The position numbers were made by a program, and so were the translations under genes. Source: an uncultured Neglectibacter sp. (GTDB lineage: Bacteria > Bacillota > Clostridia > Oscillospirales > Acutalibacteraceae). Taken from it: DNA of 64,000 nucleotides. Numbering within the stretch: the stretch's first letter is position 1; each line of letters begins with the position of its first letter. The notes under the pieces were generated by a model. The model was not told where the DNA came from. It did not search any database and saw only the letters and a program-made list of their open reading frames with translations. The stretch is taken from positions 62,001-126,000 of the forward strand of contig CAMNSA010000002.1 of the NCBI GenBank assembly GCA_946554335.1, given 5' to 3'. Positions 1-64,000 of this stretch are shown here, one piece after another.

Positions 1-561
1 GATGATATGGCACTGCAATACGGATTCAATGAGGAACAGAAAGCCCAGCTTGCAGAACTGCTCTCGGAGGAAAACCGAAGTTTGTGGAGCAGCGTCCTAT
101 ATGGGATCGGCATAGGGGACGGCGAGATCGTGACAGTCGCTCTTTCCCAGATAGGAAATGTAGGCGGTCAGCCATACTGGAGCTGGTACGGTTTCGGTTC
201 CCGTGTGGAGTGGTGCGCCTGCTTCGTTTCCTGGTGTGCGAATGAATGCGGATATATTGACGCCGGCGTGATTCCCAAGTTTGCCGGCTGCGTGACTGGC
301 GTACAGTGGTTCCGTGACAGGGGCCTTTGGATGGATAACGCAGCAGAGCCAAGACCCGGCGACATCATCTTTTTCGACTGGAACAATCCCGGAGGGTCCT
401 CTGGTCCGCAGGACGGTGAGGCTGACCATGTGGGAATTGTGGAGAAGGTAGAAAACGGCATTGTCTACACCATCGAGGGCAACTCCGGCGATAGCTGTCG
501 GGAGAATCACTATCCCATTGGTTATTATGAAATCCTGGGGTACGGGTGCCCGCAGTATTAA
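1..561 (+). CDS. CHAP-domain cell-wall hydrolase (5'-partial)
   Basis: This is the C-terminal part of a CHAP (cysteine/histidine-dependent amidohydrolase/peptidase) protein. The frame is open to the first base of the window, so the ATG at 7 is probably internal. Counting from that ATG, the catalytic Cys is Cys70 in WCACFVSWC (CxxFV) and the general base is probably His141 in DHVGIV. PGDIIFFDW just before the His is typical of the fold. In conjugative elements such proteins cut peptidoglycan to let the mating channel pass, and usually carry an N-terminal membrane or lysozyme-like part, which would lie upstream. An inverted repeat follows the stop. The family is clear; the role in transfer is inferred. 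Confidence 0.85.
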   Translation, partial: DDMALQYGFNEEQKAQLAELLSEENRSLWSSVLYGIGIGDGEIVTVALSQIGNVGGQPYWSWYGFGSRVEWCACFVSWCANECGYIDAGVIPKFAGCVTGVQWFRDRGLWMDNAAEPRPGDIIFFDWNNPGGSSGPQDGEADHVGIVEKVENGIVYTIEGNSGDSCRENHYPIGYYEILGYGCPQY

Positions 562-566
562 AAAAG

Positions 567-588
567 CTGCCACCTCATTAGGTGGCAG
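567..588. terminator. Bidirectional hairpin terminator
   Basis: A 9-bp perfect stem (CTGCCACCT/AGGTGGCAG) with a 4-nt loop lies between the converging CHAP and XRE genes. On the minus strand it is followed directly by a T-run, so it is strongest for the leftward XRE gene. The plus-strand tail (TTAGTTAC) is weak. Confidence 0.75.
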
Positions 589-599
589 TTAGTTACATA

Positions 600-908
600 T
601 CATTTCTTGAGCCCCTTAGCCAGGTTGATAAGGCTATCAACTTGTTCATTGCTCAGCGTCTTTGCAATCTCGAACAGCTCTTTTGCCTTTGATGGATTGG
701 CGGAATCAACATCGAAAAAATCCTTTGGGGTGATACCAAGGTATTCGCAAATGAAGAAAATTCCTGAGAGCGATGGCTTTGATTTTCCACTCTCAATGTT
801 ATTGATATATCCTGGATTTTGTCCCATAGACAGGCTCATATCACGGGCAGAAACGCCCTTTTCGCTTCGCAATCTGGCCAAGCGAAGGGAAAATTCCTTC
901 TCGGTCAT
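600..908 (-). CDS. XRE-family transcriptional regulator
   Basis: This 102-residue protein has an N-terminal Cro/CI-type helix-turn-helix at about residues 8-62, with MSLSMGQNPGYINNIESGKS as the turn and recognition helix. A short helical tail (AKELFEIAKTLSNEQVDSLI) is typical of small element-borne repressors. It is transcribed away from the SLOG gene at 1035, and an inverted repeat TTTTAAC-N10-GTTAAAA lies in the shared upstream region, so it may control both. No effector domain is visible. Confidence 0.85.
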   Translation of the reverse strand: MTEKEFSLRLARLRSEKGVSARDMSLSMGQNPGYINNIESGKSKPSLSGIFFICEYLGITPKDFFDVDSANPSKAKELFEIAKTLSNEQVDSLINLAKGLKK

Positions 909-933
909 CCTTGAATCACCACCTTCCGATATA

Positions 934-957
934 TTTTAACCCACACAAGAGTTAAAA
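934..957. promoter_or_regulatory. Candidate operator of the XRE regulator
   Basis: A 7-bp inverted repeat (TTTTAAC, 10-nt spacer, GTTAAAA) lies 26-49 bases upstream of the XRE start and about 27 bases upstream of the plus-strand promoter at 984. Its place between two divergent genes and its dyad symmetry suggest a repressor site. Which protein binds it is inferred. Confidence 0.5.
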
Positions 958-983
958 ATATGGGCGGTGGGGCTGTAAATGCC

Positions 984-1012
984 TTGATGTAATGGCTGTT
1001 AGATGTTATTAT
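984..1012 (+). promoter_or_regulatory. Sigma-A promoter for the SLOG gene
   Basis: TTGATG at 984-989 and TATTAT at 1007-1012 are separated by exactly 17 bases. The likely RNA start is about 15 bases before the ribosome binding site GAGGTGG of the gene at 1035. Confidence 0.55.
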
Positions 1013-1034
1013 AGCTTGAGGTGGTGGTTTTGAG

Positions 1035-1523
1035 ATGACAGAACTTGAAAAGAGGCAGAAAAGATGTTGTTTTACCGGTCATAGACCGCAAAAGCTACAT
1101 CGAGCGGAGAGCGACATCAAAAAGGATTTAGAGGAAGCCATCAGGGAAGCTATATCGTCCGGATACAGGACTTTTATTACCGGAATGGCTTATGGGGTGG
1201 ATATTTGGGCAGGAGAGATTGTAGTTCGACTAAGAGAAGCAAATCCCGAACTGCATTTAATCGCTGCAATACCATTTCCCGATTTTAGCACTCGATGGTC
1301 AAATGACTGGAAACGAAGGTATGATTCTCTACTTGAGAATGCAGACCTGATTAAGTATATTTGTCCTTCGTATAATGCAGGAGCATATCAGCGGCGGAAT
1401 GAATGGATGGTGGATCACTCAACCCATGTAATAGCTGTGTTCAATGGAGAAAAGAGTGGGACAAAGAACACCATCGACTACGCTCGCAAGTGTGAAATAG
1501 AAATTGAGATTATTCAGGCATAA
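1035..1523 (+). CDS. SLOG-superfamily (DUF1273/YpsA-like) protein
   Basis: This 162-residue protein starts with the diagnostic CCFTGHRPQKL motif and has the second conserved block FITGMAYGVDIWAGE at about residues 47-61. The ending NTIDYARK matches the Rossmann-like nucleotide-binding fold of DUF1273/YpsA. SLOG proteins are thought to bind or cleave nucleotide-derived ligands and occur in phage and mobile-element conflict systems. The substrate here is not known. It is followed, with its last codons overlapping the next ribosome binding site, by an unrecognised gene, so the two are probably co-translated. Confidence 0.85.
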   Translation: MTELEKRQKRCCFTGHRPQKLHRAESDIKKDLEEAIREAISSGYRTFITGMAYGVDIWAGEIVVRLREANPELHLIAAIPFPDFSTRWSNDWKRRYDSLLENADLIKYICPSYNAGAYQRRNEWMVDHSTHVIAVFNGEKSGTKNTIDYARKCEIEIEIIQA

Positions 1524-1536
1524 GGAGCGTGTTGTT

Positions 1537-2004
1537 GTGTCTGTAATATATGAAAAGCACTATCCTCACCCAACAATCGAGGAAGAAATGAAGGAATTGG
1601 AGGAGTATCAGAAGGTAATCGAAACTTCACCCGATTGTAAGTTTGAACCTATTAAGCCTTTTAACGAGTTCTTTAAGGACATAATAGAGAATCGTACCCT
1701 TATTCTGCTCCCTGAAAGAATGAAAGGGGCAGAAGCGTTTATACAACTTGCTATTGAAACCTCCGAATTCTATGAGTTTGATACGAGGATTAATCGAGAG
1801 GATAGCCATATAGCGGTGAGCTACTCCTTTGATAGCGGTGGTGATATGGCATACTTGATTCCGGTTATTCGGCTGGCAGACAGTATCTCTTTCTTCACGG
1901 GCATTCATGGTTTCGAGATCACTATTTCGCTTGACTACTATACTCATGCTGTTTATGACAAGGGAAGACTTTGCCACCCGAAAGACCTATCATCATTTTT
2001 CTGA
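1537..2004 (+). CDS. Unknown protein coupled to the SLOG gene
   Basis: I do not recognise this protein of about 155 residues. A TTG at 1504 would open the frame earlier, but AAGGAG at 1522-1527 sits 9 bases before GTG 1537, so GTG is preferred. The sequence is soluble, acidic at the N-terminus (EEEMKELEEYQ), then mixed alpha/beta, with no membrane segment, cysteine cluster or known motif. Tight coupling to the SLOG gene suggests a shared function. A strong hairpin terminator follows at 2105. Confidence 0.65.
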   Translation: MSVIYEKHYPHPTIEEEMKELEEYQKVIETSPDCKFEPIKPFNEFFKDIIENRTLILLPERMKGAEAFIQLAIETSEFYEFDTRINREDSHIAVSYSFDSGGDMAYLIPVIRLADSISFFTGIHGFEITISLDYYTHAVYDKGRLCHPKDLSSFF

Positions 2005-2104
2005 CTTGCATTGTTCTTGGTGGTCAGTTTCATCATGTTCTTCACATTCAACCGTTTCCAAATGGAGGTTTTATGCACCGGATACGGAAACACTCAGTAT
2101 ATCA

Positions 2105-2134
2105 AAATCTGCCGCCCGAAAAGGCGGCAGATTT
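2105..2134. terminator. Bidirectional hairpin terminator
   Basis: A perfect 12-bp stem (AAATCTGCCGCC/GGCGGCAGATTT) with loop CGAAAA lies between the converging genes ending at 2004 and 2148. A- and T-rich flanks on both sides fit use in both directions. Confidence 0.75.
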
Positions 2135-2147
2135 GCTTTACCAATTG

Positions 2148-2516
2148 TCACTCAATATCGCTAGTGAGGAATGCCAGTCGGCTCAACGCCAGAATAAACC
2201 ATGCCCGGTTCTGAGGCTCCAATATCTCCTCACCATTATAAGCCCAATGATTGAAATATCGCCATAGAGAGTAAATGGCGGAACCGAGCAATGAAATATC
2301 GTCTATATCATCTATAATTCGATCCAGGACTTCATAGTCGTTGACTGCTTTCCCATATCGCTCACCAAAGGCGTTACCACAATCCATCTCAAAGCCGAGC
2401 ATTTCACAGTCATCTGCCATATAATGGTCAACCAGCTCTATGTAATTGACCTTCTGATCTCTGAATTTGTCACACCATTTCATGGCGAATTCATGAATCG
2501 CCTTCTTATCGGGCAC
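2148..2516 (-). CDS. Unknown acidic protein
   Basis: This 122-residue protein is not recognised. The GTG start at 2516 is set by GGAGGTG 7 bases upstream. The protein is rich in Asp/Glu (YMADDCEMLGFEMDCG, RIIDDIDDISLLG) and in aromatic residues near the C-terminus (LWRYFNHWAY), which suggests a compact helical domain or an inhibitor-like protein. It is the last gene of a leftward run starting at the lipoprotein at 4458. Confidence 0.6.
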   Translation of the reverse strand: MPDKKAIHEFAMKWCDKFRDQKVNYIELVDHYMADDCEMLGFEMDCGNAFGERYGKAVNDYEVLDRIIDDIDDISLLGSAIYSLWRYFNHWAYNGEEILEPQNRAWFILALSRLAFLTSDIE

Positions 2517-2552
2517 CGTGGTACACCTCCGCCAATTATTGTCGCTGACCAG

Positions 2553-3164
2553 TCAAGATTTATCTTGGAACTGTATGCTTTCAAGATATTGAATCCTGTA
2601 TCCCGTTTCTGCGAGTGCAATTTCAACTTCTTCCCGGATAAATGTATCGGACAAATAATATGCTTTCTCCCGGTCCATCAAAGCGTGGAGGCCATTGATG
2701 GAAGCCTGAATGCCTAAATATTCGACAGCAAAGCTATCAGCACGAAGCTCCATCTCCATGACCTCTCCGCTCTTTACCTTTTCTATCCGGGTCTGATTAT
2801 ATCGCTCAAAGTCCTCTCCAACTGCAACGACATCTTTGTTGACCAAATGACCAAGCTCGTGAAGGAGGACAAAGAGCGATTCGTCTGACTTGGTTCTGAG
2901 GCCATCTATGAGTTTTTCATCTAACCCTATGCGCTCCGATTTCCCATCTCTGGAGTGTCCGTGGTAGCCAATATTGAAATCAGTATCCTCCGGACTTCCG
3001 GTAACTGCAACCAAAGCCACATTTCCGGGAAAGAGTTTTGAGGTAATCATTCCTATCAGGCCATGCCCGATTTCCTCTTTAAGCAGCAGTACGGAGATCT
3101 CCTTACCCTCATTTCCAAGAGTGATTGTCTGATCTATATGAATTTCTCCCATTTCAGGGTTCAT
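2553..3164 (-). CDS. HExxH zinc-metallopeptidase-like protein
   Basis: This 203-residue protein has a zincin signature HELGHLVNKD at about residues 102-111. A downstream acidic patch, MELRADSFAVEYLG, at about residues 138-151 could provide the third zinc ligand, as in ImmA/IrrE and related peptidases. The start has a clear ribosome binding site (AGGAGGAAGG). No helix-turn-helix or membrane segment is seen. It sits between an acetyltransferase and an unknown acidic protein in a leftward operon. Peptidase function is inferred from the motif; the target is unknown. Confidence 0.7.
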   Translation of the reverse strand: MNPEMGEIHIDQTITLGNEGKEISVLLLKEEIGHGLIGMITSKLFPGNVALVAVTGSPEDTDFNIGYHGHSRDGKSERIGLDEKLIDGLRTKSDESLFVLLHELGHLVNKDVVAVGEDFERYNQTRIEKVKSGEVMEMELRADSFAVEYLGIQASINGLHALMDREKAYYLSDTFIREEVEIALAETGYRIQYLESIQFQDKS

Positions 3165-3239
3165 ATATTACCTTCCTCCTGAACAGTAATTTTCGACACA
3201 CTCTCAGAATGAGTAGACTCGGCATAATATAAGCAAGGG

Positions 3240-4010
3240 TTAGCGCTCAAAAGTGTAGACGAGAATATGTGTAAGCAGAGCTCCCGGTCTAACTTTGAAC
3301 TTAGCAGCCAGGGAACGGAGCCTGTCGTCAACCTCATTGGCACACTCTTCTTCGATTTCACGGATAACTTTATCGTCAGTGATGATGAATTTCTCAATAC
3401 CTGATGGATTCCCGTTCAGTTTCTCCATCAACTTTTGACTTGCCACATTATCGGGGTCAACCTTAGCTAAGAAAAGGTGTTGCCCTGCACTCTCAGCAAG
3501 TCCAGACATCATGAGTTCCAAAGCGTATCTTCCGATTCCCTGGCCTTGGAAAGCCGGCAGCAGTTCAATAACCAATTCCCACTTTTCTGTTCCGGTTCCT
3601 TTTATTCCACAATATCCTGCAAACTCACCAGTCTTTGCAATGTAGATGGAGCAGTAGAACACTCCCTCCTTAAAATGTGACTTCCAAACATTGTCCTCAT
3701 AACCCTCCATCTCGAAAGCCTGGGGAAATGTTGCATTACCCTTTATGATTTCAAGGAAAGGCTCTTTGACAGTTTCACTAAGAGGTGCAAGATAGATTAC
3801 CTCATTTGAGGCATATACATCGCAGTTTTTCTCTTTCTCAAATAAGTAGATTGCCCGATCCTTTAAGGGTTCCGAAGCATTGATACTATTCAAAGTGTCG
3901 GCAAGATACGATTTCACTTCATCCAAATCTTTTGATGATTCGACTTTATTGAGTACTTCTTTCAATACCGCTCTATTTTGCCGATCCACCATGCTGGTTT
4001 CTTTTTCCAT
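3240..4010 (-). CDS. GNAT N-acetyltransferase with extra N-terminal domain
   Basis: The ATG at 4010 (MEKETSM) is preferred because GGAGG lies just upstream; an upstream ATG at 4025 is possible. The protein is 256 residues. Residues 1-70 form a charged helical region, and residues 75-190 form a GNAT fold with the acetyl-CoA loop LLPAFQGQGIGRYALE. The C-terminal 60 residues are helical and highly charged. The long flanks are unusual for a single-domain GNAT. Start and stop nearly touch the lipoprotein gene upstream, so the two are co-transcribed. The substrate is not predictable. Confidence 0.75.
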   Translation of the reverse strand: MEKETSMVDRQNRAVLKEVLNKVESSKDLDEVKSYLADTLNSINASEPLKDRAIYLFEKEKNCDVYASNEVIYLAPLSETVKEPFLEIIKGNATFPQAFEMEGYEDNVWKSHFKEGVFYCSIYIAKTGEFAGYCGIKGTGTEKWELVIELLPAFQGQGIGRYALELMMSGLAESAGQHLFLAKVDPDNVASQKLMEKLNGNPSGIEKFIITDDKVIREIEEECANEVDDRLRSLAAKFKVRPGALLTHILVYTFER

Positions 4011-4011
4011 G

Positions 4012-4458
4012 TCATTCCTCCGCACTGAAATATATTGCCTTGCCTATGGTTTCGGAATCGGCAACAGGAGTGCCAATGAGAACCACTACCGGAGAATTAT
4101 CTGTCAGCTCGAACACAAATGCCACTGGTATCGACTGCCCGTCCTTAATCTCACTGGTGAGAGATTTCTCATTCCCGTTTATATCGGACAGATCGTCCAG
4201 CTCAACATCGTTTTGAAATCCTCTAACAGCAAACGACGAATAGGCGTACATCGTGTCACTGTTGCTATTTGTATAAGTAGCAGTTACTCGAACTGCTTTT
4301 TTGCCGTCCTCTGTTGTGATTTTCTCTGCGCTCAGAAGCTCAAGTGAACAACCCTCGTATTCTCCGATGTTTGTGAGTTCTGTTGTCGCATTTTCTCCAC
4401 AACCAGGTAGAGAAACACAAATGAAAATGGTCAGCAGAACCGCAATAATCTTTTTCAT
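4012..4458 (-). CDS. Lipoprotein, DUF5067-like
   Basis: This 148-residue protein begins MKKIIAVLLTIFICVSLPGC, a type II signal peptide with lipobox LPGC, so it is anchored outside the membrane. The mature part has a beta-rich pattern with TATYTNSNSDTMYAYSSFAV, resembling the immunoglobulin-like DUF4352/DUF5067 lipoproteins. A start 15 codons upstream is in frame, but AAGGAGAAG lies directly before MKK. It opens the leftward operon that continues into the acetyltransferase. In mobile elements such lipoproteins can act in exclusion or immunity; that is only a possibility here. Confidence 0.7.
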   Translation of the reverse strand: MKKIIAVLLTIFICVSLPGCGENATTELTNIGEYEGCSLELLSAEKITTEDGKKAVRVTATYTNSNSDTMYAYSSFAVRGFQNDVELDDLSDINGNEKSLTSEIKDGQSIPVAFVFELTDNSPVVVLIGTPVADSETIGKAIYFSAEE

Positions 4459-4663
4459 ATTGCTTCTCCTTGAACGATATTGAGTCCCATGCTTGTAGCA
4501 CATTTCTCGAAATATTTCCCGTTTCAGGGGGTAATAAGCCGCTTAACTCCGCCAATCTGGCTTAATTAGCTACATTTTATCACAAGAAGCGGGAAAGGTA
4601 AAGTTTTCACAAGTACCAGCCATGCGACAAGGTAAAGCGGAACCGAAAATCAGCCATAAATAG

Positions 4664-4692
4664 TTGAAATTCGACTCGTTCACTGTTATAAT
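4664..4692 (+). promoter_or_regulatory. Sigma-A promoter of the restriction operon
   Basis: TTGAAA at 4664-4669 and a perfect TATAAT at 4687-4692 are spaced 17 bases apart, about 35 bases upstream of the small XRE gene that leads the hsd operon. The rest of 4459-4663 holds no gene that I can see. Confidence 0.75.
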
Positions 4693-4727
4693 AAGGTCAT
4701 TACATATATGTGGAAGAAGGGCTTGAA

Positions 4728-4931
4728 ATGAAAGTGAGCTATCAGAAGTTATGGCATATACTTCTGGATCGCAACTTAACAAAGAAAGCGCTGGCGGAGA
4801 AAGCGGAAATAACGCAGTACACTATGAAGAAGCTGAATAAGAACGAAAGCGTTGGCACTGATACTATCGGCAGAATATGCTTGCTTCTCAACTGTACCGC
4901 AGACGATATTATGGATTTCATTCAGGATTGA
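4728..4931 (+). CDS. Small XRE regulator leading the hsd operon
   Basis: This 67-residue protein consists of a single Cro/CI helix-turn-helix (MKVSYQKLWHILLDRNLTKK, then ITQYTMKKLNKNES). The family commonly starts MKVSYxKLW, so ATG 4728 is chosen over GTG 4710. It lies 37 bases before hsdM under the promoter at 4664. Position and size match a controller protein that times expression of restriction relative to modification; that role is inferred. Confidence 0.8.
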   Translation: MKVSYQKLWHILLDRNLTKKALAEKAEITQYTMKKLNKNESVGTDTIGRICLLLNCTADDIMDFIQD

Positions 4932-4967
4932 GCCGCCGTCATAAGCTCTTTCAAGGAGGATACGAAA

Positions 4968-6782
4968 ATGACAACAAGCGACCTGCAAAAGCAGACAAAT
5001 GTGAATATACAGGAGAAAGCGAACCTGATCTGGGAGACCGCCACCCACCTTGTGGGCTTGTTTAAGCCCCATGAGTATGGTAAGGTCATATTGCCCATGA
5101 CCGTCCTAAAACGCTTCGACGATGCTTTGCGCCCCACAAAGGACGCAGTTGTCGCTATGGCTAGGAAGCTGGACGATCAGAAGATCGAGGGACAAGCTCG
5201 TGACGGTATCCTTTGTAAGACCTCCGGTTATTCCTTCTACAATACATCCAATTTTGACTTTGCCAAGCTGATAGCGGACCCAGAGGGCATAGAGATCAAT
5301 TTTGAGGCATACTTGCAGGGCTTTTCCTCCAATATCAAAGACATCATTGAAAACTTCGATTTTGCCAGCACAGTAAAAATCATGGTGCGAGGCGGAGTCC
5401 TCTTTGTTGTACTGCAAGAGTTCAATTCCACGAAAGCGGATATGGCCCCTGAAAAAATCACCTCTGCCGACATGGGCTATATCTTTGAAGAGCTGATCCG
5501 TAAGTTCTCCGAGTCCTATGATGAGCAGGCCGGAGCGCATTTCACCAGCAGAGATATAATATATCTTATGACCGAGCTGCTGATTTCCCCTGAAAAGGAC
5601 GAAATCAGAGAAAAGGGCTGCACTAAAACAGCCTATGATATGGCTATGGGTACAAGCCAGATGTTGGGCTGCCTGACAGAGCGCCTGCAAGCCATCAGCG
5701 ACGAAGCTTCACTTACCTGCTTCGGGCAGGAGTTCAACCCGGAAACCTACGCCATAGCAAAAGCTGATATGTTGATTAAAGGTGGCAACGCTTCTGGCAT
5801 GATGTACGGCGATACTCTGCTGAAAGAAAAGTATGTGGATAAAAAGGACATTCCCTGCGACGCTTTTGAGGGCTATGAGTTTGACTATATCATTTCCAAT
5901 CCGCCTTTCGGCATTGACTGGAAACGGGAAGCAACCTCTGTAAAGGCTGAATATGAGAAAGACGGATTTGAGGGACGCTTTGGCCCCGGTTTGCCCGCTA
6001 TCTCTGATGGGCAAATGCTGTTCCTGCTCAACGGAGTGAAAAAGCTCAAGGAAGGCACCGGCAGAATGGCCATCATTCAGAACGGCTCGTCCCTCTTTAC
6101 GGGCGACGCCGGGAGCGGGGCTTCGGAGATTCGCCGCCATGTTATCGAGGGTGATCTGGTTGAAGCTATTATCCAGCTCCCCACGGACCTATTTTACAAC
6201 ACCGGCATTTCCACTTATATCTGGGTGCTGACAAAGGGCAAGGAAATGAGGCGAAGCGGGAAGGTGCAGCTCATCGACGCTTCCAAATGCTTTGTCAAGC
6301 GCCGCAAAAATATCGGCTCCAAGCGTGTCGATCTGAACGACAGCTGCATTGACTTGATTCTCAAAGCCTACGGTGCCTTTGATAACGCTGCCTATGAGGA
6401 CGGCGAGCTTGTGGTGGAGTCCAAAGTGTTTGATAACAGCTACTTCGGCTATACCAAAGTAGCCGTAGAAACTCCCATTGTTGACGAAAAGGGAGAGCCG
6501 GTTCTCAAAAGGAGCAAGCCTCAGCCGGATAAGGAGAAAAGCGACAGCGAGCTGATTCCCTTGCAAGACGATATGGACGCATACATGGAGAAGAATGTTC
6601 TGCCCTACAATCCTCTGGCTTACATAGACCACGCAAAGGACAAAATCGGCTATGAGGTGCCATTCACCCGCCTGTTCTACAAGTTTGTGCCGCCCACGCC
6701 CTCCGAGGACATCTATGCGGAAATCAAGGCTTTGGAGGCGGAGGAAACAACGCTGATGAAGGAGTTGTTTGGCAATGCGTGA
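4968..6782 (+). CDS. hsdM: Type I restriction-modification DNA methyltransferase subunit HsdM
   Basis: This 604-residue adenine N6-methyltransferase subunit has an N-terminal helical HsdM_N domain (ETATHLVGLFKPHEYGKVIL). The family block GAHFTSRDIIYLMTELL follows, then AdoMet motif I at about residues 224-233 and catalytic motif IV NPPF in DYIISNPPFGIDWK. Motif I reads DMAMGTSQML rather than the common DPACGTGGML; GTSQML variants belong to a known HsdM subfamily. AAGGAG precedes the ATG. With HsdS it methylates the bipartite target site, and with HsdR it restricts unmodified DNA. Its 3' end overlaps hsdS. Confidence 0.95.
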   Translation: MTTSDLQKQTNVNIQEKANLIWETATHLVGLFKPHEYGKVILPMTVLKRFDDALRPTKDAVVAMARKLDDQKIEGQARDGILCKTSGYSFYNTSNFDFAKLIADPEGIEINFEAYLQGFSSNIKDIIENFDFASTVKIMVRGGVLFVVLQEFNSTKADMAPEKITSADMGYIFEELIRKFSESYDEQAGAHFTSRDIIYLMTELLISPEKDEIREKGCTKTAYDMAMGTSQMLGCLTERLQAISDEASLTCFGQEFNPETYAIAKADMLIKGGNASGMMYGDTLLKEKYVDKKDIPCDAFEGYEFDYIISNPPFGIDWKREATSVKAEYEKDGFEGRFGPGLPAISDGQMLFLLNGVKKLKEGTGRMAIIQNGSSLFTGDAGSGASEIRRHVIEGDLVEAIIQLPTDLFYNTGISTYIWVLTKGKEMRRSGKVQLIDASKCFVKRRKNIGSKRVDLNDSCIDLILKAYGAFDNAAYEDGELVVESKVFDNSYFGYTKVAVETPIVDEKGEPVLKRSKPQPDKEKSDSELIPLQDDMDAYMEKNVLPYNPLAYIDHAKDKIGYEVPFTRLFYKFVPPTPSEDIYAEIKALEAEETTLMKELFGNA

Positions 6783-8013
6783 AATGAAGGATAGTGGATT
6801 CGGTTACCTCGGAAATATACCTGCTACTTGGCGAACAGAAAGAGTAAAGAATCATCTCCGGTTCTCACCAGAAAAGAATCCGGGCAGATCAATCGTGCTT
6901 TCACTGTATCGTGAGTATGGAATCGTGCCAAAAGATAGCAGAGATGATAACTACAATGTTACTTCGGAGGACACTTCCAATTATCGTTATGTGCATGTTG
7001 GAGATTTTGTTGTGAATAAAATGAAGGCATGGCAAGGTTCCATGGGGGTATCTGCCTACGAAGGAATAGTAAGTCCGGCTTATTTTGTTTATCGCTTTAC
7101 AACAGACGAGTTTGATGTAAGGTACTTGCACTATCTACTCCGGAGCAAATGCTATGCTGATGAATTCCGCAGGTTGTCAGGCGGCATTCGTATCGGGCAA
7201 TGGGATCTCCCAAAATCAGGCTTTGAAACCACATATGTTGCGATTCCTCCCAAGGAGGAACAAGCTGGTATTGCCGATTTCATTGAAACGAAGACCAGCC
7301 AGGTTGACACCCTGATTTCTAATGTCCAGTCCCAGATTGAGAAGTTGAAAGCATACAAGCAGAGCATGATTACCGAGGTTGTCACTAAAGGGATTGACCC
7401 CACCGTGCCGATGAAAGACAGCGGTGTGAAGTGGATTGGAGTGATTTCCAAGGATTTCAATATTGTTAGGCTTAAAAACATAGCAGAAATTCTTGACCAA
7501 TACCGTAAGCCGATAACAGCAGACCAGCGAAGCCAAGATGGAGATGTTCTATATGATTACTATGGAGCGTCAGGCGTAATTGATAAGATTGATGGCTATA
7601 CCATTGATGACCATGTAATGCTAATCGGTGAGGATGGAGCTAATTTACGAATGAGAAATTTGCCGCTCATGTATGAATTGAACGGCAAGGCATGGATTAA
7701 TAATCATGCACACATTCTAAAGCCTAAAGCGAGTGTCTTGTTTTACTATCTCTTTTATGTTTTAGAGGGACTCGACATCAATCCATATATTACTGGTTCT
7801 GCACAGCCGAAGCTGAATCAAGAGAATCTGAAAACAATCTTGATTCCCCTCCCGTCGCTAAAAAAGCAGGAGAAGATAGTTGAGTTTATAATGGGTAAAC
7901 ACCAGGAAATAAATCGCTTGATTGCCATTAAGCAGGCAAAAATCGAAAAACTGAGTGAGTACAAGAAATCCCTCATTTATGAATACGTCACCGGCAAGAA
8001 GGAGGTGCAATAG
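6775..8013 (+). CDS. hsdS: Type I restriction-modification specificity subunit HsdS
   Basis: This 412-residue protein has two target-recognition domains. TRD1 spans about residues 8-155. The central conserved helix (KEEQAGIADFIETKTSQVD) ends in SMITEVVTKGID. TRD2 begins MKDSGVKWIGV and is closed by the second helix KKQEKIVEFIMGKHQEINRL. Each half opens with the same MKDSG motif, as usual for this family. ATG 6775 is favoured by AAGGAG 10 bases upstream; it overlaps the hsdM stop by 8 bases. The TRDs set the DNA target, which cannot be deduced from sequence alone. No inverted spare hsdS fragment is seen nearby. Confidence 0.95.
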   Translation: MREMKDSGFGYLGNIPATWRTERVKNHLRFSPEKNPGRSIVLSLYREYGIVPKDSRDDNYNVTSEDTSNYRYVHVGDFVVNKMKAWQGSMGVSAYEGIVSPAYFVYRFTTDEFDVRYLHYLLRSKCYADEFRRLSGGIRIGQWDLPKSGFETTYVAIPPKEEQAGIADFIETKTSQVDTLISNVQSQIEKLKAYKQSMITEVVTKGIDPTVPMKDSGVKWIGVISKDFNIVRLKNIAEILDQYRKPITADQRSQDGDVLYDYYGASGVIDKIDGYTIDDHVMLIGEDGANLRMRNLPLMYELNGKAWINNHAHILKPKASVLFYYLFYVLEGLDINPYITGSAQPKLNQENLKTILIPLPSLKKQEKIVEFIMGKHQEINRLIAIKQAKIEKLSEYKKSLIYEYVTGKKEVQ

Positions 8014-8015
8014 CC

Positions 8016-10136
8016 ATGAAGATAGATAAGGGCAGTTTCATCAATGATTTCATAGACAAGAATCTGCGGCAATATTCCATTCCTGTCTATCAGCGCAACT
8101 ATGAGTGGTCAGCGGAACAGTGCGAGAAGCTGTTTGAGGATATTCTTCAGGCGCACCGGCTTGACCGTTTCCACTTTACAGGCTCCGTTGTCTACGAGCT
8201 GCTGAAAACCGAGAATAAGATTGACTACTATGTCATTATCGACGGGCAGCAGCGCATGACGACCATCTACATATTGCTAAAATCACTCATTGATGTCGCT
8301 GAAACGGAGAGCGAGAAAGATACGCTCCGCACTCTGTTGTTCAATCAGGACAAGTTTAAGAAGTACAACATAGACGAGTCCAGCAAGCTAAAGCTCAAGC
8401 CTATCAAGAGCGATAACAATCAGCTTCTGCTGTTGATGGAAGGTCATGTTGACCAGATGGATAAGGCAAGCGGCATTTTCCAGAACTACGACCTGTTCTG
8501 CAAGCTGATCCGCAAGGCGCTGGAAGATGACCCCACTCTCAGTATTGAGAAAATCTACGATGGAATTGAACACCTCTCTTGCGCTATGATAAAGCTGGAG
8601 GAGGAAGAAAAGGGCAAGGAGCAGGAGATTTTCGAGCGGATTAACTCTACCGGGGTCCCGCTGAGCCTTGCAGATAAAATTCGCAACTTTGTCCTTATGA
8701 CAGAGGTGGATCAGGAGCGGCTCTACGAGGACTACTGGCTGGCAACTGAGCAAATGCTCACCAAAGACCAGCTCTCCGGGTTCTTCCTTGACTACCTGAA
8801 CATGAAGACTGATGGGTTTACACGGGAAAAGGAAGCCTACGACAACTTCAAAACGCTGTTCAGGACAAAGCGATATACCAACGAATCCATCTTACAGGAG
8901 ATCCGCCACTATGCCAGGCAGTACCAGATGTTCATGAATGGTGACGCCAAGCTCAGCAACGATGTCAACAAGGCGCTGGACGGGCTTCGCAGACTGAACC
9001 AGACAACGGTTTATCTGTTTTTGTTCCGGGTGTTTGATGATTATGAAGCGCAGGTGATCGACGAAAAGGAACTGGCACGGGTTCTGCACTTGCTACTGAA
9101 TTACAGCATACGCCGTCTGATATGCGAGATTGGTTCAAACTCCCTGCGTGGGTTGTATAAAACTCTCTACACCCGTGTGTTTAACCGGGAGGAGAATAAA
9201 GAACATTACTATGATTCCATCGTTTCCTTCTTGACTCAAATCACTTCAAAGGACGCAATACCGAGCGATGATGAGTTTGTACTTGCGCTCAAAGAGCGAA
9301 ACCTTTATCGCAAGAATGCGCTTTGTAAGTATCTTCTGGTCGCTATTGAAAATCAGGGAAAGGAAAAGGTTGAATCTTCCTCTCTGAGCATAGAGCACAT
9401 CATGCCGCAGAATAAGAACCTTTCCAAAGCATGGCGTGATATGCTGGGGGAAAATTGGGAGCAGATACATGACCGGTATCTTCATACGCTCGGCAACCTT
9501 ACACTAACCGGCTACAACAGCGAGCTGGGAGACCGCCCCTTCGATGAAAAGAAAGCGCTTCTGCAAGACCCCGAAACGCCTACACACATTACGATTCTTT
9601 ATCAGGGCGTGTTGGAACAGGAGATATGGGACGAAGAAATGATCAAAGGGAGAGCCAAGAAGCTCGCAGATAAGATTTTGCAGTTGTTTCCCATTGAAGC
9701 TGCTAAGACCGTGGTGGATTTCAGCGACCCCAGATATAGGGAGTACAAAGCGACCAATCCGGACGACGCAACTTACAAGTATGTCAACTACTACGAACTG
9801 TTGGGCGAAAAGGTTACAGTGGACAGCTTTGCTGTGATGGTGCGTTCCGTAGCAGAAAAGCTCTATGACATGGATAGCACAGTGATAGAGAATATGGCTA
9901 TAAGGGAAGAACCGCTACCTGGCTGGTCAACACCCATCTTTTCCTATGATGAGAGAGCCGTCAAGTACGCAGTTGAATTGAAGAAAGGAACCGGCATTTA
10001 CATTAACTCCGGCTATTCTGCCCACAACTGCGTTTGGATTATCAGGGAGCTTTTGAAGCTACATGACCTGGATATAGAAGAAGATTTTGTTTACAGTGCA
10101 AGGTCTTATAAGAAAGCAGACAAGCAGGAGGCCTGA
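8016..10136 (+). CDS. GmrSD-like (DUF262/DUF1524) endonuclease inside the hsd operon
   Basis: This 706-residue protein has an N-terminal DUF262 (GmrS-like) domain with IPVYQRNYEWS at about residues 22-32 and IIDGQQRMTT at about 73-82. A DUF1524 (GmrD-like) His-Me-finger nuclease domain follows, with IEHIMPQ at about 457-463 and HTLGNLTLTGYNS at about 489-501. The last 130 residues resemble DUF5655-type tails. Single-chain GmrSD enzymes are type IV restriction enzymes that use nucleotides to cut modified DNA. The gene starts 2 bases after the hsdS stop with GGAGG and ends 2 bases before hsdR, so it is translated as part of the type I operon. The target modification is unknown. Confidence 0.88.
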   Translation: MKIDKGSFINDFIDKNLRQYSIPVYQRNYEWSAEQCEKLFEDILQAHRLDRFHFTGSVVYELLKTENKIDYYVIIDGQQRMTTIYILLKSLIDVAETESEKDTLRTLLFNQDKFKKYNIDESSKLKLKPIKSDNNQLLLLMEGHVDQMDKASGIFQNYDLFCKLIRKALEDDPTLSIEKIYDGIEHLSCAMIKLEEEEKGKEQEIFERINSTGVPLSLADKIRNFVLMTEVDQERLYEDYWLATEQMLTKDQLSGFFLDYLNMKTDGFTREKEAYDNFKTLFRTKRYTNESILQEIRHYARQYQMFMNGDAKLSNDVNKALDGLRRLNQTTVYLFLFRVFDDYEAQVIDEKELARVLHLLLNYSIRRLICEIGSNSLRGLYKTLYTRVFNREENKEHYYDSIVSFLTQITSKDAIPSDDEFVLALKERNLYRKNALCKYLLVAIENQGKEKVESSSLSIEHIMPQNKNLSKAWRDMLGENWEQIHDRYLHTLGNLTLTGYNSELGDRPFDEKKALLQDPETPTHITILYQGVLEQEIWDEEMIKGRAKKLADKILQLFPIEAAKTVVDFSDPRYREYKATNPDDATYKYVNYYELLGEKVTVDSFAVMVRSVAEKLYDMDSTVIENMAIREEPLPGWSTPIFSYDERAVKYAVELKKGTGIYINSGYSAHNCVWIIRELLKLHDLDIEEDFVYSARSYKKADKQEA

Positions 10137-10138
10137 CA

Positions 10139-13100
10139 ATGGATAAGTCGGAGAAGCGCTTTGAGCGGGATATAGAGTCCTTTCTGATTTCCGAAGAAGG
10201 CGGTTATGTTCAGTTTAACGGACAGGACGCAGCTGGAAATTGGGTAAAAACTAGGCAGCATGATCTTGACAGATGTATCTATATGGATGTGCTGTGCGAG
10301 TTTATTGCCCAGACACAGCCGAAGGAATGGGCGAAATATCAAAAGTTCTACGGTGAGAAAGCGGCAGACAAGCTCTATCATCGATTGGAAACCACGATCT
10401 CCAATCAGGGCTTGCTCTATGTCCTTAGAAATGGCATTGAAGATATGGGTTGCAAATTGCGTGTCTGCTATTTCAAGCCTGAGTCTGAATTGAATCCGCT
10501 GGCAACAGAGCGATATGAAGCGAATGTCCTCGGCTGCACACGACAGTTCCGTTATTCTCCGGCTCACAATAACACCATTGACATGGTTTTGTCCGTCAAT
10601 GGCATTCCTGTTGTGGCTCTGGAGCTGAAAAACCAGCTCACAGGTCAGGATTATCTATGCGCCATTAAACAGTTCCGTACAGATCGCAGTTCCAAAGAGT
10701 TCTGCTTCCGTATGAACCATCGCTTCCTTGTCTATTTTGCGGTAGATCTCTATGAGGCGTGGATGACAACACAGCTTGCAGATGACCACACCCGCTTTCT
10801 GCCTTTTAATCAGGGGTCCAATGGTGCAGGAGTGACTGGCGGAGCTGGAAATCCCGAAAACCCTGATGGGTACATGACCCATTACTTATGGGAGGAAGTT
10901 CTCCAAAGAGATAGTCTATTAGACTTGCTCCATCGCTTTATCTCCTATGTCAAGGAGAAAGAGGAAGTGATGGTCAAAGGTGTTACGAAGACTGTCACCA
11001 AGGAAAAGATGATCTTCCCCCGTTATCATCAGTACGATGTGGTCAAGAAGGTGCTGAGTGATGTGCGGGAGCATGGGGTTGGACGAAATTATCTGATTCA
11101 ACACTCGGCGGGAAGCGGCAAATCGAACAGCATTGCCTGGATCGCCTACCGCCTTGCGTCGCTCCACGACGCAGAGAACAACGGGCTTTTCCATTCGGTC
11201 ATTGTCGTTACTAACAGAGTGGTGCTTGACGGGCAGCTCCAGGACACAATCAACAGCTTTGAACATCAGGTGGGCCTTGTAGAAGCCATTGATGACAAAA
11301 AGAACTCCCGCAGCCTTGCGGAAGCCATCAACGATAAGAAGCGTATTATCATCTGTACGATTCAGAAGTTCCTGTTTGCCTATAAGGATATGGAAAGATA
11401 CAACGGCAGGCGCTTTGCTATCATTATAGATGAAGCTCATCAGGGCCAAAACGGTGAAAGCGCAAAAACGCTTCGCCGTAGCCTCATTGACATGGGCGTA
11501 GCCATCAAAGAGTATGCTGAGGAAGCCGGAATTGATGAAAGCGAAGTCGATCTGACAGACGAGTATGTTGCTGCGGTCATCGGGCAGGGCAAGCATGAAA
11601 ACCAGTCCTTCTTTGCATTTACCGCTACCCCGCAAGAACAGACATTGGAGCTGTTTGGCACTTCCGTACCGGGCACAGCACAGAAGGTCCCTTTCCATGT
11701 GTACTCCATGCGGCAGGCAATAGAAGAAAAGTATATCCTTGATGTTCTTGCGAACTACACGACAGTCAAGGAAGCCTTCAAACTCATTCGTGTGTCCGCA
11801 GATAACCCCGAGCTGATTGAGTCTGCTACTTCCCGTGCGCTGTTCAAATACTATAAGGAGCATGGCTATACCATTGCCCAAAAGACCGAAATGATAATGG
11901 CAAACTTCCTCGAAAACGGTCGCTATCAGATCGGAGGTAAAGGAAAAGCAATGGTCGTGGCTGATAGCCGGGCCAATGCCGTGCGTTATTATCTTGCAAT
12001 TAAGAAATACCTGACGGAACACCCGGAGGAGAGTGCCGGTTGCGATGTCATGGTTGCTTTCTCTGGGGAAATCACCCTTGATGACTACCCATCCGAAAAG
12101 CCCTACACCGAAGCAACAATGAACCTTGACGAAAAGGGAAAATTCATTACCACAGATAAGCAGTTCAGAAAGGCGTTCCACAGCAGTCAGTATAATATCC
12201 TTGTGGTAGCGAACAAGTACCAGACCGGTTTCGATGAGCCGTTGCTTCATTCCATGTATGTCGATAAGAAGCTTCAAAATGTCACTGCGGTTCAAACGCT
12301 TTCACGGCTCAACCGAACCGCTGCTGGTAAGAACAGTACCTTTGTGCTTGACTTCGAGAATACAGCCGAGGATATTAAGGCAGCCTTCCAGCCTTTCTAT
12401 GACTCTACCATCATGGAGGGCGATACTGATCTTAACAAGGTCTATGATCTCAGAAATAAGATCAGCGACTATATGCTCTACAACATGACAGATGTTGAGA
12501 CTTTCAACACCTTTATGCGGTCCCAGGCGCAGAAGGGCCAGGACGCTGCTGCTTTGGGTCGCCTCGCAAGTATGTTCCGCCCTGTGATTGAACGGTACAA
12601 AGACCTGCCAGACGATGATAAGGACATGGCACGGGATTATATCAAGAAGTTCAACAAAGCATATTCCTATATTACACAGCTCGTCCGGCTCCACGATAAG
12701 GATTTGTTCAACGAGTTCCAGTATACGACCCATCTGGGCCGGCTGCTGCCTCGCCGCCATGTCGAAATCGTAGACATCGACGATAAAATCAAGCTGGAAT
12801 ACGCTTCGCTGAAAGAAACATTCAGCGGCGCAATTCTCCTGGACGAAAAGCCTCCTGTTATTGTGCCAAAGAACGATTTATCCGCAAAAGTACCAAGTAA
12901 GAAGAAGGATACACTGCAAAGTATCATCGACAAGGTCAATGAACGGTTCAATGGCGACTTTACCGAATCTGACCGAGTAATCATCGAGGGCATTTACCAG
13001 ATGTTCATGCGGGACTCAGAGGTTAAGAAATTCAAGAAGTACGCCAGGGATAACAGTACTGAAATGTTCGTAAAATCGCTGTTCCCTGATAAGTTCAAGG

Positions 13101-13228
13101 ACATAGTGACCCAATGCTTTTTGGAGAACAATGATTCTTTTGCCAAGCTGTTCAATGACCCCGAGTTCTATCAGAAAGTGGAAGAAGCGATGGCTGCGGA
13201 ACTCTATAAGGCTCTGAGAAAGGACTGA
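10139..13228 (+). CDS. hsdR: Type I restriction-modification endonuclease/translocase subunit HsdR
   Basis: This 1029-residue protein has the family architecture in order. A PD-(D/E)xK nuclease domain contains IPVVALELKNQL at about residues 155-166. A superfamily 2 translocase has Walker A HSAGSGKSNS at about 321-330, a DEAH box (IIIDEAHQGQ) at about 428-437 and motif III FTATP at about 492. Motifs V/VI include YQTGFDEP and QTLSRLNRT. A helical C-terminus binds HsdM. It cuts unmethylated DNA after ATP-driven translocation. CAGGAGG just upstream supports the ATG. All motifs look intact, so the system is probably active. Confidence 0.95.
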   Translation: MDKSEKRFERDIESFLISEEGGYVQFNGQDAAGNWVKTRQHDLDRCIYMDVLCEFIAQTQPKEWAKYQKFYGEKAADKLYHRLETTISNQGLLYVLRNGIEDMGCKLRVCYFKPESELNPLATERYEANVLGCTRQFRYSPAHNNTIDMVLSVNGIPVVALELKNQLTGQDYLCAIKQFRTDRSSKEFCFRMNHRFLVYFAVDLYEAWMTTQLADDHTRFLPFNQGSNGAGVTGGAGNPENPDGYMTHYLWEEVLQRDSLLDLLHRFISYVKEKEEVMVKGVTKTVTKEKMIFPRYHQYDVVKKVLSDVREHGVGRNYLIQHSAGSGKSNSIAWIAYRLASLHDAENNGLFHSVIVVTNRVVLDGQLQDTINSFEHQVGLVEAIDDKKNSRSLAEAINDKKRIIICTIQKFLFAYKDMERYNGRRFAIIIDEAHQGQNGESAKTLRRSLIDMGVAIKEYAEEAGIDESEVDLTDEYVAAVIGQGKHENQSFFAFTATPQEQTLELFGTSVPGTAQKVPFHVYSMRQAIEEKYILDVLANYTTVKEAFKLIRVSADNPELIESATSRALFKYYKEHGYTIAQKTEMIMANFLENGRYQIGGKGKAMVVADSRANAVRYYLAIKKYLTEHPEESAGCDVMVAFSGEITLDDYPSEKPYTEATMNLDEKGKFITTDKQFRKAFHSSQYNILVVANKYQTGFDEPLLHSMYVDKKLQNVTAVQTLSRLNRTAAGKNSTFVLDFENTAEDIKAAFQPFYDSTIMEGDTDLNKVYDLRNKISDYMLYNMTDVETFNTFMRSQAQKGQDAAALGRLASMFRPVIERYKDLPDDDKDMARDYIKKFNKAYSYITQLVRLHDKDLFNEFQYTTHLGRLLPRRHVEIVDIDDKIKLEYASLKETFSGAILLDEKPPVIVPKNDLSAKVPSKKKDTLQSIIDKVNERFNGDFTESDRVIIEGIYQMFMRDSEVKKFKKYARDNSTEMFVKSLFPDKFKDIVTQCFLENNDSFAKLFNDPEFYQKVEEAMAAELYKALRKD

Positions 13229-13412
13229 GCATAATTGTATCCTATGGAACAAGTTTTTACATTCCTCCCATGTCCCTAATCTGTTGAAGCCTCCGGTATC
13301 TTTATGCCGCCACCCTGATTCTGTGTCAAAGTGAAGGTTCAGGCGATACATATTTAATATAATGGTAACTCTCAGTTTGCGGGTACAATATAGTCATACT
13401 GGAGGGGTTGCC

Positions 13413-13721
13413 ATGGATATAAATGCACGGATAAGAGAATTGCTAAATCGGCGTGGCTGGACGCCATACCGGCTTGCTAAGGAGTGCGGAGTGTCAGACG
13501 CAACCATCGGGAACATTTTCCGTAGAAATACTGTTCCTTCTATGGCAACTCTTGAAGCCATTTGTCGAGGATTTGGAATAACACTCTCCCAGTTCTTCGC
13601 TGAAAACGACAGCGTTGAGCTTTCCCCTGAACTCCAGGAGCTATTTAACGATTGGGCCAACCTCACCACCGAGCAAAAGCAAGTTATTCGACAGACAATG
13701 AAGGTCATGCTTAAGGATTAA
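13413..13721 (+). CDS. XRE-family regulator
   Basis: This 102-residue protein has a Cro/CI helix-turn-helix at about residues 4-60 (RLAKECGVSDATIGNIFRR) and a short C-terminal helix (LTTEQKQVIRQTMKVML). ATG 13413 follows GGAGGGG; the frame opens earlier at 13362 but without a binding site. A TATAAT at 13358 could be its -10, though no good -35 partner is seen. It stands alone after hsdR and ends in the strong terminator at 13799. Similar monocistronic regulators are common in clostridial elements. Its target is unknown. Confidence 0.82.
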   Translation: MDINARIRELLNRRGWTPYRLAKECGVSDATIGNIFRRNTVPSMATLEAICRGFGITLSQFFAENDSVELSPELQELFNDWANLTTEQKQVIRQTMKVMLKD

Positions 13722-13798
13722 GCTCTTGCTCGGGATTCATCTTTCGGTTCGGAGTTTCAGCAGCCCATCAACCACTTTTCATTGGACAGATAAAGGAA

Positions 13799-13835
13799 GG
13801 TCATCATGCGGTTCCCCGCATGGTGACCTTTTTTT
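13799..13835 (+). terminator. Intrinsic terminator after the XRE gene
   Basis: A 13-bp stem (GGTCATCATGCGG/CCGCATGGTGACC, one wobble pair) with loop TTCC is followed by seven T. It ends transcription from 13413 and meets the converging gene at 13834. Confidence 0.88.
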
Positions 13836-14427
13836 ATTCAGCTAACTGTGACGGATCGGGAAGGTCTATATCTCGCATAGCCTTGTCACGGTATCGTTCA
13901 AGGAGGTCTTCACATTTCCATGCTCTCCATTTTGGCATAATCGCTTCGAGATAATACCAAATCATATCATCATCGTCATCTAAGGTATCATCAAAGTCTT
14001 CCCTTCCTTCACGCCAGGTCCAATATGAATCTTCGTCTATAAGTACGACATCTTCTTGTACACCATCATGCCAGTGAAACTTCGACACATATATGTCGTT
14101 TTCCTCGACGGCATACCAGACAGTGTCATGAGAAAGTTCCACCGCTCTTAATATGGCCTGTATTGGATACTGCCACCGAGTTGTAAATTTGATTTCATAT
14201 AACCCATTATCCTGCTTTTTCCATGAAAAGCCATTACCGTAATATATGTGTTCTCCGTATTGCTCCCTGTATTCCGGCTCACCGAGGGATTGAATACCAA
14301 ACAGTTTATTAAATGAAATGTACGGCTCCTCCAAAACCTTGTCAGGCGAAATCGGAGAGTAATCAATAAAATAGGTGTTCAGGACCTCTTTGGTACATAC
14401 AACTCTGTTGTTTACATAGTTTGCCAC
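13834..14427 (-). CDS. Unknown protein, possibly Api92-like ferredoxin-fold
   Basis: This 197-residue protein starts MANYVNNRVVCT, similar to the opening of Api92-like/DUF1281 phage proteins with a ferredoxin-like fold. That resemblance is weak. The middle is rich in Trp/Tyr (SWKKQDNGLYEIKFTTRWQYP) and there is a strongly acidic run (EDFDDTLDDDDDM) near residue 150. No catalytic motif is seen. It is the last gene of the leftward operon that carries the YolD-like protein and Y-family polymerase, 6 bases after the YolD stop. A role in DNA metabolism or as a DNA mimic is possible but unsupported. Confidence 0.6.
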   Translation of the reverse strand: MANYVNNRVVCTKEVLNTYFIDYSPISPDKVLEEPYISFNKLFGIQSLGEPEYREQYGEHIYYGNGFSWKKQDNGLYEIKFTTRWQYPIQAILRAVELSHDTVWYAVEENDIYVSKFHWHDGVQEDVVLIDEDSYWTWREGREDFDDTLDDDDDMIWYYLEAIMPKWRAWKCEDLLERYRDKAMRDIDLPDPSQLAE

Positions 14428-14433
14428 TGTACT

Positions 14434-14847
14434 TTATTTCCCCCTGTCTATTGAGAGAATATTTGCAAATGGAATAGAAAGACCAGATTCTATTACAAGC
14501 GCTTCGTCGTATACCAGAACCTTCATTATCTTGCCCGTGTATTCTCGGTACACCCCGCCGTCTTTGAACTGATCCGGTTCAAAGTAATGAACAGTGACCT
14601 CCGGGTGTTCATTAATGTGATCCTGCAAGTAACCAAGCTGCTCATTAAGTAAAGTCAACTCGTCTTCGCCCAGCTCTATTTTCTGGTCAGTGACCCTTGC
14701 AGACTCCGCCACCAGATCATCATAGCCGGTCAACGCAGCAAAGGGGGAGAACTGTGCTGCCCGATTGAGCCGTGACATCTGAGGTCGCTTGGGAGATACA
14801 TGGTGCGGACGGTTAAAGATGTCCTTATATTCGTCTTTTCCGCTCAC
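14434..14847 (-). CDS. YolD-like protein
   Basis: This 137-residue protein has the YolD core YKDIFNRPHHVSPKRPQMSR followed by NRAAQFSPFAALTGYDD, and a C-terminal beta domain (GKIMKVLVYDEALVI). YolD-like genes are regularly found next to UvrX/UmuC-type Y-family polymerases in Bacillota elements and are thought to assist or regulate them, by analogy with UmuD. Here the gene follows the polymerase by 13 bases on the same strand, which supports the pairing. Confidence 0.85.
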   Translation of the reverse strand: MSGKDEYKDIFNRPHHVSPKRPQMSRLNRAAQFSPFAALTGYDDLVAESARVTDQKIELGEDELTLLNEQLGYLQDHINEHPEVTVHYFEPDQFKDGGVYREYTGKIMKVLVYDEALVIESGLSIPFANILSIDRGK

Positions 14848-14860
14848 ATCATCACCCCGT

Positions 14861-16387
14861 TTACGCCTTATGACCGCCGATTTGCTTGTTGCGCTCCATA
14901 GCGGTGGACTCCTTTTTCATATTCAAGCCTTTGACGATGGCATTTTTCCCGTATCGATCCCGAATGTTGATGAGGGCTTTCTGAATTTTCAGTTCTCGTT
15001 CCAGCTCGTCCTCCTCGGCTTTTCGCTCCTGATCCAATGCCTCATAGTCAGTGAATAAGTCAAGCTGTTCTACGACGGGAGCGGAGGATTCCGCTTCGCT
15101 TTCCAAAACCAAGTGGGTAACGGCAACGGTAAATCGCCGGACTAAGAGATTCTTATCCACAATGCTATCGTAAATAGCCGCTGCTGCTTCCACAATTTTG
15201 TTGGTTGAAGAAGTGAATCTGCCCAATTTCTCTGAGCCATGCGCTGCCTTGGGAACTTGACGCCCGTAGTGGTCTGATACGATGGCTCCCTTATACTTGG
15301 CGGCTCGCTTGGAATCGGTGAGGTTCTCTATATCATAGCCTACATCGAGTACCACCTGATCGGTGAATAAGCCAGCCCGAACAAGGTCAATTGAGAGCTG
15401 GTCTGCCATTTCCATGACCACCGTTTTGCCCTGTTCGGCAGAGTAAGGACAGGATAGGACCTGTCCTTGACTGAGGCTTTTTGACTCAGGCTTATACGCC
15501 TTACAATCGGCAATTACGGTAGGTTCCCAGCCCCATGCGTGATCTATGAGCAGCTCTGCGTTTACTCCAAAGAGTTTATAGAGCAAATTCTCGTTGTAGT
15601 AATCGGAATCTTTGCCCTCCGAACAGCGAGCTATATCGCCCATCGTATAGAGTCCATTTTGTTCCAGTTTTCGGGCAATACCGTGACCAACACGCCAGAA
15701 ATCCGTTAAAGGCTTGTGCGTCCACAGTTTATCCCGATAGCTCATCTCGTCCAGTTCCGCAATACGCACACCGTCCTTGTCAGCGGGGATATGCTTAGCG
15801 ACAATATCCATAGCGATCTTGGCGAGAAACATATTGCTGCCGATCCCTGCGGTGGCGGTAATTCGGGTTTCTTTTAATACTTCCCGAATAAGAAACATGG
15901 CAAAGTCGTGAGCTGTCATGTGGTAAGTAGACAAGTAGGGCGTGGCGTCGATGAAAACTTCGTCGATTGAATAGACCAAAATATCGTCAAAGGAAACATA
16001 GCGCATATAGATTTCAACGATACTCTTGCTGTATTCCATGTAGTAAGCCATTCTGGGAGGAGCTATCACAATGTCAAGCTCTAAAGAAGGATCGCTTGCC
16101 AGCTCTGAGCCAAATATGGATTTACCCCTGAACCGGTGTTCGGGGGCTTTCCTTTGTCTTTCTCTGTTGACTTCTTTTATTCGTTGCTTCGCTTCAAACA
16201 ATCGTGCTCTGCCAGATATACCGTGTGCTTTAAGTGAAGGCGAAACGGCAAGGCAGATGGTTTTGTCTGTCCGGCTTTCATCGGCGACCACCAGATTAGC
16301 GTCTAGCGGGTCCAAGCCACGCTCAGCGGCTTCGACGGAAGCGTAGAAACTTTTCAGGTCGATTGCGATATAGGTTTTCTCTGCCAT
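14861..16387 (-). CDS. Y-family DNA polymerase (UvrX/UmuC-like)
   Basis: This 508-residue protein is a translesion polymerase. IAIDLKSFYASVEA at residues 6-19 carries the first metal-binding Asp. YSIDEVFIDATPYL at about residues 139-152 carries the catalytic SxDE pair. The helix-hairpin-helix region follows (ELDEMSYRDKLWTHKPLTDF). The little-finger domain lies at about 290-440, and the tail is charged. It copies past lesions in damaged DNA and probably uses the sliding clamp. It is the third gene of a leftward operon starting at the XRE repressor, so it would be induced when that repressor is inactivated. Confidence 0.93.
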   Translation of the reverse strand: MAEKTYIAIDLKSFYASVEAAERGLDPLDANLVVADESRTDKTICLAVSPSLKAHGISGRARLFEAKQRIKEVNRERQRKAPEHRFRGKSIFGSELASDPSLELDIVIAPPRMAYYMEYSKSIVEIYMRYVSFDDILVYSIDEVFIDATPYLSTYHMTAHDFAMFLIREVLKETRITATAGIGSNMFLAKIAMDIVAKHIPADKDGVRIAELDEMSYRDKLWTHKPLTDFWRVGHGIARKLEQNGLYTMGDIARCSEGKDSDYYNENLLYKLFGVNAELLIDHAWGWEPTVIADCKAYKPESKSLSQGQVLSCPYSAEQGKTVVMEMADQLSIDLVRAGLFTDQVVLDVGYDIENLTDSKRAAKYKGAIVSDHYGRQVPKAAHGSEKLGRFTSSTNKIVEAAAAIYDSIVDKNLLVRRFTVAVTHLVLESEAESSAPVVEQLDLFTDYEALDQERKAEEDELERELKIQKALINIRDRYGKNAIVKGLNMKKESTAMERNKQIGGHKA

Positions 16388-16420
16388 TGCTTCACCTCCT
16401 TGCCTTGTCTGATGTAAGGA

Positions 16421-16579
16421 CTATTTCTTGTCCCAACCGTCGTTAATGTAGTTCTTAAACTCCTGAATCTCTTGTTCGGTCGCCGGGCGAATGTCTGGCT
16501 TGCCGCAGTCCGGGCATGAATCGACTTTTCCTTCACGACAGAAGGTGAAATGACAGTTCTTGCAATGATAGATTTTCAT
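16421..16579 (-). CDS. Small zinc-ribbon protein
   Basis: This 52-residue protein has two CxxC knuckles (CKNC near residue 6 and CPDCG near residue 22) plus a further Cys/His pair (CHFTFC), forming a rubredoxin-like zinc ribbon. The tail is charged (QEIQEFKNYINDGWDKK). GGAGG about 9 bases before the ATG at 16579 supports translation. It lies between the ImmA-type peptidase and the polymerase. The plus arm of the module has a comparable zinc-ribbon protein after its own peptidase. The function is unknown. Confidence 0.75.
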   Translation of the reverse strand: MKIYHCKNCHFTFCREGKVDSCPDCGKPDIRPATEQEIQEFKNYINDGWDKK

Positions 16580-16602
16580 GGGTAATGCCTCCAGGCAAGA
16601 AA

Positions 16603-17136
16603 TCAGTTTAGGTCTGGCTTAATGTCTTTGAAGAAATCGCTCCGAGGCTCCATGGGAAGCCGTAAATCATAGCCGAGCCGAATCAGTTCTTGCAGTTTAA
16701 TGAGCATGAGATTGATTTCAGTATTCATCATCTTGGCGATCTGGACCACATCATAACCGTCCCTTGCATATCCAAGGCATTCGTCTGTGTCAATCAGAAC
16801 ATGGGAAGCGAATGCGTTTGCTTCATATTCCATTCTGTTTTGCATTCTGAAAAGCTCGAACTCCTTGAAACCCTCGCCTTTAGCTTGGTCACGGTGAATA
16901 ATATCATGTGCCAGTTCATGGCCGGCTACCATTTGGGTCAGGTACTCGTCCATTCGAGAGTTCAGAAACATCGCTCTGTGCTTCCAGCGGTAGATATACA
17001 TACCAAGCAGGTCCTTGAAATTGTCAGTGACGACTACATCTACACCTGTTTCTTCAGCCAGTATAAGTGTATTCCTTGTTCCATAATGCTGCACAAGGTT
17101 GTTTGCTCTCTTGTATAAATCATGAGAGTTAATCAA
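16603..17136 (-). CDS. ImmA/IrrE-type metallopeptidase
   Basis: This 177-residue protein has the zinc site AGHELAHDIIH at about residues 66-76 and the third-ligand helix RMEYEANAFASHVLI at about 101-115. The TTG at 17136 is chosen because GGGGGTGATC, a near-perfect ribosome binding site, lies directly upstream; an ATG 10 codons earlier would include it in the coding region. In ICEBs1, ImmA cleaves the repressor ImmR after DNA damage. Here the repressor gene is immediately upstream at 17204 in the same operon, so it is the probable substrate. Confidence 0.88.
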   Translation of the reverse strand: MINSHDLYKRANNLVQHYGTRNTLILAEETGVDVVVTDNFKDLLGMYIYRWKHRAMFLNSRMDEYLTQMVAGHELAHDIIHRDQAKGEGFKEFELFRMQNRMEYEANAFASHVLIDTDECLGYARDGYDVVQIAKMMNTEINLMLIKLQELIRLGYDLRLPMEPRSDFFKDIKPDLN

Positions 17137-17203
17137 AAAGATCACCCCCAGCGGGAAATAGTTCAATAAGAATGTATCACAGGCTATGTACTATAAAAGG
17201 GAC

Positions 17204-17608
17204 TTACCTCTTATATTTGTTCGGAGCGTACTTCTTGTTCTCCTCTTTTGCCTTCCAGTAATACTCCTGCAAGGTCTTCATGACACCATCAAGGTCATCG
17301 TCTGAAAGGCTGCCACCGGCAAAAAGACCACCCATCTCCGCAACAAGCTGTTCCGCCTGTTTTTTTCCACTGTACCCATAGCGTGACTGAGCCTCAGAAA
17401 TAAAAGTGTCGCCCTCATTGTAGAGAGCTTCCACAGATACGCCGAGGATTTCCGCAAGGCGTGTGTATACGCCCCTGTCCTGCGGGTAAGTCTTGCCCTT
17501 TTCGTAGTTGCTGATGGTATTGAAGCCAAGTCCAGCTTTTTCGGCGAGTTCTTTTTGCGTGAGGTGCTGCTCCATACGGAGAGCACGGAGCTTTTCACCG
17601 AACTTCAT
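17204..17608 (-). CDS. XRE repressor of the control module (ImmR-like)
   Basis: This 134-residue protein has a Cro/CI helix-turn-helix at residues 4-60 (LTQKELAEKAGLGFNTISNY) and a C-terminal part (AEQLVAEMGGLFAGGSLSDDDLDGVMKTLQEYYW) of the kind found in ImmA-sensitive repressors. GGAGG precedes ATG 17608. It faces the plus-strand gene at 17810. Several TCACAA-N5-TTGTGA sites lie between them, so it probably represses both directions, including itself, the peptidase and the polymerase. That binding is inferred. Confidence 0.88.
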   Translation of the reverse strand: MKFGEKLRALRMEQHLTQKELAEKAGLGFNTISNYEKGKTYPQDRGVYTRLAEILGVSVEALYNEGDTFISEAQSRYGYSGKKQAEQLVAEMGGLFAGGSLSDDDLDGVMKTLQEYYWKAKEENKKYAPNKYKR

Positions 17609-17627
17609 ATCCGCTTCCTCCATTCAC

Positions 17628-17644
17628 TCACAAATTACTTGTGA
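17628..17644. promoter_or_regulatory. Operator O1 (perfect dyad)
   Basis: TCACAA-ATTAC-TTGTGA is a perfect inverted repeat with a 5-base spacer, 20 bases upstream of the repressor start. It probably mediates autoregulation. Confidence 0.75.
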
Positions 17645-17661
17645 TATTTTTAATTTTCCTC

Positions 17662-17690
17662 TTGACTTTCACAAACGGATTTCATATAAT
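17662..17690 (+). promoter_or_regulatory. Strong sigma-A promoter toward 17810
   Basis: TTGACT at 17662-17667 and TATAAT at 17685-17690 have a 17-base spacer. Operator O2 fills the spacer and O3 covers the expected start near 17697, so bound repressor would block it completely. Confidence 0.85.
17669..17685. promoter_or_regulatory. Operator O2 (one arm conserved)
   Basis: TCACAA-ACGGA-TTTCAT has one perfect arm and the same 5-base centre as O3. It lies in the promoter spacer. Confidence 0.55.
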
Positions 17691-17695
17691 GATAT

Positions 17696-17712
17696 TCACA
17701 AACGGATTGTGA
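17696..17712. promoter_or_regulatory. Operator O3 (perfect dyad)
   Basis: TCACAA-ACGGA-TTGTGA has the same arms and spacing as O1 and lies at the expected transcription start of the plus promoter. Confidence 0.75.
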
Positions 17713-17725
17713 GTCACAACCAAAG

Positions 17726-17742
17726 TCTACAGTAACTTGTGA
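17726..17742. promoter_or_regulatory. Operator O4 (degenerate left arm)
   Basis: TCTACA-GTAAC-TTGTGA has a perfect right arm and 4 of 6 bases in the left arm, about 30 bases after O3. Confidence 0.5.
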
Positions 17743-17809
17743 TAATTGTCAAGGGATTTGCGAAAATTTTTTTCGTTTCGGGACAGTTATCGCATAGAGG
17801 AGGTCCTGT

Positions 17810-18055
17810 ATGGTACGACGAAAGGTATATGTCACCGTAAATGCCGAACACAAGCCAGATGGTTCATGCCTGCCGAAAACCATACGAATGGCAGACGAGG
17901 AAGTGTTTGAGATTGACAAGGTGCTGCAAGTTCGTAGAGCGGCTTCGGAAGTTGGAGGCCGTGGCATTTGCTACACCATTAGAATTGGGCGAAGCGAAAC
18001 CCATCTTTTCGACGAACAAAATGGAAAGTGGTTCGTCGAGGCAAAGTTCTGTTAG
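17810..18055 (+). CDS. Unknown small protein under the repressed promoter
   Basis: This 81-residue beta-rich protein is not recognised. It has a clear AGGAGG 7 bases before the ATG and is the first gene after the operator array. It contains RKVYVTVNAEHKPDG at the start and a C-terminal CYTIRIGRSETHLF strand pair. No known motif is present. Similar short genes occur at this position in clostridial elements, followed by an ImmA-like peptidase. Confidence 0.7.
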   Translation: MVRRKVYVTVNAEHKPDGSCLPKTIRMADEEVFEIDKVLQVRRAASEVGGRGICYTIRIGRSETHLFDEQNGKWFVEAKFC

Positions 18056-18071
18056 ATGAAGGAGCAAGACT

Positions 18072-18791
18072 TTGAAGCGATTATCCCGAAATGACCTTGA
18101 ACGGTTGGGCAACCGTGTTACAAAGGCGTACATGGACTTGCCTGAGAACAAGGGCAAGCAGATCTTCCGAATAGAGCCGGAGCTGCTATGCGAGAGCCTA
18201 CTCGGGCTGAAACTTGATTACCGCCATCTTTCGGAGGACGGCTCTATCCTTGGCCTGACCGCCTTTGAGAGTGTTGGAGTTGAACTGCTTTTGGACGATG
18301 GGGACGATGGCGTCTACTATCTTGACGGTAAAACCGTCCTAATCGAGAGTGACCTAAGAGAAAGCATTGAGCAGTCAGGAAGAAAGAACTTCACGATAGC
18401 CCATGAAGCAAGCCATCAGATTCTTAAAATGGTTTATCCAAAGGAATATGGAGCCAGACCTCATGCTCAGCGCTTGCATTTTTGCAGGGCTAATTCAATG
18501 AGGAATCGTCCGATCTCCGATTGGGAGGAATGGCAAAGCAATACGCTTGCGTCCTTTGTCCTGCTCCCAAGGTTCCTTGTGGAACAGGCTATGGGCCTGT
18601 TTGAAGTCGGCAGCGGGATCAGAATACTGAACCGTCTGTTTTACAAAGATGATTATGATAAGTTTGTATGTATGTCCGAGCTGCTGGGGTGTTCCAAGAC
18701 GGCCCTGGCGATCCGAATGAAGCAGATGGGCTATATCGGGCAGGACTACCTCGACAATCCATACAGACTTTTAGATGTGGAGGTTGATTAA
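18072..18791 (+). CDS. Second ImmA/IrrE-like metallopeptidase
   Basis: This 239-residue protein has FTIAHEASHQILKMVYP at about residues 107-123, an HExxH zinc site. The helix WQSNTLASFVLLPRFLVEQ at about 156-174 is typical of the IrrE family. The start is TTG 18072 with GAAGGAG upstream. Unlike the minus-strand peptidase it is longer and expressed from the repressed promoter, so it would rise only after induction. It could act on a different repressor or sustain the induced state; both are speculation. Confidence 0.82.
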   Translation: MKRLSRNDLERLGNRVTKAYMDLPENKGKQIFRIEPELLCESLLGLKLDYRHLSEDGSILGLTAFESVGVELLLDDGDDGVYYLDGKTVLIESDLRESIEQSGRKNFTIAHEASHQILKMVYPKEYGARPHAQRLHFCRANSMRNRPISDWEEWQSNTLASFVLLPRFLVEQAMGLFEVGSGIRILNRLFYKDDYDKFVCMSELLGCSKTALAIRMKQMGYIGQDYLDNPYRLLDVEVD

Positions 18792-19028
18792 ATGCCAAGG
18801 ACGAATATCAGACAAATCAACCCTGAACACTACGCTCAGGTAAAGGCCGCTCAGGATTCCTTGCGGAAACAGTGTAGCGGTATGCTTCAGATGGTTAGGC
18901 TCTGCCCATATTGCGGACACAGGGTAGAAAATGTCGCAAGAGGCGAGCATGGCTATACATTTTCAAAATGCCCAAACTGCGGAGAGGAGGTGGTGTTTCC
19001 GCCGGTTTCATTCAGGATAGCAAGATAA
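18792..19028 (+). CDS. Small zinc-ribbon protein
   Basis: This 78-residue protein has two CxxC motifs (LCPYCGHRVENVARG and KCPNCGEE), a classic zinc ribbon, and ends in basic residues. It starts on the base after the peptidase stop, so it is translationally coupled. The counterpart on the minus arm (16421-16579) gives the module a mirrored layout. The function is unknown. Confidence 0.78.
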   Translation: MPRTNIRQINPEHYAQVKAAQDSLRKQCSGMLQMVRLCPYCGHRVENVARGEHGYTFSKCPNCGEEVVFPPVSFRIAR

Positions 19029-19112
19029 GCACCATGACCAGTCCATAAAACAAAATACGAAAATTCAAGATTTGTGCTACAGGGCCGCTTGATAGCGAAG
19101 ACTCCTCAAATG

Positions 19113-19187
19113 CCACTTGATGTGATTTATCCAAGGGATAAGTCTATTCAGTGAGCATGAGAGCCTGAACATCAAGTGGTCCTTTTT
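19113..19187 (+). terminator. Structured RNA end with terminator-like long hairpin
   Basis: An 11-bp perfect stem (CCACTTGATGT at 19113-19123, ACATCAAGTGG at 19169-19179) encloses a 45-nt loop with its own hairpin (TTATCC/GGATAA). It is followed by TCCTTTTTTT. The geometry fits a terminator or a folded leader or attenuator before the sigma-like gene at 19223. Nothing else is seen in 19029-19222. Confidence 0.6.
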
Positions 19188-19222
19188 TTCTTTCCTATCC
19201 GGCGACCCGGAAAGGAAAGAAT

Positions 19223-19783
19223 ATGAAAACGACCTATCTGGTTCGCCAAAAGAAAAGTGATGGAACGGTAAAGCTCGTGGAAATAACAGGCGTTGAGTGG
19301 TATGAACTCGCCAAACAAAACGCCCTTTTGCCCCCTGAGAGCCGGAGGTACTTTATTCGGGATTCCATTGTAGAGGGGAAAGAGATCGACACGATGGTAA
19401 TTGAGGTTGAAAAAGCGGAATATCGTGCTTGGAAAACAGGGAGGCAATCGACATGGCGCAGCCAGAAGGCCGGCGAAAGGTTTTCAATCTGTTCTCTCGA
19501 CGCTCCCTGTGTGAGTGACGAAGGTGATGAAGTGAACATAGAAGATGTTATAGCTGGCAGCACTGGAGCAGATAACGATTGCTATTATGGCCTACTGTCT
19601 GAGGATTTACGGAAAACGGTTTCGTCCTGGAAACCGTGGGCTTCTGATCTTCTTGATCTCTATCTGAGTGGGCACCGTAGAGATTCAACTGCTTGGCTTG
19701 CAAATGAATGTGGCGTATCGGAGCAGTATGCCCGCCGTCTGAAAAGACAATTTGAGGACCTCATTAAAAAATTTTTGAGCTGA
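19223..19783 (+). CDS. Sigma-70-like/HTH regulator
   Basis: This 186-residue protein ends in a region-4-like helix-turn-helix (STAWLANECGVSEQYARRLK, then QFEDLIKKFLS). The preceding stretch SICSLDAPCVSDEGDEVNIEDVIAGS resembles the acidic linker of element-encoded sigma factors (SLDAP.....EDxI). The N-terminal 80 residues do not match a classic region 2, so it may be a DNA-binding regulator rather than a true sigma factor. The start follows GGAAAGGAAAG. It lies directly after a structured RNA hairpin and before the long MazF leader. Confidence 0.65.
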   Translation: MKTTYLVRQKKSDGTVKLVEITGVEWYELAKQNALLPPESRRYFIRDSIVEGKEIDTMVIEVEKAEYRAWKTGRQSTWRSQKAGERFSICSLDAPCVSDEGDEVNIEDVIAGSTGADNDCYYGLLSEDLRKTVSSWKPWASDLLDLYLSGHRRDSTAWLANECGVSEQYARRLKRQFEDLIKKFLS

Positions 19784-19789
19784 GTTTCG

Positions 19790-20018
19790 TTTTGGGCTTT
19801 CTTTGTAGCAATAGAAAAGTGAGGGGAAAATCTCTCAACCCTCCACGGAGAACGCTTCCTGGGAAGTGTTCGTTCAGTGCTTGGTGCCCGGTCGTATCCG
19901 AGAACAGGAAAACGACATAATGAAAGGCTGTATTCATCGCCTACGACCGGGAGTACATAAGCACCATTTCGCAAAAGTGTTTCTTCCGTGAGAACCTAAA
20001 TACAAAGGAGCACAAAGC
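19790..20018 (+). ncRNA. Long structured leader upstream of mazF-like gene
   Basis: About 230 bases contain no gene but several pairings: GAACGCTTCC/GGAAGTGTTC around 19850-19871 with a 2-nt loop; and CCCGGTCGT (about 19888) with ACGACCGGG (about 19943), enclosing about 45 nt. The second stem lies some 65 bases before the MazF start. No known riboswitch consensus is recognised. It could be an RNA thermometer, an attenuator or a target of MazF itself. Confidence 0.45.
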
Positions 20019-20582
20019 ATGAAGGTCAATCTGAACGAAAATATCCATAGAGGTGATGTCTATTATGCAGACCTGAGTCCGGTTACAGGCAGTGAGCAAG
20101 GAGGTATCCGCCCTGTCCTGGTAGTTCAAAATGATGTGGGTAACAAGTTTAGCCCTACAATCATCATCGCCCCCATTACCAGCCACATGAAAAAGAGAAA
20201 CCAGCCTACCCATGTATCATTGCCTGCCACTGACGGGCTCTCTGAGGACTCCATGATTCTGCTGGAACAGGTCAGGACTATTGACCGTAGCAGGTTGGAT
20301 AGGCGTGTGAGCAGGATCAGCAATCATCTCATGCACGAGGTGGATTCAGCTTTGGCAACCAGTTTGGGGCTTTCCCTCGCAATTCCCGAAGAAAGCCCCA
20401 ATGAGATGGTGCTCTGCCTGTGTCCCACTTGTGCAGCTCAGTTCTACAACTCCCCGGACCACACCATTCGTCGTGTTGATCCATACAGTGCCGTCAAAGA
20501 CGAATGCACTTATTGTCAAGTGCGAATGGGTTATGACTACCGTATTACCTACGCCAAAAAGAAACTCGGCAGCGATAGGTAA
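20019..20582 (+). CDS. MazF/PemK-type toxin with cysteine-rich C-terminal extension
   Basis: This 187-residue protein has a MazF core at about residues 10-118: RGDVYYADLSPVTGSEQGG, RPVLVVQND, TIIIAPIT and LLEQVRTIDRSRL. These are the conserved strands and catalytic Arg of the mRNA endoribonuclease family. Residues 120-187 add an extension with CLCPTC near 132-137 and CTYC near 163-166, a likely zinc site not found in classical MazF of about 115 residues. AAGGAG precedes the ATG. No MazE-like antitoxin adjoins it; the upstream gene is the sigma-like regulator. Confidence 0.88.
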   Translation: MKVNLNENIHRGDVYYADLSPVTGSEQGGIRPVLVVQNDVGNKFSPTIIIAPITSHMKKRNQPTHVSLPATDGLSEDSMILLEQVRTIDRSRLDRRVSRISNHLMHEVDSALATSLGLSLAIPEESPNEMVLCLCPTCAAQFYNSPDHTIRRVDPYSAVKDECTYCQVRMGYDYRITYAKKKLGSDR

Positions 20583-20603
20583 AGGGGAGTGGAGCAGTCA
20601 GAC

Positions 20604-20774
20604 ATGGAGAATGGCACTTTAGTAATAGAAACAAGTGCCTCTGATTCCCTCAACAAGATAGGACAACAAGACGAAAAAATGGAAATCCCCAATGCTGCCA
20701 TAGAGCGTTTTGCAAAGTTTCTTCTCCAAAAAATGCAGGAGAATATCGGTGAAAAGCAAGGGACAGAGGAGTAA
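20604..20774 (+). CDS. Unknown small protein before the recombinase
   Basis: This 56-residue acidic protein (NAAIERFAKFLLQKMQENIG forms a likely amphipathic helix) is not recognised. ATG 20604 has GGAG 9 bases upstream; a GTG at 20589 is too close to its own binding site. It lies between the MazF-like gene and the recombinase. It could be a recombination directionality factor by position and size, but its sequence gives no support. Confidence 0.55.
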   Translation: MENGTLVIETSASDSLNKIGQQDEKMEIPNAAIERFAKFLLQKMQENIGEKQGTEE

Positions 20775-20779
20775 GGCAA

Positions 20780-20800
20780 GCCAGACAAACTTTGTCTGGC
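20780..20800 (+). terminator. Hairpin between small gene and recombinase
   Basis: A 9-bp stem (GCCAGACAA/TTGTCTGGC) with a 3-nt loop lies 5 bases after the stop at 20774. There is no T-run after it, so it may protect the mRNA end rather than terminate transcription. Confidence 0.4.
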
Positions 20801-20874
20801 AGTACATATCGCACATTTGAATTTAATCGCCAAATGGTAGAAGATATGTATAGCGAAAAGGAGGCCATTCTACT

Positions 20875-22413
20875 ATGAAAGCTGTGATATATGCAAGATA
20901 CTCGTCCGACAGTCAAAGGGACGAATCCATTGACGGACAGATTCGTGAGTGCACCGAATATGCCCAGAAGGAAAACATCACGATTTTGGGTACTTATATT
21001 GACAGAGCCTTATCTGCTCGCACCGCTGATCGGCCTGATTTTCAGCGTATGATTGCCGATAGCGAAAAGGGTATGTTTGACGCAGTGCTGGTTTGGAAGC
21101 TGGACCGCTTCTCTCGTGACCGGTATGATAGCGCACATTACAAGCATATTCTAAAGAAAAACGGTGTCCGGGTTATTTCTGCCAAAGAAGCGATTTCAGA
21201 TGGTCCGGAGGGAATCATTCTTGAATCCATGCTGGAGGGAATGAACGAATATTATTCGGCAGAATTGGCAGTCAAGATACGCAGAGGTCAAAAGGAGAAC
21301 GCTCTAAAGTGCAAGGCAAACGGTGGCGGAAAACCTCTTGGTTATCTTGTAGACCCTGAAACTCACAAGTATATAATTGACCCCATTACGGCACCGATAG
21401 TCCGTGAAGTGTTTGAGCGGTATGCAAATGGCGAGATGATCCAGGACATTGCTGATTCCCTCAATGAGAAAGGGATAAAAACAGCATATGGCACAGTGAT
21501 TCGCATTTCCACAATCAGTGTCATGTTGAGAAATAGGAAATACATTGGGGAGTACAAATATGGAGATATTATCATTCCAGACGGAGTTCCTGCTATCGTA
21601 GATAAAGACCTCTTTGAAAGGGTTCAAAGAAGAATGGAGAGAAACAGGAGGTCACCGGCAAGAATGAAAGCCACAGAACCGTATTTACTTTCATCAAAAA
21701 TCTTTTGTGGGTACTGCGGGTCCCCTATGTTGGGTGAATGTGGGACAACCCGAAAAGGGGTTGTTCACCACTATTACAAATGCTATAGTGCAAAAAGGCG
21801 ACAGGGCTGTACCCATCGTAAGGGCTTAAAGAAAGACACAATAGAAAAAGCAGTTGTCTTGTATACTGTAAATAGGGTCTTACAGACAGATGTAATAAAT
21901 AGAATTGCAGACTCGATTCTTGTGTTGCAGGGCCAGGCAGATACCACGACACCGGCGCTGAAAGCTCAGTTGAAAGAGTGCGAAAAGGGAATTACTAATC
22001 TTGTCAATGCGATTCAAGCCGGTATCCTTACTCAGTCCACCAAAGAACGCCTGGAACAGTTAGAAGAAGATCGGGAGAAGCTAAAGACAAGCATTTTACA
22101 GGCTCAGCTAAAGCGTCCGCAATTTTCAAAGGAAGAAATCGTGAGCTGGATAGAAAGATTCAAATACGGAAACATTGACGACCCAGACTATCGGAGCGAG
22201 GTGATTGACACCTTCGTAAATTCGGTGTATGTTTATGATGACAAGGTTATATTGACATACAACTACAAGGACGGTAGTGACACCATTAGCAAAGAGGCCG
22301 TTGATAGGGCGTTTGGTTCGGATATGGAGAAACTCGCTCCACCAAAACAAAAATCCGTTCTCGCAAGAGGACGGATTTTTGTTTTGTATTCTTCATTTTT
22401 CACTCTGCAATAG
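20875..22413 (+). CDS. Large serine recombinase (TnpX/TndX-like integrase)
   Basis: This 512-residue protein has an N-terminal resolvase domain with the nucleophilic Ser in YARYSSDSQRDESIDGQ at residues 7-23, and WKLDRFSRDR. The Recombinase domain follows (GKPLGYL...NEKGIKTAYG). A zinc ribbon carries CGYCGSPMLGECG at about 281-293 with a matching Cys pair, and a coiled-coil lies at about residues 355-410. Such enzymes excise and integrate mobile elements at short att sites. AAGGAGG supports the ATG. The last about 25 codons run through a terminator hairpin at 22351, so the C-terminus may partly derive from the junction. Confidence 0.93.
   Translation: MKAVIYARYSSDSQRDESIDGQIRECTEYAQKENITILGTYIDRALSARTADRPDFQRMIADSEKGMFDAVLVWKLDRFSRDRYDSAHYKHILKKNGVRVISAKEAISDGPEGIILESMLEGMNEYYSAELAVKIRRGQKENALKCKANGGGKPLGYLVDPETHKYIIDPITAPIVREVFERYANGEMIQDIADSLNEKGIKTAYGTVIRISTISVMLRNRKYIGEYKYGDIIIPDGVPAIVDKDLFERVQRRMERNRRSPARMKATEPYLLSSKIFCGYCGSPMLGECGTTRKGVVHHYYKCYSAKRRQGCTHRKGLKKDTIEKAVVLYTVNRVLQTDVINRIADSILVLQGQADTTTPALKAQLKECEKGITNLVNAIQAGILTQSTKERLEQLEEDREKLKTSILQAQLKRPQFSKEEIVSWIERFKYGNIDDPDYRSEVIDTFVNSVYVYDDKVILTYNYKDGSDTISKEAVDRAFGSDMEKLAPPKQKSVLARGRIFVLYSSFFTLQ
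22351..22385 (+). terminator. Intrinsic terminator inside the recombinase 3' end
   Basis: A 12-bp stem (AAATCCGTTCTC/GAGGACGGATTT, one wobble) with loop GCAA is followed by TTGTTTT. It overlaps the recombinase coding region, which ends 28 bases later. Confidence 0.75.
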
Positions 22414-22426
22414 TTATCACTTATTC

Positions 22427-22443
22427 AAAAGAACGGATTTTCG
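22427..22443. repeat. Imperfect direct repeat near the element end
   Basis: The 17-mer AAAAGAACGGATTTTCG matches 22365-22381 (AAGAGGACGGATTTTTG) at 14 of 17 positions. It may be part of a recombination site or a decayed terminator arm. The rest of 22414-22564 holds only a weak hairpin (ATGCC/GGCAT at 22494-22506, then T7). Confidence 0.35.
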
Positions 22444-22564
22444 TGGTGAAACATGAAGTCGCTTGCGCTGATGAATAATGAATCATTTTTGCTATGCCTG
22501 CGGCATATAAAGCAGGACTTTTTTTAATGTTTTCTGAGAGGAAAACCACTTTGCGATACAAGAG

Positions 22565-23505
22565 CTACTGCCCATAGCACAAAAACACCGTCGAGATAAA
22601 CTGCCCGTTCTGGTAGGTGTTCCTCAAAGTGCCGCTGTACTTCTCAGCGGTTTCCCGAATGCTTTGTAGCCCCAAACCGTGAGGCCGGACGCCGTCCTTT
22701 TTGGAGGAAGGCAGCTCGCCGTTTTCGTCAAAGGGGTTTGCGAGCACAGGGTTTATCACCTGGAAGAAAGCCATATTGCCGGTTTTCTGCCAAATATGGA
22801 CTTCCACCTTTCGCTTGCTCTCGTCCTCGATCCGCTTGCAGGCGTCAAAGGCGTTGTCGATCTGGTTTGCAAGAATGGCACAGAGGTCGATCGGGTCGAC
22901 AGGGACGGGCACGGAAAAATCCGCCTGCCAGTGAAAGCTGATATGGGCGTCATGGGCTTCCGCCGCCTTGCAGTTGATAATGGCGTCCACAATATCATTT
23001 CCGCTGTGACACAAGGCAATCTCCTTGTAGGTGGTGGACAACAGGGAATCCACATAGGCTCCAATCTCTCCCTCCTTCCCGTTCCGGCACAGGCTGCGAA
23101 TGGCGGCAAGATGGTGGTTGAAATCGTGGAGCTTTTTTGCGTATTCCACCTTGTCGGCATGAAGCTCCTGGTAATTCTTTGCCATCAGCGCATTCGTGGA
23201 CTGTAAAAGAACCTGTGACTGCTTGCTCTGTTCCGTTTTAGACCATGCGGAAAACAGCGCCAGTATCACGGCGGCAAAGCAGAGCTCAAAGCACCAGGTA
23301 AGCACTGCGGCGATCTGCATGGTGACAATGCTTGTGGTGATGATCGCCGAAAACAGATACTGCATAAAGGCATAGGCGGCGACGCTGAACAAGAAGAGGA
23401 CTGTTTGCTGCTTTGTCGGCAACTTCCCGATCCCGTTCAGGCGCTTGCGAAGCAGAAGGTAAAGGCTTACATCGCACAGCTTGTCGACCAAAAGAAAGAC
23501 CGCTC
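22565..23505 (-). pseudogene. GHKL sensor kinase (AgrC-like), 5' end lost at the IS
   Basis: The remaining part has about three membrane segments, then a helix with NYQELHADKVEYAKKLHDFNHH, the GHKL dimerisation region with the phospho-accepting His. The ATPase domain follows, with N-box NQIDNAFDACKRI and G-box PHGLGLQSIRETAEKYSG. AgrC-type kinases usually have about 430 residues and 5-6 membrane segments; here the frame is cut by the IS21 end at 23506. A TTG at 23491 could start a short form, but no ribosome binding site is evident. No response regulator adjoins it. Confidence 0.8.
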
Positions 23506-23565
23506 TGTCAACGCCGATTTGAAATTGTAAGAAAACGCCGAAGAAATTTTGTCATTTTTCGGCGG
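23506..23565 (+). repeat. IS21 left terminal repeat
   Basis: Sixty bases starting TGTCAACGCC. A central block TGTAAGAAAACGCCGA at 23526-23541 is identical to the right end, and both ends close with GGCGG. An 11-G run follows at 23567-23577. Confidence 0.8.
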
Positions 23566-23585
23566 CGGGGGGGGGGGTAACAGAA

Positions 23586-24383
23586 TCAGTTACTTCCTTG
23601 CTGAAAAAGAGTGTTCACGATTTGCTGTTTCTGGCGCATGAATTCCTTGCGCTCCTTCAGGCGGTAAGACTCGCCTTTGATGTTGATCACGGTACAATGG
23701 TGCAAAACCCGATCCAGGATGGCGGAGGCAATGGTGATGTCGGCAAAGACCTCGTTCCATTGGGAAAAGGCTTTGTTGGAGGTAAAGACGGTAGACGTTT
23801 TCTCATATCATCTGGCGATGAGCTGGAAGAACAAATTGGCGCCCTGGATGTCCATGGGGAGGTAGCCGATCTCGTCGATGATGAGCATCTTGTACTTGGC
23901 CAGGACCCTGAGCTTGTCCGGCAGGCGGTTCTCAAAGTGGGCCTTTTTGAGCTGCTCAATGAGCTGGTGGCAATTCACGTAGTAAGTGGAGAAGCGATGC
24001 TGGGCAGCCACAAGGCCCAAAGCGGAAGCCAGATGGGTCTTGCCCACACCTGGCGGGCCGAGGAAGACCACATTCTCGCCATTTTCCAGGAAACGCATGG
24101 TGGCCAACTCGTCGATTTGGCGCTTGTCAATGGAGGGCTGAAAGGAGAAGTCGAAGTCGTCCAGGGTCTTCTTGATGGGGAAGCCGGACATCTGGATTTG
24201 TTTCTCATAAGCCCGTTTCCGCTTGGATTTGGCCTCTTCCGCAAAGATATGGTCCAAAACATCCACAATATTGAGGTTTTCCGCCACAGCCCGTTCCAGG
24301 TAATTGTCCAGGATTTCCAGGGTGTTCTTCATCTTGAGGGCTTCCAGGTTTTCCCTCAGCCTGTCCATGGTAAATTCAGTCAT
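23586..24383 (-). pseudogene. istB: istB (IS21 helper ATPase) with premature stop
   Basis: The gene encodes an AAA+ DnaC-like transposition helper: Walker A FLGPPGVGKTHLA, Walker B KMLIIDEIGYLPMD. The ATG at 24383 overlaps the istA end by 8 bases. Translation stops at a TGA at 23808-23810 after FFQLIAR. The same frame continues without interruption (YEKTSTVFTSNKAFSQW ... FMRQKQQIVNTLFQ) to a natural stop at 23586. The TGA sits where relatives have Arg, consistent with one CGA to TGA change. Confidence 0.88.
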
Positions 24384-25599
24384 ACAGCACCTCATCATAT
24401 CTGGATAAATCGGAGGGTTTCAAGGGAAAATCAATGACTTTGTCCTGCTCCAGCAGAACATTTTCCGTGTCCATCGTCTGTTTCAATGTGAGCCGCCTGT
24501 AATGCTGAGGATTGACAACCATGTCCTTCCTTTGGTACGATATCCTGTGCAGAGCGATCTGCTTCCCCTCGTAATACGCTGCCAACATGTTATCGAGGGC
24601 CACGACTGCCACATCTTTGCCGACGTACTCCGCTGGCACGGAGTACTGATTGCCGGCGTATGAGATGAGGCAGTCTTTTTGCACCCGTCTCAGGTTGATC
24701 TTATCGATGATGTATTCCCGCGTAAGGAGGTTCATCCGCTCTTTCTTCAGCCGCTCAAAGGGAATTTCGTTGGTGGTGGCATGTATGTTCCCGTTGACTT
24801 TATTGCACCAGGCCAGCGCCTGTCCGTTCAGGTCCGCCAGGGAGTTGTACTTGATCCCCACCATGAAATTGTCCCGCACGAACTGAACCGTCCGCTCTAC
24901 CTTCCCTTTCGTCTGGCCCCGGTACGGCCGACACAGGATGGGTTTGAACCCATAGAATCCCGCGAAGTCCTCGAACTGCCGGTTCAGCGTGGAATCCTCC
25001 TGCTTCAAAAGCCTCTTGATCACCACCTGCTTCATGTTATCGTACAGAATTTCCTCCGGGTATCCCCCAAAGTACCGAAACGCGTTCTAGTGGCACCGAA
25101 TCAGCGTGTTTGTGCTCATATCTGTGACAAATTCTATATACCGCATCCTCGAATATCCCAAAATCATCAGAAAGCAGTACAGCTTCTTCCACTTCCCATC
25201 CTCATATACCAGATGATCCTCAAAGAATCCCCAGTCCATCTGTCCCTGTTTCCCAGGCATTGTCTCGAACCGCACCGTTGCTTTCTCATTCAAGTCCATC
25301 TTCCGGCTGCTTACATACGCCTTGACGATGCTGTACCCTCCGTCAAATCCCATCTCCCGCAGCTTTTCCAGAGTCCGTTTTGCTGAATACGGCGCCTCCT
25401 CCAACCATTCGTCCACCACTGGCTTGAACGGATCCATCTTCGTTGGCTTCGGTTCGCTTAGTGTGTACTCCGGTCTCTCCGGCGACTCCGCATACCGCTT
25501 CGCTGTCCGCGGATCCATGTGGTACTTCTTCCCCAGCTCCACATAGCTCAGTCCCTTTTGCCGATCGCTTCGTATGTCCATCCATACTTCTCCTCTCAT
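24376..25599 (-). pseudogene. istA: istA (IS21 transposase) with premature stop
   Basis: The first part (25087-25599) has the N-terminal helix-turn-helix (SYVELGKKYHMDPRTAKRY) and the start of the DDE domain (GQMDWGFFEDHLVYEDGK, first Asp). A TAG at 25087-25089 follows LIRCH. The same frame continues as NAFRYFGGYPEEILYDNMKQ (second acidic residue) and on to the C-terminus at 24376. One CAG to TAG change explains it. Without readthrough the transposase lacks its catalytic core and the element cannot move by itself. Confidence 0.88.
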
Positions 25600-25661
25600 T
25601 TCCTGACTCCCTTTCCGGACGATTCCCGTCCTATTGGGAGTCTATCTTTTTTCCCTCATCT

Positions 25662-25721
25662 CCGCCACTTAATTACATTTTTTCCTCGGCGTTTTCTTAC
25701 ATTTTATCACTGGCGCTGACA
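25662..25721 (-). repeat. IS21 right terminal repeat
   Basis: The complement starts TGTCAGCGCC and contains TGTAAGAAAACGCCGA, matching the left end block at the same offset. Confidence 0.8.
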
Positions 25722-25825
25722 GTTCGAGAAATGGAATTCGGGGTTCTGAAAGAGGGGAGGGAAAAACATCTTCTGCTTTGAACTGCCTTTTCAAAAATCT
25801 TATCTTTTCATTTAGGAGGATCATG

Positions 25826-27367
25826 ATGAAGAACGCTTGGAAAAAGACATTTTGCTGCCTGCTTTCGGCAGCGGTTCTTGCCGTATCAGCTTCAACAGCT
25901 TTAGCCAAATCTTCCGATTTTACAGATGTGCCGGAAAAAAGCTGGTACGCGGAGGCTGTGGACTATGTATCAGAGTCCGGGTTGTTTTCCGGTAAGGGGA
26001 ATGGGAAATTCGATCCCGATGGAGTGATGAATCGCGCCATGATGGTACAAGTGCTGGCAAACGCCACGGAGAATTACAAAAAAGAAGACTTCACCACCGG
26101 CGGATTCTTAGGCATGGGAATAAACTGCTTTGAACCTCTGCCCTACACCGATGTAGACGAGACCCAGACCTGGTATGGCCCGCCGATTCGTTGGGCAACC
26201 ATGTATCAGATCGCCAGCGGCAAGGGAAACAGGAAATTTGCGCCCTTTGACGCTGTTACCAGAGAGGAAACCGCCGTTATGCTTTACCGCTATGCTCAAA
26301 AAACGGAAAACAATGTAAACCATCAGGGAGCCGCTCTCAAGAAATTTTCAGACGCGAACGCCGTTTCCTCCTGGGCAAAAGACGCTATGGACTGGGCGGT
26401 GGAAAAAGAAATCTTAAAGGGCTATCCGGACGGCAGCCTGCGGCCGAAAAAGCGCACCACCAGAGCGGAAGCGGCCATGGTTTTTCTGAACGCCAAAGAC
26501 GTCCTGAAAAACCGCACAGCGGTCTATCCCATGACAGAAATCGCTCAAGAGCTGGGGATCACAGCGGAGACTTATCCAAGAGTAGACGGCTCCAAGCTGA
26601 TGCAGAATCTGGCAAACAACCTCTACTATACCATGCACGGGATCAACGACCCTCATGGGTTCCACCATTCAAGAACCCGATCCGCCTATGAAAAGCTGAT
26701 TACGGGCGATACGGATCTGATCCTGGTTCCAGCCCCTGAGGATGAAATACTGAAAGAGGCCGAAAACGCCGGGGTACAGCTGGAAAAATATGAAATTGCC
26801 AGAGAGGGGCTGGCGTTCCTTACGCCGAAGCAAAACACGGCAAAGAATGTCTCTATCGAGCAACTGCGGCAGATCTACGGCGATTATTCGATTCAAAACT
26901 GGTCCAAGCTGGGCGGTGAAAATCAGGCTCTCTTCCCTCTGTGCGGAACGAGCGGACTGGACGATGACCGTCAGGCGCAGCTGGAATACCGGATCCTTAG
27001 GGGAGTTCCCTTAAACGATCAGATACAAGAGCAGTATTCTTTTGACAACTGGAACGAGGTAATCTACCGTTTGCAGGAAACCGCGCAGGCGGAGGTTGAC
27101 GGTTTTGGAATCGCGCCCTATGGTTATACCATGCACCGCAATTTCTCCAACTACCAACACAGGGGATTAAAATTACTTTCCGTAAACGGAATGGAGCCGA
27201 CTGAGAAAAATATCGCAAACGGCGCCTATCCTCTGACATATAGCTATTATGCTGTGATCCGTGCAGACGAACCGGAAAACTCCTCCGCCAGAAAGCTGGC
27301 TCAGTGGCTTCAGACCGAAGAAGCTGGTGAGCTTGTAGAGCAAAGCGGATGGATTAAGCTGTTTTAA
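25826..27367 (+). CDS. S-layer-homology protein with solute-binding-like C-terminal domain
   Basis: This 513-residue exported protein has a signal peptide MKNAWKKTFCCLLSAAVLAV ending near ALAKS. Three SLH repeats follow: SSDFTDVPEKSWYAEAVDYV; PYTDVDETQTWYGPPIRWA; and FSDANAVSSWAKDAMDWAVE with ILKGYPDGSLRPKKRTTRAE. SLH repeats bind pyruvylated secondary wall polymer. The C-terminal 280 residues (TDLILVPAPEDEILKEAENA, SVNGMEPTEKNIANGAYPL, YYAVIRADE) resemble a PstS-like type II periplasmic binding fold. AGGAGG sits 6 bases before the second of two adjacent ATGs. It is probably a wall-attached phosphate- or ligand-binding protein; no transporter adjoins it. Confidence 0.85.
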   Translation: MKNAWKKTFCCLLSAAVLAVSASTALAKSSDFTDVPEKSWYAEAVDYVSESGLFSGKGNGKFDPDGVMNRAMMVQVLANATENYKKEDFTTGGFLGMGINCFEPLPYTDVDETQTWYGPPIRWATMYQIASGKGNRKFAPFDAVTREETAVMLYRYAQKTENNVNHQGAALKKFSDANAVSSWAKDAMDWAVEKEILKGYPDGSLRPKKRTTRAEAAMVFLNAKDVLKNRTAVYPMTEIAQELGITAETYPRVDGSKLMQNLANNLYYTMHGINDPHGFHHSRTRSAYEKLITGDTDLILVPAPEDEILKEAENAGVQLEKYEIAREGLAFLTPKQNTAKNVSIEQLRQIYGDYSIQNWSKLGGENQALFPLCGTSGLDDDRQAQLEYRILRGVPLNDQIQEQYSFDNWNEVIYRLQETAQAEVDGFGIAPYGYTMHRNFSNYQHRGLKLLSVNGMEPTEKNIANGAYPLTYSYYAVIRADEPENSSARKLAQWLQTEEAGELVEQSGWIKLF

Positions 27368-27408
27368 CCGTTCCATCGTTTCTGCGCATATATCTTTACA
27401 GATCAGCT

Positions 27409-27437
27409 TTGACAGGGCTCCCGCTTCCTGATATACT
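27409..27437 (+). promoter_or_regulatory. Sigma-A promoter
   Basis: A perfect TTGACA and TATACT with a 17-base spacer, about 40 bases before the gene at 27477. Confidence 0.8.
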
Positions 27438-27476
27438 CTGTCATAACGGAAAGAAAAAGACAAAAGGGAGAGCAGG

Positions 27477-27965
27477 ATGGGAAGGCAGCAGACAAAATGC
27501 CACGGCTCTGAGGAGCGGTTCGAGGCAGTGGCAAAATTTATCTATGAGCGCTTTGGGCGGGAGATCACCTATATTGCGGATGTGGCAGGCGGGCAGGGAA
27601 TGCTCACAAAGCTGCTGAATAAAAAGTACAATTATCGCAGCGAGGTCATCGACCCGAGGGGATATGTATTAAAAGGTGTGGAGAACAGAGAGTGCGAATA
27701 CACCTCAGATATGGCAGGTTTCTATGACCTGGTGGTGGGTCTGCACCCGGATCAGGCTACTCGTCCGGTGGTGGAAAGCGCTCTTACCACCCCCGTGCTG
27801 GTGGTGCCCTGCTGCAATTACTGGGACAGGACAAGAAAGCTGGGCACAAAGGCCCTGGTGGAAGAGATCTGTCTCTATCTCAAAGAGCAGGGAGTCCCCT
27901 ATGAGCTTGTGACCTTCGACTTCAAGGGCCCCAAAAATGTGGGGATCCTGACCGGGGGGAAATAA
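27477..27965 (+). CDS. Class I methyltransferase-like protein
   Basis: This 162-residue protein has a Rossmann start IADVAGGQGMLTKLL, the glycine-rich AdoMet loop, followed by an acidic strand end YRSEVIDPRGY. A motif-IV-like FYDLVVGLHPDQATRP precedes PVLVVPCCNYWD. Length and motifs fit a minimal methyltransferase of the SAM-dependent superfamily; the substrate is unknown. It has its own strong promoter and stands between the SLH protein and the ABC operon leader. Confidence 0.7.
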   Translation: MGRQQTKCHGSEERFEAVAKFIYERFGREITYIADVAGGQGMLTKLLNKKYNYRSEVIDPRGYVLKGVENRECEYTSDMAGFYDLVVGLHPDQATRPVVESALTTPVLVVPCCNYWDRTRKLGTKALVEEICLYLKEQGVPYELVTFDFKGPKNVGILTGGK

Positions 27966-28036
27966 CCTGTTTTCTTCTCCGGAAAAATAAAATCTCTGAT
28001 TTTACTATCAAATCCCGAAAATCAAGAAATTTTTTA

Positions 28037-28065
28037 TTGACTTTCTTTAATTTGACCGGTATAAT
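28037..28065 (+). promoter_or_regulatory. Sigma-A promoter of the ABC exporter operon
   Basis: TTGACT at 28037-28042 and a perfect TATAAT at 28060-28065 with 17-base spacing. The transcript would carry a leader of about 255 bases before the ATPase gene. Confidence 0.85.
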
Positions 28066-28071
28066 GAAAAT

Positions 28072-28329
28072 CCGCCTCTTTTTGACCGCGTTACGTTGAC
28101 GCTGCCAAAGGCAGGTGAAAATGCGGATCTTTGCCGCCTGATGAGAATGATACCCCTGGGGGAGCTTTCCTCCGGGGCCTTGCGGCGTTCTCAAATGGTT
28201 TGAAAAAGCGGGCGTGTCAGCTTTTTTGGGAGGATTCGGATTTTCCAACAAAACTGCACCGGCTTTGAAAGGGGATGGCCTTTTCCCTGCTGAAGCCGGT
28301 AAAATGAAAAAGGACGGTGAATAGATCGT
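28072..28329 (+). ncRNA. Structured 5' leader of the ABC exporter
   Basis: The leader contains a nested stem (GCCGC...GCGGC around CCCCTGGGGGAG and CCTCCGGGG, about 28134-28186) and a second long stem ACCGGCTT...AAGCCGGT with inner AGGG/CCCT at about 28258-28303, just before the ATPase start. This looks like an attenuator or riboswitch-type regulator, but I recognise no known class. No gene is seen in 27966-28329. Confidence 0.5.
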
Positions 28330-29133
28330 ATGATCGAGGTTTCTCATTTGCAAAAGAGCTTCCGGGTGGCAAGGCGCAATGCCGGGTTTTCTCAGGCAGT
28401 AAAGGCGCTGTTTCACCGGGAGTACGAGGAGATCCACGCCCTTTCCGATGTGAGCTTTTCCATAGGGGAGGGAGAGATGGTAGGCTATATCGGCCCCAAC
28501 GGGGCCGGGAAGAGCAGCACCATCAAGATCCTGAGCGGGATTCTGACGCCGGACGGCGGCGAATGCCGGATCGACGGCAGAGTTCCCTGGAAAGAGCGTA
28601 AGGAGCACGTAAAACATATCGGCGTCGTATTCGGCCAGCGCTCACAGCTCTGGTGGGACGTGCCCGTCATCGATTCCTTTGAACTGCTTCGTGAGATCTA
28701 TTCCATTGAGGACAGCCTTTATCAAAAGAACCTTTCCCGATTGACAGAGCTGCTGGAGCTTAGTCAGCTTTTGCGCACGCCTACCCGTCAGCTCTCTTTG
28801 GGCCAGCGGATGCGCTGCGAGATCGCGGCCTCTCTGCTGCACAGTCCGAAGGTGTTGTTTTTGGACGAGCCTACCATCGGGCTGGACGCTGTGTCCAAGC
28901 TGGCGGTGCGGGAATTTATCAAGGAGCTCAACCGGGAGGAAAAGACCACTGTGATCCTTACCACCCATGATATGCAGGACATCGAGGCCCTGGCCAGCCG
29001 GGTGATCCTGATCGGGAAGGGGAGGCTTTTGCTGGACGGGACTTTGGAGGATATCAGCGCTGCTGTAGGCGGGGAAAATTCCGGGCAGATCGACGAGACC
29101 CTGGCCCAGCTATATAAGCAGTATGATATTTAG
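28330..29133 (+). CDS. ABC-2 type exporter ATPase
   Basis: This 267-residue ATP-binding subunit has Walker A GPNGAGKSSTIK at about residues 57-68, the Q-loop in GVVFGQRSQLWWD, signature LSLGQRMRCEIAASL and Walker B VLFLDEPTIGLD. The switch His lies in ILTTHDM. The family (NatA/DrrA-like, with the characteristic long EVSHLQKSF...EEIHALSDVSF opening) drives drug or lipid export with two six-helix permeases. Both permeases follow in the same operon. Confidence 0.92.
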   Translation: MIEVSHLQKSFRVARRNAGFSQAVKALFHREYEEIHALSDVSFSIGEGEMVGYIGPNGAGKSSTIKILSGILTPDGGECRIDGRVPWKERKEHVKHIGVVFGQRSQLWWDVPVIDSFELLREIYSIEDSLYQKNLSRLTELLELSQLLRTPTRQLSLGQRMRCEIAASLLHSPKVLFLDEPTIGLDAVSKLAVREFIKELNREEKTTVILTTHDMQDIEALASRVILIGKGRLLLDGTLEDISAAVGGENSGQIDETLAQLYKQYDI

Positions 29134-29149
29134 AAGGGGGAAATGGAAT

Positions 29150-29953
29150 ATGAAAAAATACTTTTCTTTTTTCCGCCTTCGCTTTGTCACGAGCCTGCAA
29201 TACCGAATCGCGGCGCTGGCAGGATTATCTACACAGTTTGTGTGGGGCGCTCTGCTGATTCTGGCCTACCGCGCCTTTTATCAGGCAGAGCCGGAGGCTT
29301 TTCCCATGAGCTTTCAGGCTACCGCCACCTATGTGTGGCTGCAGCAGGCACTTTTGGCTCTGTTTCAGCCTTGGGGCTTTGAAAACGATATTTTTGAGTC
29401 TGTGCAAAGTGGCACGGTGGCTTATGAGCTGTGCAGGCCTGTGAGCGTTTACGGGATGTGGTTTTCCCGCACGGCAGCAAGGCGTATCTCTTCCGTACTG
29501 CTTCGCTGTATCCCGATCTTTTTGATAGCTCCGTTTCTGCCTGCTCCCTACGGGCTTGCAGGTCCCGCCGGAGCTCCGGCATTTTTCTGGGCGCTCTTCT
29601 CTCTGGTGTTGGGTTCACTGGTGGCGGTGGCCTTTGTCCAGATCGTCTACTTTTCCACCTTCTTTACCATCGCCACAGAAGGGGTCAGGGCCTTGTCCGC
29701 TTCTCTCGTCGAGTTTCTACAGGGCGCGGTGATTCCCATTCCCTTTCTGCCGGACGGGGTGCGGCAGGTGGTAGAGCTTTTGCCCTTTGCCTCCATGCTG
29801 AACGCCCCCTTGCGGATCTATTCCGGGGACATCAGCGGAGCGTTTCTTTACCGGGTGGTAGCCTTGCAGCTATTCTGGCTTCTCGCCCTAGTCCTGGTGG
29901 GAAAGCTGATGGAGCGGTGCGCCATGAAACGCACGGTCCTTTTGGGAGGTTGA
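29150..29953 (+). CDS. ABC-2 type exporter permease 1
   Basis: This 267-residue membrane protein has about six predicted helices, e.g. GLSTQFVWGALLILAYRAF and LALVLVGKLMERC at the end. It belongs to the ABC-2 permease family paired with ATPases of the 28330 type. The start at 29150 (MKKYFSFF) is preferred over 29123 because GGGGG lies upstream. Together with the gene at 29994 it forms a heterodimeric channel. Confidence 0.85.
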   Translation: MKKYFSFFRLRFVTSLQYRIAALAGLSTQFVWGALLILAYRAFYQAEPEAFPMSFQATATYVWLQQALLALFQPWGFENDIFESVQSGTVAYELCRPVSVYGMWFSRTAARRISSVLLRCIPIFLIAPFLPAPYGLAGPAGAPAFFWALFSLVLGSLVAVAFVQIVYFSTFFTIATEGVRALSASLVEFLQGAVIPIPFLPDGVRQVVELLPFASMLNAPLRIYSGDISGAFLYRVVALQLFWLLALVLVGKLMERCAMKRTVLLGG

Positions 29954-29993
29954 GCCATATGAGATGGAGCATATGTTCAAGGAGGGAAAAGAC

Positions 29994-30770
29994 ATGAGAC
30001 TGTACAGAAAATATTTCGGGATCCACTTAAAGGGCGCAATGCAGTACAAGGCCTCCTTTTTTCTGGCAGTGTTCGCGCAGGCGCTGGTGACGGTCAATGT
30101 GTTTTTAGGGATCTTCTTCCTCTTCCAGCGGTTTCATAAAATTGGGGGATTCACCTACAGTCAGGTCTTGCTATGCTATAGCGTAGTTTTGCTCCAGTTT
30201 TATATCGCGGAATTTTTCGCCAGAGGCTTTGACCGTTTTCCCGTCATGCTGGGGAACGGCCAGTTTGACCGGATCCTGGTGCGCCCCAGAAATACGGTGT
30301 TTCAGGTGCTGATGAGCCGGTTCGACTTTGCCCGCATCGGCAGAGTGCTTCAGGCGGTGGTGCTGCTGCCCTACGCCATTGCTACCGCGGGGGTGAACTG
30401 GGATTTTTGGAAGGTTCTGACTCTGATTTTCATGATCCTGGGGGGAGCGTTGCTCTTTGCCGCTATCTTTGTCCTGGTGGCCGCCTGCTCCTTTTTCACC
30501 ACCGAAGGGCTGGAGGTAGGCAATATCCTGTCGGACGGCGGGAAGGAGCACGGAAAGTACCCCTGGTCGGTGTATGGAAAGCCGGTGCTGTTCTTTACCA
30601 CCTTCATCGTGCCCTATGCCTTGACCCAGTACTATCCTCTGCTCTATTTGCTGGGGCAAAAAACAAATCCCCTTTACATCTTTCTGCCCCTTTTGTCCAC
30701 CTGGTTTATGATCCCCTGCTTTCTCTTCTGGCGGGTAGGGCTTCGGCACTATAAATCCACGGGCTCCTGA
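29994..30770 (+). CDS. ABC-2 type exporter permease 2
   Basis: This 258-residue membrane protein starts MRLYRKYFGIHLKGAMQYK, typical of the second permease in this family, and has six helices including VLTLIFMILGGALLFAAIFV. AAGGAGGG precedes ATG 29994. It is related in layout to the gene at 29150. The cargo cannot be predicted. Confidence 0.85.
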   Translation: MRLYRKYFGIHLKGAMQYKASFFLAVFAQALVTVNVFLGIFFLFQRFHKIGGFTYSQVLLCYSVVLLQFYIAEFFARGFDRFPVMLGNGQFDRILVRPRNTVFQVLMSRFDFARIGRVLQAVVLLPYAIATAGVNWDFWKVLTLIFMILGGALLFAAIFVLVAACSFFTTEGLEVGNILSDGGKEHGKYPWSVYGKPVLFFTTFIVPYALTQYYPLLYLLGQKTNPLYIFLPLLSTWFMIPCFLFWRVGLRHYKSTGS

Positions 30771-30787
30771 GAATAGGAGGAAAAAAC

Positions 30788-31315
30788 ATGATTTTGGAAA
30801 CGGAACGCCTTACGCTCAGAAAGCTTACAAAAGAAGACCTTCCCGCCCTGTGTAAGATCATGCAGGATGAAAAGACCATGTACGCCTACGAGGGCGCCTT
30901 TACTACCGCCGAGGTGGAGGGCTGGATCGGTCGGCAGCTTGCCCGATATGAAAAGTATGGCTTCGGCCTGTGGGCTGTTATTTTGAAGGAGACAGGAGAT
31001 CTGATCGGCCAGTGCGGGCTGACCATGCAGCCCTGGAAGGAAGAGGAGGTACTGGAGATCGGCTATCTCTTTCGCCGGGACTGCTGGCATAACGGCTATG
31101 CGACAGAGGCGGCAAGGGCCTGTAAGGAGTATGCCTTTTCTGTTTTGGGGGCCAAAGAGGTGTGCTCGATCATCCGGGATACCAATTCCGCTTCTCAGAG
31201 GGTGGCCCAAAGAAACGGGATGCTGAAGGAAGATAGCTGGATCAAGAATTTCCGGGGAGTGGACATGCCCCATGACCGGTATGTGGCTTATGCGGAGAAA
31301 GAAGTGAAAAGCTGA
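30788..31315 (+). CDS. GNAT acetyltransferase (RimJ/RimL type)
   Basis: This 175-residue protein has the family opening ILETERLTLRKLTKEDLPAL, the acetyl-CoA-binding motif GYLFRRDCWHNGYATEAARA and the final VCSIIRDTNSASQRVAQRNG block. It starts 17 bases after the permease stop with AGGAGG, so it may share the ABC operon. The substrate is an unknown N-terminal amine or small molecule. Confidence 0.88.
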   Translation: MILETERLTLRKLTKEDLPALCKIMQDEKTMYAYEGAFTTAEVEGWIGRQLARYEKYGFGLWAVILKETGDLIGQCGLTMQPWKEEEVLEIGYLFRRDCWHNGYATEAARACKEYAFSVLGAKEVCSIIRDTNSASQRVAQRNGMLKEDSWIKNFRGVDMPHDRYVAYAEKEVKS

Positions 31316-31424
31316 TCTGCTTTACATCCGAATTTGGAGCTTGTGCCGGAAAGACTGGGAAAAAGAACCAAGTAGTTTTTTCGGGGGAGTACCGTAAAAG
31401 TAGTATGAAATACGCATAACAATG

Positions 31425-31500
31425 GAGAAAAAGTACGGTTTCATGCCCGAAGGACATGAAATGCGGGCCATACCGGGGCCCGCAAGTAGTTTTTCTGAGG
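31425..31500 (+). ncRNA. Repeat copy 1: candidate small RNA
   Basis: This 76-bp element has the hairpin TTTCATG-CCCGAAGGA-CATGAAA (31439-31461) followed by GGGCC/GGCCC. It matches the reverse complement of 40325-40400 closely. It is followed by the intrinsic terminator at 31516. The rest of 31316-31645 is AT-rich with no gene. Confidence 0.5.
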
Positions 31501-31515
31501 GACTGCTGTTTTTCC

Positions 31516-31545
31516 AAGGGACTGCTGTTTTCAGCAGTCCCTTTT
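31516..31545 (+). terminator. Intrinsic terminator
   Basis: A 12-bp stem (AAGGGACTGCTG/CAGCAGTCCCTT) with a 4-T loop is followed by TT. It lies after repeat copy 1. A second GGGACTGCTG is present 18 bases upstream. Confidence 0.7.
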
Positions 31546-31645
31546 GCAGCTTAGTCGGGGATTTCGGCAGGTGAGGGAAAATCCATTGATTCCCTTCATC
31601 ATTCAGGATATACTGAAGCGGTGATCACGGAAAGGAGAAAACAAC

Positions 31646-32086
31646 ATGCGGCTGTCGATTGAAGAAGGGGCAGAGTTTGCGGAACCGGAAATTATCATTC
31701 GCTGCCTGAAAGCTTCTGATTCGCAGATCAAGAAGCTTCTGGGATTTTTGCAGATCCTAAACAAAAAGCTGACAGGAGTTCGAGCCGGGCAGACCTATCT
31801 TTTGGAAGCCGAAGAAGTACTTTACATCGATACGGCGGACAAAAAGACCTTTCTCTATACGGAGAAAGAGGTCTATGAAACGCCCCTGCGCCTCTATGAG
31901 CTGGAAGAGCGGCTTGCCGCCTGCGATTTCTTTCGCGCCACCAAGTCATCCATCGTGAATTTTAATGGGATCCGTTCTCTGCGTCCGGACTTCGGAGGGC
32001 GGATGCTGGTGACAATGGCCAATGGAGAACAGCTTGTGATATCCCGTCAATATGTTCCCTATATCAAGAAAAAACTGGGACTATAG
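31646..32086 (+). CDS. LytTR-type DNA-binding regulator
   Basis: This 146-residue protein has a LytTR domain at about residues 45-146 (EAEEVLYIDTADKKTFLYTE, FFRATKSSIVNFNGIRSLRP, GEQLVISRQYVPYIKKKLG). There is no receiver domain. Such stand-alone LytTR regulators are typically partnered with a DUF3021 membrane protein, which is the next gene. The membrane partner probably holds or controls the regulator; the signal is unknown. AAGGAG precedes the ATG. Confidence 0.9.
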   Translation: MRLSIEEGAEFAEPEIIIRCLKASDSQIKKLLGFLQILNKKLTGVRAGQTYLLEAEEVLYIDTADKKTFLYTEKEVYETPLRLYELEERLAACDFFRATKSSIVNFNGIRSLRPDFGGRMLVTMANGEQLVISRQYVPYIKKKLGL

Positions 32087-32104
32087 GATGAAAGGAGCAA
32101 TGAG

Positions 32105-32551
32105 ATGAAAAAATTTTTTCGGTTTGTAGTAGAATTCAAGTCCTGGCTGAGCCTGTGCTTTACTGCCTCGATCCTGATTTTTATCACCATCAGCTGGCTC
32201 ATAGGGGAGAAAACGGTGAAGATTTCCAGTCTGTTTCAGATCTTTCTGCTGGCGGCGGGGATCACACTGCTGCAATTTGTCTTCTTTTCCGGGCAGGTCA
32301 TTCAGAAAATGCGGTATTCCCTGCGGCTTTTGCTGTTCGCCCTGCCCGCTTTGGGCCTTGTAAGCCTTTGCGCGGCGGGGTTCGGCTGGGTCCCCAGAGG
32401 AAACGCAGGGGCCTGGGTCCTGTTCTGTGTGATTTTTCTCGTCTGCTTTGCGTTGATCTGTGCCGGATTTGAATTTTGCTTTTGGGCTGCCGGAAAAAAA
32501 TATGACGGCCTTTTAGGGCAGTATCGGAGCAAAAAAGAGGAACGCTCTTAA
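32105..32551 (+). CDS. DUF3021 membrane protein
   Basis: This 148-residue protein has four membrane helices (LSLCFTASILIFITISWLI, IFLLAAGITLLQFVFF, LLLFALPALGLVSLCAAGFG, WVLFCVIFLVCFALICAGF) and a charged C-terminus. DUF3021 proteins are encoded with LytTR regulators, as here 18 bases upstream, and form a small membrane-associated regulatory pair. Confidence 0.88.
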   Translation: MKKFFRFVVEFKSWLSLCFTASILIFITISWLIGEKTVKISSLFQIFLLAAGITLLQFVFFSGQVIQKMRYSLRLLLFALPALGLVSLCAAGFGWVPRGNAGAWVLFCVIFLVCFALICAGFEFCFWAAGKKYDGLLGQYRSKKEERS

Positions 32552-32566
32552 AAGAGAAAGGCATGC

Positions 32567-32595
32567 TTGAAGTTTTCCCGCTTCTTCTGTATACT
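32567..32595 (+). promoter_or_regulatory. Sigma-A promoter
   Basis: TTGAAG at 32567-32572 and TATACT at 32590-32595, 17-base spacer. The expected RNA start near 32602 is just before the G14 tract. Confidence 0.75.
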
Positions 32596-32607
32596 GAACG
32601 AAAAGAA

Positions 32608-32621
32608 GGGGGGGGGGGGGG
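32608..32621. repeat. G14 homopolymer tract before the SprT-like gene
   Basis: Fourteen consecutive G lie between the predicted RNA start and the ATG at 32628, directly abutting GAAGGAAATG. Such tracts slip in replication and can change expression. Confidence 0.8.
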
Positions 32622-32627
32622 AAGGAA

Positions 32628-33116
32628 ATGACTGCGCAGGAGATAGACGCTATGATGCAGGAGCTGATCCTTTCCCTTCACAGACTTTCTGTCCCGGTTC
32701 CCTCCAATATCTGTCCTCGGGTGCTCTACAATACCAGGGCCAAGCGCCGTCTGGGCTGCTGTTATGACCGGGGCGGGTTCTATGAGATCGAGCTTTCCTC
32801 TTCGATTTTGGAGGAGCCGCAGAAGGTAAAAGAGGTGCTGATCCATGAGCTTCTGCATACTTGTAAAGGCTGCCATAATCATGGCAAGCGCTGGAAGCAG
32901 TACGGCGAAAGGGTCAAAGAGGCCTGGGGGATCTCTGTGACCAGAGCTGTAAAGCTGGAGGGTCCGGCAGAGCCTCTCAGGCAGGAGCAGGTAAAATATG
33001 TGCTGCAATGCGAGAAATGCGGAGCGGTTTTCCCCAGAAAGCGGATGTCAAAGGCGGTGAAGCTTCCTAACCGGTATCGCTGCCGCTGTGGGGGAAAGCT
33101 CAAAAGACTGCTGTAG
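32628..33116 (+). CDS. SprT-like zinc metalloprotease
   Basis: This 162-residue protein has the zincin motif VLIHELLHTCKGCHNHGKRW at about residues 72-91, with the third ligand in CHNHG. A C-terminal zinc ribbon (LQCEKCGAVFPRKR...RYRCRCGGKL) follows at about 126-157. SprT/Spartan-type proteases act near DNA, for example on crosslinked proteins; the bacterial roles are less clear. The gene ends in a strong terminator. Expression may depend on the G14 tract. Confidence 0.85.
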   Translation: MTAQEIDAMMQELILSLHRLSVPVPSNICPRVLYNTRAKRRLGCCYDRGGFYEIELSSSILEEPQKVKEVLIHELLHTCKGCHNHGKRWKQYGERVKEAWGISVTRAVKLEGPAEPLRQEQVKYVLQCEKCGAVFPRKRMSKAVKLPNRYRCRCGGKLKRLL

Positions 33117-33122
33117 AAAACA

Positions 33123-33151
33123 GGGACTGTTTCATTTTTTGAAACAGTCCC
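33123..33151. terminator. Intrinsic terminator
   Basis: A 12-bp stem (GGGACTGTTTCA/TGAAACAGTCCC) with a 5-T loop follows the SprT-like gene and can serve both converging transcripts. Confidence 0.8.
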
Positions 33152-33219
33152 CTATTGTTTGTAATCGTTATCCGTTCAATCAAAAACTCTTTCTGCCAAA
33201 ACACCATGTAAGGATAAGT

Positions 33220-35157
33220 TTACAGCATGTTCCGCTTCAGCTTTGCAAGGTAATCTCCTGTAAACCGCTCCATATCCTCCACGGCCCTTTCGCAGGATGC
33301 GCTCCACTCGTCGGCGTTTTCCCGCCGACAGATCTGTCCGATGGGTACGCCTCTTCTGCTCAGAGCATATTTGGCGCTTCTGGGATAGCACTGCCTCTCG
33401 ATATGGGCGGTGACGGTCATCAGCTGCTGAGTCTCTTCCGCCAGCTGCCGGTCGTCCCTCCAGTTTTCCATCATCCAGCGGTACAGCTCCGGATGGAAAT
33501 TCAGCATGACGCCGCAGTGGCCGTGGCCGCCCAGCTTCAGGAAACCGTACATTAGGGAGGAGTCTGCGTTGTAGATCTTTAGAGGAGTCCCCTTTACCGC
33601 CTCCAGTTTTTTTGCCAGTGCGTCCAGACTCAGGGAGGTCTCCTTATAGAGCACGAAGCGCCCTGTTTTCGCGCACCAGGCCACAAGCTCCGGGGAGAAC
33701 AGCCTTTTGTAGGGCCTGGGACATTCGTACAGGCCGAAGCAGACCTCCGGCGCCGCCGCCAGGACCTTAGTGATGGTCTCCTTGATCCGATCCTCGCCTT
33801 CGTCCCGGCCGCAGAGAGAATTTGTCAGCAATACGACGATATCCGCCCCGGCAGCCGCCATCCTTTTTACAGAGGCGATCAGCTCCTTTGCCGGATCATC
33901 GCCCTTCGCGGGGTATGATTCCACATAGGCGGTGGACGCCACGGGGACCGCTCCCGCCGTCTCCTTCACACAGGCGGAAATTTTCAAGCGCTCCTCTTCG
34001 GTCAGCAGCTCCATCTCGTTGGAAAGGCACACGGCAAACAGCCCCGCCGCGCCGTTGTTCAAATACCATCTTGTCAGGGCCTTCAGGCCGCTATAATCCA
34101 CTTCCTTTTCCGCTGTAAAGGGCGTCAGCATTACCGGCCACAGCCCCTCCGGAAGTCCTTCCTTTTCTTCCCGCTTCGGGAAATGCAGGTGCCAGAAAGC
34201 AATGGTTCTGCGCTTCCAGGTGTAGGTGAGATAGACCTCGTTGCCGTCCGCCACAATGGCGGGGTAGGAGAACTCCGCCCGCTCCAGATTGGCCTGGGCA
34301 GGGGAGTAGTCCAGAATTTCCGGCTTGCTCCAGGTTTTGCCGTTATCCTCCGACACCGAAAAGGCGATGGGGGAGCGCGCCGCCCAGTTGCCGGAAACCG
34401 GATTGTATACCAGCACCAGCCTGCCGTCTGCCAGTCTGACCAAATCAATTCCACAGTTGTTGTTGGGAAGCGTTGTCCGCCGGGCCATGCTCCAGCTGCG
34501 CCCGCCATCTCCCGATTGGCTTGTGTAGATGGCCCCCTCGCTGCTGCGCATCAGCATATGGACGGTCCCTTCCTCATCCTGCCACAGGGTGGGCTGGATC
34601 ATGCCGCTGCCGCTGAACATTCCTCTTTCCGCCGGCACATCCGGGCTTCTTTTCCAGGTTCTTCCTCCGTCCTCAGAGCGGTCGCTAAAGCAGGCCCAGC
34701 CATCCGCTTCCGTGGAAGCCGGGGCCAGGATCGCGCCGTCCAGCAGAGTGATACATTTGTTTTTTACAGGTCCGCGGCCGCCAAAGTCTCCCGGCACCAG
34801 CTCCCGCTCTTTACTCCAGTTGAGACCGCTGTCTGTGGATTCCTTCACGAAGGTCTGCCACCGGGGAATTTCCTTTCCCACCTTGTAAAACAGAAAAAGC
34901 CGCTCTCCGTGGGCGAAAAGCACCGGGTTCCAACAGGGGATCCCCGGAGCCTCGGCGATCTTTCTGGGTTCTGCCCATTCGCCTTTCTCTCTTCTCGCAA
35001 ACCAGATGGCCACATCCGGCGCCTTTTCCCGCTCTCCGCCGAACCATGCCGCTCCCAGATTGCCGTCCGGCAGGACGCAGACAGTGGACGCGTGGCATTG
35101 CCGGAATTTCGTCCCGGATTCAAAAATGTGCTGATGACACTTTACCTGATAGTTCAC
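33220..35157 (-). CDS. Fusion of BNR sialidase-like domain and NanA/DapA-type aldolase
   Basis: This 645-residue protein has two enzymatic halves. Residues 1-325 form a BNR_2 beta-propeller with Asp boxes (STDSGLNW, SEDGGRTW, SGDGGRSW, SEDNGKTW) and the family block NLGAAWFGGEREKAPDVAIWF. Residues 335-645 form a (beta/alpha)8 lyase of the dihydrodipicolinate synthase/N-acetylneuraminate lyase family: GLWPVMLTPFTAEKEVDY, the catalytic Tyr in FGLYECPRP and the Schiff-base Lys in FVLYKETS. There is no signal peptide, so it is cytoplasmic. It may release and cleave sialic acid or a related acid in one chain. Start GTG 35157; the binding site is 16 bases away, so the start is less certain. Confidence 0.88.
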   Translation of the reverse strand: MNYQVKCHQHIFESGTKFRQCHASTVCVLPDGNLGAAWFGGEREKAPDVAIWFARREKGEWAEPRKIAEAPGIPCWNPVLFAHGERLFLFYKVGKEIPRWQTFVKESTDSGLNWSKERELVPGDFGGRGPVKNKCITLLDGAILAPASTEADGWACFSDRSEDGGRTWKRSPDVPAERGMFSGSGMIQPTLWQDEEGTVHMLMRSSEGAIYTSQSGDGGRSWSMARRTTLPNNNCGIDLVRLADGRLVLVYNPVSGNWAARSPIAFSVSEDNGKTWSKPEILDYSPAQANLERAEFSYPAIVADGNEVYLTYTWKRRTIAFWHLHFPKREEKEGLPEGLWPVMLTPFTAEKEVDYSGLKALTRWYLNNGAAGLFAVCLSNEMELLTEEERLKISACVKETAGAVPVASTAYVESYPAKGDDPAKELIASVKRMAAAGADIVVLLTNSLCGRDEGEDRIKETITKVLAAAPEVCFGLYECPRPYKRLFSPELVAWCAKTGRFVLYKETSLSLDALAKKLEAVKGTPLKIYNADSSLMYGFLKLGGHGHCGVMLNFHPELYRWMMENWRDDRQLAEETQQLMTVTAHIERQCYPRSAKYALSRRGVPIGQICRRENADEWSASCERAVEDMERFTGDYLAKLKRNML

Positions 35158-35238
35158 GGGATATTTTCACGCTCCCTCCTGCTTCCCTGCAGACAAGCCA
35201 GACTCGGGCCGGCGTTCCGGCTTTCCAACTGTTGGAAG

Positions 35239-35640
35239 TTAAACCTGATTGACTAAAATCAGAAATTCCTGTGCGGACATCTGAGAACGATAGATCACAG
35301 GCTCTTCTCCGGAATCAGCGTAATAGAAATCCACAAAATCTCCATTAATATCTACCACCGCGTCGAGGGAACCATCCTTTTCCGAAGAGGTGATGGTCAG
35401 TTGGTAGTCAGGGTAATAGGCGAACAGGTCTATGGATTTGGAGAGAGGCTGCGGATCCTCAAAAACGCGGGAAAACGCTTCGATTCGCTCTCTTCTTTCC
35501 TGTGAGCTGGCGTTGAGGTGCAAAAGCCGCAGATGATTTCCATAGCCCTCGAAGAGATCCAGGCGCAAAGAGTCCGGATTGCTGCATCCGCTCAGACACA
35601 GGCAAAGACAGAGGGCCAAAAGAGAAAAAAGTTTTTTCAT
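35239..35640 (-). CDS. Small lipoprotein, unknown
   Basis: This 133-residue protein starts MKKLFSLLALCLCLCLSGC, a signal peptide with lipobox LSGC. The mature part (about 115 residues) is soluble, with YYPDYQLTITSSEKDGSLDAV in the middle; I do not recognise the family. It lies between the sialidase fusion and an amidohydrolase on the same strand, but upstream spacing and the lack of overlap do not prove an operon. Confidence 0.75.
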   Translation of the reverse strand: MKKLFSLLALCLCLCLSGCSNPDSLRLDLFEGYGNHLRLLHLNASSQERRERIEAFSRVFEDPQPLSKSIDLFAYYPDYQLTITSSEKDGSLDAVVDINGDFVDFYYADSGEEPVIYRSQMSAQEFLILVNQV

Positions 35641-35739
35641 GGGATGGGATATCCTTTTTCACAGAAGTATTGTACGGGACGGAAAATGGATCTTCCGGCT
35701 GCCATTGTGGTGTTATTCTACCCAATTTTCCCCTAAAAG

Positions 35740-36540
35740 TCAAATCCTGATCTGCAAAAGGGCCTGGACATTCTCACAGGCGATGGCTTCCTTTTGGGAG
35801 GCGCTCAAGGAGCAGGCCTCAAGCAGCTCCCGCTCCAGAGGAACGGTGCTCCAGGGGCAGTCCGTGGCAAACAGAACCCGGTCTGCGCCGTGCAGCCGGG
35901 TCAGCTCTTCAAACTGAGAGAGGGTAAGAAAATGGGAGGCAAAGGCAGTGTCAAAATACACATTTTTCTTTCCGGCCAAATGCTTTGCGGCTTCCTGAGG
36001 CATTGCCAGTCCGCCCATGTGGGCGGCGATGATGGTGAGCCTCGGGAACAGCTCCGCGATTTTTCCCAGGGCCTCCGGCGTGCAGTGAACGGCGTTGGGG
36101 GAGTAGGGGTCCCGCCCGGCGTGAAAGGCAATGGGCAGACCCAGCTTTTCCGCTTCCTCGTAGATCTCCATGGCCCGGTCCTCCAGCACGAAGAACTCCT
36201 GATAGTCCGGATGCAGCTTGACTCCCCGCAGTCCAAGGGACTTGATGCGCCTGAGCTCTTCCTTCATGTTTGCCGCGCCGGGAAATACGCTGCCGAAGGC
36301 GTAAAGGGCGTCCGCTTGGGAGGCGGCGGCAAAGTCGTTTACAGAGGTCTGCTGTTTTTCATTGGTGGCGATGGAGAGCAGCAGTCCGCCCGCACAGTTC
36401 CATTCCTGGAGCTTCTTTTGCGTATCGTCCTTCGTCCCTTCGGAATAGTAAGGGCATCCGCATACATCCGCCAGGCGGGTCAGTGCTTTATTCGCTAAAA
36501 ATTCCGGGAAAAAGTGAACATGAGAGTCAAAGTATTTCAC
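35740..36540 (-). CDS. Metal-dependent amidohydrolase
   Basis: This 266-residue TIM-barrel hydrolase has the DSHVHFFPE metal motif at residues 5-13, GVKLHPDYQEF at about 122-132, AHMGGLAMP at about 175-183 and FATDCPW near 226. It belongs to the amidohydrolase 2/TatD-like superfamily, whose members hydrolyse or decarboxylate diverse compounds. It starts at GTG 36540 with AGGAGG. The substrate is unknown. Confidence 0.85.
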   Translation of the reverse strand: MKYFDSHVHFFPEFLANKALTRLADVCGCPYYSEGTKDDTQKKLQEWNCAGGLLLSIATNEKQQTSVNDFAAASQADALYAFGSVFPGAANMKEELRRIKSLGLRGVKLHPDYQEFFVLEDRAMEIYEEAEKLGLPIAFHAGRDPYSPNAVHCTPEALGKIAELFPRLTIIAAHMGGLAMPQEAAKHLAGKKNVYFDTAFASHFLTLSQFEELTRLHGADRVLFATDCPWSTVPLERELLEACSLSASQKEAIACENVQALLQIRI

Positions 36541-36585
36541 GGTTTTGTCCCTCCTTTAAATAAGATCTAATGGAGAAATAGGAAA

Positions 36586-36614
36586 GGAGACTTCCCGGAA
36601 AACGGGAAGTCTCC
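36586..36614 (-). terminator. Terminator of the rpsF-ssb-rpsR operon
   Basis: A 12-bp perfect stem (GGAGACTTCCCG/CGGGAAGTCTCC) with a 5-nt loop lies after rpsR. The minus-strand tail is TTTCCTATTT. Confidence 0.85.
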
Positions 36615-36629
36615 TGTTCTTTGAAAAAA

Positions 36630-36881
36630 TCAGTCGCTGGTATAAGGGAGCAGGGCAAGGTGTCTCGCACGCTTGATCGCCACGGTCAGAGCGCGCTGAT
36701 GATAAGCGCAGGTGCCGGTTACACGGCGGGGAAGGATCTTCCCTCTTTCCGAGATAAAGCGACGAAGCTTCGCGACATCCTTGTAGTCGATATATTCCGC
36801 TCTGTCAACACAGAAGCTGCATACCTTTTTGCGTCCCTTGCGTCCGCCGCGGCGGACTTCTCTTTCGGGTCTATCAGCCAT
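36630..36881 (-). CDS. rpsR: Ribosomal protein S18
   Basis: This 83-residue S18 has the conserved C-terminal block [20 protein letters not shown] and [20 protein letters not shown]. It also has a CSFC pair near residue 22, a zinc-binding-type S18 feature. ATG 36881 has AGGAGG upstream. It is the third gene of the S6-SSB-S18 operon, binding 16S rRNA with S6 in the small subunit platform. Confidence 0.97.
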
Positions 36882-36923
36882 AACCAAAAGCCTCCTTAAC
36901 ACAAATTAGTCTGAAGAGAAATC

Positions 36924-37388
36924 TTAGAAAGGAAGATCGTCGTCTCCCAGGATCTCTTCGAAATCCTCGCTGCTTCCGCTGGAATAGGCGGGAGCGGGGT
37001 CGCTGAACGCGGCCGGCTTGGAAACGGCAGGAGCGCTGTCCTCATAGGAGGAGGCACCGCCGCTTTCCCGCTTGGAACCGGTAAAGCTGACATCATTGGC
37101 CACGATTTCAAAAGCGGTGCGCTTGTTTCCCTGCTTGTCCTCGTAATTTCTCGTCTGGATGGAGCCGGAAACAGCCATCATCTGCCCTTTGGTAAAATAC
37201 CGGCATATGAATTCAGCCGTGCTGCGCCAAGCCACCACATTGATAAAATCAGTCTGACGCTCTGTGCCGGCTTTGGCATAGGAGCGATCCACTGCAAGGG
37301 TGAAGCTGACGACAGAAACGCCTGTCTGCGTGCTTTTCAGTTCCGGGTCGGCGGTGAGCCTGCCCATAATAGCGGCAATATTCAGCAT
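36924..37388 (-). CDS. ssb: Single-stranded DNA-binding protein
   Basis: This 154-residue SSB has an OB fold at residues 1-105 (AAIMGRLTADPELKSTQTGV, FINVVAWRSTAEFICRYFTK) and a disordered Ser/Pro-rich linker. The acidic tip DDDLPF binds partner repair proteins. It is placed between rpsF and rpsR, as usual in Bacillota. The start at MLNIAAIM has a weak ribosome binding site and probably depends on coupling to rpsF. Confidence 0.96.
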   Translation of the reverse strand: MLNIAAIMGRLTADPELKSTQTGVSVVSFTLAVDRSYAKAGTERQTDFINVVAWRSTAEFICRYFTKGQMMAVSGSIQTRNYEDKQGNKRTAFEIVANDVSFTGSKRESGGASSYEDSAPAVSKPAAFSDPAPAYSSGSSEDFEEILGDDDLPF

Positions 37389-37418
37389 AATCAGGCACTC
37401 TCTTTCATGGTTTGCAGA

Positions 37419-37871
37419 TTACTCTGCACTTTCCGGAGCGGAGGGTTCCGCAGCGGGTTCCTCGACGGGAGCTTCCGGAGCAGGGGCTTCTGCCGTCTCT
37501 GCTGCGATAGCTTCCACATCTACATGGTCCTCTTCAGCTTTCTGGGGCTTCTGAGCCTTCTGGGCGTTTACATGACGGGGGTCGAGCTTCACGATAATCG
37601 TGCGCAGGATTCCATCGGTGATCTGATAGCGTCTGTCCAGCTCTGCGGTAAAGTCAGGCGTGCTTTCAAAGCTGATAAGAGTGTAATAGCCCTCAGTCTG
37701 CTTCTGGATGGGATAGGCGAAACGACGCTTCCCCCAATCGTCAACACTTGTAACAGTACCGTGCTCTTCAATAAGAGCCTTGAACCTTTCTACAAGAGCC
37801 TCACTGCCCTCTTCTCCAAGCTTGGCGGAAGTGATGATGACGGTCTCGTAGATGTTCTTTCCATCTGCCAT
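37419..37871 (-). CDS. rpsF: Ribosomal protein S6 with long acidic tail
   Basis: This 150-residue S6 has the ferredoxin-like core at residues 1-95 (YETVIITSAKLGEEGSEALV, DDWGKRRFAYPIQKQTEGYY, DPRHVNAQK). An acidic Ala/Glu/Pro tail of about 50 residues makes it longer than the usual 95-100. ATG 37871 is preceded by AGGAGGTG. It heads the operon from a strong promoter about 190 bases upstream. The leader may hold the S6:S18 feedback element; its motif could not be confirmed by eye. Confidence 0.95.
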   Translation of the reverse strand: MADGKNIYETVIITSAKLGEEGSEALVERFKALIEEHGTVTSVDDWGKRRFAYPIQKQTEGYYTLISFESTPDFTAELDRRYQITDGILRTIIVKLDPRHVNAQKAQKPQKAEEDHVDVEAIAAETAEAPAPEAPVEEPAAEPSAPESAE

Positions 37872-38065
37872 TTGTATTGCACCTCCTTCTGGTCTTTTGG
37901 CCCCGCGCATTTTGGTTTATCGCGGAGCAAGGAAAGCTTGAAGCTGCCGGGATCTTACGGGATCCGGAAACAGAAAAGCGGAAAGCCTTTTGTATCCCGA
38001 AAGCGAAAGCCCCAGGCTTCAAACAAACTGTACCTCTCCAAAAGCGGAAGAGATCAGCGTTTCTC

Positions 38066-38095
38066 ATTATATACCATGGATTCCCAAAAAGTCAA
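38066..38095 (-). promoter_or_regulatory. Promoter of the rpsF operon
   Basis: Read on the minus strand, TTGACT at 38095-38090 and TATAAT at 38071-38066 with an 18-base spacer. The transcript starts with a leader of about 190 bases, 37872-38060. Confidence 0.85.
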
Positions 38096-38120
38096 GAAAA
38101 AAGCGGAAAAATCCGTGAAC

Positions 38121-38996
38121 TTACAGGGTTTTGCTCAGCTGCTTCAGATAGGCGCGAAACTCCTCTCCGATCTCCGGGTGGCGCAGGGCGGTCTCCACGC
38201 TCGCCTGCATGATCCCCAGCTTGTTTCCCATGTCGTAGCGCTTTCCGAAGAAGTCCACGGCGATCATCCCTTTTTCGGCTGCCAGAGTGCGCATGGCGTC
38301 TGTCAGTTGGATCTCCCCGCCTGCCCCGGGCAGCGTCGCCTCTAAAATATCGAAGATCTCCGGAGGCAGAACACAGCGGCCCAAAATGGAATAGAGGGAA
38401 AATTCCTGCCCCACTTTGGGCTTTTCGATCATATCCGTACAGTGGAAAAGATTGTCTCTCAAGGGCTCGAGCTTCAGGGAGGAATACTTGCGGATCGCCT
38501 CCCGGGACACCTCCTTAACGCCTACCGTACCCAGACCGAATTCCTCGTAGGCGCGAATCAGCTGGGCGCATACAGGGTCTTCGCCCAGGATCACATCGTC
38601 CCCGTAGAGCACGGCAAAGGGCTCGTCTCCCACAAAGGCCTTCGCACAGCTGATGGCGTGGCCCAGCCCTCTGGTCTCCTTTTGGCGCACATAGAAAATG
38701 TCCGCCAGCCTGGAAATCTTGACGACCTCCTCCAAAACGGACGCCTTTTCCGGGTCGCCCCTTAATCGCTCCTCCAGCTCCGGAGCCCGGTCAAAATGAT
38801 CCTCCAGAAGGCCCTTGCCCCGATTGGTGATGATCAGGATCTCTTCGATCCCGGAGGCGGCGGCCTCTTCCACGATGTACTGGATGGCCGGCTTGTCCAC
38901 AATAGGCAGCATCTCTTTCGGCATGGACTTGGTGGCGGGCAGAACGCGGGTCCCCAGACCCGCAGCGGGAATCACCGCTTTTCTTATTCTTTTCAT
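38121..38996 (-). CDS. galU: UTP-glucose-1-phosphate uridylyltransferase
   Basis: This 291-residue enzyme has the nucleotidyltransferase loop KAVIPAAGLGTRVLPATKSM, the LPIVDKPAIQYIVEEA substrate segment and FAVLYGDDVI (catalytic Asp). It makes UDP-glucose for cell-wall glycans and galactose metabolism. The start MKRIRK follows GAGGAG. It lies 44 bases after the RING/DUF2628 gene on the same strand, which may be its operon partner. Confidence 0.95.
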   Translation of the reverse strand: MKRIRKAVIPAAGLGTRVLPATKSMPKEMLPIVDKPAIQYIVEEAAASGIEEILIITNRGKGLLEDHFDRAPELEERLRGDPEKASVLEEVVKISRLADIFYVRQKETRGLGHAISCAKAFVGDEPFAVLYGDDVILGEDPVCAQLIRAYEEFGLGTVGVKEVSREAIRKYSSLKLEPLRDNLFHCTDMIEKPKVGQEFSLYSILGRCVLPPEIFDILEATLPGAGGEIQLTDAMRTLAAEKGMIAVDFFGKRYDMGNKLGIMQASVETALRHPEIGEEFRAYLKQLSKTL

Positions 38997-39040
38997 ATCT
39001 TTTTCTCCTCGCACAATAGCAGTGTTTCAGACGAAAACGC

Positions 39041-40102
39041 TCAGATCAGCAGGGGGATATTCACCACGATCAGGTAGCAGACAAACAGGCAGACGGCCAC
39101 TGGCACATTCACGCCGCCCTTTTCCGTCAGCATGGCGCTTTCCGATTCTCCGGTGCGCCCGGCGGCGGACTTCACGCTTTGAACGGTGCGCACACAGTGC
39201 TTCATATACATTTTGTTGCCGCGCACGCCGGTGAAGATCATCACAATGAGCATCCCAAAAAGGCAGATCATGGGGGAGGCGACACGCAGGTACAGCTCGG
39301 GATGATCGGCCAGCTGGGCCACCAAATTGGCCATCTGCTGGCTTGTGATCCCCTGGGCCGCGGCAAGGTCGATCCCAAGCTGGCCCGCAAAGTCCAGAAA
39401 AGTGGGAGCGGATAAAAAGAGATACAGGCACAGATAGCCCACATACAAAGCGAAGATCAGGGCCGTGACGAGGATCCCGTATTTATACTGCTTGCGGTAC
39501 AGCAGCCAGGCTCCGGAAAACAGAAAGGCGCAGAAATTGAACTTGTTTTTCCTGCGTTCCTTCATATAACGGAATACAGGCATATAATAGGCCGTGTTTT
39601 GTTTGACCAGCTTTGACACATCGCCGAAGGTGACGTCTGTTTCCAGAAGCTCTGTGGGGCTCACTCCGCCCATGGGATCTGTAACATAGGGCATACCCCC
39701 GAGGCCTCCCGGAGCAGGGGGAAAGGGGGCGTTGTAAAAGGGCGGAGGCGTCTGTCCCTGCCCGTGAGGCGCGCTTTGGGGGCCGTTTCGGTGCACCTGA
39801 GGCTCTCCGGAAAGAGAGGCTCCGCAGCGGTTGCAGAACAGGGCGCTGTGAGAGTTGAGCAGACCGCAGGCCGGACACTCCTGATCCTTGATCTCCGCCC
39901 GGGGATCGACGGCCTTTGGGGCGGCCGGAGGCTCCCAGGATTTTCCCTCCTTGTGAAGCGTCTCGGTATAGATACAGGCTCCCTTTTGTTCAAAGCAGGC
40001 CCTATGATAAGGCGCGCCACATTCCGGGCAGACCACGATATCGTCCTCGTCCCGGAAGGGCGCCCCGCAAACAGGGCATTTGAGCCCAGTGTAGTCAAGC
40101 AT
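39041..40102 (-). CDS. Prokaryotic RING-like zinc finger/DUF2628 membrane protein
   Basis: This protein of about 353 residues begins with a RING-like treble-clef: CPVCGAPF...CPECGAPYHRACFEQKGAC. A zinc ribbon follows (CPACGLLNSHSALFCNRCGA), then a Pro-rich linker (TPPPFYNAPFPPAPGG) and a DUF2628 segment (YMPVFRYMKERRKNKFNFCAF) with membrane helices (GAWLLYRKQYKYGILVTALI, AVCLFVCYLIVVNIPLL). The first ATG at 40114 touches its binding site AAAGGA, so ATG 40102 is preferred. The role is unknown; a membrane-tethered zinc protein of a signalling or ubiquitin-like type is possible. Confidence 0.82.
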   Translation of the reverse strand: MLDYTGLKCPVCGAPFRDEDDIVVCPECGAPYHRACFEQKGACIYTETLHKEGKSWEPPAAPKAVDPRAEIKDQECPACGLLNSHSALFCNRCGASLSGEPQVHRNGPQSAPHGQGQTPPPFYNAPFPPAPGGLGGMPYVTDPMGGVSPTELLETDVTFGDVSKLVKQNTAYYMPVFRYMKERRKNKFNFCAFLFSGAWLLYRKQYKYGILVTALIFALYVGYLCLYLFLSAPTFLDFAGQLGIDLAAAQGITSQQMANLVAQLADHPELYLRVASPMICLFGMLIVMIFTGVRGNKMYMKHCVRTVQSVKSAAGRTGESESAMLTEKGGVNVPVAVCLFVCYLIVVNIPLLI

Positions 40103-40260
40103 GATCTCAGCCATTCCTTTCTTGAAAAGCGCGGCCCTGATTCCTGTGAGGAAAGGGCCCTGCGACTTCTATTCTACACGATTTTTTCCCAAAGCGCAAC
40201 GAAAACGAAGTTTATTTTCACTCTGTTAATATTTTATCTGATTTTGGAAAATGCCCGGTA

Positions 40261-40308
40261 TGGAAAAGAAAAAGGAGTGCTGCAAATGTGTGAATTCGCA
40301 GCACTCCT
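40261..40308 (-). terminator. Intrinsic terminator of the XRE gene
   Basis: Read on the minus strand, an 11-bp stem (AGGAGTGCTGC/GCAGCACTCCT) with a 14-nt loop is followed by TTTTTCTTTTT. It sits at the end of repeat copy 2. Confidence 0.8.
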
Positions 40309-40324
40309 GTAAAAGCCTTCGCGG

Positions 40325-40400
40325 ACCCAGAGACTGTCGGCATTTCATGTCCCGAGGATATGAAACCGCGCTTTTCCTGGCGGTGAAGCAGATTATGATG
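40325..40400 (-). ncRNA. Repeat copy 2: candidate small RNA
   Basis: On the minus strand it contains GGTTTCATATCC...GGACATGAAATGCCG and GGGTCCGCGAAGG. These match copy 1 at 31425 in sequence and order, again followed by an intrinsic terminator with a CTGC/GCAG stem. The rest of 40103-40449 is AT-rich and without a gene. Confidence 0.5.
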
Positions 40401-40449
40401 TCCTTTGAAAGAACAGACCGGAGAAATCAAACAGCACCTATTATCGGCG

Positions 40450-40743
40450 TCATTCAGAAGATTTGCCCCCTGTGCGAAGATCATCCACAAGAAGCTGCAA
40501 ATGAGCCGCGGCGTTTTCGGACACACCCGTGATATCCAGGTAACGGTCGCAGCTTCGGCCCAGCAGATCATCGGTGGATGTGTGAAAGACATCCGAAAGC
40601 TTCAGCAGCATTTCTATGGAGGGCAGGATATTGTCGTTTTCCCAGTTGGAAACGCTCTGCTTTGATATACCCAGCCGTTTTGCAAGCTCCACTTGACTGA
40701 TATTTTGCGCCATGCGCAGTTGACGGATTCGTTGACTTAACAT
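40450..40743 (-). CDS. XRE-family regulator
   Basis: This 97-residue protein has a Cro/CI helix-turn-helix (SQVELAKRLGISKQSVSNWE) at residues 14-33 and a helical C-terminus ending in the repeat-bearing region. It is divergent from the gene at 40846. AATACT palindromes with a 2- to 4-base centre overlap the shared promoter region, so autoregulation and repression of the neighbour are likely. ATG 40743 follows GAGG; a longer frame opens at 40773. Confidence 0.82.
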   Translation of the reverse strand: MLSQRIRQLRMAQNISQVELAKRLGISKQSVSNWENDNILPSIEMLLKLSDVFHTSTDDLLGRSCDRYLDITGVSENAAAHLQLLVDDLRTGGKSSE

Positions 40744-40771
40744 AGATAACCTCACAGAAAAACAATTCAAC

Positions 40772-40821
40772 AATACTATTGTATTATTTTCCTTGACATA
40801 CTTTAAATACTGTAGTATTGT
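40772..40821 (+). promoter_or_regulatory. Promoter with AATACT dyads
   Basis: TTGACA at 40793-40798 and TATTGT at 40816-40821 with a 17-base spacer. Two palindromes, AATAC-TATT-GTATT (40772-40785) and AATACT-GT-AGTATT (40806-40819), flank and overlap it. They are probable binding sites of the divergent XRE regulator. Confidence 0.7.
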
Positions 40822-40845
40822 AATATTGTACTACCAGAGGGGGAG

Positions 40846-41202
40846 ATGCACATCAACGCAGCAGTTCGCAGACCATGGCTTCGGTTCCTGGCGGTACACC
40901 TTTCTGCTTTCTGCCTTTTGACAGTTATCTGTGTATTTGGGTGTCCGTTTTACCGGCTCTTTCATATTCCGTGTCCCGGCTGTGGATTGACGCGGGCATG
41001 GCTCTGTTTTCTGCGTGGGGATTGGCAGCAGGCGATCCGGCACCATTTGCTTTTTCTCCCTACGCCCTTGTTCTGCTGGGCGTTTGCACACAGAGACCTT
41101 CGATTTATGCCAAAAGGGAAATGGCTTAATTGGGTTCTTTTGGGTTATGCCTTTGTGCTGATGGGCTATTGTGTGCGGAGATTGCATGTCCCCGGTCAAT
41201 AA
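40846..41202 (+). CDS. DUF2752 membrane protein
   Basis: This 118-residue protein has the DUF2752 signature CPFYRLFHIPCPGCGLTRAW with CPGCGLTR at about residues 43-50, and three membrane helices (FLAVHLSAFCLLTVICVFG, HHLLFLPTPLFCWAFAH, WVLLGYAFVLMGYCV). The function of the family is not known. It is under a regulated promoter, with a TM2 protein as the next gene. Confidence 0.85.
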   Translation: MHINAAVRRPWLRFLAVHLSAFCLLTVICVFGCPFYRLFHIPCPGCGLTRAWLCFLRGDWQQAIRHHLLFLPTPLFCWAFAHRDLRFMPKGKWLNWVLLGYAFVLMGYCVRRLHVPGQ

Positions 41203-41223
41203 AAATATAGAGGAGAGAAGAGC

Positions 41224-41559
41224 ATGACACAGGATAAGGTCGATATGTTTGTGATGACAAATCAAAAGTATCTGCCGGCAGAAAAGATCGTTTTTTTGAA
41301 GGAGAAGCTTTTGAGCGCCGATGAATCCAAGTTCCAGATGGCTTCCGCCGTGGAGTTCAAAGATCCTACCACTATTTTATTGGTTTCCATTTTTCTGGGA
41401 GGTTTGGGTATTGACCGCTTTATGCTGGGAGATACGGGAATGGGGATCCTGAAGCTCCTGACAGCCGGCGTTTGCGGAATTCTTGCCATCGTTGACTGGT
41501 TTACAGTTCAGAAAAAAGCCAAAGAGAAGAACTACAATAACCTTATGCTCGTGCTGTAA
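41224..41559 (+). CDS. TM2-domain membrane protein
   Basis: This 111-residue protein has an N-terminal charged region and a TM2 domain: DPTTILLVSIFLGGLGIDRF, MLGDTGMGILKLL and GVCGILAIVDWF. The DR in IDRF is typical of TM2. Its role is unknown. It pairs with the DUF2752 gene and ends in a strong terminator. Confidence 0.88.
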   Translation: MTQDKVDMFVMTNQKYLPAEKIVFLKEKLLSADESKFQMASAVEFKDPTTILLVSIFLGGLGIDRFMLGDTGMGILKLLTAGVCGILAIVDWFTVQKKAKEKNYNNLMLVL

Positions 41560-41585
41560 ATCAGATTTGCAGTTTGCCGGAGATG

Positions 41586-41615
41586 AAAAACGCTTCCCGC
41601 GAAGGAAGCGTTTTT
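41586..41615 (+). terminator. Intrinsic terminator
   Basis: A 12-bp stem (AAAAACGCTTCC/GGAAGCGTTTTT) with loop CGCGAA is followed by TT. Confidence 0.85.
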
Positions 41616-41667
41616 TTCATCTCCCTGTGGGCTCAAGAGGAGGAAAGGAGTATTTTGCGGGAAGCGG

Positions 41668-41696
41668 TTTACTTTTTTCACGGATTTCGGTATAAT
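41668..41696 (+). promoter_or_regulatory. Promoter of prfB
   Basis: TTTACT at 41668-41673 and a perfect TATAAT at 41691-41696 with a 17-base spacer, about 75 bases before the prfB start. Confidence 0.75.
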
Positions 41697-41772
41697 ATGA
41701 GCCGGATCACAAGCGGCTTTCAAAGTGAATGTCAGGTCAATCGGAAATCATGGTGATGAGAGGATCAATTCT

Positions 41773-42900
41773 ATGCTGCAATTTGAAGAGCTGAAGCACG
41801 AACTGGAGGAAAAGGAGAGGGCCCTGGAGGAGTTGAAAAACGCTCTGGGTCTTGAAAAGCTTCGGGAAGAGGTGGATATGCTGGAGCATAAAGCCGCCGA
41901 GCCCGGATTTTGGGACAATATGGAGACGGCCCAGAAGGTCACTCAGCGCATGGCGGCCCTCAAGGGGAAGGAAGAGACCTACCGGAAGCTGTCCGCCCGG
42001 GCGGAGGACGCCCTGGCCCTCATCGAAATGGGGGACGAGGCTGAGGACCTTTCCCTGATCCCGGAGGTGCAGGAGGAGCTTGCCGCCATCCAAAGCGAGA
42101 TCGAGACCATGCGGCTCACCACGCTGCTCACTGGGGAATACGATTCCAAAAACGCTATTTTGACCTTCCATGCCGGGTCCGGCGGCACAGAGGCCCAGGA
42201 CTGGGCGGAAATGCTGTTTCGTATGTACAACCGCTGGGGCGAGCGCCACGGCTTCAAGGTCTCTACCTTAGACTATCTGGATGGGGATGAGGCCGGCTTA
42301 AAAAGCGCCTCTATTCTGGTGGAGGGAGAAAACGCCTACGGCTTTCTCAAAAGCGAGGCGGGAGTTCACAGGCTGGTGCGGGTCTCTCCCTTTGACGCTG
42401 CCGGGCGCAGGCACACCTCCTTTTCCTCTTTGGAGGTCATGCCGGAGATCGACGAGGACAATTCCGTGGAGATCAATCCGGACGACATCAAGATGGAGGT
42501 CTATCGGGCCAGCGGCGCGGGCGGACAGAAGGTCAATAAGACCTCCTCTGCCGTGCGGCTGATCCATATCCCCACCGGGATTGTGGTGTCCTGCCAGGTG
42601 GAGCGCAGCCAGTACCAGAACCGTGACGTGGCCATGAAGATGCTAATCTCTAAGCTGGTGGAGATTAAGGAGCGGGAAAATCTAGAAAAGATCAGCGATA
42701 TCAAGGGCGAACAGAAGGAGATCACCTGGGGCAGCCAGATCCGCTCCTATGTGTTCATGCCCTATACCATGGTGAAGGACCACCGCACCGGCTTTGAGAC
42801 CGGTAATGTGAACGCTGTAATGGACGGCGACCTGGATGGCTTTATCAACGCCTATCTCACCGCTATGAGCAAGGGCACGCTGGGGGAGAATATCGAATAA
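41773..42900 (+). CDS. prfB: Peptide chain release factor 2
   Basis: This 375-residue RF2 recognises UGA and UAA stop codons. The GGQ loop is GAGGQKVNKTSSAVRL at about residues 249-264, and the stop-recognition region is around residues 190-200. The N-terminal helix reads LEELKNALGLEKLREEV. Most bacterial prfB genes have an in-frame UGA and a programmed +1 shift near codon 25; here the frame is open throughout, so recoding is absent. ATG 41773 (MLQFEELKH) follows GAGAGGA; an upstream in-frame ATG at 41725 lacks a binding site. Confidence 0.95.
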   Translation: MLQFEELKHELEEKERALEELKNALGLEKLREEVDMLEHKAAEPGFWDNMETAQKVTQRMAALKGKEETYRKLSARAEDALALIEMGDEAEDLSLIPEVQEELAAIQSEIETMRLTTLLTGEYDSKNAILTFHAGSGGTEAQDWAEMLFRMYNRWGERHGFKVSTLDYLDGDEAGLKSASILVEGENAYGFLKSEAGVHRLVRVSPFDAAGRRHTSFSSLEVMPEIDEDNSVEINPDDIKMEVYRASGAGGQKVNKTSSAVRLIHIPTGIVVSCQVERSQYQNRDVAMKMLISKLVEIKERENLEKISDIKGEQKEITWGSQIRSYVFMPYTMVKDHRTGFETGNVNAVMDGDLDGFINAYLTAMSKGTLGENIE

Positions 42901-42927
42901 AGGCCCCAAAAACAGGGAGGAGGACCT

Positions 42928-43428
42928 ATGGAGTTTGAAATGGTTCCCGTAAAGGAAGAGGAAAAAGAGGTCCTGCGGAACCTTTTGGAAAAATACAATT
43001 ATGAGTTTACCCAGTATGAGGGGGGCGATGTGAATTCCCTCGGGCTTTATGGCTACAAATATCTGGATCATTACTGGACAGAGGACGGTCGCTGGGCATT
43101 TTTCCTGAAGGCAGATGGAAAGCTTGCGGGCTTTACAATGGTCAACGATCACGCCGAAGTGGGAAAGACGGATTACGCGATGTCAGAGTTTTTTGTCATG
43201 TTCCGATACCGCCGGTGCGGGCTGGGAAAATGGGCCGCCTTTCAACTGTTTGACAGGTTCAAGGGCTCCTGGCAGCTAAAGCGCCATCCCAAAAACTTTC
43301 CCGCAGTGGCCTTCTGGGACAGGGTGGTTTCAGAGTATACCTCGGGAAACTTCCGGATGGAAAGCATAGGCGGGGAGGCCGCCTATCCTGACGGTGCGCC
43401 GGCGGATGTGTTTTTCTTCGAGACCTGA
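42928..43428 (+). CDS. GNAT acetyltransferase
   Basis: This 166-residue protein has an N-terminal MEFEMVPVKEEEKEVLRNLL start and the acetyl-CoA motif EFFVMFRYRRCGLGKWAAFQ. The closing AVAFWDRVVSEYT is typical of predicted GNATs. GGAGGAGG precedes the ATG. It is 27 bases after prfB and may share its transcript. The substrate is unknown. Confidence 0.82.
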   Translation: MEFEMVPVKEEEKEVLRNLLEKYNYEFTQYEGGDVNSLGLYGYKYLDHYWTEDGRWAFFLKADGKLAGFTMVNDHAEVGKTDYAMSEFFVMFRYRRCGLGKWAAFQLFDRFKGSWQLKRHPKNFPAVAFWDRVVSEYTSGNFRMESIGGEAAYPDGAPADVFFFET

Positions 43429-43482
43429 TTTCCTTACGACAGGCGCCGCCCGCCGGGGTTCTGCCATGTTTAGTCGAAAAGT

Positions 43483-43535
43483 GGTTTCCGGTAGAATTTC
43501 AGGAGGCAAAATACCGGAAACCTCTTTCTTTCTTT
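43483..43535 (+). terminator. Intrinsic terminator with 18-nt loop
   Basis: An 11-bp stem (GGTTTCCGGTA/TACCGGAAACC) is followed by TCTTTCTTTC. Confidence 0.75.
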
Positions 43536-43677
43536 TCCTTTTTATGTTAAGATGAGTCTGGGTCAAAATCTAAACTAATTTTATTCTATTGGCCCGTTGC
43601 CGCTGGCCGCCGGGGACATTTCCCCCTTTGCGGCGAACAGCCCCGCTTCCGGCAAGGTTCCGGAGGCGTAGATCGCT

Positions 43678-43703
43678 GAATCACGGGCAGCTCCCGTGGT
43701 AGA
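43678..43703 (+). promoter_or_regulatory. Hairpin before the aminotransferase start
   Basis: CACGGG and CCCGTG pair around a 5-nt loop, ending just before GAAAGGATGG, the ribosome binding site of the gene at 43718. It could modulate translation. The rest of 43536-43677 is GC-rich without a gene. Confidence 0.35.
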
Positions 43704-43717
43704 AAGGATGGTAAGAA

Positions 43718-44989
43718 ATGAGTGCAAAACAGAACACAAGGCCCTTCGAGGAGTATGAATCAGAGGTCCGCTCCTACTGCCGTAACTTCCCCACGGTGTT
43801 CACCACCGCAAAGGGCTCCTTCCTCTATGACGAGGATGGGAAAAAGTATCTCGACTTCTTCTGCGGTGCGGGAGGGCTCAATTACGGCCACAATAACGAC
43901 TATATCAAGGAAAAGCTCCTTGCGTATCTGCAAAGCGACGGCGTGATGCACGCTCTTGATATGTACACCGCGCCGAAGAGAGAGTTTCTGGAGTTTTATG
44001 AGGAGAAGATCCTGAAGCCCAGAGGCTTAAACTACAAGATCCAGTTCCCCGGCCCCACCGGCACCAACGCGGTGGAGGCAGCTCTGAAGCTTGCCAGAAA
44101 AGTGAAAAAGCGGCAGAATGTGTTTGCCATGATGGGCGGGTTCCACGGTATGACCCTGGGCTCTATTGCCCTGACTACCGACGCCGCGTCCCGGGCGGGA
44201 GCTGGCGTGGCGCTGCAAAATGTTACCCATATCCCCGCCCCCTATATGTTCCCGGAGCTTAACACCCTCAAGTATATGGAAACGCTGCTCACGGACGACC
44301 ATTCCGGCGTGGATAAGCCCGCCGCCATTATTCTGGAGACGGTCCAGGCGGACGGCGGGATCAACCCCTTTGATGCGGAGTGGCTCAAGGGCGTTCGGGC
44401 CCTGTGCGACAAGCACGATATTCTGATGATCGTGGACGATATTCAGGTAGGCTGCGCCAGAACGGGATGGTTCTTCTCCTTTGAGCGCGCGGGGATCGTT
44501 CCGGATATCGTCACCCAGTCCAAGTCCATCGGCGGGTACGGAATGCCCTTTGCTTTAGTGCTGATCAAGCCGGAGTTGGATATCTGGGAGCCCGGCGAGC
44601 ACAACGGCACCTTCCGCGGCTACCAGCTTTCCATGGTGGCGGCCAAGGCAGGTCTGGAGGTCATGCTTAATGAGCATGTGGAAGAAAAGGTGCGCAGGCA
44701 GGAGAAGCTCATCGCGAAAGAGATGGAAGAGATCAGGGCGCTAGCCCCGGAAAAGATCAAGACACGGGGCATGGGCTTTGTGTGGGGAGTGGACTTCTGG
44801 CGCTATGACACTCAGGGGGCCATGTCGAAGAAAGTACAGAATCTGGCCTTTGCAAATGGCCTGATCGTGGAGCGCGTGGGCAGAGGCAATACCGTCATCA
44901 AAGTGATGCCGGATCTGCTCATCAGCGACGAGGATCTTCTCCATGGGCTTACCCTCTTAAAGGATGCCGTCAAAGAGGCGATTTCCTGA
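43718..44989 (+). CDS. Diaminobutyrate-2-oxoglutarate aminotransferase (EctB-like)
   Basis: This 423-residue class III PLP aminotransferase has the family features: GSFLYDEDGKKYLDFFCGAG, MGGFHGMTLGS, IVDDIQVGCARTG (PLP-binding Asp, about residue 239) and the catalytic Lys in TQSKSIGGYGMPFA at about 268. It resembles EctB/DoeD and 2,4-diaminobutyrate aminotransferases. EctA and EctC, which complete ectoine synthesis, are not nearby, so a role in diaminobutyrate or siderophore-type metabolism is as likely. The promoter and leader precede it; a tRNA follows. Confidence 0.85.
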   Translation: MSAKQNTRPFEEYESEVRSYCRNFPTVFTTAKGSFLYDEDGKKYLDFFCGAGGLNYGHNNDYIKEKLLAYLQSDGVMHALDMYTAPKREFLEFYEEKILKPRGLNYKIQFPGPTGTNAVEAALKLARKVKKRQNVFAMMGGFHGMTLGSIALTTDAASRAGAGVALQNVTHIPAPYMFPELNTLKYMETLLTDDHSGVDKPAAIILETVQADGGINPFDAEWLKGVRALCDKHDILMIVDDIQVGCARTGWFFSFERAGIVPDIVTQSKSIGGYGMPFALVLIKPELDIWEPGEHNGTFRGYQLSMVAAKAGLEVMLNEHVEEKVRRQEKLIAKEMEEIRALAPEKIKTRGMGFVWGVDFWRYDTQGAMSKKVQNLAFANGLIVERVGRGNTVIKVMPDLLISDEDLLHGLTLLKDAVKEAIS

Positions 44990-44997
44990 ATTAACAG

Positions 44998-45027
44998 TTG
45001 ACTTTTCACTGCGTTATGCTTTATAAT
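44998..45027 (+). promoter_or_regulatory. tRNA promoter
   Basis: TTGACT at 44998-45003 and TATAAT at 45022-45027 with an 18-base spacer, 18 bases before the tRNA. Confidence 0.85.
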
Positions 45028-45045
45028 GTACCCGTTACGCCACTT

Positions 45046-45132
45046 GCCGGTGTGATGGAATTGGCAGACGTAGTGGACTCAAAATCCACCGGTAGCGATA
45101 CCGTGCCGGTTCGAGTCCGGCCACCGGCACCA
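45046..45132 (+). tRNA. tRNA-Leu (anticodon CAA)
   Basis: An 87-nt type II tRNA. The acceptor GCCGGTG pairs with CACCGGC before A and an encoded CCA. The anticodon loop CTCAAAA with stem TGGA/TCCA gives CAA. A long variable arm (CGGTAGCGATACCG) and T loop GGTTCGAGTCC follow. It has its own promoter and terminator. Confidence 0.95.
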
Positions 45133-45134
45133 AA

Positions 45135-45167
45135 CACAAAAGCCGCCCGTTTAGGGCGGCTTTTGTG
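45135..45167 (+). terminator. tRNA terminator
   Basis: A 14-bp stem (CACAAAAGCCGCCC/GGGCGGCTTTTGTG) with a 5-nt loop starts 3 bases after the tRNA CCA. Confidence 0.85.
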
Positions 45168-45179
45168 TTCCAAAACGAA

Positions 45180-45314
45180 GCCGGACTCGAACCGAGTTTA
45201 AATCGAAGAAGTTTCCGCAGGAAACTTCAGAGTGACTTTTTGCTTGCAAAAGTCACTTGGCCACACGGCACCAGGATAAGTTGACAGGCCGCCAAGGGGT
45301 TGGTCTGTCAACTT
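45180..45314. repeat. Hairpin cluster with inverted tRNA T-arm copy
   Basis: GCCGGACTCGAACCG at 45180-45194 is a perfect inverted copy of the tRNA T arm at 45107-45121. It is followed by three perfect hairpins: GAAGTTTCC/GGAAACTTC (45208-45228), AGTGACTTTT/AAAAGTCACT (45231-45257) and AAGTTGACAG/CTGTCAACTT (45278-45314). No gene is seen in 45168-45387. Confidence 0.65.
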
Positions 45315-45387
45315 TTAGCATACAACTTTCTGTTTTTCATTCTTCACTATTCTGTCGGGACAATATTCGTGGGAAAAGAAAGCCGTT

Positions 45388-45759
45388 TTAGGGGAGCAGA
45401 TAGGAAATCCCCAAAGCGAGAAAGAGCATCAGGGCGGCCAGCAGCAGGGAGATGGTGGCAGGGCGCAGCTCCAGAACCCGGTTTTGAAGGGCGTCTGAGG
45501 GTCTGCGGCGGTTGGTGTCCTCCATGGCGGCGTTGGCGATAAAATGAGTTTGGGCCACCGCGCCCTTTCCGCCGGGCGGGTTGAGGACCGGGTCTCCCTT
45601 TTGAGAAGAGAACAGGCCGAGGATCAAAAGCCCCAGGCCGATGTAGAAGGAAAGGTCTACAAAGGGCAGCTTTTCCGGATCGGAAAAAAAGACGGCGCAA
45701 AGGATCCCGGCGGCGCCCAGCAGGAGGCCGGTGAAAACAGCAATCAGCTTTTTGCTCAT
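45388..45759 (-). CDS. Unknown two-helix membrane protein
   Basis: This 123-residue protein has helices at the start (LIAVFTGLLLGAAGILCAVF, FYIGLGLLILGLFS) and end (ISLLLAALMLFLALGISYLL), with a charged middle. I do not recognise the family. AAGGAG precedes the ATG. It is 28 bases after the XRE gene on the same strand, suggesting joint control. Confidence 0.7.
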   Translation of the reverse strand: MSKKLIAVFTGLLLGAAGILCAVFFSDPEKLPFVDLSFYIGLGLLILGLFSSQKGDPVLNPPGGKGAVAQTHFIANAAMEDTNRRRPSDALQNRVLELRPATISLLLAALMLFLALGISYLLP

Positions 45760-45787
45760 AAAAAGGCTCCTTCCTCTTTTTGCAGCT

Positions 45788-46294
45788 TTAATCCTTTCTC
45801 AGATATTCCCGAAGCAGGATACAGCAGCCCGAGAGAAACAGAAGACAGCCAGCCCCCAGCATAACGCCTCGAAAGCTTTGAAGCGCCGTGCCGAAACGGC
45901 CCAGATCGGTCCACCATTCTGTCAGGGTTTGGGCATAGGACTGGGCAAGAAACAAGGCGGCCACAGCAGTGATCAGCCCCAGGAAAACACAGGCGGCACC
46001 AAAAGCAATGCGAAATTTCCGTTTCCGTTCCACTGCCGGGTCAAGTCCCGCAGCGGGAAGAGAGTCGCTTTCTTTTTGAGGCTCCTCCTGAAGGATGGCA
46101 TCTTCCAGCAGAAGGTGATCTGTTGTGACAGAGAAGAGACGGGCAAGTTCCACCACCTTTTCCAAATCCGGTTGGGCGCTTCCCGTTTCCCACCGGGAAA
46201 CGGCCTGGCGGGAGATCCCCAGCCGGGCGGCCAGCTCTTCCTGGGAAAGCCCCGCTTTTTTTCGCAGCAGAGCGATCTTTTCTCCCAGCTTCAT
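45788..46294 (-). CDS. XRE regulator with membrane anchor
   Basis: This 168-residue protein has an HTH_3 domain at residues 4-58 (LSQEELAARLGISRQAVSRW). A linker and two membrane helices follow (FGAACVFLGLITAVAALFLA and FRGVMLGAGCLLFLSGCCIL). The pattern of HTH plus C-terminal helices is common in Clostridia. ATG 46294 has GGAGGGG upstream; the ATG at 46300 is too close to it. It may sense membrane state and control the next gene. Confidence 0.82.
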   Translation of the reverse strand: MKLGEKIALLRKKAGLSQEELAARLGISRQAVSRWETGSAQPDLEKVVELARLFSVTTDHLLLEDAILQEEPQKESDSLPAAGLDPAVERKRKFRIAFGAACVFLGLITAVAALFLAQSYAQTLTEWWTDLGRFGTALQSFRGVMLGAGCLLFLSGCCILLREYLRKD

Positions 46295-46385
46295 GAACAT
46301 CCCCTCCTTTGCCAGTCTATTTTATCCTCAAAGGATCGAGAAATCTACCATATGGGCTTTGCAATCCGGCAACCTCCGGTTGCGT

Positions 46386-47294
46386 TTAGGCAGTGATCAA
46401 TTTTTCTCCGTCAAAAATCAACACGCCGATCCCTTCTCCCGCGCTGCCGCCGGAAAGAAAATGCCTCTTAAAGGCTTTTTGCAGAGAGGTGTTTTCCGGC
46501 AGTTCAGCGAAGGGCTTTTCACAGTCGGCTCCAAAAACTCTCCAGCCATCGTCGAATTTCTCTTCTTTGGTTTCCCGGACGATGGAGAAATCCTTTTGAA
46601 AGCTGAGAATATTGGAGTTTTTCGGCAGCAGGGGCCGGTAGCCCGGATATAAGAGCCAGGAGTGGCAGATACACACCAAGGGGCCGCCCTGCAGCTCCTC
46701 CCGGAAAAAGTCGTAGGCTTTCCGGTAGGAAATAAGCCGTGCTTCCCGGTGGAAGGGCTCCCCGCTGGAGGGAATATGGATGCTTTTCACAGGGTCGCCC
46801 TTTTTGACACAGACGCCTCCCGCCTCAAAGGGCATGTCCAGGGGGAAACGGGTATTTTCAAATTCCAGGCGGCCCAGCTTTACAATGTCACAGGAATAGA
46901 AGATCGGATACCAAAAGGCCACAAAGGTTCCCCATACCTGATGGATCTCCTGACATTCCAAAGCCTTGAAGCGCAGATCTGAAAAGGTTTCCCAGAAGAT
47001 CTCCTCGGAAATTCCCTGGGCCAGATAATCTTTTCTGGCGGTCTGGGCGGCTTCCAGGAAAAACAGGAGCCAGACCGTATAGGGGGAAAGGGCGGAACGC
47101 CCGGCGATCTCCTCGATCAGGGGCGTGGTAAGAGGAATGGAGAATTCATGCTCGTAAAAGAATTCCACCGCGCCGGATAAGGCAGCTTCTGCCCCTGCCG
47201 CGGCGATGGCCTGTGCGCTGTGAAGAAGAAATCCCTTACACGGGGCGGGCAAATCGATTTTTTCCATACTCAGTTCTAAAAAAGCCTTGTCCAT
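46386..47294 (-). CDS. NAT_N/GNAT_C acyltransferase-domain protein
   Basis: This 302-residue protein matches the two-part architecture of NAT_N (helical, residues 1-150: SALSPYTVWLLFFLEAAQTA) and GNAT_C (KKGDPVKSIHIPSSGEPFHR, VCICHSWLLYPGYRPLLPKN SNILSF pattern). Members are predicted acyltransferases of unknown substrate. It starts 11 bases after the dtd stop with AAGGAG, so it is co-transcribed with dtd. Confidence 0.75.
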   Translation of the reverse strand: MDKAFLELSMEKIDLPAPCKGFLLHSAQAIAAAGAEAALSGAVEFFYEHEFSIPLTTPLIEEIAGRSALSPYTVWLLFFLEAAQTARKDYLAQGISEEIFWETFSDLRFKALECQEIHQVWGTFVAFWYPIFYSCDIVKLGRLEFENTRFPLDMPFEAGGVCVKKGDPVKSIHIPSSGEPFHREARLISYRKAYDFFREELQGGPLVCICHSWLLYPGYRPLLPKNSNILSFQKDFSIVRETKEEKFDDGWRVFGADCEKPFAELPENTSLQKAFKRHFLSGGSAGEGIGVLIFDGEKLITA

Positions 47295-47305
47295 CAGTTT
47301 CTCCT

Positions 47306-47761
47306 TTATTTTCCGATTTTTTCCGTGTCAATGAGAATGGTGACCGGCCCATCGTTCGCGACGGTCACATCCATGTGCGCGCCGAATTCTCCGGTTTCCA
47401 CCAGGTTTAATTTTCGCTCTTTTACCTTTGTGACAAAATACCGGTAAAGGGTCTCTGCCTCTTTGGGGGCGGCTGCCAGGTCGAAGGAGGGCCTGCGGCC
47501 CTTTTTGCAGTCGGTGCCCAGAGTGAAATTGGAAATCACCAGAACCTCTCCCTCAATATCCTCCAGAGAGAGGTTCATCTTGTCGTTTTCATCAGGAAAG
47601 ATCCTCAGCCCGCTGATCTTTTCGCTGAGAAAATCTGCCTGCTTCTGTGTATCTCCCTGCATGACGCCCAGAAATACCACCAGCCCCCGTCCGGTTTTCC
47701 GGGTCTCCTTGTGGTCGATCACCACTTCGGCACGGTGTACCCGCTGGATCACAGCGCGCAT
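47306..47761 (-). CDS. dtd: D-aminoacyl-tRNA deacylase
   Basis: This 151-residue enzyme removes D-amino acids from mischarged tRNA. It starts MRAVIQRVHRAEV. The catalytic SNFTLGTDCKKGRRPSF block is the Ser-Gln/Thr motif variant (SNFTL instead of SQFTL). It has the cross-subunit Gly-Pro motif NDGPVTI. ATG 47761 follows GGAGG. It is followed by the NAT_N/GNAT_C gene. Confidence 0.95.
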   Translation of the reverse strand: MRAVIQRVHRAEVVIDHKETRKTGRGLVVFLGVMQGDTQKQADFLSEKISGLRIFPDENDKMNLSLEDIEGEVLVISNFTLGTDCKKGRRPSFDLAAAPKEAETLYRYFVTKVKERKLNLVETGEFGAHMDVTVANDGPVTILIDTEKIGK

Positions 47762-47864
47762 GGAGCATCCCTCCTTTTTAGGTGTCTTTTGAGGCGATTC
47801 TAACATAAAAAGGGAAAAAGGTAAAGTTCTCAAAAGAGAAAGCTTTGGAGCATCAGGTTTTTTC

Positions 47865-47893
47865 TTGTGCCGCGATGGGAAAGATGCTATACT
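47865..47893 (+). promoter_or_regulatory. Sigma-A promoter
   Basis: TTGTGC at 47865-47870 and TATACT at 47888-47893, 17-base spacer, about 95 bases before the epimerase gene at 47988. Confidence 0.7.
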
Positions 47894-47987
47894 GGACAGC
47901 AGATATTGAGTTTTAGATGCCGGAAGGTTTTCCTGGCGGACATTAACAGCGACATCTTAAAAACAAATAGGAAGGGCAGGAGTAAAA

Positions 47988-48872
47988 ATGATCTACACCA
48001 TTGAAAATTCTCAGTTTACAGCTGGGATCGACAGCCTGGGTGCGCAGCTCGTTTCCCTCAAAGGGAAAAACGGGACAGAATATCTTTGGACGGGGGACCC
48101 AAAATACTGGAAGGGGCAGGCTCCTGTTTTGTTCCCCATTGTGGGAGCTTTGCGGAATGGAAAAACCCAGATCGACGGAAACTGGTATGAAATGGGACAG
48201 CATGGATTTGCCCGCCATCGGGAGTTTTCTTTTGTCTCTCAGGAGGAGAGCGCTATTTCTCTGAGGCTTTCCTCAGATTTTGAAACGAGACAATGTTATC
48301 CCTTTGAATTTTCCCTGACCGTCACCTATTCCCTGACGCCAGAGGGGATCAAAACAGAGTTTCTGGTGGAAAATTCCGGAGACAAGGTGATGCCCTTCTC
48401 CATCGGCGGCCATCCCGGATTCTTGATCCCGGCAGGGGAGGACGCTGCCTTTGAGGATTACACCATCTGCTTTGAGAAGCCGGAAACCCAGCGCTGCCCG
48501 CTGATCGACCCCTCCTGCGCGCTGATCGATGATGAAAATACCGGTTTTACTCTGGATGGGGAGCAAGAGATCCCTTTGCGTCACGACCTGTTTTATACGG
48601 ACGCCTTGGTGTTTGAAAATCTCAATTCCAAAAAGGTGCAAGTAGTGAACAAGGCGACGGGAAAGGGCGTGGAGATGAGCTTTGAGGGATTCCCGCTTTT
48701 CGGGATCTGGTCCGCGAAGAACGACGGCCCCTATGTGTGCCTGGAGCCCTGGACCGGCTGCGCGACCCTAAAGCGGGAGGACGACAATTTCGTAAACAAA
48801 AAGAACACCACTTTCCTGCCGCCGAAAGCGGCAGCCCATTATCAATTCTCCGTCCGCATTCTGGGAATTTAA
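47988..48872 (+). CDS. Aldose 1-epimerase-family protein
   Basis: This 294-residue beta-sandwich protein has FPIVGALRNGKTQIDGNWYEM and MGQHGFARHREF, with a likely catalytic His. SIGGHPGFLIP and a terminal acidic ligand region (LEPWTGCATL) complete the family pattern. The family (YihR/YeaD/LacX-like) interconverts sugar anomers or acts on phosphosugars. GCAGGAG precedes the ATG. The substrate is unknown. Confidence 0.87.
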   Translation: MIYTIENSQFTAGIDSLGAQLVSLKGKNGTEYLWTGDPKYWKGQAPVLFPIVGALRNGKTQIDGNWYEMGQHGFARHREFSFVSQEESAISLRLSSDFETRQCYPFEFSLTVTYSLTPEGIKTEFLVENSGDKVMPFSIGGHPGFLIPAGEDAAFEDYTICFEKPETQRCPLIDPSCALIDDENTGFTLDGEQEIPLRHDLFYTDALVFENLNSKKVQVVNKATGKGVEMSFEGFPLFGIWSAKNDGPYVCLEPWTGCATLKREDDNFVNKKNTTFLPPKAAAHYQFSVRILGI

Positions 48873-48875
48873 AAA

Positions 48876-48917
48876 GACAAAGAGGGAGGCGCTTTCAAAA
48901 GCGCCTCCCTCTTTGTC
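48876..48917. terminator. Strong bidirectional terminator
   Basis: A 20-bp perfect stem (left GACAAAGAGGGAGGCGCTTT) with a very short loop and T/A-rich flanks lies between the converging genes at 48872 and 48931. Confidence 0.88.
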
Positions 48918-48930
48918 CCTTTTAAAAAAC

Positions 48931-50700
48931 TCAGCTCTCCAGCTGGGCTGTGTACAGATGATAATAATACCCCTGCTTTTCTAAGAGCTCCTTGTGGCTG
49001 CCCATCTCGGCGATCCCCTTATTGGAGATATAGAGGATGCGGTCGCTGTTCTTGATGGTGGAAAGGCGGTGGGCGATGATAAAGGAGGTGCGTCCCTCCA
49101 ACAGGGCGTTAAGGCCCTCCTGCAAAAGCCGTTCTGTTTTGGCGTCGATGGAAGAGGTGGCCTCGTCCAGCACCAGGATCTTCGGGTCGGAAAGCAGCGT
49201 TCTGGCAAAGGCCACCAGCTGCTTTTGCCCCTGAGAAAGGCGGGAACCTCTCTCGTTTACCTGGGTGTAGTAGCCGTCCTCCATCTCGCTGATGAATTCG
49301 TGAGCCCGCACTGTTTTTGCGGCGGCAATCACCTCTTCATCCGTGGCGTCCAGCTTGCCGTAGCGGATATTGTCCATAATGGTGCCGGAAAAGATGAAGC
49401 TGTCCTGCAGCATGATGCCCATCTGAGAGCGCAGGGAGTGAAGCGTCACTCCGGCAATATCCACGCCGTCCAGCAGCAGCTTTCCTTCGTTGATATTGTA
49501 AAAGCGGGAAAGCAGATTGACCACCGTGGTTTTCCCCGCTCCGGTAGGACCTACCAGGGCGATGGATTCACCGGCCTTGACCTTCAGGTTGAAGTGCTCC
49601 AGCACATTCACAGTGCCGTCATAGGAGAAGGTCACATCGTCAAAGCACACATCGCCGCGAATGGGAGGCAGCTCGGTGGCGTTGGGCGCGTCGTCCACCG
49701 TAATGGGCTCGTCGATCATTTCAAAAATGCGTTCCAGATAGGCGACGGCGTTGATGAAGGTATTGTAGAGGTTGGCAAGGTTCAAAATAGGCTGCCAGAA
49801 GCGTCTCGCGTAGGAGGAAATGGCGATGAGGGTGCCGATCTGTACTTCCGGCCCCAGCATGGCAAGCCCCACCAGATACATGGCCCCGATCACCCAGGTG
49901 GAGATGTTTTCCACCGAATACCAAACCAGGTTGGAGGTGTACTGCGCCTTCATCCAGGTGCGGTAGCAGTTCTTGTTAAGCTTGTCGAAGATCCCGGCAT
50001 TTTCCTCTTCCCGGGTAAAGGCCTGGGTGATCTTCATGCCGTCCAGGCTTTCGTGGAGATAGGCGTTTAGGTTGGAGCTCTTGTTGGAGACATCCTGCCA
50101 GGCCCGGCGCTGTGCGGGCTTGATCAGCAGCACGATCACAAGGAACAACGGGATGCCCGCCACCACCACAAGGGCCAGGCGCCAATCGCAGGCGAACATA
50201 AAGATGGCGATCAGGATCAGGTTAAAGATCTCCAGCACGAAGTTGATGATGCCGTTAGACAAAGCGTCGGAGACGCTGTTTACATAATTGATCACTCGGG
50301 TCAGGATCTTTCCGTGAGGACGGTCATCGTAAAACTGGAAGGAAAGCCGCTGCAGGTGTTCAAACAGGTCTTTGCGGATATCGTAGATGATCTCCTGGCC
50401 TACCACGATCATGTACTTGGACCGGGCTCTGCCAAAGAGAATGGAAAGAACGATGGAAGCGAGCATAATAGAGGCAAGCAGGAAAAGCTCGCCCCAATCC
50501 TTGTTGGGTACGGAGACATTGATGGCGCGCTGGATCAGTGTGGGACCGATCAGGGCGCAGGCGGCGGAGATAGCGGAGTAGATCAGCGAGAGGATCATCT
50601 TTTTCTTGTGTCTGCCGATATACACGCCCGCCCGCAGCAAATGCTTGATATTAAATGGGGTTTCCAGGTTTTCGTCTACATCAAAGCGATTTCTTGCCAT
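48931..50700 (-). CDS. Type I ABC exporter subunit (TMD-NBD fusion)
   Basis: This 589-residue half-transporter has six helices in residues 20-300 (MILSLIYSAISAACALIGPT and others). Its ATPase domain has Walker A GPTGAGKTTVVN, signature RLSQGQKQLVAF, Walker B ILVLDEATSSIDA and switch His (IIAHRLST). It pairs with the gene at 50702, which ends 1 base before this one begins, forming a heterodimeric exporter for drugs, lipids or peptides. ATG 50700 (MARNRFDVDEN) is the preferred start; a longer frame exists upstream. Confidence 0.93.
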   Translation of the reverse strand: MARNRFDVDENLETPFNIKHLLRAGVYIGRHKKKMILSLIYSAISAACALIGPTLIQRAINVSVPNKDWGELFLLASIMLASIVLSILFGRARSKYMIVVGQEIIYDIRKDLFEHLQRLSFQFYDDRPHGKILTRVINYVNSVSDALSNGIINFVLEIFNLILIAIFMFACDWRLALVVVAGIPLFLVIVLLIKPAQRRAWQDVSNKSSNLNAYLHESLDGMKITQAFTREEENAGIFDKLNKNCYRTWMKAQYTSNLVWYSVENISTWVIGAMYLVGLAMLGPEVQIGTLIAISSYARRFWQPILNLANLYNTFINAVAYLERIFEMIDEPITVDDAPNATELPPIRGDVCFDDVTFSYDGTVNVLEHFNLKVKAGESIALVGPTGAGKTTVVNLLSRFYNINEGKLLLDGVDIAGVTLHSLRSQMGIMLQDSFIFSGTIMDNIRYGKLDATDEEVIAAAKTVRAHEFISEMEDGYYTQVNERGSRLSQGQKQLVAFARTLLSDPKILVLDEATSSIDAKTERLLQEGLNALLEGRTSFIIAHRLSTIKNSDRILYISNKGIAEMGSHKELLEKQGYYYHLYTAQLES

Positions 50701-50701
50701 G

Positions 50702-52468
50702 TTATTCCTCTCCTTTCTCTTCTTCCATGCCGTTTTGCAGAAGGAAGACTTCTCTGTAGTAGCCGGGTTGTTGGGAAAGCTCCTCATGAGTTCCGCAGGC
50801 CGTGATCTCTCCCTTGTCGATGATAACGATCTTGTCCGCCCGTTTGGTAGTGGAAATTCGCTGGGCCACGATCAGCTTGGTACAGGGGAAGGAAAGGTGA
50901 GCTAACTGCTCTTGAATGTACTTTTCTGTTTCCAGATCCACCGCAGAGGTGGTGTCGTCCAGAATGAGGATAGAGGGCTTTACGGCCAGAGCTCGCGCCA
51001 AAGCGATGCGCTGCTTCTGCCCGCCGGAAAGGCCGGTGCCTCTTTCGCCGATGACGGTGTCAAACCCTTCAGGCAGCTTTTCGGCAAAGTCCACATCCGC
51101 CATCTTAGCAAACTCCTTGACCTCTTCCTCGCTGAGCTGAGTGTTCCCGTAAGCGATATTGCCGTCCACAGAATCGGAAAACAGGAATACATCCTGAGTG
51201 GCAATGCCGATAGAGGAGCGAAGATCAGAAAGGTGATAGCGGTTGGCGGGCGTCCCGTCGATCAAAAGCTGTCCTTCGCTCACATCGGAAAACCGGGGGA
51301 TCAGATTTACAAGCGAGGTCTTTCCGGCGCCAGTGGGGCCCATGATGGCCACGGTCTCTCCGGGCTTGACCTGCAGATTGATATGCTTGAGAACCTGGGA
51401 ACCGTGCAGATTAAGGGATACATCCCGGAATTCGATCTCGCCCGTCATGCGGGAGGTGAGCCTCACCGCATCGTCCCGGGAGGTGATGGTGGACTTGGAG
51501 TAGTACAGCTCGATCACCTTGGAGGCGCTGGCGAAGAACCGCTGCAGGTCGTTGATGTGCATACCCAGCATCCGCATGGGATTCGTCAGCGTCCAGCACA
51601 GGGAGTTGAACAGCGTGAAGGTGCCGATGGTGATGCGGCCCCAGATCAGGAAAGCGCCGCCCACCAGCAGCACGGCAATGGCGAGAGACTGAGAGAGCCC
51701 GTCAATATAGGGACTGAATTTCAGCCACATGAGAGAGGCTTTGGTGTTTGCCGTTTTATAGGCCTGATTCTTCTCATCAAACCTGGCAATTTCATAATCC
51801 TCTCTGGCAAAGGCCTTCACCACACGGTTGCCGGAAATATTCTCTTGTGCAGCCGTATTCAGCTGAGAAAGGCGTTCTCTCAGATTTACATAGAGGGGAT
51901 GGACCCGCTTGGAAAACATCTTCGTCAAAACAAAGATAGCAGGGGTCACGGCCAAAAGACAAAGGGCGAAAAGCCAGTCTGTGAGAAGGAAGCAGATCGA
52001 GGTGGTAAGAAACAGCATGCAGCAGTCGATAAGCTGCCGAATGACCCATGCCACCATAAAGCGTACCATATCCAGGTCGCCGGTAAGGCGGGTCATCATA
52101 TCACCGGTACGATTCCTGCTGTAGAAGTCCTGGTCCTGCTCCTGCATGTTTTGATACAACTGCCTGCGAAGCCGAAAAATCAACTTCTGGGAACAGGTTT
52201 CATAGGTCATAACCGATACATAGTTGAGGGTCGTGCGAAACAGCGTAAAGCCGATCAGCGCCCCCACCAGCCAGACAAGCCGGTGAAAGTCTGCGTCTGT
52301 CACGGTGCCGGAGGATAAAAGCGGAGTGAAGACCGTGTCCATGATATTGGCCGTGATCAGGGAATTCCCCAGCACCAGTACCGCCAAAACGGCCGTAGAG
52401 ATCAAGGCGAGGACATATCGCTTTCGGCACCCTTCCAGATTTTTCCATACCCACTTCAGTTGAAACAT
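50702..52468 (-). CDS. Type I ABC exporter subunit (TMD-NBD fusion)
   Basis: This 588-residue half-transporter has six helices, Walker A GPTGAGKTSLVN, signature GLSGGQKQRIALARAL and Walker B ILILDDTTSAVDL. The catalytic Glu after Walker B is Asp (DD), which marks it as the degenerate half of a heterodimer; its partner has the normal Glu (DE). ATG 52468 has AAAGGTGAT upstream. It is the first gene of the pair. Confidence 0.93.
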   Translation of the reverse strand: MFQLKWVWKNLEGCRKRYVLALISTAVLAVLVLGNSLITANIMDTVFTPLLSSGTVTDADFHRLVWLVGALIGFTLFRTTLNYVSVMTYETCSQKLIFRLRRQLYQNMQEQDQDFYSRNRTGDMMTRLTGDLDMVRFMVAWVIRQLIDCCMLFLTTSICFLLTDWLFALCLLAVTPAIFVLTKMFSKRVHPLYVNLRERLSQLNTAAQENISGNRVVKAFAREDYEIARFDEKNQAYKTANTKASLMWLKFSPYIDGLSQSLAIAVLLVGGAFLIWGRITIGTFTLFNSLCWTLTNPMRMLGMHINDLQRFFASASKVIELYYSKSTITSRDDAVRLTSRMTGEIEFRDVSLNLHGSQVLKHINLQVKPGETVAIMGPTGAGKTSLVNLIPRFSDVSEGQLLIDGTPANRYHLSDLRSSIGIATQDVFLFSDSVDGNIAYGNTQLSEEEVKEFAKMADVDFAEKLPEGFDTVIGERGTGLSGGQKQRIALARALAVKPSILILDDTTSAVDLETEKYIQEQLAHLSFPCTKLIVAQRISTTKRADKIVIIDKGEITACGTHEELSQQPGYYREVFLLQNGMEEEKGEE

Positions 52469-52575
52469 CTGAATCACCTTTCTTTTTCATAATGCTCCCA
52501 TTTGAACAGGACAAAAAAGAAACCGTATTTCTCCTCCCACCTGCTTTGTACAACGGGAAATCAAAGCTTTAAACT

Positions 52576-52581
52576 ATTATA
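52576..52581 (-). promoter_or_regulatory. Possible -10 of the ABC exporter operon
   Basis: TATAAT on the minus strand, about 108 bases before the start at 52468. The expected -35 position reads CTTTTC, a weak match, so this is tentative. The rest of 52469-52745 shows no gene. Confidence 0.4.
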
Positions 52582-52745
52582 GCGGACAGGGAGAAAAAGA
52601 AAAGCCTTTTTCCCAAATTGCTTTTCAGCAAAAAGTGGATTTTTGCGAAAAATCATTTTCGGAACTGTGCAAAATAACGATATGCCTTTTTTGACAAAAA
52701 AGGGAGCAGGGCCCTCCTGCACTTTCCACCCTCTTCCCGGAAAAA

Positions 52746-52780
52746 CACTTGCGGGCCGTAAAAAATACGGCCCGCAAGTG
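52746..52780. terminator. Bidirectional terminator after the oxidoreductase operon
   Basis: A 15-bp perfect stem (CACTTGCGGGCCGTA/TACGGCCCGCAAGTG) with an AAAAA loop. The minus strand is followed by TTTTTCC, the plus strand by CTTCTTTTTTTT. Confidence 0.85.
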
Positions 52781-52848
52781 CTTCTTTTTTTTCTGCAAAA
52801 ACCTGTGCCGCGCACAGAAGTTCCTGATGCTTTTTTTGATGTGTGTCG

Positions 52849-53400
52849 TTACTGCTGCGCGCCCAGAGCGATGGCCTTGCGGTTGACTCCCAGCATATCC
52901 GCCTTGCGGGGAGGAATACACTTTTGAATGGCCGCATCCAGGATCTCGTCGGTACAGAAGGCCCAGTCGCCGCTGGTGCACACCTGAGAGAAAAGCTTCC
53001 CCAATAGGATCATATTGGAAAGACCGCGAACCTCCTCCTTCTCGGCCAGAGCGGAAGAGGGAATATAGAACACGGAAACATCTGTACGTTCCACCTTCTT
53101 ATCGATGAGGGCGCTGTCCAGAATGATCACGCCGCCGGGCTCCACGGCGTCCACGAATTTATCCAGGGAGGGAAGGTTCATGGCCACCAGCACATTGGGA
53201 TTGGTCACCAGGGGAGAGCCGATGGGTCGATCCGAAATGCACACGCTGCAGTTGGCGGTGCCGCCGCGCATTTCCGGCCCGTAGGAGGGAAGCCAGGAGA
53301 TCTCCTTGTCCGCCAGAAGCCCGGCGTAAGCCGTCACCTTTCCGGCGAACAGAACGCCCTGCCCGCCGAAGCCGGCAAAGACAATGTTCAGGTCTTTCAT
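52849..53400 (-). CDS. 2-oxoacid:ferredoxin oxidoreductase gamma subunit
   Basis: This 183-residue subunit has the opening [20 protein letters not shown], the CoA/thioester-handling domain of the PorC/KorC/VorC type. It also has [20 protein letters not shown], characteristic of the family. Its ATG overlaps the TPP-subunit stop (ATGA). It completes an enzyme that oxidatively decarboxylates a 2-oxoacid to an acyl-CoA and reduces ferredoxin. Confidence 0.93.
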
Positions 53401-54152
53401 TTTACCTTCACTCCTTCCTCCACATCCTTATAAACACCTAAGGGATAGTAGGGCAGCATATTTTCTTCCAGCCACTTGAGAGCCTCCACCGGAGAAAGTC
53501 CCCAGTTAGTGGGGCAGGTGGAAAGCACCTCCACAATGGAATAACCCTTGCCGTCGAGCTGGTTCTGGAATGCCTTTTTAATAGCCTTACGGGCCATATT
53601 CACATTCTTTACATTGTTTACCGTCACCCGCTGGGCGAAAGCCACGCCGTCTAGGGTGGAGAGCATTTCGCACACCTTTACGGGGTAACCGGCGGTGTTC
53701 ACATCTCTTCCGTAGGGGGTGGTCTGGGTGATCTGGCCCGGCAGGGAGGTGGGGGCCATCTGGCCGCCGGTCATGCCATAGATGGCGTTATTGATAAAGA
53801 TCACGGTGATGTTTTCCCCTCTGGTAGCCGCGTGGACGGTTTCCGCCGTGCCGATAGCTGCCAGGTCGCCGTCTCCCTGATAGGTGAAGATCACATTCTC
53901 GGGGCGGGCCCGCTTCAGACCCGTGGCCACCGCCTGGGCTCTGCCGTGAGGGGCCTGTACCATATCACAGGAAAAATAATCGTAGCACATCACAGAGCAG
54001 CCCACAGAGGCCACGCCTACCGTCTTGCCCTCTACGCCCAGCTCCTCGATGGCCTGGGCGACCAGGCGGTGAACAATGCCGTGGGTGCAGCCGGGGCAGT
54101 AATGCATGGGCGCGTCGGTCAAGACCTTGGGCTTTTGAAATACGATTGCCAT
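53397..54152 (-). CDS. 2-oxoacid:ferredoxin oxidoreductase beta (TPP) subunit
   Basis: This 251-residue subunit binds thiamine pyrophosphate: GDGDLAAIGTAETVHAATRG and NNAIYGMTGGQMAP form the cofactor loop. CPGCTHGIVHRL at the start resembles a cluster-binding motif seen in Kor/Vor beta subunits. It follows the alpha subunit by 87 bases. Confidence 0.93.
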   Translation of the reverse strand: MAIVFQKPKVLTDAPMHYCPGCTHGIVHRLVAQAIEELGVEGKTVGVASVGCSVMCYDYFSCDMVQAPHGRAQAVATGLKRARPENVIFTYQGDGDLAAIGTAETVHAATRGENITVIFINNAIYGMTGGQMAPTSLPGQITQTTPYGRDVNTAGYPVKVCEMLSTLDGVAFAQRVTVNNVKNVNMARKAIKKAFQNQLDGKGYSIVEVLSTCPTNWGLSPVEALKWLEENMLPYYPLGVYKDVEEGVKVK

Positions 54153-54239
54153 ATCAAAACTTCCTTTCTTCTCTTCTTCATGTTGCGGGGCAGAGGGAAG
54201 AGATACACCCCCAAAAGGGCCTTCCCCAAGCGATCGTTC

Positions 54240-55286
54240 CTAGATCAGCTTTTCTATCTGCTCCAGCACTTGGGCGGGCGTGGGGATCATGCCGCCGGTG
54301 CGCCCGTAAAAATGGACCGGAAGCTTGCAGTTGATGGCAAGCCTTACATCGTCCACCATCTGTCCCATGCTCATTTCCACCGCCAGCATTGCCTTGGCGT
54401 GCGAAGCTGCCTTCTGCAGGGCGTTCACCGGGAAGGGCCACAGGGTGATGGGCCGAATGAGGCCCGCCTTCAGCCCCTTTTCCCGGGCCTTGTTGACCGC
54501 GCTTCTCACCACACGGGAGGAGGCGCCGTAGGCCACTAAAATGAGGTCTGCATCGTCCGTTAAGTACTCCTCGCAAAGCTGTTCTTTTTCCTTGACGGTC
54601 TCATAGCGGGCATAGCGCTCTCTGACAAGAGCCTCCAGCTTGTCGGGGGTGAGATAAAGGGAGTTGATAATATTGTGGGTCCGTTTTCCCTGATGGCCCG
54701 AGGCGGCCCAGGGCTTTTCCGGAAGCTTCTTCTCCCCCTCTTCCGGCAGAGAGACAGGCTCCATCATCTGGCCCAGCATGCCGTCCGCCAGGATCATGGC
54801 GGGCATCCGGTACTCGTCCGCCTTGTCGAAAGCCTTGGACACCAGGTCTACCATTTCCTGCACGGTGGAGGGGGCAAATACCAGGATCTGGAAATCGCCG
54901 TGGCCCAGAGCCTTGGTGGCCTGCCAATAGTCGGCCTGGGAGGGCTGGATACCGCCTAAACCCGGGCCGCCGCGCTGGACATTGATGATGACCGCCGGCA
55001 GGTCGGAGCCTGCCATATAGGAGATTCCCTCGCCCTTTAAACTGATCCCGGGGGAGGAGGAAGAGGTCATGGCGCGGATCCCGGCGGCCGAAGCGCCCAG
55101 CACCATGTTGATGGCGGCGATTTCAGACTCCGCCTGTAAGTAAGTGCCGCCGATCTTGGGCATCTGCTTGGACATATAGGCGGCAAGCTCTGTCTGAGGA
55201 GTGATGGGATATCCGAAGAAATGGCGGCAGCCCGCGCTGATGGCAGCCTGTGCCAGCGCCTCATTTCCCTTCATCAAAACTTTCAT
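54240..55286 (-). CDS. vorB: 2-oxoacid:ferredoxin oxidoreductase alpha subunit (VorB-like)
   Basis: This 348-residue subunit resembles the 3-methyl-2-oxobutanoate/2-oxoglutarate class: FFGYPITPQTELAAYMSK, ASAAGIRAMTSSSSPGISLK and the C-terminal VEMSMGQMVDDVRLAI segment. The exact substrate (branched-chain or 2-oxoglutarate) cannot be settled by eye. The order P-loop ATPase, ferredoxin, alpha, beta, gamma is a full operon. AAGGAAGG precedes the ATG. Confidence 0.92.
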   Translation of the reverse strand: MKVLMKGNEALAQAAISAGCRHFFGYPITPQTELAAYMSKQMPKIGGTYLQAESEIAAINMVLGASAAGIRAMTSSSSPGISLKGEGISYMAGSDLPAVIINVQRGGPGLGGIQPSQADYWQATKALGHGDFQILVFAPSTVQEMVDLVSKAFDKADEYRMPAMILADGMLGQMMEPVSLPEEGEKKLPEKPWAASGHQGKRTHNIINSLYLTPDKLEALVRERYARYETVKEKEQLCEEYLTDDADLILVAYGASSRVVRSAVNKAREKGLKAGLIRPITLWPFPVNALQKAASHAKAMLAVEMSMGQMVDDVRLAINCKLPVHFYGRTGGMIPTPAQVLEQIEKLI

Positions 55287-55301
55287 GCGTTTTCCTTCCT
55301 T

Positions 55302-55508
55302 TCACTTTTCAACTGTGATGGCCGTATCGGGGCACATGGTGGCGCAGGCCGCGCACCCTACGCACTTGTCGGGGGCGACGAGCCGGGCCGGATGGTAGCC
55401 CTTGCTGTTGAGCTTGTCCTTCGCAAGCTCAATGATATGCAAAGGGCAGGCGTGTACGCACATGGAACAGCCCTTGCACACCTTTTCATCAACGATGATC
55501 CTTGCCAT
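55302..55508 (-). CDS. Ferredoxin-type delta subunit (2x[4Fe-4S])
   Basis: This 68-residue protein has CKGCSMCVHACP and CVGCAACATMCP, two classic four-cysteine [4Fe-4S] motifs. It is the electron-carrying delta subunit of the oxidoreductase encoded directly downstream. AGGAGGG precedes the ATG. Confidence 0.95.
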   Translation of the reverse strand: MARIIVDEKVCKGCSMCVHACPLHIIELAKDKLNSKGYHPARLVAPDKCVGCAACATMCPDTAITVEK

Positions 55509-55575
55509 AAATTTCCCTCCTTGGAGTAATTGGAATATCGCAGTCGGAAGAATTGGGGCAAGTCCGGCAGAGGAC

Positions 55576-56244
55576 TTAATCTTCCCAGGAAAACTTCACA
55601 TAGCGTTCAACGGGCAGCAATCCCTTGGGAAGCGCGGCTCCCTCTTCGATAGCAAAATTGGGAATGGTGGAATAACAGAGAGGCAGCATGCAGAGCTTCG
55701 CCGTCTCTTCTGCAAAAGGAAGAGCGGAAAGCACGGTGGAAAGGGTGGTTTCCACGCCCAGGTGGGAGTTGTTGACCACTCCGGTGGCGCGAAGGCGTGA
55801 GGCCGCTTCGATCTCCCGAAGCAGCTGCGCGTTTTCCCCGGGCGTCTGAGAGAGGATGCGGTAACGGTTGATCACATAGAGCATCTCATATTCTCTTTGG
55901 GAGAACTGTTCAAAAAGCCCGCCCAGGGCCACAGCCCCGGCGTCGTCCCCTCCGGCGTCCAGAAATACCGGATCTTCTGATTCAAAAATGGAATAGATTT
56001 CCGGCGGAAGAGTGGGGGTGTCCAGCGTGGTTCCCGCGAAGACCGGGGCGATCAGCCGGACCCCGTACCGCTTTAGAAGCTCCCGGTATTCAGAGGAGCG
56101 GAAATAGGGGTTCACAATGTCCAGATCCACCACTGTTACCTGCCTGCCCTCTTTGGCTTTATTCAGGGCCAGGTTCAGGGTGAGATTTGTTTTTCCGCAG
56201 CCGTAATGGCCGCAGATGACGGTGAGCTTTCCCCGGTTTCCCAT
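55576..56244 (-). CDS. P-loop ATPase, first gene of the oxidoreductase operon
   Basis: This 222-residue protein has Walker A GHYGCGKTNLTLNLA at residues 12-26, a MinD/CobQ-like VVDLDIVNPYFRS and FLDAGGDD, and a NNSHLG base-recognition element. It resembles deviant-Walker ATPases but lacks the second Lys. It may assemble or activate the iron-sulfur enzyme downstream, which is 68 bases away. A hairpin (56280-56315) lies in its 5' leader. Confidence 0.8.
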   Translation of the reverse strand: MGNRGKLTVICGHYGCGKTNLTLNLALNKAKEGRQVTVVDLDIVNPYFRSSEYRELLKRYGVRLIAPVFAGTTLDTPTLPPEIYSIFESEDPVFLDAGGDDAGAVALGGLFEQFSQREYEMLYVINRYRILSQTPGENAQLLREIEAASRLRATGVVNNSHLGVETTLSTVLSALPFAEETAKLCMLPLCYSTIPNFAIEEGAALPKGLLPVERYVKFSWED

Positions 56245-56321
56245 AGCGCTTCCTTTCTTTATCCCTGTTCTCTATGAACCAGAGACCGCGAAGAAAAATT
56301 CTTCGGCGATCTCTGCTCTTT

Positions 56322-56350
56322 ATCATAGCACAAAGCGGGCGGCCGTTCAA
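56322..56350 (-). promoter_or_regulatory. Promoter of the oxidoreductase operon
   Basis: On the minus strand TTGAAC at 56350-56345 and TATGAT at 56327-56322 with a 17-base spacer. The RNA begins with a near-perfect hairpin at about 56280-56315 (one mismatch and one bulge). Confidence 0.75.
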
Positions 56351-56539
56351 CAAAAATCACTGCTTTAACACAGTAAAATATTGGATCGGCGGTTTTTTCG
56401 GCGCTTTTCCCAATTTTCAAAAAAGGTGTGGAGACCATGTTTTCAAAAGAGGAAAAGATACGCGTAAGAAATTATTCAAAAAAGGTTCATAGAGGTCTTA
56501 CAGAAATTTCAAATCATCCTCGCATTGCCTTCATATTTA

Positions 56540-56729
56540 TCCCTTAGACTAAGACCATCGAAAGGAGGCGAGGCCCAAAAATCAAATTCGCGGCCTGAGA
56601 CTCAATCAAATTCAACATACTGTCCTTCTATCGGGCAAGAGACGGCAAAAGCCGTTTCGCGGCCAACGCCCGATAGATGCGGCAGACCAACAATCCCACC
56701 CCTGCGGTTCCCTTTGCAGGGGTGTTTTT
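56540..56729 (+). ncRNA. Candidate standalone structured RNA
   Basis: This gene-free stretch has a long-range stem CTATCGGGC (about 56633) with GCCCGATAG (about 56668), enclosing ACGGC-AAAA-GCCGT. An upstream GAGGCC/GGCCT pairing lies at about 56570-56608, and an intrinsic terminator (CACCCCTGC/GCAGGGGTG, T5) at 56697-56729. No plus-strand gene follows within 900 bases, so it is not a leader. Known classes (6S, SRP, RNase P, tmRNA, T-box) do not match. A short reading frame at 56525 runs through the terminator and is unlikely to be coding. Confidence 0.5.
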
Positions 56730-56819
56730 AATTGTATATTGCGCTGGTATGCCCTGGGGTTCCTTTAGTAGTTGTTAGATTGATATTGGTCGTTAGCTTG
56801 GCTCTCCCTTTGGGGCGCT

Positions 56820-56836
56820 GGTCGCCGGTGGCGACC
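56820..56836. repeat. Short perfect hairpin
   Basis: GGTCGCC-GGT-GGCGACC lies in the gene-free stretch 56730-56884. No T-run follows on either strand, so it is not a normal terminator. Confidence 0.4.
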
Positions 56837-56884
56837 GTCTAGCGCTGACCGCAACCGGCAGGTGAGACGCTGGCCGCTCCTCTC

Positions 56885-57472
56885 TTATGCTTCCTCCTCA
56901 TCTCCCGAAGAGATGCTGCTGATCAGGAATCCCACACAGCCGGATACAAAATCTCGAAGCTGGGCCACTGTGCCTGCCGCGCTGTCGTGCTCCATGCCGA
57001 AGTTGCGGAAAACCAGGAGGATCCCTAGGGCGGCCGCGCCGATGACCGCCACGATGATCTCCTGCTTGCAGGCCCTGCGGCTGCACCCTGTTTTTTTCGT
57101 ACTGCCGGAGGCAAACCCTTTTTCCGGTTTTTTGGAAGAGCTTTCAGCAGAAAAGCCCAGCTGGCCCTTCACTGTTGTGGAAGAAGGGGGCGAGGGCGAA
57201 AGCTCTTTTGGAGCAGCGGCTGTGGAATTTTGCACTTTTTTTCCTTTGTCGAAATTGGCGCTGACAAAATACCCGAAAATGGCAGCAGCCGAGGTGCGCA
57301 CCATCACATCGATGGTGTTTGCTTCCTTCCCGGAAGGGAGACTAAAAAACAGGGTGCAGCTGATCTCCGCCAGCAAGATCAACAGCGTGAGAAGCAGAAA
57401 TTTATCTACAAAGCAGACTCGCCGCCAAAAGGTAAAAAATCGTTTTTTCAATTCGTCCACCTCCTGTTCCAT
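56885..57472 (-). CDS. Unknown membrane protein
   Basis: This 195-residue protein has an N-terminal pair of helices (FVDKFLLLTLLILLAEISCTLFF pattern and SAAAIFGYFVSANF) and a C-terminal helix pair (EIIVAVIGAAALGILLVF and DFVSGCVGFLISSI). The middle (residues 85-130) is low-complexity Ser/Pro/Lys. No family is recognised. It could be a holin-like or sporulation protein by its topology. It lies next to the candidate RNA and the frameshifted small gene. Confidence 0.6.
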   Translation of the reverse strand: MEQEVDELKKRFFTFWRRVCFVDKFLLLTLLILLAEISCTLFFSLPSGKEANTIDVMVRTSAAAIFGYFVSANFDKGKKVQNSTAAAPKELSPSPPSSTTVKGQLGFSAESSSKKPEKGFASGSTKKTGCSRRACKQEIIVAVIGAAALGILLVFRNFGMEHDSAAGTVAQLRDFVSGCVGFLISSISSGDEEEA

Positions 57473-57627
57473 AGTATCGCGAAAGGGACTGTCTGGTGCG
57501 GGAGAAGGAACGCCTGTTCATTAATGATTTTCCGGCGGGGAAGCTTGACAGAAGCAGGAACGGGGCAGTAGAATTGAAATAGGAAGAGCAGGATACAGCT
57601 GGCTCGTTTTTAAGTGGGGTGAAACTG

Positions 57628-57977
57628 ATGAAAAAAGAAGCCGCCGGATTTTGATCACCGCCCTGGTTCTTGTGGCAGTTGTGGTCACAGGGGCGATCGT
57701 GGGGGCCTATAGCCTGGGAGAGAATCAAAAAAGGCTGTATCAGCAGTTGGGAAGGATCGAGACCCCGGAGGAATACTGGCAGTGGGCCGAAACCAGCCCT
57801 ACCTTCCGCAAGGAGTATTACTCTAACCTGTTTTACGAGCATCTGGAGGAAGAGTTCCGGGAAGAGAACAATTACCAGCAGGCGGACGAGCATTTCCAGG
57901 AAAAATGGCCGCAGTATATGAATGAATATAAAGACCGGGCGGTAGCAGAGGAACACCTTGTGAAGGTAGAGGAATAA
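57628..57977 (+). pseudogene. Small membrane protein, probable single-base frameshift at the start
   Basis: The frame from 57651 reads LITALVLVAVVVTGAIVGAY, a membrane helix, then a charged tail (EYWQWAETSPTFRKEYYSN). The only good start, ATG 57628 with GTGGGG upstream, is out of frame: its A-run has six A. Seven A would give MKKRSRRILITALVLV, a typical positively charged N-terminus. So the sequence either has a one-base deletion, slips in the A-run, or uses TTG 57651 without a binding site. Confidence 0.6.
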
Positions 57978-58030
57978 GAAAAATACCTTCTCCGCCAAAC
58001 CCCATCAAATAAAAAAATATTTTTTAGAAA

Positions 58031-58070
58031 AGGAACCGCCGCGACGAAAGGTCGCGGCGGTTCCTTTTTT
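58031..58070 (+). terminator. Intrinsic terminator
   Basis: A 15-bp stem (AGGAACCGCCGCGAC/GTCGCGGCGGTTCCT) with a 5-nt loop is followed by further T. Confidence 0.88.
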
Positions 58071-58211
58071 TACCATCTCCGAAAGTCTCCTTACAGCGGC
58101 TTATCATGGGGAGAATTGTTAAAATAAAACGCGAAAGAGGTGGCATAGTAAATAAGGGCGCAAAAGCAGCGCTGCTGTTTTTGAAATCTTCGCCCGGAGA
58201 GGGATGAATCG

Positions 58212-59357
58212 ATGAAACTGTTTCGGAAAAAAATTATTTTTCGGGCTATCAGGATGTTCTCTCTTTGTATCGGCGTCACCGCTGTGACCATGCTGGCCGT
58301 TTCCGGGATCCTGGGAACAGGAACGGGATTTTCTTTTGCGCTTCCCGCCTTCGCGTTCCACGGATCCGGGGAAAAAGTACCCGCGAGCCGGGCGGCTGCC
58401 TCCATCCCCGGAGGCGTAATTCCTGTGGGCTCCGCCTTTGGAATCAAGCTTTTTACGGACGGGGTTATTGTTGCCTCCCTTTCCGACGTTTATACGGAAG
58501 AGGGGCTTTGCTGTCCGGCCCAAAGAGCGGGGATCAAGCCGGGAGATTACCTTCTGGAGGCCGACGGAGTATCCTTAAAGAACAACCGGACGCTCATCAA
58601 GGCCATCGGAAAAAGCGAGGGGAAGGAGATCACCTTTAAGGTGCGCAGGGGCGATCAGATCTTTGAGGCGACAGTCACTCCGGAATTTTCTGAAGGAGCT
58701 CTCAAAACCGGTATGTGGGTGAGAGACAGCGCAGCCGGGATCGGCACCATCACCTTTTACGATCCGGAAACCGGAGTGTTTGCCGGACTGGGCCACGGCA
58801 TCTGCGATATGGACACCAGCGGGGTCATGGCCTTAAAAAGCGGCGAACCCGCCGAGATCACCCTTTGCGGCATCAAAAAGGGCGAGGCCAACGCCCCCGG
58901 ACAGCTGAAGGGGTATTTTTCCTCTGACGAGTCCATGGGCACGCTGTATTCCAACAATGAGACGGGCGTGTATGGGATGCTCAACCAGGCGCCGGAGGGT
59001 GCGGCCGTAAAGGTGGCCCCCAGAGAAGAAGTGAAAAAGGGGCCCGTAAAGCTGCTGGTGAGCCTGGACGACACAGGCCCGCAGCTTTACGACGGGGAGA
59101 TCGAGAAGGTCGGGCCCTTGTCCGACAACACCAGAAATCTGGTTTTGAAGGTCACGGACCCCCGCCTGCTGGAGCTTACCGGCGGCATTGTTCAGGGAAT
59201 GAGCGGCGCGCCTATCCTGCAGGGGGGAAGACTTGCGGGAGCGGTCACCCATGTGTTCACCGAGGATCCTACCAGGGGATACGGTATCTTTGCTGAGACC
59301 ATGCTGGAGCAATGCAGAAAGATCGGGGAGGAGAACTCCTCTGATCTTGCGGCCTAG
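58212..59357 (+). CDS. spoIVB: SpoIVB peptidase
   Basis: This 381-residue serine protease is needed for sigma-K activation in the mother cell during sporulation. It has a membrane anchor (IRMFSLCIGVTAVTMLAVSG) and a PDZ domain at about residues 95-160 (AQRAGIKPGDYLLEADGVSL). The S55 peptidase domain contains the catalytic His in GLGHGICDMD (about 193) and Ser in VQGMSGAPIL (about 329). All are intact. It lies just before spo0A, an arrangement conserved in spore formers. Confidence 0.95.
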   Translation: MKLFRKKIIFRAIRMFSLCIGVTAVTMLAVSGILGTGTGFSFALPAFAFHGSGEKVPASRAAASIPGGVIPVGSAFGIKLFTDGVIVASLSDVYTEEGLCCPAQRAGIKPGDYLLEADGVSLKNNRTLIKAIGKSEGKEITFKVRRGDQIFEATVTPEFSEGALKTGMWVRDSAAGIGTITFYDPETGVFAGLGHGICDMDTSGVMALKSGEPAEITLCGIKKGEANAPGQLKGYFSSDESMGTLYSNNETGVYGMLNQAPEGAAVKVAPREEVKKGPVKLLVSLDDTGPQLYDGEIEKVGPLSDNTRNLVLKVTDPRLLELTGGIVQGMSGAPILQGGRLAGAVTHVFTEDPTRGYGIFAETMLEQCRKIGEENSSDLAA

Positions 59358-59371
59358 CAGATCAGATGAAA

Positions 59372-59414
59372 GGGGCAGGCGTTTCCCGGGGGGAAACGCC
59401 TGCCCCGTTTTTTT
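59372..59414 (+). terminator. Intrinsic terminator of spoIVB
   Basis: A 16-bp perfect stem (GGGGCAGGCGTTTCCC/GGGAAACGCCTGCCCC) with loop GGG and GTTTTTTT. The rest of 59415-59698 is AT-rich and carries the spo0A promoter region. Confidence 0.9.
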
Positions 59415-59540
59415 AAAAACAGAGTCGGCGAAGGAGGGCGGCTGACGGCGGAAAAACGAAATAGGCAAAGAATTTTTTCCTTTTTTCCATATGTTGTGGT
59501 TTTCCTGAAAATCACCGAAAAAAACATGTCACATTTGGTA

Positions 59541-59547
59541 TGTCGAA
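59541..59547. promoter_or_regulatory. 0A box upstream of spo0A
   Basis: A perfect TGTCGAA, the Spo0A-binding core, 158 bases before the spo0A start. TGTCACA lies 13 bases upstream of it. Confidence 0.6.
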
Positions 59548-59635
59548 GAAAATCGAAACACTAAAAGCTTAGGTTTTCCGCCATTTTTCACGGTTTTTCG
59601 GCAGGATAATTTTTTGGTTTTTTCCCGGAAACCTA

Positions 59636-59664
59636 TTGCTATGGCAAGGGGGTTATGGTAAAAT
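59636..59664 (+). promoter_or_regulatory. Promoter of spo0A
   Basis: TTGCTA at 59636-59641 and TAAAAT at 59659-59664, 17-base spacer, 35 bases before the start. A sigma-H alternative was not convincing. Confidence 0.6.
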
Positions 59665-59698
59665 TACATCACATCGAAAAAACATCAGGAGGTTCGTC

Positions 59699-60463
59699 AT
59701 GGAAAGACAGTTAAAGCTGCTTGTCAGCGCGCAGGACGGCGAGTGGGATCACGAATCCCTAAAAAAGCTGGAAGAAAAAGGAGGATGTGCCGTCTTTGTC
59801 AAACGGGACGGAAGGGAATTGATCAAACGCATCAGAGAGGAGAAGCCGCAGGTTGTCATTATGGAGATGTTCATGCCTGACTGCGACGCCATGGCCGTGA
59901 TGCACGCGGTGGCGGAAGAGATGACGATGAACAAGCCTGTTTACATTGTGACCGCCTCCTGTCCGATGCCCAATCTGGAGCGGGAGCTTTTGAATCACGG
60001 AGCCTCTTATTTTGCCGTTTCCCCTTATGACAAAAAAGAAATGATTGAGCGTGTATTTTCTCTATTCAGTGCAAAGGGAAAGCATTTTGAAAACGAGCCC
60101 TTAAGCCCCTCTCTCAGGGTGCAGGTGACGGAGATCCTTCATCAAATCGGCGTGCCCGCCCATATCAAGGGATACCATTACCTGAGAGACTCTATTATGA
60201 TGGCTATTGAAGAGCCGGAGATCATCAACGCGGTGACCAAGCAGCTGTACCCCAGTGTGGCTAAGCAGTACAACACCACCAGCTCCCGGGTGGAAAGGGC
60301 CATCCGTCACGCCATTGAGGTGGCCTGGGACAGGGGCAATGTGGATGTGCTCAACTCCTATTTTGGCTACACCATTCACAGCTCCCGGGGCAAACCCACC
60401 AACAGCGAATTCATTGCCATGATCGCTGATAAGCTCACTCTGGAAATGGCAAGTGCCTCTTGA
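59699..60463 (+). CDS. spo0A: Spo0A sporulation regulator with altered receiver domain
   Basis: This 254-residue protein has a receiver-like domain at residues 1-125 and the Spo0A DNA-binding domain at about 145-250. The latter is strongly conserved: [58 protein letters not shown]. The receiver departs from the active pattern. The phospho-acceptor position reads Glu56 ([10 protein letters not shown]) instead of Asp, the usual Lys before Pro is Ser108 ([11 protein letters not shown]), and one of the two N-terminal acidic residues is missing (SAQDGE). Thr85 is kept. AGGAGG precedes ATG 59699. DNA binding is probably independent of phosphorylation, or the fold responds to another input. Confidence 0.93.
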
Positions 60464-60516
60464 CGAGGGAACTCCCGCCTGCTGATTACATCATACTCGC
60501 CCGGAACTAATTTTTT

Positions 60517-60523
60517 TGTCGAA
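60517..60523. promoter_or_regulatory. 0A box downstream of spo0A
   Basis: A perfect TGTCGAA followed 5 bases later by TGTGACA, a mirror image of the TGTCACA/TGTCGAA pair upstream of the gene. Confidence 0.5.
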
Positions 60524-60636
60524 AAATGTGACATAAATTCACTTTATTGTAAATGATGTGTGAACAGCACACTATATGTAGTGTAAGGTCAAAAAATGAC
60601 CTCTGAAAACTGGGGGGCAAAAAGGAAAGGGACTAA

Positions 60637-60664
60637 AAAGGACGCGGCGTTTGCCGCGTCCTTT
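60637..60664. terminator. Bidirectional terminator
   Basis: A 12-bp stem (AAAGGACGCGGC/GCCGCGTCCTTT) with loop GTTT between the converging genes ending at 60463 and 60681. The minus-strand tail is TTTAGTCCC. Confidence 0.8.
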
Positions 60665-60680
60665 CCTCTTTTGCAAGACA

Positions 60681-62390
60681 TTAAAATTCCAGATTCTCCA
60701 CCGGGCAGATGCCGTCTTCCTCTTCGCCAGGCAGAAGCTTTACGCGGCTTCCCGACTTGACCAGCACCACCTTTTCAAACTGGGCGCAGTCCACCTTGTA
60801 GGCGGAGCCCCCCGCAATGAGGTAGGCGTAGGAGCTGCCGTCCTGTACCAGATACCGGACCTCTTCCACCGTCACGGTTTTCCAGTCGGTGCTTTCCGCG
60901 GAAACCGTTTCCTTTGAAAGCATCCCGGCGTCTGACAAGGCTGTTTTGTATTTTGACATGACCTCCCGCTGAGTGGTGGCGGTAACCACGATATTGTACC
61001 GCTCCACATGGATCAGGGCGTATTGCTTCACAAGGCTTCCCTTGTCCTTGAGCACCATGATATAGGTGGGCTGCCCCTCCACATTGATGACAGAGGGGAA
61101 AGAGGCCGTGTAACCCAGGTTTTGCACCTCGCCCTCGGCAGAGCGCATGACGGAGTATTCCTCCGCTCCGGGAATGGGGTAGTAACGGATCTCGCCGGTG
61201 CGGGAATTCATGAGGACGAAGCCGATATTGGACTCGTCGGAGGCCACGCTGGTGACGCCGGTAAAGACCCATACATCATCCTCAAACATCTTGTAACCGA
61301 AGTCGCTGGTCACATGCTTGCAGTCTTTCTTCGCGAAAATGCTGTTGAAATATCCGCCGGACAGCTCACCGTACCAGTCATAGATCTGGGTGAGCATGTC
61401 TCCGTCGTATACGATATCGACCCAGTTGGGGATCTCACTGACATCGTAATACTGGGTCTCTCCCGTGATGGCGTTCAGAATCACCGCGCCCTTCACCGTG
61501 GTCCCGCCGAAGAGAAAGACCTCCTTCTTCAGCACGGAGGTGATATAGTAGGGAGTTCCGTTATCATCCACCTCAAAATAGCTGTTTCCAAACATGGCGG
61601 TGCGATAGCGGAATCTCAGGTGGCGGCGCAGATCCTTGTCAAAATAGGCGGATTCCCCGTACTGCATGGGCTCGCTGAGCCGGACAAAACGGCTGGTGTT
61701 TTCCACCGGATCCACCGCGATATAGCCGGGGATCCCGTCCGCCTTATTGGCCCACCAACGGAAGAAATCGGCGTATTCCAGAGGGGTGACCTTCATGGGC
61801 TTTCCGTTCAGATTAATCTGCGTATACAGGTCTTCATTGATCTCAAACTGGCTGACCAGCTCGTTTAAAGAGCCCAGGGCTCTGGCGCCGATGATACGGG
61901 CGCTGCCGGTGTCCATCAGGGCAATATCGGAAATGGTTTCCGAAGGGGGCACATCGGAAATGAAGTCCCTGGGTTCAATGTCCCCCGCGATCCGAGCGTA
62001 GCTCTTGGCATGAAAGATTTCCGAGGAGAAGAAGGAAAGCACGATCCCCACGGCGGCGATGGCAACGGCGGCTCCGATACAGTATTTTCCCAGCCTGGCT
62101 TTGGGCCGGTCCTCAGAAAAGGCGATGTTGATGGCGTTTCCCGCTTTGGAATGGGCGGAATGAAGTCCCAATTCCAGATGGAGGCCGGAGTTGAAAACCA
62201 GCTCTAACAGGCCGAAAAATCCGGGTACCGCGCACAGCAAAAACCAGGTGTCGCCGGACTGGATATGATAGGCAGGGAGCATGAAATAGTCATATACGGC
62301 AAAAGCGATCAGGGTCAGCAGGACGCACAGCAAGTGCTGCTTCCATCTTGTTCCGGAGGTCTTTTTCGCGCCTTGTTTCTCTTTTCTCAT
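60681..62390 (-). CDS. Large unknown membrane protein
   Basis: This 569-residue protein has three N-terminal helices (HLLCVLLTLIAFAVYDYFML, LLCAVPGFFGLLELVFN, IGAAVAIAAVGIVLSFFS). A long extracytoplasmic part of about 430 residues follows, beta-rich, with FVLMNSRTGEIRYYPIPGAE and similar strands. I do not recognise the family. It has its own transcription unit between two terminators. A cell-envelope role is inferred from topology. Confidence 0.65.
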   Translation of the reverse strand: MRKEKQGAKKTSGTRWKQHLLCVLLTLIAFAVYDYFMLPAYHIQSGDTWFLLCAVPGFFGLLELVFNSGLHLELGLHSAHSKAGNAINIAFSEDRPKARLGKYCIGAAVAIAAVGIVLSFFSSEIFHAKSYARIAGDIEPRDFISDVPPSETISDIALMDTGSARIIGARALGSLNELVSQFEINEDLYTQINLNGKPMKVTPLEYADFFRWWANKADGIPGYIAVDPVENTSRFVRLSEPMQYGESAYFDKDLRRHLRFRYRTAMFGNSYFEVDDNGTPYYITSVLKKEVFLFGGTTVKGAVILNAITGETQYYDVSEIPNWVDIVYDGDMLTQIYDWYGELSGGYFNSIFAKKDCKHVTSDFGYKMFEDDVWVFTGVTSVASDESNIGFVLMNSRTGEIRYYPIPGAEEYSVMRSAEGEVQNLGYTASFPSVINVEGQPTYIMVLKDKGSLVKQYALIHVERYNIVVTATTQREVMSKYKTALSDAGMLSKETVSAESTDWKTVTVEEVRYLVQDGSSYAYLIAGGSAYKVDCAQFEKVVLVKSGSRVKLLPGEEEDGICPVENLEF

Positions 62391-62635
62391 AACGACTTCT
62401 CCTTTGAGTTCGGCAAAAATGGAGCGGAGGTAAAAGGGCCATCCCCCACACCGTCCGAAATTCCTCCCCTAGTCTAGCATGGGTAAAAGCGATTCGCAAG
62501 GGCTATAGCTTAAGAGTTTCTTAAAGGGCGGATTTTTAGCAAAGTATTCCCGAAAAGAAGAGTCTTATGAAAAAATTGGCAGACTAACTGGGATCAAAAA
62601 GAGAAAGGCTAAAAGGCAAGAGAGGTGTTTTATCT

Positions 62636-63328
62636 ATGACGGTACTCAAGATCCTTCTCGCCTCCGGCGTCTCCCTTGTGATTCTTTTTATTCTTACAAA
62701 GCTGATGGGAAATAAACAGATCTCTCAGATGAATCTGTTTGATTATATTACGGGCATTACCATTGGTTCTATCGCGGCGGAGCTGGCCACCGAGCTGGAA
62801 GAGCCATTGAAACCGGCCGTTGCCATGATCCTCTATGGAGTCGTGACAGTGGCAATTTCTTTTTTGACCTCCAAATGCAATAAGGCCAGAGCTTTTTTTG
62901 CCGGGAAGCCAATTATTCTCATGCGGGATGGAAAGCTCAGCCGGGAACAGATGAAAAAGTCGAAGCTGGATCTCAATGAGCTGCTGGCGATGGCACGCCT
63001 GGCAGGATATTTTGATTTGGGCGAGATCGACTCTGCCATATTTGAGCAAAACGGAAATGTAAGCTTTCTGCCGAAAGCAGGCTTCCGTCCGGCTACTCCC
63101 GAAGACATGAAGCTGCCGGTGAAGGGCGAGGGAATCCTTGCCAATGTCATTGTGGATTCCCAGGTGATGGAAGAGGAATTGAAGCTTTTCGGAAAAGATG
63201 AAAAATGGCTTTCAGAGCAGCTGAAAAAGGAAAAGCTCAAAGGCCCGGAGGAGGTATTTCTGGCCACGCTGGACCGGGAAGGGAAGCTGACTGTATTTCC
63301 GACCGGGAAGAAGGACGGGAACCGATAA
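62636..63328 (+). CDS. DUF421 (YetF/YdfS-like) membrane protein
   Basis: This 230-residue protein has two or three N-terminal helices (ILLASGVSLVILFILTKLMG, GVVTVAISFLTSK). The DUF421 pattern (LTKLMGNKQISQMNLFDYIT, GSIAAELATELEEPL) and the cytosolic part (KPIILMRDGKLSREQMKKSK) follow. Family members affect spore or envelope traits in Bacillus. Its last codons and stop lie in the first copy of a 15-bp tandem repeat. Confidence 0.88.
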   Translation: MTVLKILLASGVSLVILFILTKLMGNKQISQMNLFDYITGITIGSIAAELATELEEPLKPAVAMILYGVVTVAISFLTSKCNKARAFFAGKPIILMRDGKLSREQMKKSKLDLNELLAMARLAGYFDLGEIDSAIFEQNGNVSFLPKAGFRPATPEDMKLPVKGEGILANVIVDSQVMEEELKLFGKDEKWLSEQLKKEKLKGPEEVFLATLDREGKLTVFPTGKKDGNR

Positions 63329-63416
63329 ATCGGGAACCGATAAATCGGGAATCGATAAATCGGGAATCGATAAATCGGGAATCGATAAATCGGGAATCGA
63401 CAGATCGGAAAGCGAC
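63316..63416. repeat. 15-bp tandem repeat at the DUF421 stop codon
   Basis: About 6.7 copies of CGGGAAYCGATAAAT. The first two carry ACCG, the next three ATCG, and the sixth ends CAGAT. The DUF421 stop is in copy 1. The length of 15 keeps frame, and each unit holds TAA in that frame, so copy changes do not alter the protein end. Confidence 0.9.
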
Positions 63417-63422
63417 AAAAAG

Positions 63423-63449
63423 CCCGGATAAAGAAACGCTTTATCCGGG
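63423..63449 (-). terminator. Terminator of the phosphate gene
   Basis: An 11-bp stem (CCCGGATAAAG/CTTTATCCGGG) with a 5-nt loop; on the minus strand it is followed by CTTTTTGTCG. It ends the leftward gene at 63503. Confidence 0.8.
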
Positions 63450-63502
63450 AAAAAGAAGGGAGAGCCACTTCGCTTGATCTTATGAGATTGGATAAAAAAG
63501 GT

Positions 63503-64000
63503 TTATTTTACGGCTTCCGGAGCGGCGGACTTGGGCTCGGGAAGACTGTAAATACTTTGGTAGCTGGAAAAGGCCTCTGTAAAGCCCTGATTGCCTGAGC
63601 TTTTGATCTCATTGAGGTATTCATGGGTCTCCATGGCGGACTTCTGGATCTGGATGACGCAGACAGCCACATTGGAGCAATGATCGGAAACCCGTTCGTA
63701 GTTGGTGAGAATATCCGAGAGCACAAAGCCCAACTCAATGGTGCAGTGGCCGCTTTGCAGACGGCGGATGTGGCGGATCTTCAGCTCCTGTTTCAGGCCA
63801 TCGATGACCTGCTCCAGGGGTTCGACCTTCCCCGCAAGGGGCACATCGTTCTGCTCAAAGGCCTCTACCGTCAGGTTCAGGATATCCACTACGGCCTGAG
63901 TGATGACCTTCAGCTCTTCTCTGGCCTCATCCGAAAAGACCAGCTGCTTTTCCTCGATCTCCTGAGCCACCCGCAGCAGGTTGACGGCATGATCGCCGAT
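63503..64000 (-). CDS. Na/Pi-cotransporter or PhoU-like protein, C-terminal part (partial)
   Basis: The frame is open to the window end, reading GDHAVNLLRVAQEIEEKQ just before the first visible GTG, so the gene continues outside. The visible part is PhoU-like: EARE...AVVDILNLTVEAFEQND, and SDILTNYERVSDHCSNVAVC with the conserved ERxSDHxxN. In Clostridia this domain often follows the membrane part of a Na/Pi cotransporter, which is the likely full-length product. A plain PhoU is the alternative. Confidence 0.85.
   Translation of the reverse strand: MGDHAVNLLRVAQEIEEKQLVFSDEAREELKVITQAVVDILNLTVEAFEQNDVPLAGKVEPLEQVIDGLKQELKIRHIRRLQSGHCTIELGFVLSDILTNYERVSDHCSNVAVCVIQIQKSAMETHEYLNEIKSSGNQGFTEAFSSYQSIYSLPEPKSAAPEAVK

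Follow-up and report, generated by a model that had tools for sequence, protein, structure and literature searches.

The window, the whole 64,000-nucleotide stretch of an uncultured Neglectibacter sp. analysed here, carries a spo0A gene whose 254-residue product is identified by the full-length equivalog model TIGR02875 (247.4 bits, cut-off 200) and matches Response_reg (Pfam accession: PF00072; 38.8 bits) and Spo0A_C (Pfam accession: PF08769; 163 bits). The features of the gene and its upstream region are:

58212..59357, + strand: spoIVB (SpoIVB peptidase S55; TIGR02860, 316.6 bits, cut-off 305)
59372..59406, + strand: terminator-like hairpin of 16 pairs between spoIVB and spo0A (sequence prediction)
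59541..59547, + strand: 0A-box core TGTCGAA, 158 bases before the spo0A start codon (exact-core search)
59636..59664, + strand: promoter-like site TTGCTA-17-TAAAAT with TG before the -10 (sequence motif)
59699..60463, + strand: spo0A coding sequence, 254 amino acids, pseudo-receiver plus Spo0A_C DNA-binding domain
59699..60076, + strand: receiver-fold domain, residues 1–126, five of five catalytic positions altered (family alignments)
59729..59734, + strand: A11-Q12 replacing the acidic pair (Bacillus subtilis D10-D11; family alignments)
59864..59866, + strand: Glu56 (codon GAG) at the phospho-acceptor position (alignment; strand β3 ends at 56 in the structural model)
59954..59956, + strand: Ala86 at the conserved Thr/Ser position (family alignments)
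60020..60022, + strand: Ser108 replacing the switch Lys (family alignments)
60074..60100, + strand: linker motif [RK]G[RK]HFxxEP, residues 126–134, KGKHFENEP in the window (alignment)
60116..60118, + strand: Arg140 in the first helix of the DNA-binding half (alignment; helix 137–150 in the model)
60125..60436, + strand: Spo0A_C DNA-binding domain, residues 143–246 (PF08769 match)

The original prediction had described a near-canonical DNA-binding half joined to a receiver with Glu in place of the phospho-acceptor Asp, Ser108 where the switch Lys would be and a reduced acidic pocket; the translated reading frame and the alignments bear out each of these points for the receiver, and the Spo0A_C score, with 57–63% identity to the 1fc3 and 1lq1 chains (Foldseek), does so for the DNA-binding half. 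At the positions where a canonical receiver carries its acidic pair, Asp, Thr/Ser and Lys, the window protein reads A11, Q12, E56, A86 and S108. This makes it an aspartate-less receiver, as are 12 of the 28 Spo0A proteins of the genus, and places it among the pseudo-receivers or atypical response regulators, defined by the loss of any of five conserved residues (PMC12632262). A mixed alignment with other receivers is shifted by one and pairs T85 with the conserved Thr and Q12/D13 with the acidic pocket, so the placement of A11/Q12 and A86 rests on the family alignment and on the end of strand β4 at residue 86.

An AlphaFold model (mean pLDDT 88, pTM 0.55), fed with an alignment of the window protein and 73 of 80 titled-record loci (four did not begin with ATG or were of unusual length, and L100, L109 and L128 were set aside by choice), confirms both folds together with Foldseek, neither method separating active from inactive receivers. 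Mean pLDDT per ten residues is 85–97 over receiver residues 1–120 and lies below 50 for linker residues 128–135, the interdomain arrangement in the model not being reliable. No second receiver-bearing Spo0A was found in the window genome, where the other weak Spo0A_C match is an 88-amino-acid frame with no receiver match on the same contig. TIGR02875 places the protein over its threshold like any ordinary Spo0A, so annotation can easily conceal the variant.

Upstream region and gene neighbourhood

The strong hairpin after spoIVB and the promoter-like site make it probable that spo0A has its own promoter, the number of promoter-like sites in the region not exceeding that in shuffled sequences. 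Sixteen of the 28 genus members carry the heptamer TGTCGAA, which we take to be the 0A-box core consensus, in one or other orientation in the 300 bases before spo0A, with 1.1 expected from dinucleotide-based shuffles in which the non-independence of close relatives is not accounted for; ten of the 16 cores sit at -156 to -158, and the remaining 12 members have no exact core there. This enrichment, and the predicted box before the window's own gene, fit a retained autoregulation of Spo0A. Over the whole window the core is not enriched. Searches for the exact core alone found it upstream of spoIIE in one of 20 cases (0.44 expected) and not upstream of spoIIAA in the window genome.

The position of spo0A after an intact spoIVB, put forward originally as a sign of a retained sporulation setting, holds in the window, where TIGR02860 scores above its cut-off, and in one relative (G007, 81% identical in Spo0A), but not in the seven other genus loci examined. 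In two relatives, G010 (L232:10673-13497) and G027 (L237:9050-11865), spo0A lies divergently beside spoIIGA and sigE, the former recognised by Pfam Peptidase_U4 and the latter by NF006158 above its cut-off. A hybrid kinase that G007 and G022 carry close to spo0A at first seemed of interest but was dismissed, since it is not a conserved neighbour across the nine contexts compared.

Downstream of spo0A, the intergenic stretch 60516-60664 contains the sequence TTTGTCGAAAAATGTGACA and a 12-pair terminator-like hairpin, and could encode a small RNA. A box at 60516-60523 is not above chance for the window, and four Rfam matches near spo0A, all far below the gathering score, were taken as chance. Further on, 60681-62390 (- strand) holds a 569-amino-acid reading frame convergent with spo0A, for which Pfam and NCBIfam give no match at E 0.001, and a 15-base tandem repeat of 6.9 copies (63316-63419) spans the end of a YetF-like gene (62636-63328).

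Receiver and linker across the genus

Spo0A sequences were aligned from the window, from 57 of 60 relatives (mostly one row per genome) and from B. subtilis, followed by the 80 titled-record loci. Among the 28 same-genus relatives examined, a Spo0A match was found in 27, the exception being G024 (60% complete), so that the genus set comprises 28 proteins with that of the window; the match in G046, cut by a contig end, was left out of the aligned set. The outside set of 109 rows, from which L064 and B. subtilis were omitted, is biased towards sequences resembling the window Spo0A, and only this genus was sampled in depth.

Within the genus, position 108 is Ser in 19 members, Ala in four, Thr in three and Met in two, with Lys or Arg in none, and position 56 is acidic throughout (16 Asp, 12 Glu). 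By the Spo0A-family alignment, on which the counts at positions 10, 11 and 86 depend, the first pocket acid is kept in none of the 28 (position 10: 16 Ser, five Gly, four Thr, three Ala), the second site is acidic in 27 (position 11: 20 Glu, seven Asp and the single Gln of the window), and position 86 is Ala in 23, Ser in four and Thr in one. Ala86 is found in all 12 Glu56 members and in 11 of the 16 Asp56 members, and each of the seven D11 members also has D56. Outside the genus, Asp56 is present in 91 of 109 rows, Lys108 in 95 and Arg108 in six; at least four of the five catalytic residues are kept in 76 of these rows versus none of the 28 genus members, with D/E and S/T counted as kept.

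The genus-wide feature is thus the loss of Lys and of the first pocket acid, not Glu56. To the original question of whether E56 and S108 are clade-wide, the answer divides: Lys108 is absent from all 28 proteins, while Glu56 is confined to 12. A normal Asp in close relatives had been named as evidence against the prediction, and it does occur, in G007 and in 16 of 28 members overall, yet all 28 lack Lys108. A base-calling error at codon 56, the other objection foreseen, is very unlikely, since relative G028 (81% identical to the window protein) also has Glu56, encoded by the different codon GAA. The change does not reflect genome-wide decay of receivers: of 20 other receiver matches in the window genome, C16:8925 collapsed onto its neighbour and C5:89386 gave no alignment, and the 18 distinct receivers that could be read have Asp in 18 of 18 and Lys in 17 of 18.

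Maximum-likelihood analysis of 51 of the 139 aligned rows, with column 56 masked, groups the genus as one clade (support 100/99) and assigns the loss of Lys108 to one change on the genus stem (length 0.66). Inside the genus, position 56 has undergone at least five Asp/Glu changes, never to another residue, in a direction the tree does not give. On a larger quick tree of 136 rows (L135, L058 and L064 omitted, the last from the same contig as G018), Lys/Arg versus other residues at 108 needs seven changes overall, and the Asp/non-Asp state at 56 needs 15 among rows outside the genus. Asp-less Spo0A has thus arisen repeatedly among related Clostridia. The outside rows without Asp56 number 17 of 109 (eight Asn, seven Glu, two Ser), plus one gap; like the window protein they lack the Asp, and five have neither Lys nor Arg at 108, but they are scattered over shallowly sampled genera, and nine keep Lys and three have Arg. 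The loci concerned are L115, L068, L070, L087, L092, L116, L129, L131 and L136, and, at the level of the order, L022, L027, L037, L038, L041, L045, L055 and L059, of which L055 and L059 are two copies from one genome; Bittarella massiliensis (L115) combines Asn56 with Gln108.

New positions have become fixed alongside these losses. The linker motif [RK]G[RK]HFxxEP occurs in 26 of 28 genus members, the sisters G016 and G004 being without it, versus none of the 109 outside rows; residue 140 is Arg or Lys in all 28 versus Glu or Asp in 103 of 109 outside, with a single acid/base change on the tree; and Trp16, rare outside, is present in all 28. That the interdomain region was rebuilt as the phospho-site was lost speaks most strongly for a mechanism that has altered rather than decayed.

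Receiver and DNA-binding domain are both under purifying selection. For the 25 pairs least diverged in receiver dN, ω is 0.03–0.23 in the receiver and 0–0.07 in the DNA-binding domain, rough values given that dS is high in several pairs, and a receiver ω in this range argues that the domain is not decaying. At 85–90% identity of the DNA-binding domain, median receiver identity is 0.54 in the genus versus 0.49 in canonical Spo0A, and at 90–95% it is 0.55 versus 0.66, so that for a given identity of the DNA-binding domain the receivers of the genus show no clear excess of divergence over canonical ones; columns have a mean entropy of 1.17 in the genus and 1.31 in 13 near outside rows. The median ratio of receiver to DNA-binding domain divergence is higher in the genus (3.3 versus 2.7 in canonical Spo0A), which could mean relaxed constraint, and the genus receiver is maintained, though perhaps under slightly relaxed constraint.

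Sporulation genes and kinases

In gene content the sporulation setting is retained, as had been proposed, in the window genome and in nearly all genus relatives. The genes sought were those for SpoIVA, SpoIIE, SASP, sigG and SpoIVB plus a sigF-like gene, and the window genome holds all of them: SpoIVA, SpoIIE (346 bits, cut-off 491), SASP, SpoIVB, an intact sigG (NF006071, 417 bits, cut-off 372) and a sigF-like gene adjoining spoIIAB. SpoIVA was found in 27 of 28 same-genus relatives, and among the 22 sampled SASP was found in 20 and SpoIIE in 21, no SpoIIE match reaching the curated cut-off and two being irregular (a fragment in G008, two frames in G011). The two relatives without a SASP match and the one without a SpoIIE match are represented by genomes 63–84% complete.

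In G004 and G022, and by model positions in G027 and G024, sigG is split at one common point, after ...STYGVPM. The two split genes with coordinates are:

L224:2250-2573 and 17459-17959 (G004:C4): split sigG, about 15 kb intervening
L228:1817-2143 and L229:2330-2878 (G022:C1): split sigG, about 60 kb intervening

Close to the break lies the gene for a large serine recombinase with Resolvase, Recombinase and zinc-ribbon domains, an arrangement that resembles the skin element of sigK. Such an interruption is odd for a sigma factor of the forespore, where excision would be inherited. No case of an interrupted sigG appears in titles and abstract openings among the matches listed.

The kinase complement does not discriminate between receiver types. 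The window genome has 11 HisKA matches, seven near a response regulator and four in hybrids with receiver domains, and in G035, which has a canonical receiver, all 13 HisKA matches lie near a regulator (16 of 17 receivers among the matches listed). Kinase loss was therefore discarded as a marker, and with the kinases of G035 also paired with regulators, the census speaks neither for nor against the model set out below. Spo0E was found in none of the 60 relatives, canonical ones included, nor in the window genome, and is equally uninformative.

Interpretation of the altered receiver

According to a recent review, every endospore former enters sporulation by way of Spo0A, which is activated by phosphorylation of a conserved Asp (PMC11210211). 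For this genus, the residue losses and the rebuilt linker make it fairly probable that Spo0A is an atypical regulator with a pseudo-receiver throughout, its output governed mainly by its amount together with input through the receiver surface and linker. The switch Lys was lost on the genus stem, in a lineage in which the first pocket acid is found in no member and Thr/Ser is missing in most; with these residues gone, kinase switching through Asp phosphorylation is probably no longer possible. The receiver fold would be retained as a regulatory or dimerisation platform, attached through an interdomain region rebuilt around the linker motif and the replacement of an acid by Arg/Lys at 140, while the intact DNA-binding domain would still read 0A boxes, including the one before spo0A, and bind DNA without phosphotransfer. 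Output would then be set mainly by the amount of Spo0A, made from its own promoter with 0A-box feedback, and some protein, ligand or modification may add an input by acting on the receiver surface and linker. In B. subtilis, bursts of spo0A transcription move cells closer to developmental transitions (PMC3084206), which makes control by dosage plausible, there jointly with phosphorylation. The earlier suggestion of a response to an input different from phosphotransfer agrees with a receiver without the normal phospho-acceptor residues in a genome that keeps its spore genes.

The accompanying suggestion, that Glu56 is a built-in phosphomimic through which Spo0A is constitutively active, fares worse and appears improbable. 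Glu is the commonest replacement of Asp in aspartate-less receivers (26%) and activates some regulators (PMC4395418, PMC12632262), and position 56 is acidic in all 28 members. Mimicry of phospho-Asp, however, has been suggested to work perhaps through contacts of Glu with the conserved Thr and Lys (PMC12632262), which are missing in 12 of 12 Glu56 members, and Spo0A is listed among the regulators in which the change from Asp to Glu by itself does not suffice (PMC4395418). With these partners gone, and with Asp in 16 of 28 members on the same degenerate background after at least five changes, Glu56 loses its standing as the special feature and simple mimicry is unlikely. Another view is that the Asp56 species are still phosphorylated in a relaxed pocket, by a kinase or a small phosphodonor, the Glu species being fixed in the on state. 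Weak or unusual phosphorylation in the former is possible: Asp56 in 16 members and a position-11 acid in 27 make it conceivable, substitutions at DD, T or K may leave some phosphorylation in place (PMC12632262), D11 always accompanies D56, and the window genome encodes four hybrid kinases. As an account of the genus this is nevertheless rather doubtful, Lys108 and the first pocket acid being missing in every member, the D11/D56 association amounting to four independent pairs on the tree, and the window species itself lacking both Asp56 and a position-11 acid.

Loss of sporulation in the genus, complete or under way, with a Spo0A that now regulates other genes or decays, is unlikely. The interruption of sigG in at least two relatives and the absent SASP (two of 22) and SpoIIE (one) matches point in that direction, but purifying selection acts on both domains, nearly all genus relatives have SpoIVA, SpoIIE and SASP, and the sigG break has a serine recombinase nearby, as an excisable element would carry. 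More tentative than the pseudo-receiver reading itself, although more credible than any of these three alternatives, is the idea that the genus has freed sporulation initiation from histidine-kinase phosphorylation, turned Spo0A into a phosphate-independent regulator that answers to dosage or to a ligand or partner at the pseudo-receiver and new linker, and put the acid at 56 to new use, maybe as a partner of Arg/Lys140, a pairing that is a guess.

The pseudo-receiver Spo0A shares with canonical Spo0A (TIGR02875) its domain order, Spo0A_C, a 0A-box core before its own gene and, in the window, the spoIVB neighbour, and differs from it in the five altered catalytic positions of the window receiver and in the linker motif and R/K140 of the genus. 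Like ChxR, RitR, FrzS and GlnR (PMC4395418, PMC12632262), it has a receiver fold without Asp/Lys chemistry, with Glu the commonest replacement in such proteins; unlike them, the regulator is Spo0A, and a single genus, from which Lys has been lost throughout, has Asp in some members and Glu in others. RitR of Streptococcus pneumoniae is likewise a pseudo-receiver with a functionally important interdomain linker, but that linker serves Cys-based dimerisation (PMC12632262) and the genus motif has no Cys. Spo0A is not mentioned in the main text of PMC12632262, and titles and abstract openings among the matches listed describe neither a Spo0A pseudo-receiver nor an Asp-less Spo0A.

A genus that carries spore genes and a dismantled phospho-site makes the conserved-Asp rule for Spo0A testable, and the start of sporulation there may depend on a signal other than the textbook kinase. 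If the pseudo-receiver reading is true, sporulation kinases might be sought in vain in this genus, and a developmental master switch would prove detachable from two-component signalling.
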